From IMG/VR virus record IMGVR_UViG_3300036861_000357, positions 1 through 52,607 of that record: a stretch of 52,607 nucleotides of DNA; one strand, written 5' to 3'. How positions within the stretch are numbered: position 1 is the first letter of the stretch; every line of letters begins with the position of its first letter. The stretch comes from a virus. The translations under genes were made by a program, and so were the position numbers. The notes below the pieces were generated by a model that was not told the origin of the DNA, did no database searches, and was given only the letters and a program-made list of their open reading frames with translations. Of the stretch, positions 1-52,607 are shown piece by piece.

Positions 1-1
1 C

Positions 2-94
2 ACTCGTGTGCAACCGGAGGTCCATCCATTCCCGCCTGACGATCCGCGAGGAAACGACGTGCTCGCGTATCCGGAGGATTGCTGTGCCGAGTGA
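2..94 (+). CDS. possible C-terminal fragment of an upstream gene
   Basis: An open frame enters from the left edge and stops at TGA 92-94. Its end reads ...LAYPEDCCAE. It could be the tail of a gene cut by the window edge, or chance. No motif is recognised. The next 57 bases up to the promoter hold no convincing gene. Confidence 0.25.
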   Translation, partial: TRVQPEVHPFPPDDPRGNDVLAYPEDCCAE

Positions 95-151
95 CCTCCG
101 GGTGAGCGGGCAGAGCAGGGGGGACGGTAAGGATTCCTTGTCGCTTTTCTC

Positions 152-180
152 TTGACAATGGGCTACCTGAGTAGTACATT
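152..180 (+). promoter_or_regulatory. sigma70-like promoter of the leftmost plus-strand operon
   Basis: TTGACA at 152-157, a 17-base spacer and TACATT at 175-180. This is a near-consensus housekeeping promoter in an otherwise GC-rich sequence. Only six bases separate the -10 box from the ATG at 187, so the predicted transcription start falls at or next to the start codon. No Shine-Dalgarno site precedes that ATG. The mRNA would therefore be leaderless, which is an inference. Confidence 0.65.
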
Positions 181-186
181 TAGGCC

Positions 187-429
187 ATGAAGAATACAGC
201 AAAGTCGAAGGGCGTATCGGCGGCGGCGTGGTTTTACGCGCAGCCGGGGTTTCGTACCGCTGAGCCGCGCGTGATGGTTGACCTGTGCCTCTGTGGGCAC
301 GGCCGACCCGAGCACGTGGGCGGCTACCAGGGCTGTCTGATCTGCACGAAGAAGGGACCGGGCGTGTTCACCTGCCGGCCCGGTACGTGTGATCGGTTCA
401 CTTGGAATCCGGACGCGGAGCGGAAGTGA
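187..429 (+). CDS. small Cys-rich zinc-binding protein
   Basis: 80 residues. The central part has CLCGHGRPEH, a CLIC pair and a later CRPGTC, a spacing that suggests one bound zinc. It is the first gene behind a strong promoter and probably starts without a leader. Its TGA (427-429) overlaps the GTG start of the next gene. Function is unknown. Such miniature zinc proteins are common in phage early or accessory operons. It could act in nucleic-acid or protein binding, but nothing proves this. Confidence 0.7.
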   Translation: MKNTAKSKGVSAAAWFYAQPGFRTAEPRVMVDLCLCGHGRPEHVGGYQGCLICTKKGPGVFTCRPGTCDRFTWNPDAERK

Positions 430-638
430 AGCGGGCCGCAATAAAGCGAGGGGGCCGGGTCTCTATACAGGCCCGGCTCCTTCGGGAGGCGGCGTGTGAA
501 TGGGCCGCGCACGCTCACGAGCCAATCCTAGACGATAACGACTCGGCCAGTAAGAAGCGCTGGTATCGACTGGCTCGCGCCGCCTACGAATACGCGCGGC
601 ACGTCGGGGCCATTCCCGGCATCCCGGCGGAGCGATGA
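426..638 (+). CDS. small basic hypothetical protein
   Basis: About 70 residues from GTG 426, which overlaps the previous stop in the GTGA pattern seen throughout this operon. An in-frame ATG at 402 is less likely because it would overlap the upstream gene by 28 bases. The protein has a basic N-terminus (VKRAAIKRGGR) followed by a helical region rich in Ala, Tyr and Arg. Its stop overlaps the next ATG (ATGA at 635). No family is recognised. Confidence 0.6.
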   Translation: MKRAAIKRGGRVSIQARLLREAACEWAAHAHEPILDDNDSASKKRWYRLARAAYEYARHVGAIPGIPAER

Positions 639-820
639 GCGCCCTCCGCGTCCGCAAGGCGACGGTCTACGACTGCACCTGTGAGCGGTGTGGGCACAAA
701 TGGCTGGCCTTCAAGCTGCCTACGGCCTGTGCGAAGTGCAAGAGCCGGAGCTGGAACGTCCCGGAGGGGTCGGTTCCGCTTGGACGCCCACCGAAGGGGA
801 GGCCCGATGACCGGGGATAA
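635..820 (+). CDS. zinc-ribbon protein
   Basis: 61 residues with a classic two-knuckle zinc ribbon: CERCGHKW near residue 16 and CAKCKSRSW near residue 33. It is translationally coupled to the upstream gene by ATGA overlap. The C-terminus is basic and Pro/Gly-rich. Similar rubredoxin-like knuckles occur in many small phage proteins of unknown role. The fold call is firm; the function is not known. Confidence 0.75.
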   Translation: MSALRVRKATVYDCTCERCGHKWLAFKLPTACAKCKSRSWNVPEGSVPLGRPPKGRPDDRG

Positions 821-1940
821 CGAGGGAGAGAGCGCCAAAGTGAGCGCGGAGGTAATCGTTGAGCGCTGGTGCTCAATTCTGGTCCCATCGCGAGACGCCG
901 ATGCACTTTACACCGTCTATGTCGTAGATCGCGACAGGCTCGTCTCACTCATCGAATCGGCTCTCCAGTCGCGGGACGAGCGCATCCGCGCCTTGCAGGA
1001 GGAGGTGGAGAGGCTGACCCGCGAGTGCCAGCGTGAGTCCGACAACGCAGCGCGCATGGACAAGCTGTGGGCCGAGGAAGAGACGCTGCACAAGACCGCC
1101 GAATCCGCGCTCTCCGCCGCCCGTGCCAACTTGGAGCGGCTGACGTTGAAGTGCCAGCGGTTGCGTGTGGCCGTTCGCACGACAAACAAGGCGCTAGAGA
1201 CCCGGCGCTATCAGCAGGACCGCAAGCGGCTCGGACACATACTTGCCACGACGGAACGACTACAGGCCGAAATCATGAAGCTCCACCCGGTGGGCGACTA
1301 CCTGTGGGTCAAGCGTGCCGACCTGGAGCGGGAGCGGGCCAAGCGGGAGGCCGCCGTATGGGAGAGGGACGAGGCACGGGAGGCGCTACGCCGAATCAAG
1401 GATCTCCCGCGTGGGAGGCGGCCGGCCATTACTGCGACTGACGCTCGCAAGATCGCTCGTACCGCCCTCCGCGCGTCCCGCCAGCCTGCCACGCCGGCCC
1501 GAGAGGAGATGTCCGATGGGACTTCCACGAAACCCGCGAGCGAAGTGCGCGTGCGGGAAGATGGCGAAGGCGCTGGTGGGGCTAACCCCAAAGTGCTCGG
1601 CATGCACCAAGAAGGCGCGACGGTAGCGGGGAGCGCTCCCACGGAGGAGCCGCCACGCTGGCTGGAAGGTACCTGGCCCGCCGATTGTGTCCAGCGCGCG
1701 TTCGTGGACGGCGCGAAGTGGTGGCAGTACGCGGCGCACGGCTGCACGGCGTTCGCGGTTGAGCGTGACGAGATGGAGGCCGAGGCGGTGCGGCGTTACG
1801 GGGAGCCCCCCAGCGCCCCGGCCCCACAGGTCCACACGGAAGCATGTAAGAGCGCGCGGTTGGACGGCGACGTGGCGCCTTGCATCTGCGCACCCCCATC
1901 GGAGCCGCCCGCCCCGGTGCCCGGCCGGGAGAAGGGATGA
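807..1940 (+). CDS. coiled-coil protein with a C-terminal AFVDGAKWW-type region
   Basis: 377 residues from ATG 807; the frame is open further upstream, but 807 overlaps the previous gene only slightly. Residues about 50-220 form a long charged coiled coil rich in Glu, Arg and Leu. The C-terminal part contains AFVDGAKWWQYAAHG and an acidic helix ending in RRYG, a pattern often seen as a separate small phage protein. The segment between them (about residues 235-290) is low complexity and overlaps a second ORF in another frame at 1516-1626. Ends in an ATGA overlap with the PP-loop enzyme. Function unknown; it may be a fusion. Confidence 0.6.
   Translation: MTGDNEGESAKVSAEVIVERWCSILVPSRDADALYTVYVVDRDRLVSLIESALQSRDERIRALQEEVERLTRECQRESDNAARMDKLWAEEETLHKTAESALSAARANLERLTLKCQRLRVAVRTTNKALETRRYQQDRKRLGHILATTERLQAEIMKLHPVGDYLWVKRADLERERAKREAAVWERDEAREALRRIKDLPRGRRPAITATDARKIARTALRASRQPATPAREEMSDGTSTKPASEVRVREDGEGAGGANPKVLGMHQEGATVAGSAPTEEPPRWLEGTWPADCVQRAFVDGAKWWQYAAHGCTAFAVERDEMEAEAVRRYGEPPSAPAPQVHTEACKSARLDGDVAPCICAPPSEPPAPVPGREKG
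1516..1626 (+). CDS. nested zinc-knuckle mini-protein
   Basis: 36 residues lying wholly inside 807-1940 in another frame. It starts with ATG 1516, seven bases after a strong Shine-Dalgarno run (AGAGGAG, 1502-1508). The product begins MGLPRNPRAK and has CACGK followed by CSACTKK, a compact zinc-ribbon pattern with a basic end. The host frame is low complexity here, so this frame looks the more protein-like of the two. Translation is inferred. Confidence 0.5.
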   Translation: MGLPRNPRAKCACGKMAKALVGLTPKCSACTKKARR

Positions 1941-2641
1941 AGCACATCGTTGCCCTTTCCGGCGGCAAGGACTCGACGGCAATGGCGCTCCGGCTGGTGG
2001 AGGTCGAGCCGCGCGATTACGAGTTCGTTTGCACGCCGACCGGCAACGAGCTTCCCGACATGGTGCAGCATTGGGTCCGGCTCGGTCGTCTCCTCGGCAA
2101 GCCACTTCGCCCGCTTGTTACCGGCGTCAGCCTCGGCTCCCTGATCCGCTGGTGGAACGCGCTCCCGAATTGGCGGCAGCGGTGGTGTACGCGGGTGCTC
2201 AAGATTGAGCCATTCCAGCAGTACGTAGCCGCGAACAGCCCAGCGACGATCTACGTGGGCATCCGCGCCGACGAGCAGGACCGAGAGGGTGTCGAGTACG
2301 AGAACCGACGTTTCCCGCTGGTTGAGTGGGGATGGGACAAGGCGAAGGTGCTTTCCTATCTCGCGGAGCGCGGGGTGGAGATTCCGAAGCGAACCGATTG
2401 CGCGGCGTGCTTCTTCCAAACTCTCGGGGAATGGTGGGCGCTGTGGCACGACCACCCGGCCGACTATCTCGAAGCCGAAGCGTGGGAGGCGCAAACAGGC
2501 CACACGTTCCGTAGCCCGCAGCGCGACACGCATCCGGTGGCATTGAAGGATCTGCGGGCCGAGTTCGAGGCGGGCTACGTGCCGAAGGCGCGTGCGACGA
2601 TGGACGACCGGCCGCGCATGTGTGGGACGTGTGCGCGATGA
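1937..2641 (+). CDS. PAPS reductase-like PP-loop protein
   Basis: 234 residues. The N-terminal SGGKDS (residues 8-13) is the PP-loop that binds the adenylyl nucleotide in the PAPS reductase/adenylyltransferase superfamily. Two Cys pairs, RTDCAACFF near residue 153 and MCGTCAR at the C-terminus, could hold an Fe-S cluster or zinc. The start ATG overlaps the previous stop. Phage members of this family are usually not true sulfate reducers; suggested roles include sulfur modification of nucleic acid or other sulfur transfer. The enzyme family is clear; the substrate is not. Confidence 0.8.
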   Translation: MKHIVALSGGKDSTAMALRLVEVEPRDYEFVCTPTGNELPDMVQHWVRLGRLLGKPLRPLVTGVSLGSLIRWWNALPNWRQRWCTRVLKIEPFQQYVAANSPATIYVGIRADEQDREGVEYENRRFPLVEWGWDKAKVLSYLAERGVEIPKRTDCAACFFQTLGEWWALWHDHPADYLEAEAWEAQTGHTFRSPQRDTHPVALKDLRAEFEAGYVPKARATMDDRPRMCGTCAR

Positions 2642-2642
2642 C

Positions 2643-2680
2643 GGGGGGACCGCAGGGGGCGAGGGGGAAGGGGCGAGGGG
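2643..2680 (+). other. G-quadruplex motif in the coding-strand leader
   Basis: Five G-runs of 6, 5, 5, 4 and 4 bases (2643-2648, 2655-2659, 2663-2667, 2670-2673, 2677-2680) separated by loops of 6, 3, 2 and 3 bases. This fits the intramolecular G-quadruplex pattern on the mRNA-like strand. It fills the gap between the PP-loop gene and the next small gene and ends at the candidate GTG start. Confidence 0.7.
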
Positions 2681-2681
2681 A

Positions 2682-2873
2682 GTGAGCCGCAGAGTCCATT
2701 TATTCATCAACGTCGCCAACCGGCACCAACCGACTGGAGGTGAACCTAGGACAGCAATCGTGGAATGCGGCCGGTGTTCTTGTGGCTGGCCTCAGCGCAA
2801 CGGGAGGAGCACTAGGCGCTGGGCGACGTACTCACAGTGGGCAATGCACGAACGCTCTAAGAGGAAGCGATGA
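2682..2873 (+). CDS. small zinc-knuckle protein
   Basis: 63 residues from GTG 2682, directly after the G-rich run. The C-terminal half reads IVECGRCSCGWPQ followed by a Trp- and His-containing helix, typical of phage one-knuckle zinc proteins. The stop overlaps the next ATG (ATGA at 2870). The start is uncertain. A competing frame starting at GTG 2740 after GGAG exists but is less protein-like. Confidence 0.5.
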   Translation: MSRRVHLFINVANRHQPTGGEPRTAIVECGRCSCGWPQRNGRSTRRWATYSQWAMHERSKRKR

Positions 2874-3040
2874 CCTCCCGCCTCCAGGACGAGCCGATAG
2901 TCTACACCACGAAATGCCGCACGGCCGATGGCGCAGTCTACGACCTAGGCGAGTTTCAACACCCACCGAAGCATGAGCACCCCGTCGCATGTGCGGGCTG
3001 CCTTGTGGTGGATGCGTGGACGGAAAGGACGACCCGATGA
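2870..3040 (+). CDS. small hypothetical protein
   Basis: 56 residues beginning MTSRLQDEPIVYTTKCRTAD. It carries three Cys and a cluster of His (HPPKHEHPVACAGC), so it may bind a metal. It is joined to its neighbours by ATGA overlaps on both sides, which is the main reason to accept so short a gene. No family is recognised. Confidence 0.55.
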   Translation: MTSRLQDEPIVYTTKCRTADGAVYDLGEFQHPPKHEHPVACAGCLVVDAWTERTTR

Positions 3041-3243
3041 GCCTCCGCCTCGACTCGCGCGGTTTTGTCTATGTTGGGGTGATCCTGCCGGCCCTCGTTT
3101 CCGGGGCCTGCACTCACCTCCGGGACCTGGACTGCCGCATCGCCCCATGCCCAGCAGGTCAGATCTGCAAGCCGCAGCCGGGTGGTGAGCCGCTCGGCTG
3201 GATCTGCGTTCCTGTCCCCAAGCCATCGCCCTCCCCTGGCTGA
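3037..3243 (+). CDS. small secreted or lipoprotein-like protein
   Basis: 68 residues from ATG 3037, overlapping the previous stop. The N-terminus has a short hydrophobic stretch (VYVGVILPALVSGAC) ending in a Cys that resembles, but does not perfectly match, a lipobox. Four further Cys follow and the C-terminus is Pro/Ser-rich. It is likely exported or membrane-attached and may be disulfide-bonded. It is the last gene before the terminase, and its role is unknown. Confidence 0.55.
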   Translation: MSLRLDSRGFVYVGVILPALVSGACTHLRDLDCRIAPCPAGQICKPQPGGEPLGWICVPVPKPSPSPG

Positions 3244-3253
3244 ACCGAGGCTC

Positions 3254-3274
3254 TGGAGGTGTAAGATTCCTCCA
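3254..3274 (+). promoter_or_regulatory. hairpin enclosing the Shine-Dalgarno site of the terminase gene
   Basis: TGGAGG at 3254-3259 and CCTCCA at 3269-3274 are perfect inverse complements around a nine-base loop. The second arm abuts the ATG at 3275. The only good Shine-Dalgarno candidate is in the first arm, so folding would hide it. This suggests RNA-level control of terminase synthesis, which is an inference. Confidence 0.5.
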
Positions 3275-4303
3275 ATGCCACGCCCCATTCGCCGCCCGCC
3301 TCGCCCCTTCGAGCTTCCAGACCTCACCGATGACGCTCAGCGGATGCGGGATCTCTCGAACACCGACCTCGACCTGCTCGCCAAGCTCCAACCTTCGCTC
3401 CGCCGGCAGATCGAGATGGTCAAGGAGGTGCGAGCGCGACGCCTCGCGATGCTGGCGGAGTCCAAGTCCGCCCTCGCTGCTGCCAACCCAAAGAAGTTCC
3501 TCTGGGAGGCGCTTGGGATGCGCCCCACCGACGTCGCTGCCAACGCCTACAAGATCCGTTCCCCGATCACGGACGACCAGGAGAAGGTGCTCGACTCCTT
3601 TGTCCGCTACAAGCGCACCGCCGTCCCATCGGGCCAGGGCGCTGGGAAGACCTGCCTCGCCGCTGTCTGCGCCCTCTGGTTCCTCTACCGCTACGAGCCC
3701 TCTATCGTCATCACCACCGCTACCACCTGGACCCTGGTCGAAGCCCAACTATGGCGGGAGATCCACGACCGCTTCATCAAGGCCCGGATTCCCCTCCCCG
3801 GCAAGCTCATGCAGACCGAGCTACGGATCTCCCCTCGCCACTTCATGCTGGGGATCTCCACCGACGACGTCTCGCGCTTCCAGGGCTTCCACGCGCCCCA
3901 CGTCCTGGTCATCATCGACGAGGCCACTGGCGTGCGCGAGGAACTCTGGGACGGCGCGGAGGCGATCACCGTGGGCCGAGAGGATCGGATCCTTGCCTTC
4001 GGCAACCCAACCGATCCCGGCTCGCGTTTCTACCGCTCCTGTCAGTCTCCGCTCTGGAACGTGGTGCCCATCGACTGTCTGAACCACCCCAACGTCCTCC
4101 ACAACGACCCCGGCATCATCCCCGGCGCGGTGACGAAGGAGTGGTGCGATGACCGCCTCGAAGAGTACGGTGCCCAGGACCATCCCTTGTACCTGGCCCG
4201 TGTCCGGGGCGAGTGGCCGAAGCAGGGTGAATTCTCCCTCGTCTCGATCGCTGATGTGGAGCGGGCGCAGCAGTGGGATGAGCGGCACCAGGAGGTCGCG
4301 TGA
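3275..4303 (+). CDS. terL: terminase large subunit, ATPase half
   Basis: 342 residues. The packaging ATPase domain has Walker A SGQGAGKT near residue 119 and Walker B VLVIIDEATG near residue 210. Downstream is the FGNPTDPGSRFYR segment, a usual coupling region. The ORF ends in the linker (SIADVERAQQW) where a normal TerL would continue into its nuclease. The nuclease half is the next gene, overlapping by four bases. It would power DNA translocation into the prohead through the portal. No small terminase subunit was recognised upstream. Confidence 0.9.
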   Translation: MPRPIRRPPRPFELPDLTDDAQRMRDLSNTDLDLLAKLQPSLRRQIEMVKEVRARRLAMLAESKSALAAANPKKFLWEALGMRPTDVAANAYKIRSPITDDQEKVLDSFVRYKRTAVPSGQGAGKTCLAAVCALWFLYRYEPSIVITTATTWTLVEAQLWREIHDRFIKARIPLPGKLMQTELRISPRHFMLGISTDDVSRFQGFHAPHVLVIIDEATGVREELWDGAEAITVGREDRILAFGNPTDPGSRFYRSCQSPLWNVVPIDCLNHPNVLHNDPGIIPGAVTKEWCDDRLEEYGAQDHPLYLARVRGEWPKQGEFSLVSIADVERAQQWDERHQEVA

Positions 4304-5118
4304 GCACCTCCACCCGCCTCGCCAGTGCCCGCCTCGTCACCCACGCCGGCAAGGGGATCGCCCTTGGCCTCGACGTCGCTGGCCCCGGCACGGACCTCGC
4401 CCCCTGCTGGTCGATCTGCGACGGGCGGGCCAAGCTCGAATGGTGGGTGGTCCACAACGACCTGATGGACACCGCCGACCGCGTCGCTCGCACCGTCAAC
4501 GATTACGAGGGCCGGGTGAAGGTGGTCTGCATCGACGACACTGGGATCGGGGGCGGAGTCACCTCGCGCCTCCGCCAACTCCAGCGCTGGGAGCGCTCGC
4601 GCCTGAACTCCCCTGAGTCTGGCCCCGGCTACCTCTCCGCCTGCACCATCGTGGCAATCAACTTCGGGCAGGAGCCGCGCAACCCGGCCAAGTTCCGCCG
4701 GGCGAAGGACGAACTCTGGTGGACGCTCTCCGAGAGCCTGAAGAAGACTCTGCTTGGTCTCCCGCCCGATTCAGAATTGGCAAAGGCGCGTCTCCCGAAG
4801 GGCAATTCCCTCATCGCGCAACTCGTCTCCGCGATCTACGAAACTGACGCCTCCGGCAGGATCAAGGTCTACGACCGCCGAGACCCGAAGTCCTCCTCAG
4901 AGAAGCTCAAGGCTCTCCCCACCAAGTCTCCGGACCTCGCGCACTCCCTCATGCTTGCCAATTGGGGCTTCCACCTCATGCGCGCGCAGTGGGACGAGGA
5001 GCAGCCGCGCACGATCTTGGAGAAGCGCGCAAAGGAGTGGCGCGAGCGCATAAAGAAGGATATCCAGCAGCACTTCCGGCCCGACGAGAGGGGGCCGGAT
5101 AACTTCGATTTCTGCTAG
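4300..5118 (+). CDS. terL: terminase large subunit, RNase H-like nuclease half
   Basis: 272 residues from GTG 4300, preceded by a strong AGGAGGT site inside the end of the ATPase gene. The RNase H-fold nuclease acidic motifs are visible: LGLDVAGPGTD near residue 23, VVCIDDTGIGGG near residue 74 and SPDLAHSLMLANWG near residue 208. It would cut concatemeric DNA at packaging start and end. With its own ribosome site and coupled start it looks like a genuine separate gene, although a single sequencing indel could give the same picture. Confidence 0.85.
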   Translation: MSTSTRLASARLVTHAGKGIALGLDVAGPGTDLAPCWSICDGRAKLEWWVVHNDLMDTADRVARTVNDYEGRVKVVCIDDTGIGGGVTSRLRQLQRWERSRLNSPESGPGYLSACTIVAINFGQEPRNPAKFRRAKDELWWTLSESLKKTLLGLPPDSELAKARLPKGNSLIAQLVSAIYETDASGRIKVYDRRDPKSSSEKLKALPTKSPDLAHSLMLANWGFHLMRAQWDEEQPRTILEKRAKEWRERIKKDIQQHFRPDERGPDNFDFC

Positions 5119-5121
5119 CCC

Positions 5122-5523
5122 ATGACCGTCCTCACCGCTTCTGGCCGCGACCCCGAGCAAACTCGCCTCAACGCGATGCTCCAGCACTGGCTCCGCCTTC
5201 CAGGCACCCCTCTCATGTGCCATCATCTCGGGTCCAATCGCTTCACCCGAGAGGATCTCGTCCGACTCGACGCCGGCCAGATGGACAAGCTTGAACTCTC
5301 GACTTGGATCGTGCGTCTTCTTACCAACCGGCAGATCAAGGCGCATATCGTCAAGCAACTCGTAGAGGATCGGGCCTACCGGGAGAAGCAGTGCGCGCCC
5401 AACAAGCAGTTCCCGGCCGACACAATCTCCACCACCAAGGCCGTGAAGGCTGACTTAACGCAGATTTACGCGGAGGTGAAGGAGCGGGCGGAGCTTGGGC
5501 GGAAGGGCATCCTCCTCCCCTGA
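5122..5523 (+). CDS. hypothetical protein of the packaging module
   Basis: 133 residues, mostly helical and charged, beginning MTVLTASGRDPEQ. It lies between terminase and portal and ends in a TGATG overlap with the next gene. The position would suit a packaging or head accessory factor, but no motif supports a specific role. Confidence 0.65.
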   Translation: MTVLTASGRDPEQTRLNAMLQHWLRLPGTPLMCHHLGSNRFTREDLVRLDAGQMDKLELSTWIVRLLTNRQIKAHIVKQLVEDRAYREKQCAPNKQFPADTISTTKAVKADLTQIYAEVKERAELGRKGILLP

Positions 5524-5705
5524 TGCCCCGGCTCATCGACGCTCGCTGGACGCCCCAGGTGAACATGCTTCTCATCGAGTGCTCCTGCGGGGAGCGCTTC
5601 GAGTGGAGGGCGGATCGGGCCTTCGCGGAGTGCCCCTCGTGCGAGGCGAGGATCGGGCTCTTCCCGCTCAAGGCTGGCTTGACAACCTCGTCCTCGCGGG
5701 GCTAG
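5523..5705 (+). CDS. zinc-ribbon protein
   Basis: 60 residues with a two-knuckle pattern: IECSCGERFEW near residue 19 and CPSCEARIG near residue 38. It is coupled to the preceding gene by a TGATG overlap. A promoter-like site lies inside its last 30 bases. Function is unknown. Confidence 0.7.
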   Translation: MPRLIDARWTPQVNMLLIECSCGERFEWRADRAFAECPSCEARIGLFPLKAGLTTSSSRG

Positions 5706-5708
5706 TCT
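5679..5708 (+). promoter_or_regulatory. sigma70-like promoter upstream of the portal operon
   Basis: TTGACA at 5679-5684, an 18-base spacer and TAGTCT at 5703-5708. The predicted start region carries a six-base inverted repeat (ACCCGG 5711-5716, CCGGGT 5725-5730). A strong GAGGAGG ribosome site follows before the ATG at 5757. The dyad could be an operator or a 5' hairpin. Confidence 0.5.
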
Positions 5709-5756
5709 CAACCCGGTACGAACCCCGGGTCCCCGATCCCGAGGAGGCGACGGCGA

Positions 5757-6323
5757 ATGACACCTTTCCAGGCTCTCGCGCTCCTGGCCTCCTGTGTCTT
5801 CGCCGTCGCCTCCGTCTCCACCACCCTCTGGCTGATCGGCCTCCTGAAGCACGTCCTCCGCGATACCTACGCCCTCCAGGACAAGCTCCGCGAGGCGCTC
5901 CACGTCCTGTTGAACCGCGCCCAGCGCGCCGAGGAGCAACTCGCCGAGGAGCGCTCCCTGCTTCGAGAAGCTCTCGCCAAATCCGCGGAACTCGAAGTCG
6001 CTCGTCAGGAGATCGACTACCTCCAGGGCCAACTCCATCAGCACCAGCTTGCGCTGATCGACGGTGCCCAGGTAGCTCAAGCCAGGATCATGGCCCTGCT
6101 CAGTGATCGTCCCCCGCTCCGCCCGAGTCACACGATCGATAGTTCTCCACCCCCACCCGAGCCGATCGACGAAGGCCCCTGGACCTCGCCCCCGGATTCC
6201 CCCGGCCCGCGCTCTTCGGTGGCGCTCCCACCGGATTCCTCCCCCAGAATCTACAAGGAGCCCATGGACGAATCCGTGGTGGACGCCGGCCTGCGCGCCG
6301 TGATGGCGACGCCGATCGAGTAG
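5757..6323 (+). CDS. membrane-anchored coiled-coil protein
   Basis: 188 residues. An N-terminal hydrophobic segment (residues 5-29, ALALLASCVFAVASV onward) is followed by a coiled coil to about residue 105. The C-terminus is Pro/Ser-rich and disordered. GAGGAGG lies about ten bases upstream of the ATG. It is the first gene after a promoter and directly precedes the portal gene. The architecture resembles spanin-like or virion-associated membrane proteins; no family is recognised. Confidence 0.65.
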   Translation: MTPFQALALLASCVFAVASVSTTLWLIGLLKHVLRDTYALQDKLREALHVLLNRAQRAEEQLAEERSLLREALAKSAELEVARQEIDYLQGQLHQHQLALIDGAQVAQARIMALLSDRPPLRPSHTIDSSPPPPEPIDEGPWTSPPDSPGPRSSVALPPDSSPRIYKEPMDESVVDAGLRAVMATPIE

Positions 6324-6327
6324 TTGG

Positions 6328-9018
6328 GTGGGGGGCTTCGCTAATCCTCGCCGCTCGCGCCAAGCCTACGAGGAGCTTCCGCCCGAGGGATCCTCGCCCT
6401 CGAAGTTCATGTCGCACTTCCGCTCCGTCATCGACCCGCGATCCGAGCGTCGCATCGAGTACCTGCGCGAACTGAACATAGCGCGCGCTTTCATGCTCTC
6501 GGAGCAGTGGCTCGCGCTCGAAGGTGCGGTCGCCTCCACCGATGGGCGAATCTTCGCGTCCCGTTACACGCGCCAGGACCCGAGGGCCAAGATCCCCCGG
6601 CCGGTCGAGAACGAAACCCTCCCGCTCGTTGACAACGAGATCGCAAAGCAGGCCCGCCGACGCTCCACCGCTCGCGTCCGAACCGTCGCATTCCAGGAGG
6701 GCACCCTTGGCTCGGGTGGGCGCGAGGTGGCGCAGGGCATCCTCGACTGGCACCTCGAAGCGATCAACTGGTCGGGGCGGCGGGTGGCGGGACTCCGCCA
6801 CGAAGTCCTCTACGGGACCATGTATATCTGGTCCTACCTCGACCAATCCTTCCTGAAGACCGTCCGCGTGGGGATCACCGACGCGCGCCGCTGCACGCAC
6901 GGCTGCGACTTCGTGCTGGCCTCGCCCGCCATCCCGGAGAAGGCGGCCATGCGCGACGGCTACAACCTCAACGACCCGAGCCGTGTGAAGCGCGCGGTGG
7001 GGACCGACGAATCTGGCCTCCCCACCGTGGACTACACGGCCCGGACCTGCCTCGCCTGTGGTGGTCCCCTCGAAGAGTTTGCCCCGATGGGGGACATGCT
7101 TGAATCCCCCGACGCCTTCGGCCGGGACCTCTACGAGGAGGTGCCCCTCAACCAGCCCGACATCGAGATGCCGCCGCCTCACGAGGTCTACCCAGACAAC
7201 GACGGCGCTGGCTACGAACTCTTCAGGGACGTCCCTCGCTGGTATCGGGCCGCCCCGCGCGACCTCGACTGGATCAAGTCCCATTACGCGCACATCCCGG
7301 AAGTCGCCAAGCTCAAGGCGGATCCGGTCGAGGAAATCTCGCGCTTCACTCCGGTCGATGGGATCTACGGCTACAACGGGACCGTGCGCGGCTCGAAGAT
7401 GTGGCGGAACCACGCCGTGGTCTACACCGCGGTCTGCAACCCGTACCTCGACTGGGAGGATGGGAGATTCGTCGAGGCGGTGGGATCGGAGCGTGGCCCG
7501 ATCACCCTTCGCGACGAGCCCCTTTTCCGGCCGTCCAAGCGCAAAAAGGGTCTCCAGATCCCCCTCGTGAAGATCGCTGGCGCTCGCCTCATCGTGAAAG
7601 ACGGCGAGATCCAGGGTCAGGGTATCGTGCGCCCCAACATCTCCCCGCAGAACCGCGTCAACATGTGCTTCAGCCAGATCGTGGACACGCGCCAGCGAGG
7701 CGGAGTGGATGGGTTGCTCGTGCCCGACGACATGCAACTCACCTCGGGCATGTTCTATGGCTTCACTGGGCGCGTGGTCCGCTTCCGCCCCTCGGTCTCC
7801 AATCCCCAATACGTCCCCGCTTTCCTGCGCGCCCACACGATGGACCAGGGCGTCTACCAGGAGATTGACCGTACGATTGATCGGATGCAGAACCGGGTTG
7901 GGGCTCAGGACGCCGACGTGGGCAAGGCGCCCCGCAACGTCTCCGCTGCCTCCGCCATCCAACTCCTCCTCGAACAGGTGGCGGTGCGACGGGAACTCCG
8001 CGAGCAGGAAGTCACCGAAGCTTTCCGCGAGGTCTTCTCGCACCAACTTCTCCTGCTCGCTGAATTCGCTATCGAGCCTCGCCAGTACCGCACCGAGGTC
8101 CAGAAAGGGAAGTGGGAATACAAGACCTTCAGTGGTCAGGATCTCGAAGGCCACACCGACGTCGTGGTGGAGGAGGCTGCCGGCTACGACGCCCAGGCGT
8201 TCGAGCGCGAGGCCATGATCCAGGCCCTCCAGATGGGCGTGGTGCAGCCCACTACTCCCTACTCCCGACGCGAGGTGCTTCGCGTCCTCGGGACCTCCAC
8301 GAGGCCCCTCGACGAGGAGAACGTTCAAATCTCTGACGCGGAGTCGAAGTGGTACGCCTTCCGGGACAATCAGATAATCCCGGTGATCGACCCCGACCTC
8401 GACGACCACTACCTGATGTTCATGGTCTATGGTCGATTCCTGAAATCGAACGAGGGTGTCCAGATGGCCCAGGAGGCGAACTGGCCCCAGATCCTTACCG
8501 TCATCTCGGGATGGGAGGACAAGCTCTCCAAGGCCCGCCAACTCGACCAGAAGATCCGTGGGCTGATGGCGGCGGCGCAGTCTCCCCCCTCTCCGCCTTC
8601 GCCCGGACTCCCAGGTCCCGGTGGCGTCCCGCTCCCACCGCCTCCCTCCCCCGGCGACCAGGCGAGGATGATCCTTGGGGGGATGACTCAGGCCGGTGTT
8701 GACCCGCGATCAATGATGATGCCGCAGGAGGTCACGCAGCAGATACTCTACGTCTGGGCTCGCATGGCACAGCAGGCTCAGGCCCCCGACTTCACCCAGA
8801 TTCCATTCACGCAGTTCATGGCCGTGGTGCGCGGGCACCGTCTCCTCGGTGAGGGCAAGAAGGCGATGGCGATGGGCAGCCCCACCATGGCGGCGCCGGG
8901 CGGCTCATCCACCACCGCCGGCACCGAGCCCGTCCTCGGTTCGACCGCCACCCCGGGCCAGGGCACCCCGAGCGAGGCCGCGGGTCTTCCTGCCGGGGCG
9001 ACTCCAGCGCAGGGTTGA
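6328..9018 (+). CDS. portal protein
   Basis: 896 residues from GTG 6328. Its size, its place directly after terminase, and the N-terminal pattern (SEQWLALEG, then NETLPLVDNEIAKQARR) fit the large podovirus portal type. It would form the dodecameric head vertex used for packaging and tail docking. Residues 189-244 hold an unusual Cys/His set (CTHGC and CLACGG) that could bind zinc. The C-terminal 150 residues are Pro/Gly/Ala-rich and probably disordered. Family assignment rests on context and pattern. Confidence 0.8.
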   Translation: MGGFANPRRSRQAYEELPPEGSSPSKFMSHFRSVIDPRSERRIEYLRELNIARAFMLSEQWLALEGAVASTDGRIFASRYTRQDPRAKIPRPVENETLPLVDNEIAKQARRRSTARVRTVAFQEGTLGSGGREVAQGILDWHLEAINWSGRRVAGLRHEVLYGTMYIWSYLDQSFLKTVRVGITDARRCTHGCDFVLASPAIPEKAAMRDGYNLNDPSRVKRAVGTDESGLPTVDYTARTCLACGGPLEEFAPMGDMLESPDAFGRDLYEEVPLNQPDIEMPPPHEVYPDNDGAGYELFRDVPRWYRAAPRDLDWIKSHYAHIPEVAKLKADPVEEISRFTPVDGIYGYNGTVRGSKMWRNHAVVYTAVCNPYLDWEDGRFVEAVGSERGPITLRDEPLFRPSKRKKGLQIPLVKIAGARLIVKDGEIQGQGIVRPNISPQNRVNMCFSQIVDTRQRGGVDGLLVPDDMQLTSGMFYGFTGRVVRFRPSVSNPQYVPAFLRAHTMDQGVYQEIDRTIDRMQNRVGAQDADVGKAPRNVSAASAIQLLLEQVAVRRELREQEVTEAFREVFSHQLLLLAEFAIEPRQYRTEVQKGKWEYKTFSGQDLEGHTDVVVEEAAGYDAQAFEREAMIQALQMGVVQPTTPYSRREVLRVLGTSTRPLDEENVQISDAESKWYAFRDNQIIPVIDPDLDDHYLMFMVYGRFLKSNEGVQMAQEANWPQILTVISGWEDKLSKARQLDQKIRGLMAAAQSPPSPPSPGLPGPGGVPLPPPPSPGDQARMILGGMTQAGVDPRSMMMPQEVTQQILYVWARMAQQAQAPDFTQIPFTQFMAVVRGHRLLGEGKKAMAMGSPTMAAPGGSSTTAGTEPVLGSTATPGQGTPSEAAGLPAGATPAQG

Positions 9019-9019
9019 C

Positions 9020-9232
9020 GTGTCGGCGCACTGGACCAGCTTTCGGCAGGGCCGGGAGACACGCCCACGCCTCGTCCCCGATCCGGAGCGCCGCATAGGA
9101 GCCGACGAGGGCGGGCACTCATGGGCGCTCGCGAAGGGCCAGCCCGGCTACCGGGTCTGCCGCCGCTGCGGGACGCTCCGCGATGAGAAGCGGGGTAACA
9201 AGGTCTGCCGGTTCCGGTCCTTCCTCTTCTAG
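9020..9232 (+). CDS. zinc-knuckle protein
   Basis: 70 residues from GTG 9020, just after the portal stop. The C-terminal half reads PGYRVCRRCGTLRDEKRG followed by another Cys, with HSW before it. This is a frequent phage mini zinc-protein pattern. The start is uncertain because the frame is open upstream inside the portal gene. Confidence 0.6.
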   Translation: MSAHWTSFRQGRETRPRLVPDPERRIGADEGGHSWALAKGQPGYRVCRRCGTLRDEKRGNKVCRFRSFLF

Positions 9233-9245
9233 AAATACTGCCTGC

Positions 9246-9274
9246 TTGACAAAACCCCATTGCGGGGTGCATCC
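9246..9274 (+). promoter_or_regulatory. weak promoter candidate before the scaffold-like gene
   Basis: A perfect TTGACA at 9246-9251 lies in an intergenic gap, but the -10 position offers only GCATCC or CATCCT. A small perfect hairpin (ACCCC 9254-9258, GGGGT 9264-9268) fills the spacer. It may be a regulated weak promoter. Confidence 0.3.
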
Positions 9275-9343
9275 TCCTCCCAGGTAGACCCCCCGAGCCA
9301 CCCCCGAGCCCCCCTCGTGGGTGAGGAAGAGGAGACAGGTCAA

Positions 9344-10645
9344 ATGGCCCGCATTCCCGGCAGCGACGGCGACGAACCCAAGAGTCTCGACGCGCTCCGC
9401 GGTGCCATCTTCGGCGCCGTGGACGCGATAGCTTCGGGCTCGGACGCGGACGAGATCGCCGATCCTACCGAGGGTCTACCGGGAGGTGAGGAGACCCCTC
9501 CCTCTCGCAAGCAACCCCCAGCCACCGACGACGACACGTCCGAAAGTGGTGATGAGGGTGAGGAGTCCGACGAGCCTTCCAAGGAAGACTCCGAGGGCGA
9601 GCCGGAACCGCAAAAGAAGGAAAAGCACGCACCCGAAGGCAAGGAGCCCCCCTCCACGGCCGAAGGTGAAGCGGAAGGCGCAGACGAGTCCGCCAGGATC
9701 CAAGAGCGCCTGGACGCGATGTCCTACAATCGTAGGACCGCGGTCCAGAAGTTCCTGCCCGGCGGAAAGGCGAGTACGCTCGCCGAACTCTCCGACGCCG
9801 AGGCGCAGTTCGAGAACGACTACTGGCGTCTCCAGCAGCGTCTCTCGGAGCGGGAGAAGGAATCCCCCGTGGCCAAGCCGGCGAAGGAAAAGCCGGCCGA
9901 GGTCCCGCCCGACCTTCAACTCTTCGACTCGAAGATCCAGTCGTTCGAGCAGGAAGCCAAGAACTGCGATGCTCACATCAGCGGATGGTTCCAGGAACTC
10001 CAGACCACCAGGGCCAAGCTCGCAGACCTGACCGGCCGACGCGCCGCTCAGGACCCCACCGTGGATCCGGACGAGATCATCCGCCTCCACGCGCGCGTGG
10101 ATCAGATCACCTCCAACATCGGTGCGTGGAGGGACCGGAAGGCCAACTTCAACCAGGCGATCTCCGATCTCCAAGCCAACCGCTCCCTCACCGAGAAGAT
10201 GCTGGACACGCGCTCCCGGCTCGAACGGCGAGAGACAGAGGACGCGAGTAGGGCAAGCGTCGAGCGCACCCAAGCCTTTGCGCGCGACTGGGCCAAGTCT
10301 TACAACACCGTGGTCAAGGCCCTCAAGATTCCCGAGAACAAGCAGGCGCAATTCCGGAAGCGGGCGGCCGACGCTACCTTCGTTCACCTCGCCGTCAACG
10401 GCGGGATGAAACCGGGGGAGGTCTCCGACTTCCTGATGAGCTTCGGCAAGGAGTTCAAGGGTCTCTACGAGGAAGCCAAGGCCGAAGGTGCCGCCTCCTA
10501 CGCGGACGGCAAGCGCAAAGATGCGCCCAAGGTCCCCCGTGGTGGTGGGAAGACAGCGGCCCAGCAGCAGCGCCACGGCAAGAAGCCCCCTCGCCCCTCG
10601 ATGCGTGAACTCCAGGCTCGGATCATGGGAGCGGACTTCGACTAG
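9344..10645 (+). CDS. scaffolding-like protein
   Basis: 433 residues from ATG 9344 after GAGGAAGAGGAG. The first 120 residues are very acidic and low in hydrophobics. The middle (about 130-330) is coiled coil with many Glu, Lys and Gln, and the C-terminus is basic. This acidic-coil-basic build and the position between portal and capsid are typical of phage scaffolding proteins, which guide prohead assembly and then leave. No sequence signature proves it. Confidence 0.65.
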   Translation: MARIPGSDGDEPKSLDALRGAIFGAVDAIASGSDADEIADPTEGLPGGEETPPSRKQPPATDDDTSESGDEGEESDEPSKEDSEGEPEPQKKEKHAPEGKEPPSTAEGEAEGADESARIQERLDAMSYNRRTAVQKFLPGGKASTLAELSDAEAQFENDYWRLQQRLSEREKESPVAKPAKEKPAEVPPDLQLFDSKIQSFEQEAKNCDAHISGWFQELQTTRAKLADLTGRRAAQDPTVDPDEIIRLHARVDQITSNIGAWRDRKANFNQAISDLQANRSLTEKMLDTRSRLERRETEDASRASVERTQAFARDWAKSYNTVVKALKIPENKQAQFRKRAADATFVHLAVNGGMKPGEVSDFLMSFGKEFKGLYEEAKAEGAASYADGKRKDAPKVPRGGGKTAAQQQRHGKKPPRPSMRELQARIMGADFD

Positions 10646-10697
10646 CGTCGCCTAGTCCACCGCCTCTCCTGGCTCCCTGCCTCTGGGGGCTTCCTTC

Positions 10698-12128
10698 ATG
10701 TCCAAGATCAAAGGCCGGTCCACGAAGGGGATTCCCTCGTGGGTCCTGTCTCTCCCATCCGAGGACCGCTTCCCCGGTTGGCCGCTGGTTGGTGGTGGCG
10801 TGGCTTCCACGTTCACCAACCTCTCGGCCGGCCTGAAGCGCATCTACTCGGACGAGACGTTCGAGTACGCGCAGAACGCCGCCTCGCCGCTGGTCGAACT
10901 CTTCGAGGAGGCGGACGAGATCGAGCCGGAGGGCGCCGGATACTTCTGGCCCTTCATGCTGCGCTCGCCCCAGAACATCGGCACCCCGGCCGAGGCCGGA
11001 AACGTCCCGCCGATCAAGCAGCGCACGGAGATTCAGGGCAGCCTGAACGCCGGGCAGTTCGTTGGGGGCTTCGAGATTTCGTTCCTGCTCGAAGCCGTGG
11101 GCACGGCGCGGGGTACCTGGAACAAGGGTGAGGTCAAGAAGCACAGCTTCGACACCCTGCGCGACCTCGTCAAGCACCGCAACCGGATCTACGCCGGCAC
11201 GCACGGGACCGGGCGCATCGCGACCGTGCAGACCACCACCTCGTCCCTCAACACCTTCGTCGCCTCCCTCTCCACGACCGGGGCGGGCTTCGGCGGCGCG
11301 GGCTTCGGCGCGCTCCTCCTCCGCCCCAACATGCTCATCGACGTCTACACCCTGGACGTGGGCGGGGCCTCCGTCATCACCAGCCGCAAGATCACCGACA
11401 TCGCGAAGGCCACCCGCACCGTGACCTTCGATGGTGCTGCGGCTTCGCTCACCGCCGGCCAACACGTCTACATCGCCGGCAGCTACGGTCAGACCACGGT
11501 CCCCAACGGGCTGATGGGGCTCGTGGACGACGGGGAGTTCCTGGACGTTATCCACGGTCAGTCCCGTACCACCAACCCCGAACTCAAGGGCCTCGTCATG
11601 CGGAACGGCGGCACACTGCGCGCCATCGACGAGGATCTCCTGATCGGTGGTGGGCTCGTCCTCCGCACCGACTCCGACTCCGCCATCGACGCGATGGTGA
11701 TGAACGTGGGCCAGTACCTCAAGTACATCAAGTCCGTGCGGCCCACGCGCTACCAGGATCTCGCGGGTGGGCGCGGACCCCTCCGGTACATGGGGGGCAC
11801 CGGGGGCGACGAGACGATCGCCTTCTTCTTCGACGGGCGGCCGATCCGTCGCGTGGTCGCGGAGGACGTCGCTCCTCGCCACGTGTACGGCATCGACCTC
11901 TCGGCGATGCGGTGGGCGCCGATCCGCCGCCTCGGCTGGTACGATCACGGGGGAGGCTCCATGTTCATCCAGGGCGCTGACTCCGGAGGGCTCAAGACCA
12001 CCCGCCAGGCCACGATGTACTCGATCGAGAACATCGGCACCTTGGCCCCGTGGGCGCACATCCGCTACCAGGACTGCTCGGATCCGCTTCTGTGCGGTCC
12101 CATCTACGGGGGATCCGACACCGTCTGA
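10698..12128 (+). CDS. major capsid protein
   Basis: 476 residues. It sits directly after the scaffold-like gene and has the length and the beta-rich, Gly-rich composition of an HK97-fold capsid protein. Segments such as TFTNLSAGLKRIY, a receding N-arm and alternating beta runs (RKITDIAKATRTVTFDG) fit. Codons are strongly biased to C-ending forms, as expected for the most expressed phage gene. It is followed by a 12-bp hairpin that may stop or stabilise its mRNA. The call is by context. Confidence 0.75.
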   Translation: MSKIKGRSTKGIPSWVLSLPSEDRFPGWPLVGGGVASTFTNLSAGLKRIYSDETFEYAQNAASPLVELFEEADEIEPEGAGYFWPFMLRSPQNIGTPAEAGNVPPIKQRTEIQGSLNAGQFVGGFEISFLLEAVGTARGTWNKGEVKKHSFDTLRDLVKHRNRIYAGTHGTGRIATVQTTTSSLNTFVASLSTTGAGFGGAGFGALLLRPNMLIDVYTLDVGGASVITSRKITDIAKATRTVTFDGAAASLTAGQHVYIAGSYGQTTVPNGLMGLVDDGEFLDVIHGQSRTTNPELKGLVMRNGGTLRAIDEDLLIGGGLVLRTDSDSAIDAMVMNVGQYLKYIKSVRPTRYQDLAGGRGPLRYMGGTGGDETIAFFFDGRPIRRVVAEDVAPRHVYGIDLSAMRWAPIRRLGWYDHGGGSMFIQGADSGGLKTTRQATMYSIENIGTLAPWAHIRYQDCSDPLLCGPIYGGSDTV

Positions 12129-12143
12129 GGTCTCCCGAGACGT

Positions 12144-12183
12144 GCCGCTGGGCGGGGAAACAATAGGTCAACCGCCCAGCGGC
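12144..12183 (+). terminator. 12-bp GC hairpin after the major capsid gene
   Basis: Perfect arms at 12144-12155 (GCCGCTGGGCGG) and 12172-12183 enclose a 16-base loop, 15 bases after the capsid stop. No U-tract follows (GTTCC). It could be a tailless terminator, a partial attenuator or a 3' stability element that raises capsid mRNA relative to downstream genes. Confidence 0.6.
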
Positions 12184-12208
12184 GTTCCAAGGACTGAGGT
12201 TCTTCTTC

Positions 12209-12970
12209 GTGCTCCAGCGCGGCGACACCGATCGGGTCTTCGAGATGCTCCTTGCTGGGGCGAAGTCCGCCATGGCGAACCGCTGGCGCTACGCCGGCTA
12301 CAGGATCGCCACCTTCGCGCCCCCCGGCCTCCCATTCGATCCGGCCGTGGTGGCTCGCTTTCGCTCCGAGATCGATCCCGACGTTGCGTTCCTGTGGATG
12401 CGACACGTCTGGATCTCCCCGGCCGGGACCGAGCACTGCTTTGACTACCACGTCATCGCGTCCGCCTCCGAGAACTGCATCGCGATCGAAGAGGACGAGG
12501 ACCAGACCAAGCGTGCCGTGCCCCCTCACCGCGACTTCCAGCATGGGGTCCTCCAGCCCTACTTCGGCAAGCGAGTTCGCCCGCACTCCTACATCGAGAT
12601 CCTTCACTCGCGGTCGAGGTATCTCCCAAAGAAGATCCTTGGTGTCTTCGATCCACTCTCGATGCGCCACTTCCACAAGTACCGGGAGATCACCTATCTC
12701 CACGACACCGTGAAGAGGAAGGATCTCAACAAGCAGGAGGTGGAGGGCGTCTACGAGCGCATACGCAAGATCGACTCCGCGTGGCAGGCCGAGTCCGACT
12801 ACCGCTGGGACCACGACTGGAATTATCTCGCTGGGTTGGTGAACAAGCTCGATGCCCGGGAGCGCGCGGAGATCCTTGGTGGCGCCCAGCGTCGCGCGAA
12901 CTACATCGGACACGCTCTTCCCCCGGAGGTCGCGGCCATGCTCCGCCGGGCCGGGGTCCCCGCCGCATGA
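12209..12970 (+). CDS. hypothetical protein of the head module
   Basis: 253 residues from GTG 12209; ATG 12245 is an alternative start. Rich in His, Trp, Tyr and Arg (MRHVWISPAGTEHCFDYH; SMRHFHKYREITYLHD). It is mixed alpha/beta with no recognised motif. It lies between the capsid gene and a zinc-finger protein, so a head-completion or capsid-accessory role is possible but unproven. Confidence 0.6.
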   Translation: MLQRGDTDRVFEMLLAGAKSAMANRWRYAGYRIATFAPPGLPFDPAVVARFRSEIDPDVAFLWMRHVWISPAGTEHCFDYHVIASASENCIAIEEDEDQTKRAVPPHRDFQHGVLQPYFGKRVRPHSYIEILHSRSRYLPKKILGVFDPLSMRHFHKYREITYLHDTVKRKDLNKQEVEGVYERIRKIDSAWQAESDYRWDHDWNYLAGLVNKLDARERAEILGGAQRRANYIGHALPPEVAAMLRRAGVPAA

Positions 12971-12995
12971 CGAGAAGATAGAAAGGATCGCCACT

Positions 12996-14021
12996 ATGTC
13001 CAGCGCAGCCGCCGGAATCGGTCGGGTTGGGAACTTGCTCCCGGGCCAGAAGCGCACCGAAGTCGTTCCTCGCCCCGTGGACTACCACGAGATCACGACC
13101 CCGATACGGGGTCAGGAAATCTACAACCCCGATCCCGACCAGGAGGTGATCGCGGAGTTCAATGGAGAGCGCTACCGTATCCCGCCCCGTGGGGAGCGCC
13201 TTGTCTTCCGCGACCCGTTCACGCTGGCCGAGACCCAGTACCCCAAGCCCGGGGTGTGCCCGATCCGAGACTACACAGTCATGGTCCACGGCAAGCGCTA
13301 CGTCTACCTGGCGAAGGACATCATCAAGTTCTTCTGCGGCGAAGACGGGCGCTCCGGTACGCTCTCACCGCTCGGAGTGCGGCCTCTCTTCGGCGACAAC
13401 GGGGAGAAGGACGCCGCCGCTCGCGCCGACGCCGAGCAGGCTTGGGCGGGGGGCAAGGACGGGGAGGCCAGGCAGATCGTCACCAACCACGAGGAGGCCG
13501 TTGCCTTCGCCCGCGACACGGGCGGGTCGGTGCCGCGCCCCACCGCCAGGGTCCTCTGGGCCTACGACTGGCTCGACTCCCGAGATGCCGAGGCCCTGCT
13601 CCCCTACTCCTGCGCGGTGTGCAACCAGGGCTTCAAGGACGAGCGCTCCATGCTCGTCCACACCGTCGCTCGTCACAAGAAGCACCCGGCGGCCCAGGAC
13701 GCGGCGCGGGCGCTGAACCTCCAAGGGGAGACCGGGAACGTGGGGGTTACCAATCCCACGCCCGCCCCTCCGGCCCCGACCGAAGCCGACGTCCAGCGCA
13801 TCCTCGAACAGCGTGAGCGCGAGGATCCCGTCGAGGGACTCACTGAGGATGCGCTCACCGGCGCTGCCGCTGCGCCCGCGGTGGCGGCTGGTCCGGACGA
13901 GGACGACGACGACGGTGAGGGGGAGGACGAGGATCGTGAGACGGGTGATCCGGTCGGCAAGGCGTCGGCCCCGGGGCTTCCCCCGCCGCCGGCCACCAGC
14001 CGCTCGAACAGGAAGAGGTGA
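12996..14021 (+). CDS. head-module protein with a C2H2 zinc finger
   Basis: 341 residues from ATG 12996. The N-terminal 130 residues are beta-rich (GERYRIPPRGERLVF). A textbook C2H2 finger follows: C206, C209, H222 and H227, with the usual C-x2-C-x12-H-x4-H spacing. The last 90 residues are acidic and Pro-rich. C2H2 fingers normally bind DNA or protein and are unusual in phage head genes. The function could be DNA contact inside the virion or assembly; this is inferred. Confidence 0.7.
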   Translation: MSSAAAGIGRVGNLLPGQKRTEVVPRPVDYHEITTPIRGQEIYNPDPDQEVIAEFNGERYRIPPRGERLVFRDPFTLAETQYPKPGVCPIRDYTVMVHGKRYVYLAKDIIKFFCGEDGRSGTLSPLGVRPLFGDNGEKDAAARADAEQAWAGGKDGEARQIVTNHEEAVAFARDTGGSVPRPTARVLWAYDWLDSRDAEALLPYSCAVCNQGFKDERSMLVHTVARHKKHPAAQDAARALNLQGETGNVGVTNPTPAPPAPTEADVQRILEQREREDPVEGLTEDALTGAAAAPAVAAGPDEDDDDGEGEDEDRETGDPVGKASAPGLPPPPATSRSNRKR

Positions 14022-14024
14022 GAT

Positions 14025-14555
14025 ATGGCCGGGAGAAAGAAGGCGGCGGAGGCCGGTGGGACCGACACCGGGGCGGCGGTCTTCGTGGACAACCCTACCA
14101 AGGACAGCTTCGAGTTCGGGGCCGCAGGGGAGATGTACTCGCTATCCCCGGGCGCGAACAAGATGGTGCCGAAGACGTTGGGGCTGACCGCCCAGCGCCT
14201 CGGCGAGGCTGCCCTGGAGCAACTCGGGGGGAAGGGCCTCGTGCTCCGAGCCACCGGCGGGAAGAGGGCGGTCAAGGCGGAGCCGGCGAAGAAGGGCGCC
14301 AAGAAGGGCGCCACCGTCTCGGTCTTCGGTCGCGCCGGTGCCACGCTCTACCCCGCTGACCAGGCGAAGGCGCTGGAAGGCGTCCAGAGCCCTCCAGCGG
14401 AGGAGCGGATGCAGCCGATCCGCCAACCCGAGGCCACCGACCGCGGCCCCTCGTCGGGGTTCAAGGACGAGACGAAGAAGGCGAAGCGTGGAAAGGGGAA
14501 GAAGAAGGAGACCGGGGCCAAGCGGGGCAAGGCCACGGTGAAGAAAGGCAAGTAG
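14025..14555 (+). CDS. basic hypothetical protein with Lys-rich tail
   Basis: 176 residues from ATG 14025 after GAGGTGAG. The first 110 residues look folded (VFVDNPTKDSFEFG...MYSLSPGANK). The C-terminal 40 residues are almost all Lys, Gly and Thr and probably bind DNA or are disordered. It is the last head-module gene before a terminator-like hairpin. A minor head or decoration protein is possible. Confidence 0.6.
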   Translation: MAGRKKAAEAGGTDTGAAVFVDNPTKDSFEFGAAGEMYSLSPGANKMVPKTLGLTAQRLGEAALEQLGGKGLVLRATGGKRAVKAEPAKKGAKKGATVSVFGRAGATLYPADQAKALEGVQSPPAEERMQPIRQPEATDRGPSSGFKDETKKAKRGKGKKKETGAKRGKATVKKGK

Positions 14556-14582
14556 GGGCTCCTTTCCAGTCCTTGCTTGTCT

Positions 14583-14627
14583 GGGCGCGGCCGGGTCCGT
14601 GGCGAGCCCGCCCGCGCCCTCTTTCTT
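14583..14627 (+). terminator. rho-independent-type terminator
   Basis: An eight-base GC stem (GGGCGCGG 14583-14590 with CCGCGCCC 14612-14619) contains a smaller nested stem in its loop (GGG...CCC). It is followed by the T-rich run TCTTTCTT (14620-14627). It would separate head and tail transcripts. Confidence 0.55.
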
Positions 14628-14638
14628 GAGGTGATCGC

Positions 14639-15367
14639 TTGGCGACCGAAGACCTCGGCAACGGGAAGGAAATGATCGATGCCCTGATTCAGTTTGGGCT
14701 CGAACTCGACCTCGCCGACGCCTACGTCACTACCGAGTGGATCCCCAGGGCCAAGTTTGCCGTGCAGATCGCCGTCAACGAGTTCTGGAGGGCGGGTGAT
14801 TGGGACATCAAATTCCCCTCCACCACCCTCACCCTCCTCGCCGCCAACTCGGACTGGGCCGAGGCCCCCGCCGACTTCCTCCGAGTGGGCGCGCACGGGG
14901 GACTCTACGTCTTTGGTAAGACCAAGATCGACTACCGGGACCCAGAGAGATTCCTGCGCGAGCGGCGGGTGATCGGGAACTCGTACGCGACCTACCCCCG
15001 CTTCTACACGATCCGCGGGCAGACCGCCAACCGCCTCCCGAAGATCCTCTTCATGCTTCCCATCGACCCAGCCGGAGCCAACCTCGACATCGACCTCTTC
15101 TACGAGGCCCGCCGCCCCCAGGTGCTCTACGCCACTACCGCCGGGGCAAATGGGATCGACGTCATCCCCGTCGAGTACCGTCACGACATCATCTACGTTG
15201 GGGCGCTTGACTACCTCCGTTACGACGGTGGGGACGCGCGCACTATCATGCAGATCTCCCCGGGCTTCAAGCGGGCAGTGCTGGAGGCGGCGGGTCAGAG
15301 GCTCCACCAACTCGATGGTGTCCAGCAAATCGCGGACGAAGGTATCGCCGATGAAGGGATGTGGTGA
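14639..15367 (+). CDS. head-to-tail adaptor, T7 gp11-like
   Basis: 242 residues from TTG 14639, supported by GAGGTGAT six bases upstream. The pattern of an N-terminal helical bundle (AVNEFWRAGDWD), then beta strands with APADFLRV and a run ending in LDIDLFYEARR, matches the T7 gp11/P22 gp4 class of tail adaptors. These join the portal to the tail nozzle. It is the first gene of the tail module. Assignment is by pattern. Confidence 0.55.
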   Translation: MATEDLGNGKEMIDALIQFGLELDLADAYVTTEWIPRAKFAVQIAVNEFWRAGDWDIKFPSTTLTLLAANSDWAEAPADFLRVGAHGGLYVFGKTKIDYRDPERFLRERRVIGNSYATYPRFYTIRGQTANRLPKILFMLPIDPAGANLDIDLFYEARRPQVLYATTAGANGIDVIPVEYRHDIIYVGALDYLRYDGGDARTIMQISPGFKRAVLEAAGQRLHQLDGVQQIADEGIADEGMW

Positions 15368-15368
15368 G

Positions 15369-16112
15369 ATGAAGAAGCTCTGGGCTGGCGTGCTCGCCCT
15401 CCTCCTGTTCCCGGTGCCGCTCCTGCCCCAGCCGGTGGGTCCGCTCAAGACGGTTCGCGTGGTGGTGGAGAACTGGGACCTTGACGCCACCACCTACACC
15501 TATCCCCTGACTTCCCCTGCGATCATGGGGCCGGGCCAGCGGGCGGTGACAAGTGGCGCCTCTACCACCGTGACGAACTGCGCCCTCTGCACCGCGCCCT
15601 TCGCCGGGGTGGCGGTCGGCGACGTCATCATCTTCTTCGTCAACGATACCCAGGTGTACCGCTATGTCACGGCGAAGGCTTCCGACATCTCGATCACGGT
15701 GGATACTGCGATCGACCTCTCCACCAATGGGACGGTAGGCTACTCCTTCGTATACCGGACAGTCACCATCGGGACCGGAGCCACAAACGGCTGGTTCCAG
15801 GTCGGAGGTGGTGGCATCTCCAGCGCCGTCACCTACCAGATCGACCAGTTGAACGCGACAGGTGGGGTGGACGTGCGGATCGAGTGCCGGATGTCCTCCT
15901 CCGCTAGCGGGCTCTCCGCTCCGATCAGCGTCTTCGAGCGCAATGTGACCACGGCTGGGATCGGGACCGCGGCCTCCACCGGGCGCACCACCGTCGAGAT
16001 TTTGCCCCACTTTACCGATTGCAGGGTCGGGATGAAGTTCGGGTCCGCCGACGACGGGACCGACACCGGGGCAGCGGCCGAGGTCATCAACATCTACGTG
16101 AACACGTACTGA
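15369..16112 (+). CDS. virion-module protein with Sec signal peptide
   Basis: 247 residues. The N-terminus MKKLWAGVLALLLFPVPLLPQP is a typical Sec signal (two Lys, a Leu-rich core, then polar residues). The mature part is beta-rich and Thr/Gly-rich with Cys pairs (NCALC, later CRMSS and DCRVG) that could form disulfides outside the cytoplasm. ATG 15369 follows GGTGAG. It is the first of three consecutive genes with signal peptides. The composition suits a fibre, adhesin or surface protein; exact role unknown. Confidence 0.65.
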   Translation: MKKLWAGVLALLLFPVPLLPQPVGPLKTVRVVVENWDLDATTYTYPLTSPAIMGPGQRAVTSGASTTVTNCALCTAPFAGVAVGDVIIFFVNDTQVYRYVTAKASDISITVDTAIDLSTNGTVGYSFVYRTVTIGTGATNGWFQVGGGGISSAVTYQIDQLNATGGVDVRIECRMSSSASGLSAPISVFERNVTTAGIGTAASTGRTTVEILPHFTDCRVGMKFGSADDGTDTGAAAEVINIYVNTY

Positions 16113-16124
16113 GGGGGGAGAAGC

Positions 16125-17132
16125 GTGAACAAGAAGCTCTCGGCGATCACCGCGGTCTTCCTTGGCCTCGCTGCGCTGGTGGGAGCGGAGCCGGTGGAGT
16201 CCTCCCTCAAGCTCTTCTACATTGGCCAGGTCAAGGGAGCGGGTGGGCGGGTGTACTCGGCTTACAAGATGCCGCTGTTCGACGTGGTGGCGCTGAGAGG
16301 TGGCGGGGCCGTCACGGCCAGTGGTAACAACAATTTCACCGGCACCAACACCTTCCTCGACACGAATTTCTCCATCCTCGATGACGGGGACACGACGAAG
16401 GCGGTGAAGTTCCAGGTCTCCGGCGTCACCACTGGGAACACGGTCACGCCGTTCACCTTCCAAGGCACAGCCGCCGCCCCTGCGATAGGAATCCCGGATG
16501 GGACGGCTCTTGTCCCGGCAATCAACTTCCAATCTGATGCGGATGGGACCGGGGGTGGGCTCTTTCGCTCAGCAGCGAATCAGATCAGCCTCAGTATCAA
16601 CGGGGCGGAGCAGATTCGATGGGGAGCAAGTGCCCTGTATCTGTCAGGAAACTTGGCAGTCAATACCCACGTCACACGGTTAGCATCAGGATCTACTATT
16701 GGCTGGTCAACCACCTCTGCTATATCTGGGCAATTAACTGTCCAAGAGACATCGGTTGGGGCTGCCAAGACGTTAATCGATGCTACTGCTGTGAACTTCG
16801 TTCAAGTTTCAGTAGCTTCCAACTCCAGTGCCTATGTTGACATCACATATGGCGTGGAAGCTCAGAACGGGACCGACTGGCAAGTCACGGGGGGGACGGC
16901 CCATGTAGCTATTGTCAACAAGGCCGGCACGGAGACGTGTTCCGCGATCACCGAAGTCGGGGAAGTGACCCAGGCATCGCTCGGTACTCTTACCGCAACA
17001 ATCACCTGTGACACTTCTCCTACCAATGGCATCAACTTTCAGATGAACGCGGACTCCTCGCTCAATGTGGCCCCTACGATGGTTTACCGGGTGCTGAGGA
17101 TGGTGGGGAGTGGGAATATCACGCCGCAGTAA
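16125..17132 (+). CDS. tail-fibre-like protein with Sec signal peptide
   Basis: 335 residues from GTG 16125 after GGGGGAG. The first 21 residues (MNKKLSAITAVFLGLAALVG) form a Sec signal. The body has phage-fibre signatures: NNNFTGTNTFLDTNF, DDGDTTKAVKFQVSG and GGGLFRSAANQISLSINGAE, common in trimeric beta-helical fibres. About 16590-16870 is clearly poorer in GC than the surroundings, suggesting a recently acquired receptor-facing block. A fibre that is secreted rather than assembled in the cytoplasm would be unusual. Confidence 0.7.
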   Translation: MNKKLSAITAVFLGLAALVGAEPVESSLKLFYIGQVKGAGGRVYSAYKMPLFDVVALRGGGAVTASGNNNFTGTNTFLDTNFSILDDGDTTKAVKFQVSGVTTGNTVTPFTFQGTAAAPAIGIPDGTALVPAINFQSDADGTGGGLFRSAANQISLSINGAEQIRWGASALYLSGNLAVNTHVTRLASGSTIGWSTTSAISGQLTVQETSVGAAKTLIDATAVNFVQVSVASNSSAYVDITYGVEAQNGTDWQVTGGTAHVAIVNKAGTETCSAITEVGEVTQASLGTLTATITCDTSPTNGINFQMNADSSLNVAPTMVYRVLRMVGSGNITPQ

Positions 17133-17148
17133 GACTTGGAGGAACCAG

Positions 17149-17535
17149 ATGAAGAGGTTGGTGGGCGCGTTTGGTGTCGTCGTGGCTCTGTTCGGTGGTG
17201 CCTACGCTCTTGCCCAGCAGGCCACCCTCAGTACCCCAGTGACCCGCGCCTCCGAGGACAACCTCCGGGTCGAGACCTACTTCGCCACCCGCGACTCCGG
17301 TGGGCGATGGGAGGTCCAGGTCTCCGTCCGAGATAGCAGCGGGAACGAGATCCGGCGTGTGAACCACTCCGGCCCCGACGCCGCGCACTCTGGGGCCACT
17401 GCGCTCGCGTTCGTGACCGCGCAAATGACAATCCGAGCGAGCGAGACGGGAGGCAATGCGCGCAAGATGGACTTCCGGATCCTGGGCTTCCTGCTCGACA
17501 ACGGCTACCTCTCCGGAGTGACGCTGGTCCCGTAA
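17149..17535 (+). CDS. small protein with Sec signal peptide
   Basis: 128 residues from ATG 17149 after GGAGG. The signal peptide is MKRLVGAFGVVVALFGGAYALAQ with an AXA-type cleavage site. The mature part (about 105 residues) is beta-rich and polar with no Cys. It is the third consecutive exported product, so the trio may form one periplasmic or surface complex. No family is recognised. Confidence 0.6.
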   Translation: MKRLVGAFGVVVALFGGAYALAQQATLSTPVTRASEDNLRVETYFATRDSGGRWEVQVSVRDSSGNEIRRVNHSGPDAAHSGATALAFVTAQMTIRASETGGNARKMDFRILGFLLDNGYLSGVTLVP

Positions 17536-17544
17536 CCATCGCCC

Positions 17545-17976
17545 GTGCTCCCGCTCATGCTAATGACCACTCCGACCCCGGAACCAGCACCGTTCGTGGG
17601 GCCACCCCCACCCAGGACTTCGGCCGCCGCAGTCCCAGGGTTCACCCACGAGGAGTCTCGTCCCGCTGGTCTCCATCCTGCACTCAAGTACGGACCCGCC
17701 GCCGCACACCTCGCCGACGCGCTCAGCACGCTGAAGGTGATCCAGGGGGGTGGGCGAGAACTCGACCCGGTCCTAGAACCATTCGCGGACAATCCGGCCG
17801 CTCTCGTCGGGACCAAGGTCATTGGTGGGCTGGCGATGGGACTCCTCGCCGATCTCCTCGCGAAGAAGGGCCACCGTAATTGGGCGAAGGCCGCCGCTGG
17901 TCTCAACATCGGAGTGCCGCTCGGGGCCGCCGGCCTCAACCTGAGCGGCGCAGTCAAGAAGAGGGAGCAACGGTGA
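17545..17976 (+). CDS. small membrane protein of the lysis region
   Basis: 143 residues from GTG 17545 (ATG 17557 possible). After a Pro-rich N-terminus there are two weak hydrophobic stretches, one in ALKYGPAAAHLADALSTLK and one in TKVIGGLAMGLLADLLAKKG. The pattern ADALST..VIQGGGRELDPVL is typical of small phage membrane proteins near holins. It may support membrane permeabilisation; this is inferred from position. Confidence 0.55.
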   Translation: MLPLMLMTTPTPEPAPFVGPPPPRTSAAAVPGFTHEESRPAGLHPALKYGPAAAHLADALSTLKVIQGGGRELDPVLEPFADNPAALVGTKVIGGLAMGLLADLLAKKGHRNWAKAAAGLNIGVPLGAAGLNLSGAVKKREQR

Positions 17977-17979
17977 CGC

Positions 17980-18489
17980 ATGGATCTCTCCCCCACAACG
18001 ATCGGTTCGACGGCGTTCGGTGGCGCGGTCATAGCGGTCCTCGCTGCGATAGCCGGCCGCTACTTCGTCCCGAAATGGATCGCTGCGCGGGAGAGGTTCG
18101 AGAAGGAGATCACGGAGCAACTCCAGGGACTAATCCAGGAGCGAGCCCACCTTCTTCGCGAGCAGTCGGCCGAGAACAGGCGGCTCCAGGAGCGCATGGA
18201 TACCGCCGACCAGGCCATTCGCATGGAAATGCTTGGGAAGGATGCCGTCCTGAGGGACCTCTGGCACGCGGAGGCCGACCGATTCAATGTAGCGGTTGGT
18301 AAAGCCATGGCTCGAACTGAAGAGAACGCTCGGAATATCGATGGGATCTACACTCGTCTGAAGACGATCGAGGATCGGGCCGACGAGCGCCACGAGAAAA
18401 TCTCCGACGACCTGCACAAGCTCGACGTCACCATAACGCGGCTTGCCTCTGGAGTGGAGAACCTCATTCGGAAGAGTGGGAATGTCTGA
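17980..18489 (+). CDS. membrane-anchored coiled-coil protein, spanin- or holin-like
   Basis: 169 residues. One N-terminal transmembrane helix (residues 12-28, AFGGAVIAVLAAIAG) is followed by a long charged coiled coil to the end. This is the layout of i-spanins (Rz) and of some holin-class proteins. The endolysin gene lies 230 bases downstream, which supports a lysis role. No outer-membrane spanin partner was identified with confidence. Confidence 0.55.
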   Translation: MDLSPTTIGSTAFGGAVIAVLAAIAGRYFVPKWIAARERFEKEITEQLQGLIQERAHLLREQSAENRRLQERMDTADQAIRMEMLGKDAVLRDLWHAEADRFNVAVGKAMARTEENARNIDGIYTRLKTIEDRADERHEKISDDLHKLDVTITRLASGVENLIRKSGNV

Positions 18490-18491
18490 TC

Positions 18492-18716
18492 GTGGAGCCA
18501 GTCCTGTGGTGGATCATCGGTGCCCTCCTGACCGCGCTCGGGGCCGTGCTCGGGGTGGCGCTGTGGATGGCCCAGCGCTGGCAATCCCGCGTCGAGAACC
18601 GACTGCGCCGGCTTCACCACCAGGCCAACCTCCTCCAGTGGCTGGTCTTCGTTGTCAAGGATCTGTACCGCAAGGTCTTCGGACGCGAGCCGCCGCCACC
18701 CCCCAAGGAGTCCTGA
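18492..18716 (+). CDS. small holin-like membrane protein
   Basis: 74 residues from GTG 18492. One strong transmembrane helix (residues 5-26, WWIIGALLTALGAVLGVALW) is followed by a basic amphipathic helix and a Pro-rich, charged C-terminus. It directly precedes the endolysin. Size, topology and place fit a class II/III holin or holin accessory. This is inference without a sequence signature. Confidence 0.55.
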   Translation: MEPVLWWIIGALLTALGAVLGVALWMAQRWQSRVENRLRRLHHQANLLQWLVFVVKDLYRKVFGREPPPPPKES

Positions 18717-18720
18717 TCTG

Positions 18721-19236
18721 ATGATTCTGGAGAGTCTCATCCCGAGTCTCCGGGGCGCAGAGGGGTGGAGCCCGACCGTCTACATTGACACCACTGGTAA
18801 TCTCACCATCGGATACGGCTTCAATCTTGGGAAGCTCCACGTATCCGCCGCCGGCACTGTGAAGGTCGATCCCGTCAACGGGATATCTGTCGCGGTTGGT
18901 GAGCAACTCATTTTGTCCGAAGTCGTCGAGGTCATAACTGCCATTCGGGCCTCGCTCCCCTGGTGGGACCGCCTCGACGACGTCCGCCAGGAAGTCCTCG
19001 CCGATATGGCCTACAACCTGGGGATGCCCGGCCTGCTGAAGTGGCCGATCTTTCTCCGGCAGGTCAGGACCGGAGACTACGCCTCTGCCGCTGGCAACAT
19101 GCGTTCAACCCTCTGGTATCGGCAGACGGGGCGTCGCGCCCGCCGATTGGTTAAGATGATGGAGACTGGGCAGGATCAGCCGCCGCTCAAGCTCAGGCCG
19201 AAGAAGTTGAAGAAGCTGAAAAAGGAGGAAAAGTGA
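18721..19236 (+). CDS. endolysin, T4-type lysozyme (GH24)
   Basis: 171 residues from ATG 18721. The catalytic triad of GH24 is intact: E14, D23 and T29 in the spacing E-x8-D-x5-T (GAEGWSPTVYIDTTGNLT). The helical DMAYNLG motif follows near residue 97. It would hydrolyse the glycan strands of peptidoglycan. There is no signal peptide, so it needs a holin to reach the wall. The C-terminus is very Lys-rich and may aid binding to the wall or membrane. The next gene begins in its last four bases. Confidence 0.88.
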   Translation: MILESLIPSLRGAEGWSPTVYIDTTGNLTIGYGFNLGKLHVSAAGTVKVDPVNGISVAVGEQLILSEVVEVITAIRASLPWWDRLDDVRQEVLADMAYNLGMPGLLKWPIFLRQVRTGDYASAAGNMRSTLWYRQTGRRARRLVKMMETGQDQPPLKLRPKKLKKLKKEEK

Positions 19237-20156
19237 AGAAGGAGACGAAGAGCAAAGTCAGGAACCCGAAGCACGCAGCCGCGACCGATCTCACCATCAA
19301 GGATCTGGAGAACCTCCGGGTCCTCAACCGCGCGTTCTCGGCGGACGACATCGTCGCCGCTGGGCAGAAGCGAGGTCTCGTTGGCAAGAAGGCCATCGAC
19401 ATCAACCTGCTCATGCAACTGCTCGTCCAGCTTGGCCCGATCCTCGGACCGCTGCTCATCCAGATCCTCACCAAGCCACCGCAACCGCAGCCCACCCCGG
19501 CGCCGACCCCCTCGCCAAGCCCCATCCCACCACCTCCGCCACCGGCCCCAACGCCGACACCCATCCCCACTCCCACCCCGGTGCCGCCTCCAGTTCCGTC
19601 GCGCACGGTGGCCTCCATTGGTTCGCGCGTCCTGGGGATCGAGGGCTGGGACCCGCGACGCGGGCATTTCCTGCTCGGCGGGGGGACGGTGCGGAACATC
19701 GTCAACGGCGCTGAGTTGATCGGCGCCGGCTACCGGATCCACTTCGACTCCACGCCGAAGGACCAGAACGGGCAGCCGTTCTTCAACGGGGACCTGCCGC
19801 GGTATCCCGAACTGTTCGCCATCGACCCCACGCAGGTCGCCATCGACCCTCGCAACGGGAAGTGGTCGAGCGGGGAGGGCAACAACCGGATCGAGCACTG
19901 GATCCGCGTCGATGGCCGCGAGTACGGCCCGCAGGGCGACACCGAGCCGGGCACGCCGTTCGACGGCCAGGAAGTCGTGGCACTGACCTCCGAGTACGAC
20001 GACGGCGCCTGCACGCCCGTCCTGACAGTGCCGCAGGACATCGACCTGTCCGCCGAGCACACCGTCGCCTACAGGGCGGTGTGGGTCGGCCCGGACGGCC
20101 GGCGGGTGGGGGGCAACTGGACGTCCGAGATGCGAGTACACGCCTGGGGGTTCTGA
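19233..20156 (+). CDS. virion-associated protein with Pro-rich stalk
   Basis: 307 residues from GTG 19233 after AAGGAGG. The N-terminal basic domain ends in an amphipathic or hydrophobic segment near residues 58-79. A stalk of about 45 residues made of Pro with Thr, Ser, Ala and Gln alternation follows. The C-terminal beta-rich domain of about 180 residues contains only one Cys. A rigid polyproline spacer holding a domain away from a membrane or capsid is implied. No family is recognised. Confidence 0.6.
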   Translation: MKKETKSKVRNPKHAAATDLTIKDLENLRVLNRAFSADDIVAAGQKRGLVGKKAIDINLLMQLLVQLGPILGPLLIQILTKPPQPQPTPAPTPSPSPIPPPPPPAPTPTPIPTPTPVPPPVPSRTVASIGSRVLGIEGWDPRRGHFLLGGGTVRNIVNGAELIGAGYRIHFDSTPKDQNGQPFFNGDLPRYPELFAIDPTQVAIDPRNGKWSSGEGNNRIEHWIRVDGREYGPQGDTEPGTPFDGQEVVALTSEYDDGACTPVLTVPQDIDLSAEHTVAYRAVWVGPDGRRVGGNWTSEMRVHAWGF

Positions 20157-20163
20157 GGTAGCA

Positions 20164-20202
20164 ACGGCCCCGGGGTGGGATTTGGTCTTGCCTCGGGGCC
20201 GT
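20164..20202 (+). terminator. GC hairpin after the stalk protein gene
   Basis: Nine-base perfect arms (ACGGCCCCG 20164-20172, CGGGGCCGT 20194-20202) enclose a 21-base loop and are followed by CCTT. This is a terminator-like or mRNA-end structure with a very short U-tract. Confidence 0.5.
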
Positions 20203-20218
20203 CCTTAGGAGGGGCAGG

Positions 20219-20599
20219 ATGAGCGTAGTGCGGCGGCTCCCGGACGTCCCGGTCGTCCACCGGATGCCCACCCAGCAGAAGGTGAAGGCGTGGTTCGCGA
20301 TGAATCGCACGCTTGTCGGTGGGCTGCTCCTCCTCGCCTCTACCATCTTCCGCTTCACGCTTCACTTCGAGGGCCACAGCGACTTCGCGGACAACCTCAA
20401 GTTCTTCGCCGACCTCTGCATCACCGGCGGCGCCGCCCTGGCCGTGGCCGGTCGCACCAACTCCGACGAGGTGCACGAGGAGCGTGTGCACGCGGAGATC
20501 CGGCGGCGCTCTGGCGAGTATCCTGCCTACCGCCGTCGTGTGACCGACGTCGATCAGCTTGCGTCGATCCGAAAGAGGGATCAGGGTGGCTCTTCGTAA
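20219..20599 (+). CDS. two-helix membrane protein, holin candidate
   Basis: 126 residues from ATG 20219 after AGGAGGGG. Two hydrophobic helices are visible (residues about 31-48, LVGGLLLLASTIFRF; and 62-78, FFADLCITGGAALAVAG), then a basic cytoplasmic tail. It could be the holin if the proteins next to the endolysin are not. The end overlaps the following tail gene by 14 bases. Confidence 0.55.
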   Translation: MSVVRRLPDVPVVHRMPTQQKVKAWFAMNRTLVGGLLLLASTIFRFTLHFEGHSDFADNLKFFADLCITGGAALAVAGRTNSDEVHEERVHAEIRRRSGEYPAYRRRVTDVDQLASIRKRDQGGSS

Positions 20600-21983
20600 C
20601 GAGAAGGAGCAGGGTTACCGCACTCCGATCGACTCCCGGCTCGGGGTCAACATCGAGCATTTCGGCGGAGTGGACGTCGAGAGCGACCCCGCCGCGGTAG
20701 TGGATGGTCGATTCCAGTCCCTCATCAACGCTCTCCTCGGGACCGGGCCGATCAAGAACCGCGGAGGGCAATCCAAGACCAATCTCGTGGCGATCGGCAA
20801 CATCGAGGGCATGATCGACGCCTCCGACGTCGGAGCCTCCCACGAGATCGAGCTTGAGCCGGCGCCCGGTGGGGTCCTCCGACTCTTCTGGATCGGGACC
20901 GGCTCTGCGGACACGATCCAGCACAAGACCTACGACGGGGCCACCCTCGATACTCTCAGCGGGACGCTTGCCCCCGAGGGGGGCTCGCCAACCGCCCTCT
21001 TGAGCTTGGTGAGCGGGCCACCCAAGCTCTACGTCGGTGTCCCATCCTACCTGTCCGGGAGCGACTACATCCTCCCGCTCCTGCGCTGGACCGATGGCTC
21101 TCCCCCGTCAGGGGCTCTCGTCAATGTTGGGACCATCGTGAACCTTGGGGCGGGAGCGGGGAAGGCCCAGGCCGTCGTGTCCGCGCTGGCAAGGAGATTC
21201 ACGCGGCTCTACATCGGGATAGGGAGCCAGGATACCAGCCTCTACGCCACCGCCAGCGTCTACTCATGGGATGGTGCGACCTTCACCCTCGAAGACACTG
21301 TCACCTCTCCATGGACCGCTGCCGGCGAGACCATCTATCCGATACTCCTCATCGATGGACAGCGGGTGTACGCCTTCTATGCTGGCCTGCACGCCGCCGA
21401 TCCGGATGGGGATTACAAGATCCGGTTGCGGAACAGCGCCGGGGTGTGGAGCGACCTCACGCTGCCGGCCGCGATGAGCAATTCTCTCGGCCACTTCATC
21501 CCGACCAACTGCGACATCTTCAACGGGCTCGTCTATGTGGCGGGATTTGGGCAGGACGACGCCAATCCGATTGGTCAGTTCATATTCTCTTCAAACGCTG
21601 GGAGCAACTTCTCGCTGGAGCGAAAGATCCCGGATAGTGGTATCACCGCAGGAGTGGATCTCCGCACCTTCAACGGCTACCTCTATTACCTCTGGAGGAA
21701 GCTAAGCACCACAAACCTATTCCTTGGACGCTATGACGGAGCGACTTGGGACGACAACCACATCGACTTCACCGCCGCCTTCCCAGCGGAGCTTCCGATC
21801 AACGGGAGAGGGATGGAGGTCTACAACGGGTCTCTCTATATTTCCGCGTCGGGCAACCTCTACAAGTCGAATGGCGTCGTCACTGGCTCGGGCTGGACGA
21901 AGATCGGAGCGGTGTCGGGGCCGCAGATCGCAGTACCGGATCTTGCCGCGCGGAGGCATTGGCTCGCCACCTACAAGGCTTAG
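20586..21983 (+). CDS. beta-propeller-type tail protein
   Basis: 465 residues from GTG 20586 inside the previous gene's end. It begins with a segment (YRTPIDSRLGVNIEHFGGVDVESDP) resembling the start of podovirus tail nozzle proteins. Repeated beta blades follow with Trp and Asp turns (VYSWDGATFTLED, LGRYDGATWDDNH). Such propellers form the tail nozzle (T7 gp12) or stopper. It pairs with the next gene. Confidence 0.6.
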   Translation: MALRNEKEQGYRTPIDSRLGVNIEHFGGVDVESDPAAVVDGRFQSLINALLGTGPIKNRGGQSKTNLVAIGNIEGMIDASDVGASHEIELEPAPGGVLRLFWIGTGSADTIQHKTYDGATLDTLSGTLAPEGGSPTALLSLVSGPPKLYVGVPSYLSGSDYILPLLRWTDGSPPSGALVNVGTIVNLGAGAGKAQAVVSALARRFTRLYIGIGSQDTSLYATASVYSWDGATFTLEDTVTSPWTAAGETIYPILLIDGQRVYAFYAGLHAADPDGDYKIRLRNSAGVWSDLTLPAAMSNSLGHFIPTNCDIFNGLVYVAGFGQDDANPIGQFIFSSNAGSNFSLERKIPDSGITAGVDLRTFNGYLYYLWRKLSTTNLFLGRYDGATWDDNHIDFTAAFPAELPINGRGMEVYNGSLYISASGNLYKSNGVVTGSGWTKIGAVSGPQIAVPDLAARRHWLATYKA

Positions 21984-21986
21984 GGC

Positions 21987-23651
21987 ATGGCAGAGGGGCA
22001 TCACCTCGTCGTAGCCGAAGGGATCCTCTGGACCCGCCTGCAATCCGGGGCCAACTTCTCTTCGCTTGGAATCCCGGCCGGGGTTGGACTCCTCGGGAAC
22101 CGCCCGTTCATGACCCGCTTCCGTCGCGCGGTGGTGGGGGTCGGGCGCCACACTCCAGGCTTTGTCTACTCCGACGAGTTCAATAAGGCGTGGGCGCTGG
22201 GGATAGCGGACCCCTCGGTCGCGCTCACCATCTCCACCTCTGGCACGGGGATCACCGGCATCGTCATCCTCTATTACAACTGGCGGCACAAGGAGGGCAC
22301 CTCCCTCATCCACCAGGGCAATATCTCCCCTGGGTCGAACTCGCTCTCCGTTACGAACCAGGGAGTGACCACCACCAACATCCCAGCTACCGCCCCCGAC
22401 GCCCGCACCACCCACGTTGGGATCTGGGCCTCAGTGGATGGGGACATCCCGAAGTACGTCAGCGAGGTCACGATCGGGACCACCTCTTTCACCTGGAACG
22501 GTCCGGTCGCCGCCCGCGGTGACACCGTCCCCGTCAACTCGGATGGGACAATCAACGTCGGTGCCCGGGGGCGGCCTCCGATCGGCACGGTTGCGGTGCG
22601 CTACCACGGCCGGGTTTGGTATCTTGAGACCCTCCACCCGGAGCGCGTCTACTACTCCCTGATCGAGGAGGGGGAGAGCGTCAGTCCCACCGCGTACCTC
22701 AATACCCTCGGTCGTGAGGCCACCGTTGGGATGGGAGTGCAAGACGATCAACTCGTGGTCTTCGGCGCCGAGGTCATGTTCGACGTTCAGGGCTACGCCG
22801 GGGGCGGCTCCAACCCGGACTTCACGATGCGCTACATCGCCCAGGACATCGGCTGCATCTCCGCGTGCTCGGTGAAGTCGGTTTTCGGGCGGCTGCACTT
22901 CGCGTCAAAGAGGGGGCCGGCTCGCTACAGCGGTGGAGGGCGCCCGGAGATTCTCGGCGACGATAAGATCCAAACCTTCTGGATCGACGAGTACAAGGCC
23001 AACCGCGCCGCCTACGAGGATTGCCAGGGGGATTACGACGTCGAGCACCACGCTTATAAGATCCTCATCCCGGGGACGCCACCCTTCTACTACATCGTGA
23101 GCTACGCGCTCGGGGAGGATCGCCTCCCAGAGGTCCACTTCATGGACCGGACGCGCAACGACAACTCGATTGGGACCTTGTGGGATTCGGAATCGGGGGC
23201 GAGCTTCAACTACGTGGGAGGTGCGGACGGGTTCTTGAGGAAGGAGAACCAGTACACCAACGCGGACGACGACGGGGACACGCTCGCCAAGCGGCTCATC
23301 ATCATCCCGAAGCATCTCCTCGTACAGCCATCAGGTGGGCGAGCGCACGGGGGCACCTTCAAGGGTTTGACCCTCTACATTCGGAGCGCCAGCCAGGGCT
23401 ACATTGTCTCCGCCTACGGAGGGGACGATCCCGCCGCCGAGGCCGATGCTCCGCGGTGGGGGCCATTCACGTTTGGTGCCCTGCACATCGCGGGGAAGGT
23501 GGACGAGACGAGTAAGTTCATTCGCCTCACCCGAATGTCCGGGAAAGGCATGACCCTCAAGATCCAGGTCAACTCCCCGATTGGGTTTGAATACCGGGGG
23601 TTTTCGGTGGATCATGTATCCGGGTCACAGTCCGGAGGGCTAAAGGCGTAG
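21987..23651 (+). CDS. beta-rich tail protein, nozzle-like
   Basis: 554 residues. Beta-rich with a WYLETLHPERVYYSLIEEGESV segment and later a QDDQLVVFGAEVMFDVQG segment, typical of tail nozzle or tubular proteins of short-tailed phages. It follows the propeller protein by three bases and is probably part of the same nozzle. No enzyme motif is visible. Confidence 0.6.
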   Translation: MAEGHHLVVAEGILWTRLQSGANFSSLGIPAGVGLLGNRPFMTRFRRAVVGVGRHTPGFVYSDEFNKAWALGIADPSVALTISTSGTGITGIVILYYNWRHKEGTSLIHQGNISPGSNSLSVTNQGVTTTNIPATAPDARTTHVGIWASVDGDIPKYVSEVTIGTTSFTWNGPVAARGDTVPVNSDGTINVGARGRPPIGTVAVRYHGRVWYLETLHPERVYYSLIEEGESVSPTAYLNTLGREATVGMGVQDDQLVVFGAEVMFDVQGYAGGGSNPDFTMRYIAQDIGCISACSVKSVFGRLHFASKRGPARYSGGGRPEILGDDKIQTFWIDEYKANRAAYEDCQGDYDVEHHAYKILIPGTPPFYYIVSYALGEDRLPEVHFMDRTRNDNSIGTLWDSESGASFNYVGGADGFLRKENQYTNADDDGDTLAKRLIIIPKHLLVQPSGGRAHGGTFKGLTLYIRSASQGYIVSAYGGDDPAAEADAPRWGPFTFGALHIAGKVDETSKFIRLTRMSGKGMTLKIQVNSPIGFEYRGFSVDHVSGSQSGGLKA

Positions 23652-23661
23652 GAGGTCTGCG

Positions 23662-24435
23662 ATGGGTGCCCTGATACCGCCCAACCCGTTCGGTGGGTCC
23701 TCCAGCAGCCTCACCACCAACCCGTTCGCCTCCCCACCGCCTCCTGCCCCTACGGGGGCGGCAACACCATACCAGGTTCCGTACGCCGCCACCCCCATCC
23801 CTGGCTCTGGCGCGGTTGGTTCTGGGTTCGTCCCACCTCCGGCCCCGGGCGTCACCACCAGTGTCAACACCGCCGCTCCGCCGCCGGAACTCATGCAGGT
23901 CTTCAACGCGGTGACGAGCAAGGCCGGGGTCGTCGATCCGAACCAGGCCAAGGCCATCTCGAACATCGAAGGGCGGATGTCCGCCGACACCACCGCCCGA
24001 GCGATCCAGAACGCGCAGAGCGCATCGCAGGACGCGCTCGCGGGGCAGATCCAGGCGGCGAAGGAGAGGGCGGCGGCCGGTGGGACCTCCTCCAATATCC
24101 AGAACCAGATCCAGGCTCTCACGGATCAGGCGGCTCGGAACCAAGCGGCGCAGGCGGCGGGAATCACGCTCGGGCGAGAGAGGGACCTCGACGCCCTCGC
24201 GCTAGGTAGCGTGGGGGCCTACGGTGCTCCCTCCCAGCGGGAACTCTCACTCCTTGGGCTCGGGGCCGGGGCCGCGGGGGACATCGCTGGTGCGCGGCTC
24301 GGCGAGCTTTCGCAGAATCAGGCTACCGCTGCCGCCGCCCAGGCCGCCCAAGTCGCCCAGCAGCAGCTTGCGATCCAGGCCGCCCAGCAGCAGCAGAACG
24401 CGATGCTAGACCTCTATCGGACGCTCTGGATCTAG
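23662..24435 (+). CDS. Ala/Gln-rich internal virion protein candidate
   Basis: 257 residues after a strong AGGAGG site. The first 75 residues are Pro/Gly/Thr-rich and disordered. The remainder is helical and Ala/Gln-rich (AAAAQAAQVAQQQLAIQAAQQQQ region, about 215-245). Small Ala-rich helical proteins that precede a giant virion protein often belong to the ejected core of short-tailed phages. This is inferred from context. Confidence 0.55.
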   Translation: MGALIPPNPFGGSSSSLTTNPFASPPPPAPTGAATPYQVPYAATPIPGSGAVGSGFVPPPAPGVTTSVNTAAPPPELMQVFNAVTSKAGVVDPNQAKAISNIEGRMSADTTARAIQNAQSASQDALAGQIQAAKERAAAGGTSSNIQNQIQALTDQAARNQAAQAAGITLGRERDLDALALGSVGAYGAPSQRELSLLGLGAGAAGDIAGARLGELSQNQATAAAAQAAQVAQQQLAIQAAQQQQNAMLDLYRTLWI

Positions 24436-24444
24436 GAGGACCGT

Positions 24445-25149
24445 ATGGCAACGATGCCGCCCGTCTACGCCCCCGCCGCACCGCCCGGATTTCGAGGAGC
24501 CTTCACCTTCGGGCCTGGCGGAGTGGCCCAATCGACCGCGAGCGGCCCCACCATTGGGGGTGCCGGAGGTGGTGGGCTCGACATGGGCCTGCTCCAGAGA
24601 CTCCTGCTCCGTCGAGAGGCCGAGCGAGGAGAGGATCGAGCGTCTGCCCAAGCGATGCGGAAGGAGCAGATGATGGCGATGCGCCGCCAGATGTCGGCGG
24701 CAGAGAGCGCTGGGCAGGCGGGCAAGGCCGAGGCCCTGAAGGCGGGCATGGGGCTGCGCGGGGGGAGGCCGGTCTTCACCCAGACGGTCGGTGGCGCGGG
24801 GATGGCACCGGGACGAATCCGCGCGAGCCAGTGGCAGCCGGGATCCGACTTCGCTGGGTACGAGGAAGATCTCGGCACCGGACCTGCCGCCGCGCACTTC
24901 ATTCCGCCGAATTTCGCTGGGCTCTCCCGAGCGTCGAGCGAGTTCGGGGCACCGAACCAGGGACCGGCCGGCAGCTACGCCAGTCCGGCCTACTCGGCAG
25001 CGGGACCGCTCTCGAACGCGGCCGGAGGTGCTCCGCTGGTGGCCCGCGCCGAACGTAGCAACATGGACATCAACGCACGCGAGCAGCAGAGGCAGGAGCA
25101 GCAGCGGGCGCTCCTTGCCATGCTCGGCGCTGGCCCACGCTACTACTGA
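24445..25149 (+). CDS. internal virion protein candidate
   Basis: 234 residues after AGGAGG. The N-terminus is Gly/Pro-rich; residues about 48-100 form a charged helix rich in Met, Arg and Gln (MRKEQMMAMRRQM). The C-terminus is a Gln/Arg helix. It is co-transcribed with the neighbouring virion proteins. No domain is recognised. Confidence 0.55.
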   Translation: MATMPPVYAPAAPPGFRGAFTFGPGGVAQSTASGPTIGGAGGGGLDMGLLQRLLLRREAERGEDRASAQAMRKEQMMAMRRQMSAAESAGQAGKAEALKAGMGLRGGRPVFTQTVGGAGMAPGRIRASQWQPGSDFAGYEEDLGTGPAAAHFIPPNFAGLSRASSEFGAPNQGPAGSYASPAYSAAGPLSNAAGGAPLVARAERSNMDINAREQQRQEQQRALLAMLGAGPRYY

Positions 25150-25160
25150 GGAGGTGAGGG

Positions 25161-26270
25161 ATGGGCTTCTTCAGCTTCCTGCCGCCGCCGATGCTGCGCC
25201 GAGGTGTGCCGGCACCGGAGGAGGAGCTTCCCACTCCTCGCCCGATCCACACCATGCCCAACTTCCCGATCGTGCCCCCTACCCAAGGGTGGAGCACGAA
25301 CTGGCCGGGGAGCGACGTCATCCCCTATGACATAACTGAGGAGGCGATGGCGCTGGCCCAGCGCACGCCGGCCACCCACCCGGTTCCTTCCACGGTGGGA
25401 ACCGGGCCGGGGATGACGTTCGGGACCGCGCAGGCCCCGCAGCTTCGTGCGGCCACACCAGCGCCGGTGGGGTTCCGTGGTGCGGGGTCCTCGGCCGGCT
25501 GGACTCCTGCGCCGGGCGCCCCTGAGTCGAGCTTCGGCGGCCACATGCGCGCCTTGCCCGGAGCGGTCCTCGAAACCCTGAAGGGCTACGGTGGTGGGAT
25601 CGCCCGCGCGCTCGGCGCCTTCCCCACCCAGGGGATCTTCAGCGCCTCGATGCAGGGGAGTCCGGAGCCGGCTCCTGGGATCCTCCCTGTTGCCCGAGCG
25701 GACACGCGGCCCGCCAACCCGAACGAGGCCGCGCACAAGCAGGCGCGCAGGGAGCCCACCGCCGCCGCCCAGCCCACGGTTCCTTTCCAGCCCCCAGCGG
25801 AAGGGGAGAAGAGGGTGGCACCTTCCCCCGAGCAGGACCCGCGCAACGTCGGCAAGCGCCCGGGAGAAAGGGGCTACGTCTACACCAACCTCGACCTCGA
25901 CCGGGTTCGCAGGGAGGGACCTTCGCGCGGGGGGTTCGGGACCTTCACCACCAACGACCCTGAGGAGCGGCTCTTCGGCCAGGCCATGCGGATCGCGGAG
26001 GCGCGGGGCAAGGCGCTCGAAGAAGACCCGATGGGTATCAAGGCGTACCGGGCGAGGAAGGAGGTCGAGGAGGAGTTCGGGAGCCGAGTCGATCGCCAGG
26101 TGCTCGAACAGAAGAACCAGATCGAGGCCCACGCCGAGGCCCAGATCGAGCGCGCACGCCGCGATCCGAATCTCTCTCCGGAGCAGCGTGATGATACCGT
26201 CGCCCGCATCAAGGAGTGGAGGGATCAGCGCATCAGCGCGATCGACCCGCGTTACAAGCCGGTCTTATAA
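25161..26270 (+). CDS. internal virion protein candidate
   Basis: 369 residues after GAGGAGG. The first 230 residues are Pro/Ala/Gly-rich with few predicted secondary structures. Residues about 250-365 form a charged helical domain (EEEFGSRVDRQVLEQKNQIEA). It lies immediately before the 2287-residue protein. It is a plausible member of the ejected core; no enzymatic motif is seen. Confidence 0.55.
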   Translation: MGFFSFLPPPMLRRGVPAPEEELPTPRPIHTMPNFPIVPPTQGWSTNWPGSDVIPYDITEEAMALAQRTPATHPVPSTVGTGPGMTFGTAQAPQLRAATPAPVGFRGAGSSAGWTPAPGAPESSFGGHMRALPGAVLETLKGYGGGIARALGAFPTQGIFSASMQGSPEPAPGILPVARADTRPANPNEAAHKQARREPTAAAQPTVPFQPPAEGEKRVAPSPEQDPRNVGKRPGERGYVYTNLDLDRVRREGPSRGGFGTFTTNDPEERLFGQAMRIAEARGKALEEDPMGIKAYRARKEVEEEFGSRVDRQVLEQKNQIEAHAEAQIERARRDPNLSPEQRDDTVARIKEWRDQRISAIDPRYKPVL

Positions 26271-26279
26271 GGGGACTAC

Positions 26280-29200
26280 GTGGCCCTCCGCCTCCCCACC
26301 TATGACGAGTTCTTGGGTCGGATGCCAAGCGAGGGTGGGCGCGCGCCCGAGCCCCATGGGGGTGTGGGGCGGCGGCCGGCGCTCGATCTCCCGAGCTACG
26401 AGAGCTTCACAGCGGGGTTCGGACCCCCCGAGCCCGCCAGCCCCGGGTTCTTCGCCAAGGCCGGTCAGGCCCTCGGCCGCGCGCGTGAGGTCATCCGTCG
26501 AGCACCAGCCATCGCGGGCTACTACTACGCGGGTCAGATGCCTGGGCAGGAAGGGTTCGCGGGTCGCGCTCTCACCGCTCCAGAGGAGGAGTTCGAGCCC
26601 TCCCAGATCCGAGAACTGATCTCCCCGCCCGAGCAGCCGGCCACCTCCATCCCCGGGGCCATCGCGCGCGGGGTGGCCGGGGAGGTCGGCACCATCCTGG
26701 CCGACCCAGAGCAACTCGCGATCCTCGCCGGGCTCCGTGGACTCGGTGGGGCCGCCACCCGCGCGCGAGCCGCTGTCACCGCAGCCCCAACTGTTGAGGC
26801 CGCCGCCGCCGCTGCTTCCCGTGCGCGAGCACTCGCGGCTCTCCAGCGTGGGGTCTCGGCTGGCTTCGCCGCGGAGATGCTCCCCGGCGCGGCGGAGGGA
26901 GTCGCGGAGGCCGGGCGCCGGTACATGGAGGGGGGCCTCACTCCGGAGACGGCGGAGGCTGCGACCCAGGCCGCCCTCGGGACGCTCTTCACCCTCGGGG
27001 CCGGGCTCCATGCGGTGGGGCCGACGCCGGCCGCCGCCAGGGTGCCCTCGCCGGCCGAGGTCCAAGGACTCTTCGCGCACGAGAGGCCGATCGGCCCGGA
27101 GTTCTCCTACGGCGAGGCCCCGATCGGCCCCGTCCCTGAGTCCCCGGTGCCCATCGGCCCGATGGGTCCCTATCCCGAGCCAATCGGTCCCATTGGGGAG
27201 GCCCCTCGCCCCCTCGGCCCCGAGCCCCTCCCCGCTCCGCGCCCGGACCGAGACTTCATCACCGACTACCGGCCGGAGCGGATCTTCCGCGCGCCTGAGC
27301 AACCCTTCCTCCTCCCAGACGTCGAGCCCTACCCGATCACCCCGTCATGGCGGACTGGCCTCGTCACCGAAGCCGCTCCACCCCCTCCGGCCCCGGGGCT
27401 CGAAGCCCAGTTCGGGCAAGCGCTCCGGGCGCCTCGTCAGGTTGGGAGGGAGGCGACCTTCGAACTCCTCCAGGGGCCGCCGATCCCGGAGCCGCCCCCG
27501 GCCCCGTCCATGGCCCCTCCTCCGCTGGCGGCGCCACCCTCGCAGGTTCCGCTCCTGCCGGATCTCCGTCCCGTGCCAACAAGAGCATTGGAGCCGCCGC
27601 CCGCTCCGCGCGGACCCGCTCCCGCAGCAGGGCCGGTCGCGGGGCAGCACCGACTCCCCTACGACCAGATCGAGACCATGGTGGACGAGAGCGTTCCGGC
27701 AGCCGAGGCTGCGCTGCGCCGGCCCGGTGGGGAACAGGGAGGGATCGCGCGCGATGCCACTGGAGCGGTGGTCAACATGCTCGCACCGGGAATGCACCCG
27801 GCCAAGGTTGAGTTCGGCCTGGAAGGTCTGAAGGAAGGACCAAAGAAGATCGCCGACGCTCTCCACAGGGATAAGGACAACCCGCTCTACCTACGCGCGC
27901 GCGAGGCCATGCGAACCTCCATCGAGGATAGGGTGGATCTCGAAGCCCGTTACCGCGGGGAAGCGTACGAGGCACCGGGCGCGGTGGACACGAGCTTCAA
28001 CCCCGAGGAGTTCGAGCCCGCTGCCCAGGCCGCGACCACCGCCCCCGCTCCCAGGGTGCCCTACGACTTCCCACTGGAGCGTGTCCCGGAGGTGCAGCAG
28101 GTCGCGGCTCGGGAAGCAGCGCGCGGCCTCGCTCGGGAGTTCGCCGAAACGGGCAAGCTCGACGACGCCGCCCTCGACGCGCGGTTGCCCGAGAATCTCA
28201 AGGCGCACCGCGAGGCGATCAAAAGCCACGTGGTGCAGGAGGCCTCGGCGCTCATCCAGGGGCGGGACTTCGTCGAGGCCCTGCGCGAGCGGCACGGGGA
28301 AGCGGGGCCGGATGGGGTGTCGGTCGTGGCTCCGGGGGCGGCGCGAAGCGGCCTTCCCGAATGGGTCCACGGGATGCCGGATTCATACGACATCGTCCAG
28401 CGCGCGGGCGGGAAGATCGTGGGCGGCGCCGAGGTGCGCGGCAACACGCTGGTGATGATCTCGGGTGGGCGTGCGCTCGACTCCCCCGTCAGCATCCGGC
28501 CGGTCTACGAGGCGCTTGACAAGGCCGGGGTCCGCCGCAATGATATCCTCACCGTTTTAGGGGCCGAGGCCAGGGCCACCCGACGCGCCGCCCCGAGGGA
28601 GGAAGTAGATGTCAGCCGCAAGCCCCGTCCCGAGCCCCCAGCCGCAGCCGCTCCCGAACTTCCTCGACCGGCTGAAGGCCCGCGCCCAGGACCAGAGCCT
28701 CCACCCGCTGCTGCGGCAGGAGTTCCTGCGGAGGGTCGAGGCGCTGGAGAAGAGCCTCGCGCCGTCGCCCAGCCAACGCCCACAGCCCCCGCTCCCGAAG
28801 TCGAACGGCCGGTAGTCAAAGAGGTCGCACCTCGGCCACCGGAGGCCGCGAAGCCGGAAGCCGCCGCACCACCACCTGCCCCACCCAGCGAAGTACCTCC
28901 GGAGGCTGAGCCCCCTGCCGTGGTCTCCTTCGGCAAGCCCGCCACCTATCAGGGCCGCAAGCGCATCGAGGTCAAGCCCCCCTTCGAGTCTCCCAAGCGC
29001 TTTGCGATCGAACAAGACGCGAAGGGTGCCAAGACCTACTCCGTCGTTAGTGAGGAGACCTCCGGCGCCACTGGGGAGAAGTCTCGCACCGTCCACGCCA
29101 GTGGGTTGACGCTCAACGAGGCCAAGCGCCGTGCGCCGGAGTTCGTAGGGGAGGCGCCGGAGGTGGTGCCTGGCTGGACTCGAAGCGACGTTCTCACTGC

Positions 29201-32200
29201 GCTCGAACTCGCAGACGAGGCCAAGCTCGCGGACGAGACTGGACTGGCCCCCGCCGCGGTTCGACGCGCCCTCGACGACCTCCGGCGCGGGAGCATGACC
29301 ACGGATGCGGAGACGGTCCAGGGAGCCATCACCCGGGGGGTGGAGGCGGAGCGGGCTGCCACCTCCGCCGAGATCGACCGCATCGCCGAGGGACGTCCCC
29401 CGAGCGAGGCGTTCGCGTGGCTCGACCAGCAGGCCGACCCGGCCCTCGATCACCTGAAGAAGCTCGCGGAGACCACTCGCAAGGCTGGGCTAGGGAGGGG
29501 GCAGGCTGGGATGGGGCTCGATCCAACTCTTGTTGGGGACGCCCTCCAGGACATCGTGCGCGGGCTCGGGCGCCGGCTGAAGGAACTACGCCCCTCGGCC
29601 GCGCTCGTGGACCGATTCGAGGCACTGAAGGAGGAGGCGTTCGGCAAGGCGACGGGGAAGCCTGGTGAGGCCACTGCGGCGCTCGATCCTGCTCGGATCA
29701 TCCGTGAGGCGCAGGAGCGTGCGGACATCCGCAAGCTGGAGGGGGAGGCCCGGGATCGGGCGATCGCGGACGACATTGGGCGCCAGATAGTGGAGGCCAC
29801 CCTCCACGAGGCGGCACACGGGCCGGAGGGCGGGCATGGACCTCGCTTCGACCAGCGTGTCGAGGATCTTCGCTCCGCGCTCGGAGGGAGGGACTTCGAG
29901 GCGGCGGTGAAGAACGCGAGGGAGAAGCTCCTTCAGCGAGCGCGAGTATCACGAGCAGGAGGCTCCCCACCGGAAAACGCGCCAACGTTCGACCTTGCTG
30001 TCTGGGCTTGGCGTACTGGTTTGTGGAACGAGATTCTGGGACTGCGGCGACAAGGGATGGCAAAGTCGGAGGTCACGGAGACTCTCGCGAGTAAGGTTCC
30101 CTGGCGAGACAAGGGCCGCATCACTGACCTTGTGCCTCTTGTCGATATATGGGCGGCTCCCAAGGACGAGTGGGTGGCCGCTTATGACGTCAAGTATGGT
30201 AAGGGGTCCCCGGGTGTAATCGCCTCCATGGGCGCCGACCCCACCGTCATGCGAGACCTCTCCCTGGTTGGTGCTCGCTGGATCCGCGACGGAGTGCGTG
30301 ACGTTGCCTCCTTCACCGGCCGCCTCGTAGCGGAGTTCGGCCAAGGTGTGACCCGGATCGCCCGGACGGTGTGGGACTCCGCGATGGCCCTCCTGCGCCG
30401 AGGTCGCGCCGAGGAAGCCGCTACTCCACCCCCCACACAAGCTCCCGCGCAGGCACAGGCCCTCGGTGGGGCAACCCGTCCCACTGGCGCCGAGGTGGTT
30501 CCTCCTGTCCTCGGCGGACCTTCTCAGCCTCGGCCTGCGCGGGGGACCAAGCCCGCCCCGGCCTACACCCCCCGCCCCGCTGGCTCCGCCGTCCCCATCC
30601 CACCCGAGGTCGAGGCCCGCAAAGCGGCCGAGGCGGCAATGAAGACCACCCCTCCGCCCGCCGAGGGGAAGCCTAGCGCGGAGCCGGCGAAGGGCGAGGT
30701 CGAAGCGGACATCAACGTAGAGAGGATCTCGCCCGAGGAACGGGTGCAGCAGATCGTCGGGCGGATCGTGGGGGCCGCGCCTGGTTACTTCGGCCGAGGG
30801 GAAGCCGGTGCTCGCGGCCCCGTCCGCCCGTGGGCGGAGGTCCGAGTCGAGGCCGTCAAGCAGGGCTTCACCGATTCCGAGATCAAGCGGGCGTTCAAGA
30901 ACAAGGGCGGGATGCTCTCTGACGTCGAACTCGAAGGGGCCAAGATCGCCGCCGACGAGATCACGAAGAAGGCAGCCAACCTATTCGAGGAGGCGGAGCG
31001 GCTCCGAAAGGAAGGGAAGACGGGAGCAGCGGAGGACAACGACGTCTTGTACGGGGCAGAGGTCGCGCGGCTGATGGCTCTCCAGTACGCGATGATCGGA
31101 GCCAAGAGCGAGGCCGCACGGACCCTTGCCCTGGCCCGAAAGCTCGGAGAGGGCCTCGACCCAATGGAGCGCGCCTTTCAGAAGTGGTTGAAATCCAACC
31201 GCCTTCTCGATCCCAAGGTGCAGCGCGAGTTCTACAAAGCCTTCAAGAAGAAGGACGCTAAGACCCTCAACGATCTCCGCCGCCGGTACGCGGACGCGAC
31301 GTGGATGCAGAAGATCGTTGAGGGCTGGAAGGCCGGGATACTGAGCGCAATCCCGACCCAGGTGGTTAACTTCGCGTCGAACGCTGGAAAGATCACGGTC
31401 ATGGAGCCGGTCGAGGCCGAGATAATGGGGATGCTCGACTTCCTCCGCAGCAAGCCCGAGGCCGAGCGCAACGCCTTCAATGGGGAAGGACTGGCGATGT
31501 GGAAGGGTGCTCGCCACGCCCTCTACTACGCCCTACATGGGAGGGAGGAGAAGGGATACGCGGGGCTCTTCCCAGGGATGAAGGAGATATTCACCCTCAA
31601 ATACGAAGAGTCCCAAGGGCGCCGGCTACTGGAGCGCGGAGCCGAAGGGGCCAGCGAGTTCGAGAAGATCGGCGGGGCAATCGCAGGGAAGAAAGGAGAG
31701 GCAGCGAGGATTCCGTTCCACCTCCTCAACCTCGCCGACGCTTTCTGGAAGGAGATCGCGGGCAGCCAGGAACTCTACCGGCAAGCCTACCGCGATGGTC
31801 GCCGTCAGGGCTACGCCGGTCCCCGCCTTGAATCCCATATCCGCGACTACACTGCGAAGTACGCGGACGGCACTCTTCCCAATATTGATGAGATCCAGGC
31901 CAGGGTGAGCACTGCCCGGGTCCGCAACACGTGGCAGCAGCAGCTTGGTCCGGTGGGGAGATCGGTGCAGCAGTTCGAGCGGGCGCACCCTTTCTTCTCC
32001 TTCATCATGCCCTTCGTCAAGACCCCCTTCAACATCGGGCTCGACATCCTCCGACACACACCCTTCGGGATCGTCGAAGCAGTGTGGCGGCAGGCTCAGC
32101 CGGAGTGGTTCCGCAAGAACTTCGGCAAGAAGGTTCCCCTCCCGGCCGAGCTATTCGAGAAGCGTCTGGCAGAGGGGATCTTTGGGACCAGCGTCGCCGC

Positions 32201-33143
32201 TGCGATCTACTTCACCGCGAAGGACGGTGGGCTCGATTTCACCGGAGGTGGGCCGGCCGACCCGAAGAAGAGGCAGAATCTCATCGACACCGGCTGGCAG
32301 CCTTACTCGATCAAGTGGGGGAACCGTTACATCTCCTACCAGCGGCTTGAACCGCTCTCCTCAATCATCGGGATGGCAGCGGACGCTAGAGAGCTTAAGG
32401 ACGTCCGCACCGCCAACGACGCCGTTATGAAGATGGGGAGCCTCATCGGGGAGAACCTCACTAACAAGACCTTCCTAGCCGGCCTCGAAGGCTTCACCTC
32501 CGCCCTCCACGACCCAGTCCAGTACGGCAAGGGGTTCGTGAAGCAGCTTGAGGGGAGCGTCGTCCCCGCGATCGTCGGTAGGGCCGCCCAGGCCGCGGAC
32601 GCTACTGTCCGAGAGACCGAACCCTTCCGGACCACCTACGGGGTGCCAGAGCCTATTGCCGCCCGCATCCCAGGGCTGAGCCGCACGCTGCCGGCGAAGC
32701 GCACCCCAACCGGAGAGGAGAGAGTTCGCCATACTTCGGCCGCAGAGAGGTTCCTCTCCCCCTTCCCAATCACCCAGGAAGAGGAGGGTCCGAGCGCGGA
32801 TCTCCAGAGAGAATTCGCCAAGCTCGACTTCATCCCCGATCAGCCGCGGAAGTCCGTCAGTCTCCCCGGCGGAGCCAAGATCGACCTCACCGAGAAGGAG
32901 TACGAGATCCTTCGGGCCTCGAACCTCGAAGCCTCCTGGTGGGCGGCCAGGCTCATCCGGTCCCGGTACTACGAGGCCCTCGACCCCGACGACCAGGTCG
33001 AGGCACTCCGCAAGATATACTCAGACGCCCGGCGGATCACGCGCTCGAAGCTCTATCGGGACCGGGAGTTCAGGCAGAGGGCGGCCAAGGTCGCTCGGGC
33101 GTACCGGGAAGAGATTGCTCAGCTTCGACGCCGGGAGGTTTGA
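26280..33143 (+). CDS. giant internal virion protein with HEAAH zinc-protease motif
   Basis: 2287 residues from GTG 26280. Order: helical, Ala-rich N-terminus; PIGP-type repeats near 269-320; Pro-rich linkers; a mixed domain near 455-765; another Pro/Ala linker (about 775-860); a zinc-protease-like segment with HEAAH at 1176-1180 and GHG at 1185-1187; a short less GC-rich insert near 1222-1337; and a long helical C-terminal domain (about 1480-2287) of the large-polyvalent-protein type. Such giants are packaged in the head or tail and ejected to breach the wall or protect DNA. The peptidase activity is inferred from the motif. Confidence 0.75.
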   Translation: MALRLPTYDEFLGRMPSEGGRAPEPHGGVGRRPALDLPSYESFTAGFGPPEPASPGFFAKAGQALGRAREVIRRAPAIAGYYYAGQMPGQEGFAGRALTAPEEEFEPSQIRELISPPEQPATSIPGAIARGVAGEVGTILADPEQLAILAGLRGLGGAATRARAAVTAAPTVEAAAAAASRARALAALQRGVSAGFAAEMLPGAAEGVAEAGRRYMEGGLTPETAEAATQAALGTLFTLGAGLHAVGPTPAAARVPSPAEVQGLFAHERPIGPEFSYGEAPIGPVPESPVPIGPMGPYPEPIGPIGEAPRPLGPEPLPAPRPDRDFITDYRPERIFRAPEQPFLLPDVEPYPITPSWRTGLVTEAAPPPPAPGLEAQFGQALRAPRQVGREATFELLQGPPIPEPPPAPSMAPPPLAAPPSQVPLLPDLRPVPTRALEPPPAPRGPAPAAGPVAGQHRLPYDQIETMVDESVPAAEAALRRPGGEQGGIARDATGAVVNMLAPGMHPAKVEFGLEGLKEGPKKIADALHRDKDNPLYLRAREAMRTSIEDRVDLEARYRGEAYEAPGAVDTSFNPEEFEPAAQAATTAPAPRVPYDFPLERVPEVQQVAAREAARGLAREFAETGKLDDAALDARLPENLKAHREAIKSHVVQEASALIQGRDFVEALRERHGEAGPDGVSVVAPGAARSGLPEWVHGMPDSYDIVQRAGGKIVGGAEVRGNTLVMISGGRALDSPVSIRPVYEALDKAGVRRNDILTVLGAEARATRRAAPREEVDVSRKPRPEPPAAAAPELPRPAEGPRPGPEPPPAAAAGVPAEGRGAGEEPRAVAQPTPTAPAPEVERPVVKEVAPRPPEAAKPEAAAPPPAPPSEVPPEAEPPAVVSFGKPATYQGRKRIEVKPPFESPKRFAIEQDAKGAKTYSVVSEETSGATGEKSRTVHASGLTLNEAKRRAPEFVGEAPEVVPGWTRSDVLTALELADEAKLADETGLAPAAVRRALDDLRRGSMTTDAETVQGAITRGVEAERAATSAEIDRIAEGRPPSEAFAWLDQQADPALDHLKKLAETTRKAGLGRGQAGMGLDPTLVGDALQDIVRGLGRRLKELRPSAALVDRFEALKEEAFGKATGKPGEATAALDPARIIREAQERADIRKLEGEARDRAIADDIGRQIVEATLHEAAHGPEGGHGPRFDQRVEDLRSALGGRDFEAAVKNAREKLLQRARVSRAGGSPPENAPTFDLAVWAWRTGLWNEILGLRRQGMAKSEVTETLASKVPWRDKGRITDLVPLVDIWAAPKDEWVAAYDVKYGKGSPGVIASMGADPTVMRDLSLVGARWIRDGVRDVASFTGRLVAEFGQGVTRIARTVWDSAMALLRRGRAEEAATPPPTQAPAQAQALGGATRPTGAEVVPPVLGGPSQPRPARGTKPAPAYTPRPAGSAVPIPPEVEARKAAEAAMKTTPPPAEGKPSAEPAKGEVEADINVERISPEERVQQIVGRIVGAAPGYFGRGEAGARGPVRPWAEVRVEAVKQGFTDSEIKRAFKNKGGMLSDVELEGAKIAADEITKKAANLFEEAERLRKEGKTGAAEDNDVLYGAEVARLMALQYAMIGAKSEAARTLALARKLGEGLDPMERAFQKWLKSNRLLDPKVQREFYKAFKKKDAKTLNDLRRRYADATWMQKIVEGWKAGILSAIPTQVVNFASNAGKITVMEPVEAEIMGMLDFLRSKPEAERNAFNGEGLAMWKGARHALYYALHGREEKGYAGLFPGMKEIFTLKYEESQGRRLLERGAEGASEFEKIGGAIAGKKGEAARIPFHLLNLADAFWKEIAGSQELYRQAYRDGRRQGYAGPRLESHIRDYTAKYADGTLPNIDEIQARVSTARVRNTWQQQLGPVGRSVQQFERAHPFFSFIMPFVKTPFNIGLDILRHTPFGIVEAVWRQAQPEWFRKNFGKKVPLPAELFEKRLAEGIFGTSVAAAIYFTAKDGGLDFTGGGPADPKKRQNLIDTGWQPYSIKWGNRYISYQRLEPLSSIIGMAADARELKDVRTANDAVMKMGSLIGENLTNKTFLAGLEGFTSALHDPVQYGKGFVKQLEGSVVPAIVGRAAQAADATVRETEPFRTTYGVPEPIAARIPGLSRTLPAKRTPTGEERVRHTSAAERFLSPFPITQEEEGPSADLQREFAKLDFIPDQPRKSVSLPGGAKIDLTEKEYEILRASNLEASWWAARLIRSRYYEALDPDDQVEALRKIYSDARRITRSKLYRDREFRQRAAKVARAYREEIAQLRRREV
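28609..28815 (+). CDS. small helical protein nested inside the giant virion gene
   Basis: 68 residues in the +1 frame of 26280-33143. GGAGG (28598-28602) lies six bases before ATG 28609. The product has a well-formed amphipathic helix (NFLDRLKARAQDQSLHPLL), whereas the host frame here is a low-complexity Pro/Ala linker. That contrast suggests overprinting. A TTGACA hexamer at 28516-28521 lies upstream but lacks a good -10. Translation is inferred. Confidence 0.45.
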   Translation: MSAASPVPSPQPQPLPNFLDRLKARAQDQSLHPLLRQEFLRRVEALEKSLAPSPSQRPQPPLPKSNGR

Positions 33144-33611
33144 GTGACAACCCGTCGACGACATCCGATCCCGGCTTCTAATTTCCGGGCTCTCATCGCT
33201 GGGTTGCCGGATGAGATGCAGCGTCCCCTCGGGCGCTTCGCGGAAGCCCTAGAGAAGTTCGCTCGTAATGTCCTCGACATGCACGACAGCGAGCCGGGGC
33301 CGCACGCGAGCACCCACGCCCCGAACACACTGGACGACCCGCTCGCGACGGCGGCACCGTCCAACGACGTGGACGGGGATGCGCCGCTCGCTGGCAGCCT
33401 CGGGACTCTCCTCCGCTCCGACGCCAAGATGCGGCTCGGGATCACCACTACCAAGGGGGACTTGATCGTCCGCTCCACGAAAAACGATCGACTCGCAGTC
33501 GGGGTGAACGGAGAGGTGCTCACCGCAGACTCTACCCAGGCTTCTGGGGTGAAGTGGGCGGCGGTGGCTGCGGGTGATCTGGACGCGCAACTCATGGCGA
33601 TAATGCTCTGA
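33144..33611 (+). CDS. tail-fibre-like protein
   Basis: 155 residues from GTG 33144 after GGGAGG. The C-terminal third carries the phage-fibre signature KGDLIVRSTKNDRLAVGVNGE followed by VLTADSTQASGVKWAA, a common beta-strand block in tail fibres. The N-terminal half is helical and could attach to the tail. It is short for a full fibre, so it may be an adaptor or tip. Confidence 0.65.
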   Translation: MTTRRRHPIPASNFRALIAGLPDEMQRPLGRFAEALEKFARNVLDMHDSEPGPHASTHAPNTLDDPLATAAPSNDVDGDAPLAGSLGTLLRSDAKMRLGITTTKGDLIVRSTKNDRLAVGVNGEVLTADSTQASGVKWAAVAAGDLDAQLMAIML

Positions 33612-33614
33612 GCC

Positions 33615-33935
33615 ATGCACACCGCGCTAGCCATCGCAGACGGTCAACTCCCTGCGGCCAAGGGCACCCTCTACACAGTCCCGGCCGCGACCATCGTCGT
33701 AATCACCAGCTTCTCCCTCGCCCACGCTGGGGCAGCGGATCGGACCGTGAACCTGTACGTGAACCGCTCAGGGACCTCGCGTAGGATCATCGGGAAGGAC
33801 CGGACCCTGGCGGTGGGGGAGTCGATCGAGAAGGACAAGACTTCGATCGTCCTAGAAACGGGGGACCTGATTGAAGGGGATGCTTCAGCCGCAAGCGAAA
33901 TCGACTATGTCTTCAGTGGCTTCAAGAGCACGTAG
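33615..33935 (+). CDS. beta-sandwich virion protein, decoration- or fibre-like
   Basis: 106 residues. The pattern LPAAKGTLYTVPAAT, then AGAADRTVNLYVNRSG and a final GDLIEGDASAASEIDYVFSG is a recurrent small phage structural domain of unknown fold detail. It probably decorates the capsid or fibre. The next gene starts inside its last 29 bases. Confidence 0.65.
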   Translation: MHTALAIADGQLPAAKGTLYTVPAATIVVITSFSLAHAGAADRTVNLYVNRSGTSRRIIGKDRTLAVGESIEKDKTSIVLETGDLIEGDASAASEIDYVFSGFKST

Positions 33936-35466
33936 GCTCCTCTGGATTCTGCTCGCATCGCTGGCGCTAGCGGCGCCGGGTTGGTCGCAGCAGTACGACT
34001 CTGCCGGCAACCTCAAGACGGTGTCGAAGCAGGGAGCCGGGGCGGGGGCAGCGACCAACTTCTGGAACTTCCGCCTCACCAACGGGACCAGCTTCTACGA
34101 CGGGCTCGCATCGAGCCAGCTTCCAGCGGCGCTCGTGGGTGGGAGGCTGGACGTCAACCTCGGAGCACTAGGTAACACCGCCCTCTCCGGGGCAAACGTC
34201 GTGGACGCAGGCAACACGGCCTTCCGCGTGAACTGCGTGGTTGGGTGCGGTGGCAGTAGTTTCTCGGACAACTCGGCCTTCACCTTCGGCACTACCGCCA
34301 TAGGGATCGTGGGCTACGTGCTCGACGACGTCTCGCCAAACGCCGTCACCGAGAACCGGGCGGCGGCCCCGAGGATGTCGGCGAACCGGGTAGCCTACGC
34401 CCAGATCCGGGACGCGGCTGGGAACGAGCGCGGGGTGAACGTCACCGTGGCTAACGCCCTCGTGGTCGAGGACAACCCCGGGGTGGTAGCGGCGGTGACG
34501 GCGGCCTGGACCTCCGCGACCGCGGTGGACACCGTCCTCTCCCTCACCGTCACTGGCTACTCGACGGTTGCGGTCAGCTTCCGCCCGGTCGGGACGATCA
34601 CGGCCGGCGGCATCAACTTCGAGGCGTCGGACGACGGAGGGTCGAACTGGTACGCGGTGTCGGTCGCCCGCCAGGGCACGGCCGTACTGGAGGCCACCTA
34701 CACCTTCTCCACCCTGAAGCTCTGGCAGGCAGGGGTGGAGGGGCTCACTACCTTCCGGGTGCGCCTCAACCCGGTAATCAGTGGGGCTGGGACCGCAAAC
34801 ATCCGGATCCAAGCGAGTGCGGCCCCTCCGGAAACGTGGACGACGGTCTCCCAGGTGAACGCCGCCGACCTCAACGCCACGGTGAAGGTCACAGACGGCT
34901 CGACGACCGTGACTTTCACTGGGACCTCCATCAACGTGAACTGTACCGGGGGCTGCGGGACCCCGACCCAAGCCCAGACCTACTTCGCCACTGCCGTGTC
35001 GGCGGCGAGTGCGGCGAGCAAGGACTACCTCAACCTGTTCAATGCGTCGGGTTCCGGGAAGATCCTTCGCATCCTTAATATCGGAGTCATCTCGGACAAC
35101 ACCGCCGCCATCGCAGGTGTCGGGGCGACGCTCCGGATAAATCAGATCACCACTGCCGGGTCCACATGCACCGCCCTGACTATCCAGAAGGCCGACTCCA
35201 CCAACGCCGCGGTCCCGGCCCAGGTCACGTTCACCACCAACTGCACCACCGACCCCACGATCGGGTTTACGATTGGTAGCTGCCACACTGCGGTGGACGA
35301 GGCCCAAGTGCTCAACCAGGGGATCGGCGAGGACGGGAACTGTTACAGGTTCGCCAACAACGGCGGGCAACCAATCACCCTGAGGGAGGGGCAGGGGATC
35401 AACCTCGTTCACAACGCGGTGGCCCCCGTGGGGCTCATTACCATCTTCGTTGAATTCACGATGTGA
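33907..35466 (+). CDS. fibre- or adhesin-like protein with Sec signal peptide
   Basis: 519 residues from ATG 33907, which overlaps the previous gene. The N-terminus has RARR, then LLWILLASLALAAPGWSQQ: a basic region, hydrophobic core and plausible cleavage site. The mature protein is Thr/Ala/Gly-rich and beta-rich. Two VNC-x-x-GCG-type clusters (near residues 110 and 350) may form disulfides. Further Cys occur near the C-terminus (TNCTTD, GSCHT, GNCYR). It is the fourth exported-type product and probably a surface-facing receptor binder. Confidence 0.65.
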   Translation: MSSVASRARRLLWILLASLALAAPGWSQQYDSAGNLKTVSKQGAGAGAATNFWNFRLTNGTSFYDGLASSQLPAALVGGRLDVNLGALGNTALSGANVVDAGNTAFRVNCVVGCGGSSFSDNSAFTFGTTAIGIVGYVLDDVSPNAVTENRAAAPRMSANRVAYAQIRDAAGNERGVNVTVANALVVEDNPGVVAAVTAAWTSATAVDTVLSLTVTGYSTVAVSFRPVGTITAGGINFEASDDGGSNWYAVSVARQGTAVLEATYTFSTLKLWQAGVEGLTTFRVRLNPVISGAGTANIRIQASAAPPETWTTVSQVNAADLNATVKVTDGSTTVTFTGTSINVNCTGGCGTPTQAQTYFATAVSAASAASKDYLNLFNASGSGKILRILNIGVISDNTAAIAGVGATLRINQITTAGSTCTALTIQKADSTNAAVPAQVTFTTNCTTDPTIGFTIGSCHTAVDEAQVLNQGIGEDGNCYRFANNGGQPITLREGQGINLVHNAVAPVGLITIFVEFTM

Positions 35467-35472
35467 GGGCTT

Positions 35473-35691
35473 GTGGCGATCGCACTCAGCTTCGCTAGAG
35501 TCAGTACGTTGAACCAGGCGGTGGGGGTCTTCTCTCTTGTTTTCTACGCCCTTATCATCGGGAACGTCTCCAAGTTCACAGCGGTGACGTCGAGCGGGGC
35601 GGTTCTGACCTTCTCTGTGGATGACCCTACCACCGAAGCAGACTTCCTCGCGGTTTTCCCCTCGGCAGTCCGAGTGTCGGACATAACTTGA
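35473..35691 (+). CDS. small hypothetical protein
   Basis: 72 residues from GTG 35473. The hydrophobic middle (FSLVFYALIIGNVSKF) could be a buried strand or helix, and a short acidic C-terminus follows. It lies directly after the fibre-like gene and may be a chaperone or structural part; no motif supports either. Confidence 0.5.
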   Translation: MAIALSFARVSTLNQAVGVFSLVFYALIIGNVSKFTAVTSSGAVLTFSVDDPTTEADFLAVFPSAVRVSDIT

Positions 35692-35717
35692 AAGAAGAGA
35701 AGAGAGGAGACCCATTC

Positions 35718-35867
35718 ATGCCTCGGGACATTTCATCTTGGCTGTTCCTAGCCGCGGTCGCCGCCTGCGCCGTCGAGGTCGGCAGGAGCCTGCGAGTGCG
35801 AAGCGTGAACTTGATCGCCCTTGGGGTCGGGCTGATCGCGGCGGGGCTGCTCGTACTCGGCAACTAA
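35718..35867 (+). CDS. 49-residue two-helix membrane protein
   Basis: 49 residues from ATG 35718, with GAGGAGA eight bases upstream. Two hydrophobic helices (WLFLAAVAACAVEVG and LIALGVGLIAAGLLVLG) are joined by a basic turn. It is the last rightward gene and overlaps the 3' end of a leftward gene antisense. Its size and topology recall small holin-type phage proteins. Confidence 0.55.
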   Translation: MPRDISSWLFLAAVAACAVEVGRSLRVRSVNLIALGVGLIAAGLLVLGN

Positions 35868-36392
35868 CTGAGCCAGCCGGCGCTCGTAGTAGCGGACCTT
35901 GACGGTCCACCGCTGGACCGCCTTGGCCGCCAGCTTCGCCCGGTGCTCCGCCCGGTCCCGACGCCTCCGAGCCGCTGCCAGCTTGGACTCGGCTCGCTCG
36001 GTCGCGCTTGGCTTCGGGGCCGAGAGGGCTTGGGCTCGCACGGGCATGACGAAGGACGCGACCCACTCCGGCACCGGCCCCGAACACCAGCGGAGATCCG
36101 AGGCCATCTCCCCGTGTTGAATCCCGAGGTTGTGAGCGTGCTCGTGCCGAATGGTCCGGTAGAACGATGCAAGATGCAGCGCTTTGGGACCAGGCAAAGA
36201 TAGCTTCATGTAGCGGGCTGCTCGATCACCCCCGAGCGTTGCACAGCCCCAGTGCGTACCGTTTCTTGACGGGACTACCTCGATGATCTTCCGCTTCCGG
36301 TGCTGGGGCTGGACCCCAAGCGAGACGAAGGAAGCGTGCAGGAACTTCTTGATCGCTCTTGTGTCGTAGCAGGTCGTGTTAGTTACCTTCAT
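35748..36392 (-). CDS. metzincin-like zinc metalloprotease
   Basis: 214 residues from ATG 36392. Residues 83-93 read HEHAHNLGIQH, an exact HExxHxxGxxH zinc-binding motif of metzincin proteases, with E84 as catalytic base. The C-terminal 90 residues are a basic coiled coil and a Pro/Asp-rich tail, which overlap a small gene on the other strand. The start is coupled to the zinc-ribbon gene upstream by TGATG. No signal peptide is seen, so it would act inside the cell. Substrate unknown. Confidence 0.7.
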   Translation of the reverse strand: MKVTNTTCYDTRAIKKFLHASFVSLGVQPQHRKRKIIEVVPSRNGTHWGCATLGGDRAARYMKLSLPGPKALHLASFYRTIRHEHAHNLGIQHGEMASDLRWCSGPVPEWVASFVMPVRAQALSAPKPSATERAESKLAAARRRRDRAEHRAKLAAKAVQRWTVKVRYYERRLAQLVAEYEQPRRDQPDPKGDQVHASHSQAPADLDGAGGDRG

Positions 36393-36550
36393 CAGCGGCC
36401 CCCGATCTTGTCGAACCCGAACATACGACCGAAGGTCTCTGTTAGGTCTGGATCGTAGAAGCTGACACCTCCGCAGGACGGGCACTTCTTTGGAAGCTCC
36501 TTGAACCACCGCTTGCACTTGTCACACTGGTAATTTCCTGGCCTCTTCAT
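36392..36550 (-). CDS. zinc-ribbon protein
   Basis: 52 residues: MKRPGNYQCDKCKRWF, then KKCPSCGG and a short acidic helix ending in FGFDKIGG. Two Cys pairs give a zinc ribbon. GGAGG lies six bases before the ATG. The stop overlaps the start of the metzincin-like gene, so the two are probably made together. Confidence 0.7.
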   Translation of the reverse strand: MKRPGNYQCDKCKRWFKELPKKCPSCGGVSFYDPDLTETFGRMFGFDKIGGR

Positions 36551-36608
36551 TTCGTCCTCCTGCTCTTATTTTCTCTCGGGTGTCAACCTCACCTTCTTGA
36601 AAACGCAC

Positions 36609-36682
36609 TTATCCACAGGCGAAGTCTCTTCGCTTCAGTCCGCAAATAAATTTTTCTGCTTGATTTCTCTTAACTTCTCTTA
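36609..36682. other. candidate replication origin: DnaA box and AT-rich repeats
   Basis: A perfect DnaA box TTATCCACA lies at 36609-36617. It is followed by a six-base-stem hairpin (GCGAAG/CTTCGC, 36619-36633) and an AT-rich run at 36641-36682. The run ends in two 10-base-spaced direct repeats of TTCTCTTA (36665-36672 and 36675-36682). This sits at the 3' end of the DNA polymerase gene in a strongly GC-rich genome. A DnaA-dependent origin is inferred. Confidence 0.5.
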
Positions 36683-39600
36683 GACAGCCTTTAACTGGTC
36701 AAACTCGATCTCATCCAAGAGTTCGTCGAGGTCTTCGTCGTACTCATCGATTGGGATGAAATCTTCGCGTAGGCCAGTTTCCCCTTGCGCCGCTCGGTCG
36801 AAGTCGGCTAGTCTCGGCTCCGTGAGCTTAGCCAGGTCGAAGTGCTTGGTCATTCCTTCGAGGTTCGCATGAGAGTCGAACACCGCCCAGTTCCTCCCTA
36901 CCTTGACATCGACACCCATCTGGAGATGCGATCCCAGACCCCATTCCGGCGGGCATGGCTGTTCTTCGATGGGTCTAGTCATTGCCGAGCGGAGCTTCTC
37001 GATTACTACTTCTACTCTCGCTGTGGGCACTTCAAGCAAGAGGGAATCGTGGATCAAGGCCCGCAGGGGGGTCTTCCCGTAGAACTCCTCGCCAATGAAG
37101 TTTGGATGATCCGGATCGAATAGCTCCAGCATCGCTTCCTTGATGACACCGGCCGCGACCGACTGCTGGAAGAAGGCCACGCACCGCTTTCCATCCTCCC
37201 CCAGGCCCACCTTGAAGTTCTTGCCCGCGATCTTGACGATCTGCGAGGCCCTCGTCATTCCCTTGACCGGGCGGTATTCGAGGACGTTGTAGAAGTAGTG
37301 CCGGTAGCCGTAGGGGTGGAAGCCAGGGAGGGGGTTGTAGCGGGCGTTGTCGATCTTGCCCCCGAGGATCCGGTAGCGGGCGGCGTGCTCCCGAATCTGG
37401 GCGTGCCACTTCGGCAGCCCCGGCACCACCGAGTAGTAGATGTCCTGGACGCGCTGAGCGATCTTCTCAGTGGGGAAGACGTCGGGGTACTGGAGAACCA
37501 TCCCGCGGACGGTGAGCCCGTTGTTGTTCCCGTTCACCGCGCACTTGACCTGCTTGTAGGTGGCCTCTTGGTTGGTCTTGATCTCCTCGAAGTAAGCCTT
37601 CAGGTCCGGGTCCGACCACTTCAGGTCCGCCGGCCGACCGATCGCGACCGAGGTGACGAAGGCGTGAATGGAGAGCTTCGAGAGCCTGATGTAGTTCGGG
37701 TCCCCAATGTACCAGCCGACCTCGGTGGGCTCCATCGCGTTGTAGTCGGCCTCGACCAGGAGGCAGCCGGGGGACGCCTCCACGCACAGGCGGAAGCCGG
37801 CGGCGGGGTTCTTCTCCTCCTTCTTCCCAGCCTCGGTGATGATCGCGCGATCGGCGACGACGTTCTGGAAGTTCGGGGTCTGGGAGGTCCGGGCGGTCGA
37901 GGGAGCGTGCGTGGTGGTGCAATGGAGCCGGTGATCCTGCTGCGACCGCGGGTCCTCGGCGAGGCGCTTCTGGGTCCCCACCGCGTAGGTCCGCCAGACC
38001 TTGTCGATGATCCGGATCTCCCGGAGGCGAGGGTAGAGCGGGTCGCGCGTGGTCTTGATGAGGTGGGTGATGGTGTCCTTGTTCGAGGAATCCTTCTTGC
38101 TCTTCTTGTCCTTCTTGGGGACGTGCCCGCGGAACCTGATATAGGCCAGCACCTGTGGCGGTGACCCGGGGTTGAAGGACTCCCTCCGGTAGAACCTCTG
38201 GACCTCCCGCTCCGCCATCACCACCCGCGCGGTAAGACCACGGTCCTCGCAGCGGTGCGTCTTGGAGATCTGCTCGGCCCCGCAGGTCTCGCAGACTTGG
38301 ACGAGGGTGGTGACGACGCGCTCCAAGACATCGGGCTCGGGCGAGCCGTCGTCGAGGAGCGGGCGCTTCTTCAGCCCACCATCCGCGTTCCGGGTTGCCC
38401 AAGCGGTCATCAGTTCCTCGGGGACGATGGCCTGGATCTCGGTATTGATCCGCTTGTGCTTCTCCTCTAGCGACGCGGTGAACTCCTTGAGCCGCTCCTC
38501 GTTGATGTTGATCCCCACCTCCTCCGCCGGCCAGAAGGCCCTCTTGTCTAGGAGGTAGACGTGGCGGTAGTAGGGGGTCTCCCAGAGCCCGAGGCGCTGG
38601 AGCTTGTCTGCGATCCAGAAGCCTATCCGGAGGGTCCTGGGGCCGTCGTTGGCGGCGTACCAGACCGGGTCGGTATGGGCGCGGTGCTTCCAAGGCTCTA
38701 GCCTTGGGGAGACGAAAGGGGAAATGAAGCCCAGCCCCCGTGGGAGGTCGGACTGGTAGCGCTTCCACATCCACATCGAGTCGAAGACCGGCCCCCGGAC
38801 CTCGTGGCCGGCGTGTCGTAGGCGAGGGATATCGTAGGGACCGTTGTGGAAGAGCTTGACCCCCCGCGAGGCGAGCACCTTGGTGATGAGCGGGACATAG
38901 GGGCCGGAGTGTGGGACGGTGATCCCCTGGTCAGGGTGGCAGGCGAAGTTGACCCGGATGATGTGCCACGACTTGGCCTCGCGCGACTTGATCTCGCCCT
39001 CGTCGGTCTGCCGCTCCTTGTCTGGGGTCTCGACGTCCACCGCCAGCCAGGTCTCGTCCATATCCGCAGAGAGATAGGAATCGACCCACTCCTCGAACCA
39101 CTCGATCGGGGGGTCGAGGACGAGGTCGAGTTCCTCGCGCTCGAAGCCGTGCTGAGCGATCTCGAAGGCGTGCTGGAGGTCCCAGGACGAGGTCCCGATC
39201 AGGTTGAACGCACCGCGGGATATGTGCGATGGATGGAAGGTGGGGACGACCCAGAAGCGGTCGGAGGGGTCCCGGTTGACGGTGCCGTGGAAGTCCTGGA
39301 CCCTTACCCCAGAGCCGCTCGGATAATCGAGGAGCCAGCGGAGCGGGATCCCCCCGAGCGTCACCACCACCTTGTCCTTGGCCCCAGGTGGAGTGTCGGC
39401 CAGCCAGCGGTCGAGAGCGGGCTGCCAATGGCGCGTGCGGCAGGTCGTGATCGCCTCGGACTCGTAGACGGCGCCGTCGAGGATGTTGTTGGGGGGCCGG
39501 CACCAGAGGGTATTCATGATGAGGTGCGACTCCCGGGTGATCGAGTTCATCCGGAAGACCCTGTTTAGTAGGGAGCCGGCGCGCCCGCGGAAGGGCTCGG

Positions 39601-39757
39601 AGAGGTAGACCTCGTCCTCGCCAGCCGCCTCGCCAAGGAAGAGGATGCGCGAGGAGGTGGGGCCGAGCTTGGGGACGAACCCGGTGGGGGAACCATAGGG
39701 CTCTCGGTAGAGGACGCAGGAGGAACACAACGCGGGAGGTTTTGGGGTGACGGGCAC
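36680..39757 (-). CDS. polA: family A DNA polymerase fused to a family 4-like uracil-DNA glycosylase
   Basis: 1025 residues from GTG 39757. Residues 1-205 are a UDG-type domain: C11, C14, C86 and C106 for a 4Fe-4S cluster, GEAAGEDE at 42-49 and PTFHPS at 172-177. Residues 235-375 are the 3'-5' exonuclease (DVET 241-244, D309, D371). Polymerase motif A has D671 (EADYNAME), motif B spans about 734-746, and motif C is HDS at 903-905, where HDE is usual. A CETC-x-HRC insert lies at 489-503. It would replicate the phage DNA and could recognise uracil. The fusion is known in other phages. Confidence 0.88.
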   Translation of the reverse strand: MPVTPKPPALCSSCVLYREPYGSPTGFVPKLGPTSSRILFLGEAAGEDEVYLSEPFRGRAGSLLNRVFRMNSITRESHLIMNTLWCRPPNNILDGAVYESEAITTCRTRHWQPALDRWLADTPPGAKDKVVVTLGGIPLRWLLDYPSGSGVRVQDFHGTVNRDPSDRFWVVPTFHPSHISRGAFNLIGTSSWDLQHAFEIAQHGFEREELDLVLDPPIEWFEEWVDSYLSADMDETWLAVDVETPDKERQTDEGEIKSREAKSWHIIRVNFACHPDQGITVPHSGPYVPLITKVLASRGVKLFHNGPYDIPRLRHAGHEVRGPVFDSMWMWKRYQSDLPRGLGFISPFVSPRLEPWKHRAHTDPVWYAANDGPRTLRIGFWIADKLQRLGLWETPYYRHVYLLDKRAFWPAEEVGININEERLKEFTASLEEKHKRINTEIQAIVPEELMTAWATRNADGGLKKRPLLDDGSPEPDVLERVVTTLVQVCETCGAEQISKTHRCEDRGLTARVVMAEREVQRFYRRESFNPGSPPQVLAYIRFRGHVPKKDKKSKKDSSNKDTITHLIKTTRDPLYPRLREIRIIDKVWRTYAVGTQKRLAEDPRSQQDHRLHCTTTHAPSTARTSQTPNFQNVVADRAIITEAGKKEEKNPAAGFRLCVEASPGCLLVEADYNAMEPTEVGWYIGDPNYIRLSKLSIHAFVTSVAIGRPADLKWSDPDLKAYFEEIKTNQEATYKQVKCAVNGNNNGLTVRGMVLQYPDVFPTEKIAQRVQDIYYSVVPGLPKWHAQIREHAARYRILGGKIDNARYNPLPGFHPYGYRHYFYNVLEYRPVKGMTRASQIVKIAGKNFKVGLGEDGKRCVAFFQQSVAAGVIKEAMLELFDPDHPNFIGEEFYGKTPLRALIHDSLLLEVPTARVEVVIEKLRSAMTRPIEEQPCPPEWGLGSHLQMGVDVKVGRNWAVFDSHANLEGMTKHFDLAKLTEPRLADFDRAAQGETGLREDFIPIDEYDEDLDELLDEIEFDQLKAV

Positions 39758-39766
39758 GAGAGCTTT

Positions 39767-40030
39767 CTAGCTCCCCTCTTCCTTCGGCGGGTCCTCGATC
39801 TCGATTCCCCGCAGCCGGAGCCACTCCGCCACACGGACCGCGTTTTTCCTGAGCAGGCGCGAGGTCCCCTTGCGCCGTACGAACCGCCAGAAGGTCGTGG
39901 GCTCGATCCCGAGGAAGTGGGCGAGAAGAGAGATCCGAGGCGTCATCCCGCAGGAGGGGCAGGGAAGTTGGAGTTGAAGGCGAACCTGAGTGCGGAGTCG
40001 GTCTTCATAAGGCTTCTCAGGCTTTGGCAC
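39767..40030 (-). CDS. small helix-turn-helix-like DNA-binding protein
   Basis: 87 residues. After a CPSCG pair, residues about 33-60 (ISLLAHFLGIEPTTFWRFV) look like a Cro/MerR-type helix-turn-helix, followed by a basic helix. It stops nine bases before the polymerase start, with a GAGCT-AGAA-AGCTC hairpin between them. It could regulate the polymerase gene or help replication initiation. Confidence 0.55.
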   Translation of the reverse strand: MPKPEKPYEDRLRTQVRLQLQLPCPSCGMTPRISLLAHFLGIEPTTFWRFVRRKGTSRLLRKNAVRVAEWLRLRGIEIEDPPKEEGS

Positions 40031-40430
40031 CAGCCATCCTCCTCATCACACCTTCTGCTCGACTCCAAAAGCGCCCCTCCCCAGCGCGGCGGAGCCAGCG
40101 AAGAGCGCGTTGGCGTGTCCTAAGCCTGATACTGAAAAGGTTATCGGTGTCGCTGATAGGAAAGCTGGTCCAACCCCCCCACCACCCGTGGAGACCGATC
40201 CGCGTGAAGTTCCTCGGGGGATGCCACTGCCGCGGGTCCAAGTACGTCACCAATGGAAGGCGGTAGGCCAAAATTTCAAGTGGGAGGCAGAAGCGTTCTG
40301 AGCCAGGTAGTTCCCCGCCTTCGGACACTTCAATGATCTCTCCCCGGTATAAGACCAGGTGAAATGAACGATCGCCACGCCAAGGGCGATCAAGGAATTC
40401 ATCCATGAATGCCTTGTCGATCAGGGTCAT
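40017..40430 (-). CDS. hypothetical protein
   Basis: 137 residues, rich in Arg and Trp (DPRQWHPPRNFTRIG, LHGWWGGWTSF), with no recognised motif. The gene is less GC-rich than its neighbours. It overlaps the next gene by 14 bases. It belongs to the leftward replication operon. Confidence 0.6.
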   Translation of the reverse strand: MTLIDKAFMDEFLDRPWRGDRSFHLVLYRGEIIEVSEGGELPGSERFCLPLEILAYRLPLVTYLDPRQWHPPRNFTRIGLHGWWGGWTSFPISDTDNLFSIRLRTRQRALRWLRRAGEGRFWSRAEGVMRRMAGAKA

Positions 40431-40442
40431 TTGGACACCGGG

Positions 40443-40703
40443 TCAATCACAGTCCCCGAACTCCCTGTTCCCCTTGAAGCGCCCGTGCCAGATGTTCTCT
40501 ATTGCCCTCCGCTGCGCGGCGCTCGCGTACTTGCGCTCGTGGACGGTGTCGTAGATCCCGGTGAGGGTCTCGCCGGCCCACTCGAAGGAGCCGCAGGAGC
40601 GCATCCACTCGATGATGTCGAGGAGTTCCTGGGCCGCCTCCCCGTCCACGGTCGAGGGGGAAGAAGAGCCGGCGCCGTCGAGGTCGTCAAAGCGCCGAGG
40701 CAT
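40443..40703 (-). CDS. small hypothetical protein
   Basis: 86 residues with two helices (AAQELLDIIEWMRSC; ASAAQRRAIENIWHG) and an acidic Ser-rich start. The RRAIENIW pattern occurs in several phage proteins of unknown role. It is part of the tightly packed leftward operon. Confidence 0.6.
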   Translation of the reverse strand: MPRRFDDLDGAGSSSPSTVDGEAAQELLDIIEWMRSCGSFEWAGETLTGIYDTVHERKYASAAQRRAIENIWHGRFKGNREFGDCD

Positions 40704-40732
40704 TGGTCTCGCCTTCCTTGTTCAACGGGCAC

Positions 40733-41125
40733 TCACCCGCAGACCCTCACCCTGATCTTCGCCTGGTCGCAGAGGTTTACCATGTTCCAGGTCCCTTTGC
40801 TCTCGGGGAGCGGGAAGGCGAGGCAGAGGTCGATCGGATCTTGCCTCTCGGGGTGGTGCTCCTCCTTCAGCATCCTGGAGTTCCGGTTGCCTCCGGCCTC
40901 GGGCCACGGACCGTCCTTGGCCTCGTCCACCGGGTAGGGACGTACCTCCCAGCCGAACTTCCTGGCAGCCTCGTCCACGAGGGCGTCCGCGCCCCGTGCG
41001 CCCCCATGGATGATGATGATGGGCAAGGACGCCCCCTCAGTGGCGCCGAGGAGGGACCCGCGGATGAAAGCCCTGGAGAAGATCGTGTCCTTCCACGCGC
41101 GGGAGCCGGTGCAGAGGATCTTCAC
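40733..41125 (-). CDS. SLOG-superfamily (DUF2493/YspA-like) protein
   Basis: 130 residues from GTG 41125, which gives the usual family start (V/M)KILCTGSRAW and overlaps the preceding stop as GTGA. ATG 41140 is the alternative. Rossmann-type signatures are visible: HGGARGADALVDEAA near residue 40 and GGNRNSRM near residue 73. SLOG proteins bind nucleotides or nucleotide-derived ligands and occur in phages and defence loci. The ligand is unknown. Confidence 0.75.
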   Translation of the reverse strand: MKILCTGSRAWKDTIFSRAFIRGSLLGATEGASLPIIIIHGGARGADALVDEAARKFGWEVRPYPVDEAKDGPWPEAGGNRNSRMLKEEHHPERQDPIDLCLAFPLPESKGTWNMVNLCDQAKIRVRVCG

Positions 41126-41223
41126 AGCGCGATCAACCATTCGAGGTTGGGGTTGGTGGCGCCGATTATTTCTAGGATCCGGCAGCGCCAGTATAGGTGG
41201 CGGGCGTAGGCGATCTCAATCAC
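41122..41223 (-). CDS. 33-residue peptide
   Basis: From GTG 41223 to TGA 41122-41124. The start overlaps the stop of the upstream gene by eight bases and the stop overlaps the GTG start of the SLOG gene. The product (VIEIAYARHLYWRCRILEII...) is a plausible amphipathic helix. Overlap at both ends supports translation; the function is unknown. Confidence 0.45.
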   Translation of the reverse strand: MIEIAYARHLYWRCRILEIIGATNPNLEWLIAL

Positions 41224-41464
41224 TACCCTGCTCCGGTGGCTTGCCGGCAGCGAGTTCACGCTCTCGGGACGCCTTTCGGGACGCGAACTTCTCGCCTTCC
41301 CTAGGCTCAGGCACCTGGTCCTTGGGATAGACCTTGATGAGCCCGGCTTCCACGAAGCTCGCTTCCGTCCCGAGGAGGTAGCCCGGGTCCTTCAGGTAGA
41401 AGGGCTGCCCACCGACGTGGACCACCGTCATCTCCTCCACCCGAACCGAGATCAGCTTTTCCAT
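41216..41464 (-). CDS. small hypothetical protein
   Basis: 82 residues beginning MEKLISVRVEEMTVVHVGG. The N-terminal half is beta-rich and the C-terminal half is a charged disordered tail. AGGAAAGGATG lies upstream of the ATG. No family is recognised. Confidence 0.6.
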   Translation of the reverse strand: MEKLISVRVEEMTVVHVGGQPFYLKDPGYLLGTEASFVEAGLIKVYPKDQVPEPREGEKFASRKASRERELAAGKPPEQGSD

Positions 41465-41478
41465 ACCGTCATCCTTTC

Positions 41479-42258
41479 CTAGAGCGCGAGGAGATCCTTC
41501 GCGAGCCTCTTGAGCGAGAATCCCTGTGGTGATCGCTTGTCCTCCCCAACGTAGTCCTCTTCCAGGATCGCGTATGCTTCGTCACAGTAGCGATCGACCC
41601 AGGCCCAGGTCGCCTTCTGGAGGGCGCCCCAGGTAACGAAGGTGACTCCCCCGGAGTCGTAGTCCACCACGTTCATCGCGTGGCCGCCCCACGAGCCGGG
41701 GACGGCCGCTGGCCCCTCCCCGACGTCCCACAACTTCTGGCCCTGCGCGGAGACGGGGAGGTTAGCCCCGATGTAGATGCCACCGAAGAGGAAGTGGGCG
41801 GTGCGGAGTTGATCGTGGTTGGTTGGGTCCACGGAGACGTAGGCGTAGATCCTGTTCCTGATCGTTGGCCCGTTGAGTATCATCCCCTCTTTCCTCATCG
41901 CGTTGAGGACGTCGAGCATGGCCGCCCCCTCGTCCACCCCACCGTTGACCTTGTTGTACATCTCGACCACGGCTTCGTCATCCGGCTCCCATGGGACGAG
42001 GCCGTAGACGGTCCAGGTCTGGAACATGTGGCCGATCGCGGCGCACGTGCAGTCGCCGAGGATGTCGTTACGCATCATCCTGAGGAGCGGGAATGTCTTG
42101 AGGGTCTTCTTGGAGAGGTTGTGCCGGCGCGGGATGACCGGGACCCTCCGCTTCTCGATGTAGCGCGCGAGGCGGAGGGTGCGGCGGTCGAACTTGGCCG
42201 CCTTCTTGCCCAGGAGCCGGCCGGGGACGATGACGGCGGGGGTGGCTTCGGTGGACAT
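41479..42258 (-). CDS. papain-like cysteine peptidase
   Basis: 259 residues from ATG 42258, chosen over GTG 42267 because AAGGAG lies at the right distance from the ATG. The NDILGDCTCAAIGH segment places the likely catalytic Cys at C70 (or C72). The His is H193 in GSWGGHAMNVVDYD, and a VTWG segment (W210) follows as in papain-fold enzymes. There is no signal peptide, so it would act in the infected cell or on virion proteins. Substrate unknown. Confidence 0.7.
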   Translation of the reverse strand: MSTEATPAVIVPGRLLGKKAAKFDRRTLRLARYIEKRRVPVIPRRHNLSKKTLKTFPLLRMMRNDILGDCTCAAIGHMFQTWTVYGLVPWEPDDEAVVEMYNKVNGGVDEGAAMLDVLNAMRKEGMILNGPTIRNRIYAYVSVDPTNHDQLRTAHFLFGGIYIGANLPVSAQGQKLWDVGEGPAAVPGSWGGHAMNVVDYDSGGVTFVTWGALQKATWAWVDRYCDEAYAILEEDYVGEDKRSPQGFSLKRLAKDLLAL

Positions 42259-42263
42259 CGCGA

Positions 42264-42749
42264 TCACTCCTTCTTGTCTATGGGCTCCGCGTCGATCACG
42301 TCTCCGTGGCCGAGCAGCCTGATCTCGGGGGTGCCGCCCTTGAGCGCTTCGACCACCTGGCCGCGGATCTGCTCGGAGACCGTGCGCCCGTTGGGGAGGA
42401 CGATCTGGGCCAGGAAGGCGTCGTCGAAAATCTCGACCCCGTTGGCGACGCCTTCGAGCTTGCCCTTGATGCAGAGCAGGAGGGCGCGCCAGCGGCGGCG
42501 GACCTCAGTCTCCTGCTGCTCGACTGCGGTAAGGGAGCGGTTGTAGCGCAGCCGCCGGTCCTGGAACTTCTTGACTTCGGGGATCGGGATGCGGAACAGG
42601 ATACGCCGGTCCCGGGCTTGGAACATGATGCAGGCTTCGCGCGCGCCCATCATGTACCCGAACTCGGCTCCACCGTGCCTGTTGACCAGCTTCTCTATCT
42701 GGGCTCGGGAGCGCTCGACGGGAACGGAGGTTTTGGCGGCGTAAGGCAT
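42264..42749 (-). CDS. conserved phage protein of unknown function
   Basis: 161 residues. The start MPYAAKTSVPVERSRAQIEKL and the later RRRWRALLLCIKGKLEGV match a recurrent phage protein seen near replication genes. It is mixed alpha/beta. It is coupled to the membrane gene upstream (TGA-ATG junction). No catalytic motif. Confidence 0.65.
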   Translation of the reverse strand: MPYAAKTSVPVERSRAQIEKLVNRHGGAEFGYMMGAREACIMFQARDRRILFRIPIPEVKKFQDRRLRYNRSLTAVEQQETEVRRRWRALLLCIKGKLEGVANGVEIFDDAFLAQIVLPNGRTVSEQIRGQVVEALKGGTPEIRLLGHGDVIDAEPIDKKE

Positions 42750-42869
42750 TCAGCACCTTCCACAGAAATAGCCTTGCAAGTACAAAACGAAGAGGAGCCC
42801 GAGGGCGAGAAGCGCGACCACCCCCCAGGAGAAGACGAAGAGGAGGAGGGCCTTGGTCTTATCCTTCAT
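42750..42869 (-). CDS. 39-residue membrane protein
   Basis: 39 residues: MKDKTKALLLFVFSWGVVAL, continuing into a second Leu/Val-rich stretch and ending in FCGRC. A single long or two short transmembrane segments are predicted by eye. The stop is adjacent to the next ATG and the start overlaps the upstream gene by 11 bases, supporting its reality. Role unknown. Confidence 0.55.
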   Translation of the reverse strand: MKDKTKALLLFVFSWGVVALLALGLLFVLYLQGYFCGRC

Positions 42870-43170
42870 CCCTGCGCCTCGTATAGGAGAGTCTCCCCGT
42901 CCTCAAGTAGGACATCACGCACTCGAATTGCATGAAGCGGATCCACGCGGTTGGGTAGGGGCGGTTGTCGAAGTAGATCGAAGGCTCGTATCGAAGAGCA
43001 ATGTCGAGTTCTTCTGCGGAGCGGATTCTCTCTCCCCGGCAGGTCTTCTTCTTCCGCCGCCCGCGCAACTTGAAGCGGAGGGGGATCTGGTTGGGGGTGT
43101 CCCGCTGCCGCCTCGCATAGCCAACGGGATCGTAGAGGACGATCGCGGTGGTGGCGGTGGCGGTGGTCAT
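42859..43170 (-). CDS. basic hypothetical protein
   Basis: 103 residues from ATG 43170. A basic patch (KLRGRRKKKTCRG) near residue 36 is followed by Tyr-rich segments (IYFDNRPYPTAWIRFMQFE). It could bind nucleic acid; no domain is recognised. It starts in an ATGA overlap with the upstream gene. Confidence 0.6.
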   Translation of the reverse strand: MTTATATTAIVLYDPVGYARRQRDTPNQIPLRFKLRGRRKKKTCRGERIRSAEELDIALRYEPSIYFDNRPYPTAWIRFMQFECVMSYLRTGRLSYTRRRDEG

Positions 43171-43469
43171 TGGTTCCACGCCGCGTCCACCTCCACCCAC
43201 CCGCTCGGGTTCCTCCGCAGTTCCAACCCCAGCGCCCGCGCCGCCAGCACGCAGGGGCAGCCGAAGTGGTGCCCGAAGTCGGTCTTCTCGTCCTCGCCTG
43301 GGAGGAAGTAGGCGGTGTCCGGTCCCTGCCCTCCGCAGATGCACTCGGCCTCGACGATCGCGTTGAGGGCCGCCCGGTAGCGCTGGTAGAGGATCCTCAT
43401 CTCGATCGGGTTGGTGGCACGGACGATCGGCTTCCTCTTCTTCCCCATCTTCTTCGTGGTGGTCCCCAA
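43167..43469 (-). CDS. Cys-containing hypothetical protein
   Basis: 100 residues. An N-terminal basic stretch (KKMGKKRKP) precedes a helical part, then ECICGGQG near residue 42 and GCPCVLAA near residue 70, which may form a metal site. It is the gene directly after the helicase in the leftward operon. Confidence 0.6.
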   Translation of the reverse strand: MGTTTKKMGKKRKPIVRATNPIEMRILYQRYRAALNAIVEAECICGGQGPDTAYFLPGEDEKTDFGHHFGCPCVLAARALGLELRRNPSGWVEVDAAWNQ

Positions 43470-44780
43470 TCAGAGCCACCTCTCCACCCGTGGGTCGGCC
43501 CGGCACCTCTCGACGAAGACCTCGGGGGTGCCTACCAGCCGGAGGCCCTCGGCGCTCCTGGCTCGGCTCAATGCCACGTAGAGGCTCCCGGGGTTGGAGA
43601 AGAAGTGGTGCTGGTAGGCGACCTGCACCTTGTCGAGGCTGAGTCCCTGGCTCTTGTGGACGGTGCAGGCCCACGCGAGCCGGAGGGGGGTGTACTCGAC
43701 CCAGCCCTCGACCGTGAACTTCTCCTTCCTCACTCCGAGGGCGCCGGTGGGGACGAGGAACTCCCTCCGGACCTGGACCACCGGCGTCACCTGGCCCGTC
43801 CTCTGGAGCCTCACCAGGGCGACCTGGCTGGCCGGCCTCCCGAGTACCGCCTGGGCAAACGCGTTCTCGGCCTCGTCGTAGCCCTCAAAGGTGCCGAGAT
43901 CCCCGTTGATGTAGGTGTAGTGACGGCTGCCCGGCTCCTTGTAGTTGGAGAGGATCATCACCAGGGCGCCCTCGCGGAGGCGAAGCTCGTCTGGGATATG
44001 CTTCCACTCCCCACGCTGCTTGCCCTCCCGCTTGGCTCGGAAGACGAACTCGTTGCCGCCGAGCAGGTCGTAGCGGAGAGAGTTGAAACGGTCCACCTCA
44101 ACGTTGGTGGCGAGTACGGTGGGACCGTCGAAGCTGTCGTCCTTGGTGGGGTGGAGCCTGGCTCGGAAGTATTCGAGCGCCCCACGCCCGTCCCCTCGCC
44201 GGGCACAGCGGAGGGCTCCGATGAAGTCGGCGTCGTCCTGGCGGCGGGTGCCCGTCATCCGAACCGTGTTCCGCTCGAAGCGCTCCCACACCGGGACCTC
44301 GAAGCAGAAGGGGGCGTCCACGGGGGGAAGCTGGGCGAAGTCCCCCACGAGCGTGAGGTGGATGCGGGGATCGTCGGAGTCGTCGCCGTCCCAGCCCCGG
44401 TCCACGTCCTCGTTGACCTCATCGATGCCCTTGCAGAGGACCACCAACTGGCGCCCGTCCATCATCGACGCCTCGTCCACCACGATCCGGGTGGTGCCGC
44501 CCGAGCGGTATTTGCGGAGCCGGGACTGGAGCCAGCCGTTCGTGTAGTTCTCCTTGAGGCTTCCGTAGTCGAAGTAGCCGATGGCGGCATTGATGGTGGT
44601 GCCGCCTAGATTGATGGCGGCGATCCCGGTGGTGCTCACCAGGAGGGTGCGGTAGTCCGCGTCCTCTTTGGCCTGGAAGGTCTTGCCGCAGCCGGCGGGG
44701 CCACAAATGAACCTGTACGGGGGCTCGGACTCGGAGGGGACCTGCTCGATCTCATCGGCGACCTTGGTCTCTTCGCTCAT
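43470..44780 (-). CDS. SF1B helicase, Pif1/RecD/Dda-like
   Basis: 436 residues. Walker A GPAGCGKT near residue 27, motif II VVDEASM, motif III VGDFAQLPPV, then TVHKSQGLSLDKV and VALSRAR near the C-terminus. These are the signatures of 5'-3' SF1B helicases such as T4 Dda and Pif1. It would unwind DNA at forks and in recombination beside PolA, annealase and nuclease. A strong hairpin lies before the gene. Confidence 0.88.
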   Translation of the reverse strand: MSEETKVADEIEQVPSESEPPYRFICGPAGCGKTFQAKEDADYRTLLVSTTGIAAINLGGTTINAAIGYFDYGSLKENYTNGWLQSRLRKYRSGGTTRIVVDEASMMDGRQLVVLCKGIDEVNEDVDRGWDGDDSDDPRIHLTLVGDFAQLPPVDAPFCFEVPVWERFERNTVRMTGTRRQDDADFIGALRCARRGDGRGALEYFRARLHPTKDDSFDGPTVLATNVEVDRFNSLRYDLLGGNEFVFRAKREGKQRGEWKHIPDELRLREGALVMILSNYKEPGSRHYTYINGDLGTFEGYDEAENAFAQAVLGRPASQVALVRLQRTGQVTPVVQVRREFLVPTGALGVRKEKFTVEGWVEYTPLRLAWACTVHKSQGLSLDKVQVAYQHHFFSNPGSLYVALSRARSAEGLRLVGTPEVFVERCRADPRVERWL

Positions 44781-44819
44781 TTCTGATCTCTCTTTTCCTT
44801 CCTCGCTCTTTTTGTGGGT

Positions 44820-44872
44820 GGGGTCCGCGGCCCGGGATGGGACGTCCTGCCTGGGCTCGGGCCGCGGACCCC
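44820..44872 (-). terminator. 15-bp GC hairpin between helicase and its upstream gene
   Basis: Perfect arms of 15 bases (GGGGTCCGCGGCCCG at 44820-44834 and its complement at 44858-44872) enclose 23 bases that include the palindrome GGACGTCC. On the leftward strand no U-tract follows; on the plus strand a TTCTCTTCTC run does. It may end or attenuate the leftward transcript, or protect its end. Confidence 0.6.
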
Positions 44873-44918
44873 TTCTCTTCTCTCCTGGCTCGATGGTGCC
44901 TCCTCTCTCCTGGTCCTC

Positions 44919-45845
44919 CTACCTCCGGCGGGCCGGCCGTGGTGCGGCAGGGGCGGCCGGTGCCTGGGGTGGTTGAACGGCCTTGGCCGAGGCGGGTGCC
45001 GGAGCCGGTGGGGCCGGCGTGGGTGTGGCCTCCTCCTGCACTTCGCCGTTCCCCTCGGGCTTGGCTTCTTGGGCGGGCGCCCCCTCGCTGGCCGAGCCAA
45101 AGGGCAGGATCTCGCGGATCTCGGCGAACGCTCCGAGACGCGCGCCGCACAGGCAGTCGAAGCGCTCGACCCAGTCCCCAGCGTGGGCCACGACCTCTCC
45201 GGCGTCGTCGAGCACGTCCTCCTCGTAGCGGGGGAAGAGGATGCTCTTGGAGCCGTCGCGCTTCTTGAAGATCCGGGTGGCATAGCTCCGGCCGCAGCCC
45301 TTCTTGCCCTTCACCACGCCGGCCTCGACCACGTTCCCGGACTCGTCCTCCGTCACCTTGTAGATGTCGTTCTTCGGGTTGCACTTCACCGCCCAGTCGA
45401 GCCGGCCTCGGAAGCGCTGCCCGGAGGCCGCCACCAGCGCCCGTGCCCAGGCCGAGTTGGGCTTGCCCTGGAGCTTCTCGGCCATGTCGGGGACGGTGGC
45501 CTGGATCAGGTAGACCATGGTGTTGGCGACGTTGTCGCCCATTTTCCGGTCGAGGTTGTTCGCGATCCAGCCCACCGGCTTGTTGATGTCCCGCTGCCGG
45601 GGAGCCTTGATGACCACGAGTTCCTGGCCGCCGCGGAAGGTGTAGCTGAATCCCTTGACCCCACCGTCACCCTCGACGTCGTCCCAGTTCTCGTCGGCCA
45701 AGCTGATGGCGGGCAGCCGGAACCCGTACCCCGGCCCCGGCTGTGGCAGGGGCTCCCGCTGAATGATCTGGTCTGCGAGCTTCCTCATGTCCGTGGGGAC
45801 TGGCTCCTCCCCCAGCGTCTCGTGAACTACATCGAATTTCGGCAT
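44919..45845 (-). CDS. Cys-containing replication-module protein, possibly ssDNA-binding
   Basis: 308 residues. The core (to about residue 245) is beta-rich. Cys motifs at VKCNPKNDIY, KKGCGRSYATR and FDCLCGARL may bind zinc. The C-terminus is a long Pro/Ala linker with a basic end. It lies between an annealase-like gene and a helicase, where phages often place a single-strand binding protein. The role is inferred from context only. Confidence 0.55.
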   Translation of the reverse strand: MPKFDVVHETLGEEPVPTDMRKLADQIIQREPLPQPGPGYGFRLPAISLADENWDDVEGDGGVKGFSYTFRGGQELVVIKAPRQRDINKPVGWIANNLDRKMGDNVANTMVYLIQATVPDMAEKLQGKPNSAWARALVAASGQRFRGRLDWAVKCNPKNDIYKVTEDESGNVVEAGVVKGKKGCGRSYATRIFKKRDGSKSILFPRYEEDVLDDAGEVVAHAGDWVERFDCLCGARLGAFAEIREILPFGSASEGAPAQEAKPEGNGEVQEEATPTPAPPAPAPASAKAVQPPQAPAAPAAPRPARRR

Positions 45846-45895
45846 CGCTTTCAGTCCTCTCTATTTTTGGTGCGGTACTGCTCTGAGTAAAACGA

Positions 45896-46369
45896 CTATT
45901 CCGGAGTCCCCTGTTCCTGAGATCGTTCCGGAAGATCCTTCGGAGCCTCGATGACGATGAGGTCGCCCCCGTCGAAGACGATCCGGCCTCCGAATTGGAG
46001 GAGGGCGTCGGTGAGGGCCTTCTTCAGCCCTGAGAAGTTGGGGACTTTTCTGAACTTGATCTCCTTCGTACGTGGCGGCGTCGTGAAGTAGACTCCACCA
46101 ACTCGCCCTTGATCGCAATAGGGGACTTCCTTGGCTTCGACTTCCTTCGGCACCTGGCCCCCTTCCAGTCGTTTCTCCAGGATGGGATTCCGGAAGATAT
46201 CGAAGAGAGTACCCTCGACCATCCTCTGCGCGGAGACGACGGAGACGCGCGCGTCTGAGTTTCCGGGGAAAGGGCCACTCACCTCTTTCACCAGAGTGGC
46301 GCAGGCAAGGGCGAGTTCCTGGATGGCGAAGCTCAGGATGACCGCCTGTTCTTTCTCCATCGCCATCAT
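45896..46369 (-). CDS. hypothetical protein
   Basis: 157 residues from ATG 46369 (ATG 46366 is also in frame), overlapping the stop of the RecT-like gene as ATGA. The N-terminus is helical (QAVILSFAIQELALACATLV) and the C-terminal half is beta-rich with an acidic end. No motif is recognised. Confidence 0.6.
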   Translation of the reverse strand: MMAMEKEQAVILSFAIQELALACATLVKEVSGPFPGNSDARVSVVSAQRMVEGTLFDIFRNPILEKRLEGGQVPKEVEAKEVPYCDQGRVGGVYFTTPPRTKEIKFRKVPNFSGLKKALTDALLQFGGRIVFDGGDLIVIEAPKDLPERSQEQGTPE

Positions 46370-47331
46370 CCTTTCGCCTTCGGCGTCTTGCGCCCACCTC
46401 CGGTCGGCACCCGTATCGGCGCCGCCACGGGGGCCTTCGGCGCGGACGCTCCCGCTCCCGCAACCGCCCGAGGGGCAGGGGCCGCTGGCTTCGGCGCGGA
46501 GACCGCTACCGGCCCTGCGGGAGGCCGGGAGGCGACCTTGGGCTGCCCTGCGGGGCGAGGGCCGGCGGGCAACGGCATAGCCTCTGCGAGCTTCGCGAGC
46601 TTTGCCTCTGCTCGGGTGGCCTGGGCCGCCGCTAGGTCTCCCATCTGAACCTTGCCGGCCCCCGGGTCCACGAGTCTCGGGGCGCCGGTCGCCTTGGCCG
46701 CCGCGATCTGGCCGGCGGGGGTACTCGGGTCCGCGCCTGCTCCCTCGATGAGCTTGGCCCCCGGGATGGTCGCGACCTCGGTCTCGTCCGTCCCGCTCAC
46801 CCCGGCAAGGGAGTAGGTGACACGGTTTTTGGCCTTGGTGATCGCGGTCATCATCGCGTTGCTCAGTTCGGCCGGAGGGTACAGGTTTCCCTCCACGTTC
46901 ACCACCGGCACCACACCAATGTCCTCGTCCTCCCGATTCTCCGGAGTCCGCGCCGTGACGTGGACGATGTAGACCCCGGCCTCGATCTGGAGCTTCTGCT
47001 CCTTGATCGCGCACGAGATCCCCTTGTTCGCTCGAAGCTGGCTTGCACGGTCCTTCGTGCTGACCAGCATCATCTTCCCGTCCTTGGCCTTGCCCCACAT
47101 GTAGGGCCGCTGAAGGATCGAAATGTTCTCCTCCTTGCATTTCCGTTGGACGAGAAGAAGGCGCTGGACGATGGGGAGCTTCGAGTAGTCCCCCATCATG
47201 ATAGCGGCCTCGATCGCGAGGAGGTCGTCGTCGGTGGCGTCTTCGAGGCGAATCAGCTTGCCGAAGGGCTGGCGGTTGACGGTGAGGGCCTCGACCGGAG
47301 CTTCGGCTGGTTCTTCCTGCGACTCGCTCAT
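46366..47331 (-). CDS. RecT-like ssDNA-annealing recombinase
   Basis: 321 residues from ATG 47331. The folded part ends near residue 190. The segment AMMTAITKAKNRVTYSLAG followed by DETEVATIPGA matches the C-terminal core pattern of RecT/Redbeta-related phage annealases. The last 120 residues are an Ala/Pro/Lys linker that may recruit partners. Its neighbours are a PD-(D/E)XK nuclease and a helicase. Assignment is by pattern. Confidence 0.55.
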   Translation of the reverse strand: MSESQEEPAEAPVEALTVNRQPFGKLIRLEDATDDDLLAIEAAIMMGDYSKLPIVQRLLLVQRKCKEENISILQRPYMWGKAKDGKMMLVSTKDRASQLRANKGISCAIKEQKLQIEAGVYIVHVTARTPENREDEDIGVVPVVNVEGNLYPPAELSNAMMTAITKAKNRVTYSLAGVSGTDETEVATIPGAKLIEGAGADPSTPAGQIAAAKATGAPRLVDPGAGKVQMGDLAAAQATRAEAKLAKLAEAMPLPAGPRPAGQPKVASRPPAGPVAVSAPKPAAPAPRAVAGAGASAPKAPVAAPIRVPTGGGRKTPKAKG

Positions 47332-47564
47332 GCTTGGTCTCCTTCGCCCGGCTCTACCGGGTAGAGAAACTGGAATTGTCCTGGCTGCGGAGGTCCCTCG
47401 CTGTAGGGGAGGCCGTCGTGGTCCGGGCAAGGAAACTCGAAGCTGTGGTAGGGGATGATTATCCCCCATGTCGATGGCCTCCTGTTTTCAAGATCCCAGG
47501 TCGATGGGTGGTCCCAGGTATGCGCCCCCACCGGACACAGGTGAATCCAAGTCGGCGCCCTCAT
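47328..47564 (-). CDS. small hypothetical protein
   Basis: 78 residues from ATG 47564, overlapping the stop of the nuclease gene (ATGA), and itself overlapping the next start. Rich in Pro, Trp, His and Tyr (HTWDHPSTWDLENRRPSTWG), with two near-repeats of the STW type. The function is unknown. Confidence 0.55.
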   Translation of the reverse strand: MRAPTWIHLCPVGAHTWDHPSTWDLENRRPSTWGIIIPYHSFEFPCPDHDGLPYSEGPPQPGQFQFLYPVEPGEGDQA

Positions 47565-48991
47565 TCCCCAGCCTCCTCGCTGTCCGCCAACATTTCCTTG
47601 GGGAGCGGAACGCCTGCCTTCTTGAGCGCCTGTAGCTCGGGCTCGTGGTGTGGTACGCGAAGCTGGTACAACCCGCTCTCCATGATCGCCTCGATCGTGG
47701 TGGGGATCTCGCCCGTGCAGATCGGCAGGTAGGAGCACATCCGACCCCACTTCTTGCACTGCCAGGACTGGGGAATGTGCTCGTCGAGGGCATCCTTCAA
47801 CGGGATGGCACGGCGGGTGGCGTTTCCCTGCCGGTCAGGGTGGCCCGTCGCGTCGTTGTAGACGTCCCAGTTCCTCCGAGGCCACCGGACGAGTTCCTCG
47901 GCCTCCACGCTCCGGAGGTGGCCCGGGATCATCCACGTCTGCCGATCGTAGGGGCCGAGCCTGGTGAGCAGCGCGTTGCGCTCCGCTTCACTCATCACGT
48001 TCTCGACCACATATTCGACGGGCGTCCACCCCTTCGGCCGCTCGGGGTTGATCTCCCAGGTCGAGGTCTTCTTGTACCAGGGGACGCCTCCTTGGCCGCT
48101 TTTGGTCGAGAACTTGTCCTCGGTCACGCCGGGCTCGAACCCCACGTAGCAGTAGTGGACCTGCTGCTGGTAGGGACCCTTGTACTCGTTCGGCCCGGAG
48201 TACATCCGGCGACGCCCGCCCTTGTGAAGGACGTGGAGGGTGTAGTGCGAGACCTTCTCTCCAATCCTCCTCTCGACAGCGAGGGTCTGCGTGGCCTGCT
48301 GAGGGGAAGTCCGGTAGAGTTCGACCTCGTCTTCGCCGACATCGTAGGAGGAGGTCTTGAAGTCGTCCACCCCGAATTGGTTGTCTGATCGTCGGCGGGT
48401 GACGAAGTCGGGGCGGGCCTGGTGGACGAGACCGTTGCAGTCTGCCTTCTGGTGGTCGGCGAGTTCCTCTTTCTTCATCTTCTTCTTGACGAGCGTCTTG
48501 TTCGCCCGCTTGCGCCCGGCTGGGCAATCGCAACCGATGACGAACCATTCCTCTTCCTCGACCGCGACGATCTCGTGCTCGGCGAGAAGGATCGGAAGCT
48601 GCTGGCGCGTCCAGTTCCAGGTGATCCCCTCGACCAGGGCGCACTGCTCGTTGACGGTGCGCTCGACCGCGTCCTCGTTCACGCTCTGGAGGCGCTTCTT
48701 CGCCCGCTCGACCTCGGCCCGGTACTCGTCCTGAGCCGATCGAATGGCGGCCCTCACTTGGGCTCTGGCGTGCTCATTGAGCGGAAATGTGGGCGCGGCC
48801 GAGCCCACCGCCAGCGTGCGGAGGACCCCAGCGAGCGCGGAGTGCGCGCCCTGGCCGGTGAGCAGCGGAATGTTGCGGGCTACTCCGATGATCCCGTAGC
48901 CGTTGGACCCGCCGTGGTAGCGGTGCCAGCGTCGGCGGAGGCACCAGGCCAGGCCGTCCTCCTGCCGCGAGCGATCCGTGTATGTGAGCAT
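47561..48991 (-). CDS. PD-(D/E)XK nuclease, RecB/Cas4-like
   Basis: 476 residues. The nuclease motif GVDDFKTSSYD near residue 214 gives the Asp and Lys of PD-(D/E)XK, with an upstream RPDFV Asp and a later QQQVHYCYVG helix of the QxxxY type. Near the C-terminus WQCKKWGRMCSYLPIC, with other Cys upstream, resembles the Fe-S Cys set of Cas4/AddB enzymes. It would be the exonuclease partner of the annealase. The start MLTYTDRSR is at ATG 48991. Confidence 0.75.
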   Translation of the reverse strand: MLTYTDRSRQEDGLAWCLRRRWHRYHGGSNGYGIIGVARNIPLLTGQGAHSALAGVLRTLAVGSAAPTFPLNEHARAQVRAAIRSAQDEYRAEVERAKKRLQSVNEDAVERTVNEQCALVEGITWNWTRQQLPILLAEHEIVAVEEEEWFVIGCDCPAGRKRANKTLVKKKMKKEELADHQKADCNGLVHQARPDFVTRRRSDNQFGVDDFKTSSYDVGEDEVELYRTSPQQATQTLAVERRIGEKVSHYTLHVLHKGGRRRMYSGPNEYKGPYQQQVHYCYVGFEPGVTEDKFSTKSGQGGVPWYKKTSTWEINPERPKGWTPVEYVVENVMSEAERNALLTRLGPYDRQTWMIPGHLRSVEAEELVRWPRRNWDVYNDATGHPDRQGNATRRAIPLKDALDEHIPQSWQCKKWGRMCSYLPICTGEIPTTIEAIMESGLYQLRVPHHEPELQALKKAGVPLPKEMLADSEEAGE

Positions 48992-49009
48992 GGGTGGCGA
49001 TTTTGGTTG

Positions 49010-49037
49010 GGGGGCCGCTGAGTAGGAGCCGGCCCCC
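49010..49037 (-). terminator. 8-bp GC hairpin before the nuclease gene
   Basis: GGGGGCCG (49010-49017) pairs with CGGCCCCC (49030-49037) around a 12-base loop in the 54-base gap between two leftward genes. There is no U-tract on the leftward transcript. A tailless terminator or stability hairpin is possible. Confidence 0.4.
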
Positions 49038-49045
49038 TCGGGAAC

Positions 49046-49405
49046 CTACTGGAGGCCGGTCGCCTCGTCGGTGGCGACCCCACCCCCGTCATCCACGGCC
49101 AGCGGGCGGGCCTTCTTCTTCTTCTTGGCCTTGGCCTTGACCTTCACCGGGGCGGGGGGCCTCGGGGCGGCGACCGGGGCGGTGACGATCTTGGGCTTGG
49201 GCTTGGCGCCGGTCTTCTTCGCCGTCTTCTTCGGCGCCTCGGCCTTGAGCCGATCGTCGATCAGGGCCAGCACCACGTCGCGGACCTCGGGAGACAGCCT
49301 GAGCAGCATCCTCACAATCGTGGCGACGATGACGAGGGCCGTCTCCCCAGCGCCCCCGCGCGGTCCCAGCTTCCTCTTTCCGGACTTCGGCACTCCTCTC
49401 GGCAT
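49046..49405 (-). CDS. basic protein with histone H1-like tail
   Basis: 119 residues. It starts MPRGVPKSGKRK, similar to an AT-hook. Residues about 20-55 form a hydrophobic helical core (ALVIVATIVRMLLRLSPEVRD). The rest is a Lys/Ala/Pro tail like histone H1 (KKTAKKTGAKPKPK, KAKAKKKKKARP) with an acidic end. It is likely to bind DNA non-specifically. Role in nucleoid control or genome compaction is inferred. Confidence 0.6.
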   Translation of the reverse strand: MPRGVPKSGKRKLGPRGGAGETALVIVATIVRMLLRLSPEVRDVVLALIDDRLKAEAPKKTAKKTGAKPKPKIVTAPVAAPRPPAPVKVKAKAKKKKKARPLAVDDGGGVATDEATGLQ

Positions 49406-49681
49406 CTAGTTCCTCCTGAAATTGGTGATCTTGTACCTTGAACCGCCCCACTCTTCGAGGCTTGGGGTGCTCTCTCCGCAGAGAACGCACACGAAGCCAC
49501 GATGGCGCGGGTGTGGAATTGGAGCGTGCTCGCCTCTCGTCCGTGCCCAGCAGCGGATCGCGTCCCAGAGTCCGAGTTCGAGGATGTTGTCGTGGCGCCG
49601 GGCGTAGTCGGCGGCGTACCAGATCACCACGAGCAGAGTCGCGAGGACGACGAAGCAGAGGGTCACGATTCCGAGTTGCAC
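49406..49681 (-). CDS. membrane protein with C-terminal zinc knuckle
   Basis: 91 residues from GTG 49681. One N-terminal transmembrane helix (VTLCFVVLATLLVVIWYAA) is followed by a soluble part with VCVLCGES and several His. GTG 49681 lies seven bases after a near-perfect -10 box, so translation is probably leaderless. An alternative start at ATG 49756 has AGAGGA upstream, but would place the promoter inside the gene and use atypical codons. It is first in the leftward operon. Confidence 0.55.
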   Translation of the reverse strand: MQLGIVTLCFVVLATLLVVIWYAADYARRHDNILELGLWDAIRCWARTRGEHAPIPHPRHRGFVCVLCGESTPSLEEWGGSRYKITNFRRN

Positions 49682-49688
49682 GCCAAAG

Positions 49689-49717
49689 ATAATAGTGGGC
49701 GGGGAGGTGGGTGTCAA
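49689..49717 (-). promoter_or_regulatory. sigma70 promoter of the leftward operon
   Basis: On the minus strand TTGACA (49717-49712), a 17-base spacer and TATTAT (49694-49689). This is the best promoter in the window. The GTG of the first gene begins eight bases past the -10 box, so the transcript should have no leader. It would drive the recombination and replication genes. Confidence 0.75.
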
Positions 49718-49724
49718 GGGTTTT

Positions 49725-49755
49725 TGCATAGCAAGCAAAGAAATCTTGCCTAGCA
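49725..49755. promoter_or_regulatory. operator-like dyad between divergent genes
   Basis: Arms TGCATAGCAAG (49725-49735) and CTTGCCTAGCA (49745-49755) are inverted repeats with 8 of 11 positions matching and a nine-base AT-rich centre. It lies between the leftward promoter and the rightward gene at 49771, the expected place for a repressor or activator site. Confidence 0.45.
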
Positions 49756-49770
49756 TGTTATCCTCTCTGC

Positions 49771-50172
49771 ATGGCCGAGGACCAGGACCCCACCACGACG
49801 GGGATCGAGCCTCCCGCCGCCCCCTTGCTGCTCCGCCGAGCATTCGAGGAGAAGCTCGGGCTCGCCGCCGACGTTCCCGCCGTCCCCGTCACCGCTCCAT
49901 CCTCCCGCACCTCCCTGTCCCCCGAGGACCGAAGGGAGCGTGCGGCCTTGGGCGGGCGGGCAAGGGCCAGGAAGCTCCCCGCCCACGCTCGACGCAAGAT
50001 CGCGAAGGCCGGGGCCAAGGGCAGGATCCGCCACAAGCTGCTCAGGGAGCGGGGGGCGGCCCTGCTGTCGCGGCTCGCTCAGCAGGAGCAGGGGAAGCTG
50101 GCCCAGGCGCAGGAGGAGGCGGCGAAGGTGGGGCGGGTGCTGGCCCGGGCAGCGGCTGGGCGCAGTCGGTAG
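49771..50172 (+). CDS. small basic protein, possible regulator
   Basis: 133 residues, the only rightward gene in this region. The core SPEDRRERAALGGRARARKL and the following Ala/Lys/Arg helix resemble a small basic phage family with repeated RERA-RARA patterns; the end is a Gln/Ala coiled coil. TGTTAT at 49756-49761 could be a -10 box, but no good -35 is seen. It overlaps the 3' end of the nuclease gene on the other strand by 131 bases. A role in controlling the divergent operon is inferred from position. Confidence 0.5.
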   Translation: MAEDQDPTTTGIEPPAAPLLLRRAFEEKLGLAADVPAVPVTAPSSRTSLSPEDRRERAALGGRARARKLPAHARRKIAKAGAKGRIRHKLLRERGAALLSRLAQQEQGKLAQAQEEAAKVGRVLARAAAGRSR

Positions 50173-50746
50173 CCCCTGGCGGGCTCCAGATCCCCCTCTC
50201 TGCGTCCATGGCGTGGCGCTCGGCGGTGATGAATCGCGCCCGCTGCTTGAAGGCCACCCAGCGATAGACCTTGGCCCAGCCGGCCTCCACCATGGCCTCG
50301 TTGGCGCTCTCCCCCTGTCCCTCCGCGCGGACATAGGCGAGCACCCGCTTGTAGGCGTCCCTCTTCAGGGGGCCGCCATCACCAGAGACGACGACGATCA
50401 CCTCACCCCGATCAGCGCCCAGCAGTCTTTCGAGGGCGCCCCTTGCCTCGACCGCGCAGCGCTCGACCGGCTTGTTTGGATGGTGGAGTTCGGGCGCGTC
50501 GATGCCGAGCAGCCGGACTTTGCCCAAGCTGCCGAGCACCACGGTGTCCCCGTCGATGACCCGCTTGACCCTGTGCCTGCCGGCGAGCCTTGCGCTTCGC
50601 TGCTCGCTCGGCGCGTTTCCTTTCGAGGGCGAGTCGGTGGAGGTCGTTCCGGGAGCGCTCGGCAAAAGCGCGCTCAGCATCAGACAGGGGGCGATCAGGA
50701 GGAGGCTCGTGGTGGCCGGCCGCCTCCAGGATCCTTTGGGCCGCAA
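50042..50746 (-). CDS. staphylococcal nuclease homologue with export signal
   Basis: 234 residues from TTG 50746; ATG 50680 is the alternative. The SNase core is clear: VIDGDTVVLG, KVRLLGIDAPEL and a later KRVLAYV carrying the second catalytic Arg. The segment before it (RRPATTSLLLIAPCLMLSALL) is a basic start plus hydrophobic core, typical of a signal peptide, and it needs the earlier start. The C-terminus is a Pro/Ala tail. It may degrade host or rival DNA or RNA at the envelope. The 5' third overlaps another gene in a different frame. Confidence 0.7.
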   Translation of the reverse strand: MRPKGSWRRPATTSLLLIAPCLMLSALLPSAPGTTSTDSPSKGNAPSEQRSARLAGRHRVKRVIDGDTVVLGSLGKVRLLGIDAPELHHPNKPVERCAVEARGALERLLGADRGEVIVVVSGDGGPLKRDAYKRVLAYVRAEGQGESANEAMVEAGWAKVYRWVAFKQRARFITAERHAMDAERGIWSPPGATDCAQPLPGPAPAPPSPPPPAPGPASPAPAERAATAGPPPAP

Positions 50747-51005
50747 CTTGCCCGGCGCTGGCGAGCCGAGCCGCGCGCTCACTGACGCTGCGCTTGTCCG
50801 TGGGCGGTGCATTCTCCTCCTCCTGCTCGGCTCTGAGCCGAGCCTCTTCTCTTGCGACCGCTGCCTCCCAAGCCACGTGGCGCCGCGCATCTCCCTCTGG
50901 GTCGGTGGGCTGGCCGGTATGTGGGTTGGGGCGAGACCCCCGGGGCTCCTCCGCGCGGAGGCGAGCGAGGACTTCGGCGGCAGGCTGGTTCTCGGTGTAC
51001 CTCAT
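50412..51005 (-). CDS. basic coiled-coil hypothetical protein
   Basis: 197 residues. The first 150 residues are charged helix (VLARLRAEEP, RNDLHRLALERKRAERAAK). The last 48 become very Arg/Gly-rich and lie within the nuclease gene in another frame, so the true C-terminus could be an unselected read-through. It starts MRYTENQPAAEV after a small coupled gene. Function unknown. Confidence 0.55.
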   Translation of the reverse strand: MRYTENQPAAEVLARLRAEEPRGSRPNPHTGQPTDPEGDARRHVAWEAAVAREEARLRAEQEEENAPPTDKRSVSERAARLASAGQVAAQRILEAAGHHEPPPDRPLSDAERAFAERSRNDLHRLALERKRAERAAKRKARRQAQGQAGHRRGHRGARQLGQSPAARHRRARTPPSKQAGRALRGRGKGRPRKTAGR

Positions 51006-51012
51006 CTGGGGC

Positions 51013-51180
51013 TCAGCGATAGTCGATCATCGGCTTGTGGCGTCCGCCCTTCTTGTGCCTTTTCACCGTCCCCTTCACCACCGCCGTCCCCACCGCGTAG
51101 GGGTTGACCGCCCCGCCCTTCTTCCCGATCTTCTTCGCGATCCGGTGCGCCTTCTCGATCTGGGGCTTGCTCATCTTCAT
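51013..51180 (-). CDS. small basic phage protein
   Basis: 55 residues starting MKMSKPQIEKAHRIAKKIGK, with AVNPYAVGTAVVKG in the middle and a Lys/Arg/His-rich end. The NPYAVG pattern in a short basic protein recurs in phages and plasmids. GGAGG lies upstream inside a palindrome. Probable nucleic-acid binding; the exact role is unknown. Confidence 0.65.
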   Translation of the reverse strand: MKMSKPQIEKAHRIAKKIGKKGGAVNPYAVGTAVVKGTVKRHKKGGRHKPMIDYR

Positions 51181-51193
51181 CGGAGCCTCCGAT
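51179..51193 (-). promoter_or_regulatory. palindrome covering the ribosome site of 51013-51180
   Basis: ATCGGAG-C-CTCCGAT is a seven-base perfect inverted repeat with a one-base centre. It includes the GGAGG site and the first base pairs of the start codon. It could be a protein or RNA control site for this small gene. Confidence 0.35.
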
Positions 51194-52062
51194 CAAAAAA
51201 TGAAACTGTTTAATTGGAATCCCGCTGAGTTCTTATGCCCCCCGCCTCCGTACCTCTTTGCAATCTCAGAGACGTCAAGCTCTCCTCTTGAGCGGAGGGA
51301 GTATTGAAACTTTCCATCCGCACGTTGCCACCACCCAACCGAGATGAAGCTCTCGTGCTTGTCCATCAGATGCTCAAGTAGCTCGCTGATGTCGCATTGG
51401 GGCGCGCACACGATAGGAACTTCGGCGCATCCAAGGACGTCAAGGATTCTCGCGTTCTTTCCAACCTCGACGCAGTATTGCTTGACCTTCATTGCCGTGA
51501 TGAGACCACGCTCGATCAGCATGTCCTCGGTGAGCCCGATCAGCTTCTTCCATTCCGCGAACTCGAACGGGATTGCCCCAAGGTAGGCGTTGATCTCTTG
51601 GCTATGTGGTAGCTTCCACCGCCAGAGGTCCCGGTCCTCGACGTAGTTCACAAAGAGTGGTCGCGGGCATCCTTCGTTGAAGTAATCCCAAGCAATCCCG
51701 GCCCCCGAGCGTCCCATGTCGAAGATGACCTCGTCGGGGCTTTCGCTGCTGACCCCCAACCGACCAATATCATCGACCAAGTCCCGAAGATCGGCCTCTG
51801 CCGTCTTGTGGTGGTCGAGAACGTGGATCACCGAGGTGGTTGCGAGCTTCAACATCTTTTCGCGCGGGTAGGAGAAGTCGAGGATGAAGACGTGACCACC
51901 TCCCCGCTCAGGTGGATCGGTCCCGTAGTAGGCGGGGTGGAAATCTGCTTTTCCCTCGAAATAGAGCCACGCGCAAAATGCTGCGGCGAAACCATCTCGG
52001 CAGCCCGCGTGGTAGATAACGAGGGGTGCTCGTGTCTTGGGGAATCGGCGATCCCTTACCAC
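51193..52062 (-). CDS. DHH-family phosphoesterase
   Basis: 289 residues from GTG 52062, overlapping the upstream stop by seven bases. IYHAGCRDGFAAAF near residue 17, LDFSYPREK near 61, the LDHHKT signature (DHH at 83-85), and a C-terminal DHHA1-type GGGGHKNSAG motif are all present. Relatives include RecJ exonuclease, nanoRNase and c-di-nucleotide phosphodiesterases. Its GC content is visibly lower than in neighbouring genes, suggesting separate origin. Substrate unknown. Confidence 0.85.
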   Translation of the reverse strand: MVRDRRFPKTRAPLVIYHAGCRDGFAAAFCAWLYFEGKADFHPAYYGTDPPERGGGHVFILDFSYPREKMLKLATTSVIHVLDHHKTAEADLRDLVDDIGRLGVSSESPDEVIFDMGRSGAGIAWDYFNEGCPRPLFVNYVEDRDLWRWKLPHSQEINAYLGAIPFEFAEWKKLIGLTEDMLIERGLITAMKVKQYCVEVGKNARILDVLGCAEVPIVCAPQCDISELLEHLMDKHESFISVGWWQRADGKFQYSLRSRGELDVSEIAKRYGGGGHKNSAGFQLNSFIF

Positions 52063-52352
52063 GATGCCCTCACCACCGCCGCCACCTCTGGCCCACCACC
52101 GAAATTGTACCTGGCCCTCGCCACCACTGCCCACTCCGGACCGCGCCCGTCGAGGTTGGAGAACTTGTGGGCGACCATCACCCCACCCCCCTTGTTCGTG
52201 ATCTCTAAGAAGGCGTCGCCGTGGCCGGGGGCCAGTCCAGCGAGGGCGTCCTCGACGGCCCTGCGTAGAGCACCGTTCCCGAACTCCGAGACGGGGAGGG
52301 GATCGGAGAGGCGCTCAAGAGGGATAGACGGGAAGGGCAGGATGTTCCCCAC
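52056..52352 (-). CDS. small hypothetical protein
   Basis: 98 residues from GTG 52352, with GGGAGG eight bases upstream and a TAGTG overlap with the regulator's stop. The N-terminus is Pro/Leu-rich and the C-terminal half beta-rich (DAFLEITNKGGGVMVAHKF, then WAVVARARYNFGG). No family is recognised. Confidence 0.6.
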   Translation of the reverse strand: MGNILPFPSIPLERLSDPLPVSEFGNGALRRAVEDALAGLAPGHGDAFLEITNKGGGVMVAHKFSNLDGRGPEWAVVARARYNFGGGPEVAAVVRASW

Positions 52353-52597
52353 TAGTGGCCTCCCTTTGTTCTTCGCCAGAAGCCCTCGGTCGGCTGCTCG
52401 ATCAGTCCAGCGTCCTTCCACTTGTCGAGTCTTCGATAGATTGCGCTCCGGCTGATGTTGTGCATGGAGGCAATCTGCACGATGCGCTTGGCTGGCATCG
52501 GGGATTCCTCTGGGCCAGGGATTGCGTTGAAAACCTCGTCGGTGTCGGCCTCGATTGCCTTCTCAGCCTCGATCCTCTCGACCTCCTCCTGGGACAT
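52352..52597 (-). CDS. winged helix-turn-helix regulator
   Basis: 81 residues starting at ATG 52597 near the window edge. Residues about 34-70 (MPAKRIVQIASMHNISRSAI, then YRRLDKWKDAGLIE) are a typical HTH with recognition helix and wing, followed by a basic end. It would bind DNA, perhaps to control the gene block it leads. Its promoter is outside the window. Confidence 0.7.
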   Translation of the reverse strand: MSQEEVERIEAEKAIEADTDEVFNAIPGPEESPMPAKRIVQIASMHNISRSAIYRRLDKWKDAGLIEQPTEGFWRRTKGGH

Positions 52598-52607
52598 CGG
52601 GACAAAG

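Follow-up and report, generated by a model that had tools for sequence, protein, structure and literature searches.

Textbooks describe the assembly of tailed phages as cytoplasmic, and they present the phage proteins that do leave the cytoplasm as single small proteins for lysis or exclusion. Cor and the T5 protein Llp are superinfection-exclusion lipoproteins, and such exclusion proteins are small. Another exclusion lipoprotein, Lpp of the mEpimmI phages, is encoded in the structural gene cluster (PMC11893012). The four proteins described here, P1 to P4, resemble Lpp, Cor and Llp in their predicted export by Sec and in having their genes among virion genes; the lipoproteins have a lipobox and are small, whereas P1 to P4 have no lipobox, are 128 to 519 amino acids long and are of beta type. 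Lom of phage lambda is likewise signal-bearing and encoded inside the tail gene module, but is annotated as an outer-membrane protein, unlike P1 to P4, and no similarity between Lom and P1 to P4 was found although the lambda proteins were included in the database searched. Our search of the open-access literature found no paper on exported fibre-like proteins in tailed phages.

Judged by the major capsid protein, the nearest described genome is ctLwi270 (MW202554.1) from Manatee Spring, with homologous capsids of merely 22-25% identity. The virion module of ctLwi270, like that of the stretch analysed here, includes an unbroken run of three signal genes; a homologue of P4 (UOF78508, 34% over 207 amino acids) opens the run, and an extra signal gene of ctLwi270 stands just 5' of a presumed lysis gene. 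In contrast, the run comes after the portal gene, neither of its other two members is homologous to P2 or P3, and the third encodes a Laminin_G_3 lectin fold and adjoins a signal-less GH28/pectate-lyase-like (tailspike-like) gene. A 195-amino-acid signal-bearing gene of ctLwi270 (L002 14828-15415) is absent from the GenBank annotation. In both genomes, the ATPase and the nuclease of the large terminase are apparently encoded by two separate genes (ctLwi270: L002 7338-8993 and 9186-9875). The second gene of ctLwi270 alone matches Terminase_6C; in the second part of the other we saw by eye a GLDVAGPGTD motif and nothing more.

Signal-bearing genes in the window

The window, that is, the whole IMG/VR record of 52,607 bases, has a podovirus-like layout (Table 1). 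P1 to P3 are consecutive on one strand, separated by gaps of 1 to 16 bp, and lie between a putative adaptor gene and the lysis region. Queries of IMG/VR with the window's capsid, portal, DNA polymerase, P1 and P2 returned zero relatives.

Table 1. Features of the window (aa, amino acids; res, residues)
Feature	Position	Strand	Remarks
PAPS-reductase-like gene	1937-2641		near left end
75-aa ORF	3016-3243		5' of terminase; possible signal, 5 Cys
Large terminase, apparent ATPase gene	3182-4303		
Large terminase, apparent nuclease gene	4300-5118		
Portal	6328		PHROG match
Major capsid protein	10698		PHROG match
Putative tail adaptor / head-completion gene	14639-15367	+	by position only, no family match; 0 Cys
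P1, 247 aa	15369-16112	+	Sec-type N-terminus, beta-type sequence; 4 Cys including CALC
P2, 335 aa	16125-17132	+	predicted cleavable Sec signal; Thr/Ser/Gly-rich, fibre-like; 2 Cys near C-terminus
P3, 128 aa	17149-17535	+	predicted cleavable Sec signal (ALA/QQ); no Cys
Lysis region	17545-19236	+	directly 3' of P3; genes at 17545, 17980, 18492, then lysozyme
Holin/spanin candidates	17980, 18492	+	N-terminal-membrane proteins
GH24 lysozyme	18721-19236	+	PHROG match
Internal virion protein, 2287 aa	26280-33143		PHROG match; zero Cys
P6, small protein	33144-33611	+	tail-fibre type repeat; no signal
P5, small beta protein	33615-33935	+	directly 5' of P4; no signal
P4, 519 aa	33907-35466	+	predicted Sec signal, Cys-pair repeat domain; 8 Cys
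DNA polymerase	36680-39757	-	PHROG match; uracil-DNA-glycosylase-like domain (res 29-199) fused to family A polymerase domain (res 508-678)
Helicase	43470	-	PHROG match
DHH phosphoesterase-like gene	51193-52134	-	near right end

Signals were scored on every gene of the window with a home-made script and weight matrix of the von Heijne type, and the home-made gene caller and the signal test were identical in cases and controls. As a check, the test found Lom and Bor in lambda and, as the sole positive in T7, the spanin gp18.5. Seven reference phages gave 6 positives among 409 genes. The control set comprised 59 other virus stretches, mostly from isolate genomes, that match a degenerate DNA pattern from the C-terminus of P3, none of them being P3-like; here 6 of 996 genes (0.6%) were positive and there was no run of three. 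Given this background and the absence of triple runs in the controls, the signals of P1 to P3 are not a matter of chance.

All four proteins have a positive n-region and a hydrophobic core, and small residues occupy the -3/-1 positions in P2, P3 and P4. The earlier note had ascribed clear signal peptides to the products of the three consecutive genes, whose coordinates and reading frames proved correct. For P2 (MNKKLSAITAVFLGLAALVGA|EPVE, predicted cleavage at VGA|EP) and P3 (MKRLVGAFGVVVALFGGAYALA|QQAT) this holds. The N-terminus of P1, MKKLWAGVLALLLFPVPLLPQPVGPLK, combines an h-region and a charged n-region with a proline-rich end, and the residues at -3/-1 are not small, so that it fails the strict test; since it offers no site for signal peptidase I, P1 is probably a signal anchor, exported but held in the membrane. 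The cysteines noticed in P1 are indeed there, four in number and with a CxxC among them. A lipoprotein identity was rejected for all four proteins, which have no lipobox and no cysteine near the end of the signal.

The tail-fibre signatures claimed for P2 turned out to be weak: the protein has no match in PHROG, Pfam or PDB, and the baseplate protein gp7 of P-HM2 appears at E=0.3. Fibre matches in these three databases were likewise absent for P1, P3 and P4. Nothing usable as a relative of P1 to P3 was found in PHROG, Pfam, PDB, IMG/VR patterns or a tblastn search of 50,697 phages, and in Nitrospirota genomes there was no relative of P1 and a match to P3 at chance level only. Nor do P1 to P3 show significant similarity to any P4-type protein, with which they have only export and the late-operon context in common. 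Thus, the case for their export is made by the N-termini themselves, by the ribosome-binding sites and by the genes found alongside, while the arguments from conservation and from cysteines come from P4 and from other phages.

An alternative is that the N-termini are no export signals but simply the hydrophobic beginnings of ordinary proteins of the virion, or that they result from wrongly chosen start codons. Besides the want of homologues, the missing cleavage site of P1 and an internal GTG of P2 just past the signal would fit such a reading. However, P2 and P3 are preceded by good ribosome-binding sites (GGGGGGAG and GGAGG) at the starts that carry the signal, which rules against wrong start codons, and the 0.6% background together with the conserved signals and the even-cysteine bias of the relatives described below makes this explanation extremely improbable.

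Two proposed forms of the P4 repeat family

The highest signal score in the whole window belongs to a fourth gene, P4, which the earlier note had not listed and which starts at 33907 or at GTG 33916. Residues ~92-190 of P4 form a repeat domain with cysteine pairs (domain E=5e-44; pattern C..GC.....D.AFT.GT). The domain was found in 12 other phage records, in which an N-terminal signal or anchor is kept. Its sources were ctLwi270, two IMG/VR contigs from the protein search, nine loci from the alignment search (one contig being repeated) and two contigs of a Nitrospiraceae MAG; the reading frame was inspected in each of these cases. Nearly all of these relatives begin with a classical signal, for example MKKILLALLLLASPLAAQ|EP, MKRLALAGLLLLLPAGAWAQ|VS, MRRWALVGALLLGLAGPATAQ|MQ and MLNRLAKFCVLIGLLAAPVYAQ|TP; the relative in locus G010 has a transmembrane anchor in its place, and in locus G003 the signal lies some 45 residues past the first possible start. 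The relatives are mosaic and range from 195 to 1052 amino acids, so that the signal is among their most constant parts.

Homologues lacking the hydrophobic start had been named in the earlier note as evidence against export. As P1 to P3 have no detectable relatives, this was tried on P4, and such homologues do exist. They carry the P4 repeat domain in ct7ZZ929 (UOF79032, HMM E=2e-13) and ctMEh928 (UOF79906, E=7e-11), while those of Mwe-JY08 and CL131 are more distant and tied to ct7ZZ929 by tblastn only. But they are also devoid of the cysteine pairs, with 1, 0, 0 and 1 cysteines in the whole proteins of ct7ZZ929, Mwe-JY08, CL131 and ctMEh928, so that they do not refute export but provide a natural control. 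The member in ct7ZZ929 sits in the virion module, between the capsid gene and a 'phage stabilization' gene. For CL131, published virion mass spectrometry reports 23 virion proteins; the P4-related protein of this phage is signal-less. Among the phage records searched, no isolate had the exported form. The computation thus supports the existence of a putative cytoplasmic form of the family, with neither signal nor cysteine pairs, and of a putative exported form with both. P4 itself bears every mark of the latter: the repeat domain, the signal and an even number of cysteines.

A small signal-less beta protein is often encoded directly 5' of the P4-type gene, as in the window (P5) and in loci G002, G003, G007, G009 and G010. 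In the Nitrospiraceae MAG (JAHFES01, locus G011), P4-type signal genes are present on both contigs, C156 and C56, the former being phage-like and 50 kb long. This hints at Nitrospirota as hosts, with a binning artefact as another possibility.

Signal-gene clusters and cysteine parity in other phages

Across the 12 phages with a P4-type gene, 55 of 717 genes (7.7%) passed the strict signal test, a share to be read with the fact that these phages were picked for holding such a gene, itself usually signal-bearing. The signal genes are not scattered: 18 adjacent pairs were counted where 4.5 were expected, and 20,000 shuffles gave a maximum of 14. Apart from the run in ctLwi270, there are two separate runs of three in G005, four signal genes in a row in G002, three within four genes in G009 and, counting one with a weaker signal, three start-stop-overlapping genes in G001. 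Similar clusters of predicted signal genes thus recur in late operons of unrelated soil and groundwater phages. A general habit of spring and groundwater phages was considered and rejected: ctfzr933 has 0 signal genes, and ct7ZZ929 has none at the starts checked.

The clusters are often located beside lysis genes, for example in the window, G003 and G005. Possibly, then, the proteins are accessories of lysis and egress, assisting in the breakdown or removal of cell wall and outer membrane, a role for which the position of P1 to P3 directly 5' of the lysis genes and the similar neighbourhoods in G003 and G005 could be quoted. Enzymatic or spanin-like features are absent, however, the proteins consist of beta repeats of up to about 1050 amino acids, and P4 lies far off, at the module's other end. 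We consider such a role very unlikely.

In exported proteins whose folding takes place within an oxidising compartment, cysteine counts tend to be even (PMC7678975). Among the mature signal proteins of at least 100 amino acids in the 12 phages, the cysteine count was even in 40, odd in 3 and zero in 6, in contrast to 148, 147 and 124 for the other proteins of the same phages (binomial p=3e-9, Fisher p=1.6e-8). With the P4 family left out the ratio of even to odd was still 29:3 (p=2.6e-6), and within that family all 13 signal-bearing members have an even number after the signal, between 4 and 12. The computation therefore supports a cysteine pattern of the disulfide type that is tied to the signal. 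Taken together, the signals conserved among P4 relatives, the parity of the cysteines and the clustering make export and disulfide folding, as predicted properties, well supported by computation. Export, as proposed in the earlier note, is thus strongly supported through P4 and other phages.

Possible roles in the host envelope

It appears that in some tailed phages a share of the late proteins is delivered to the envelope of the host cell. We tentatively favour, as the reading that may well apply, that P1 to P4 are fibre-derived binding proteins which are exported via Sec and act on the envelope. They would be expressed late, judging from operon position, and leave the cytoplasm through Sec; signal peptidase would cut P2, P3 and P4, while P1 would be kept in the inner membrane by its anchor. 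Folding with disulfides in the oxidising periplasm would apply to P1, P2 and P4. Once outside the cytoplasm, the four proteins might bind the host's own envelope, and their most likely role would be to mask receptors or glycans on the surface of the infected cell and on cell debris, protecting against superinfection and loss of progeny. At lysis they would be released along with the virions.

This reading is favoured because those exported phage proteins from structural clusters whose function is known are superinfection-exclusion factors. Fibre ancestry is suggested by the repeat style, the gene context and the signal-less relatives in virion modules; it had to be judged from sequence style and context since the AlphaFold models of P2 and P4 are poor (mean pLDDT 37 and 36). 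Some observations count against the favoured reading: P1 has no cleavage site and P3 no cysteine, P1 to P4 have neither a lipobox nor an outer-membrane anchor that would account for their reaching receptors on the outer face, and the known exclusion proteins are small lipoproteins.

It might also be that the proteins are virion fibres matured in the periplasm, which gained signals and cysteine pairs, oxidise there, and dock onto the virion at lysis as disulfide-hardened parts. Consistent with this, the genes belong to the virion operon, virion modules also house P4 relatives devoid of a signal (ct7ZZ929), the architecture is mosaic, repeat-rich and fast-diverging, and the clusters often neighbour lysis genes. 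Docking would, however, have to take place after lysis. To our knowledge there is no precedent in tailed phages, and we regard this route as rather unlikely.

A third possibility, which we judge distinctly improbable, is that the proteins are extracellular or surface adhesins altering the stickiness of infected cells or lysogens to surfaces, particles or each other. The lectin-fold member of ctLwi270 would suit such a function, and the repeats and sizes resemble those of bacterial adhesins. P3 showed a very weak similarity to Ig-like repeats of the Marinobacter Lap adhesin, but this non-specific result was added up from four marginal matches, the best single domain having E 0.27, and we discarded it. 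Furthermore, a surface anchor is absent, the window genes searched yielded neither an integrase nor a repressor, and adhesion would be of little use to a lytic cell.

In contrast to the textbook picture of phage export, large mosaic proteins with paired cysteines form a module here that recurs in late operons of diverse uncultured phages. The matched putative exported and cytoplasmic forms of one family make the relocation of a fibre-type protein to the envelope testable, and two purposes are open to test: the guarding of receptors or the maturation of virion parts at the envelope. In addition, the combination of a signal with an even cysteine count may serve as a cheap computational marker for exported phage proteins in metagenomes.
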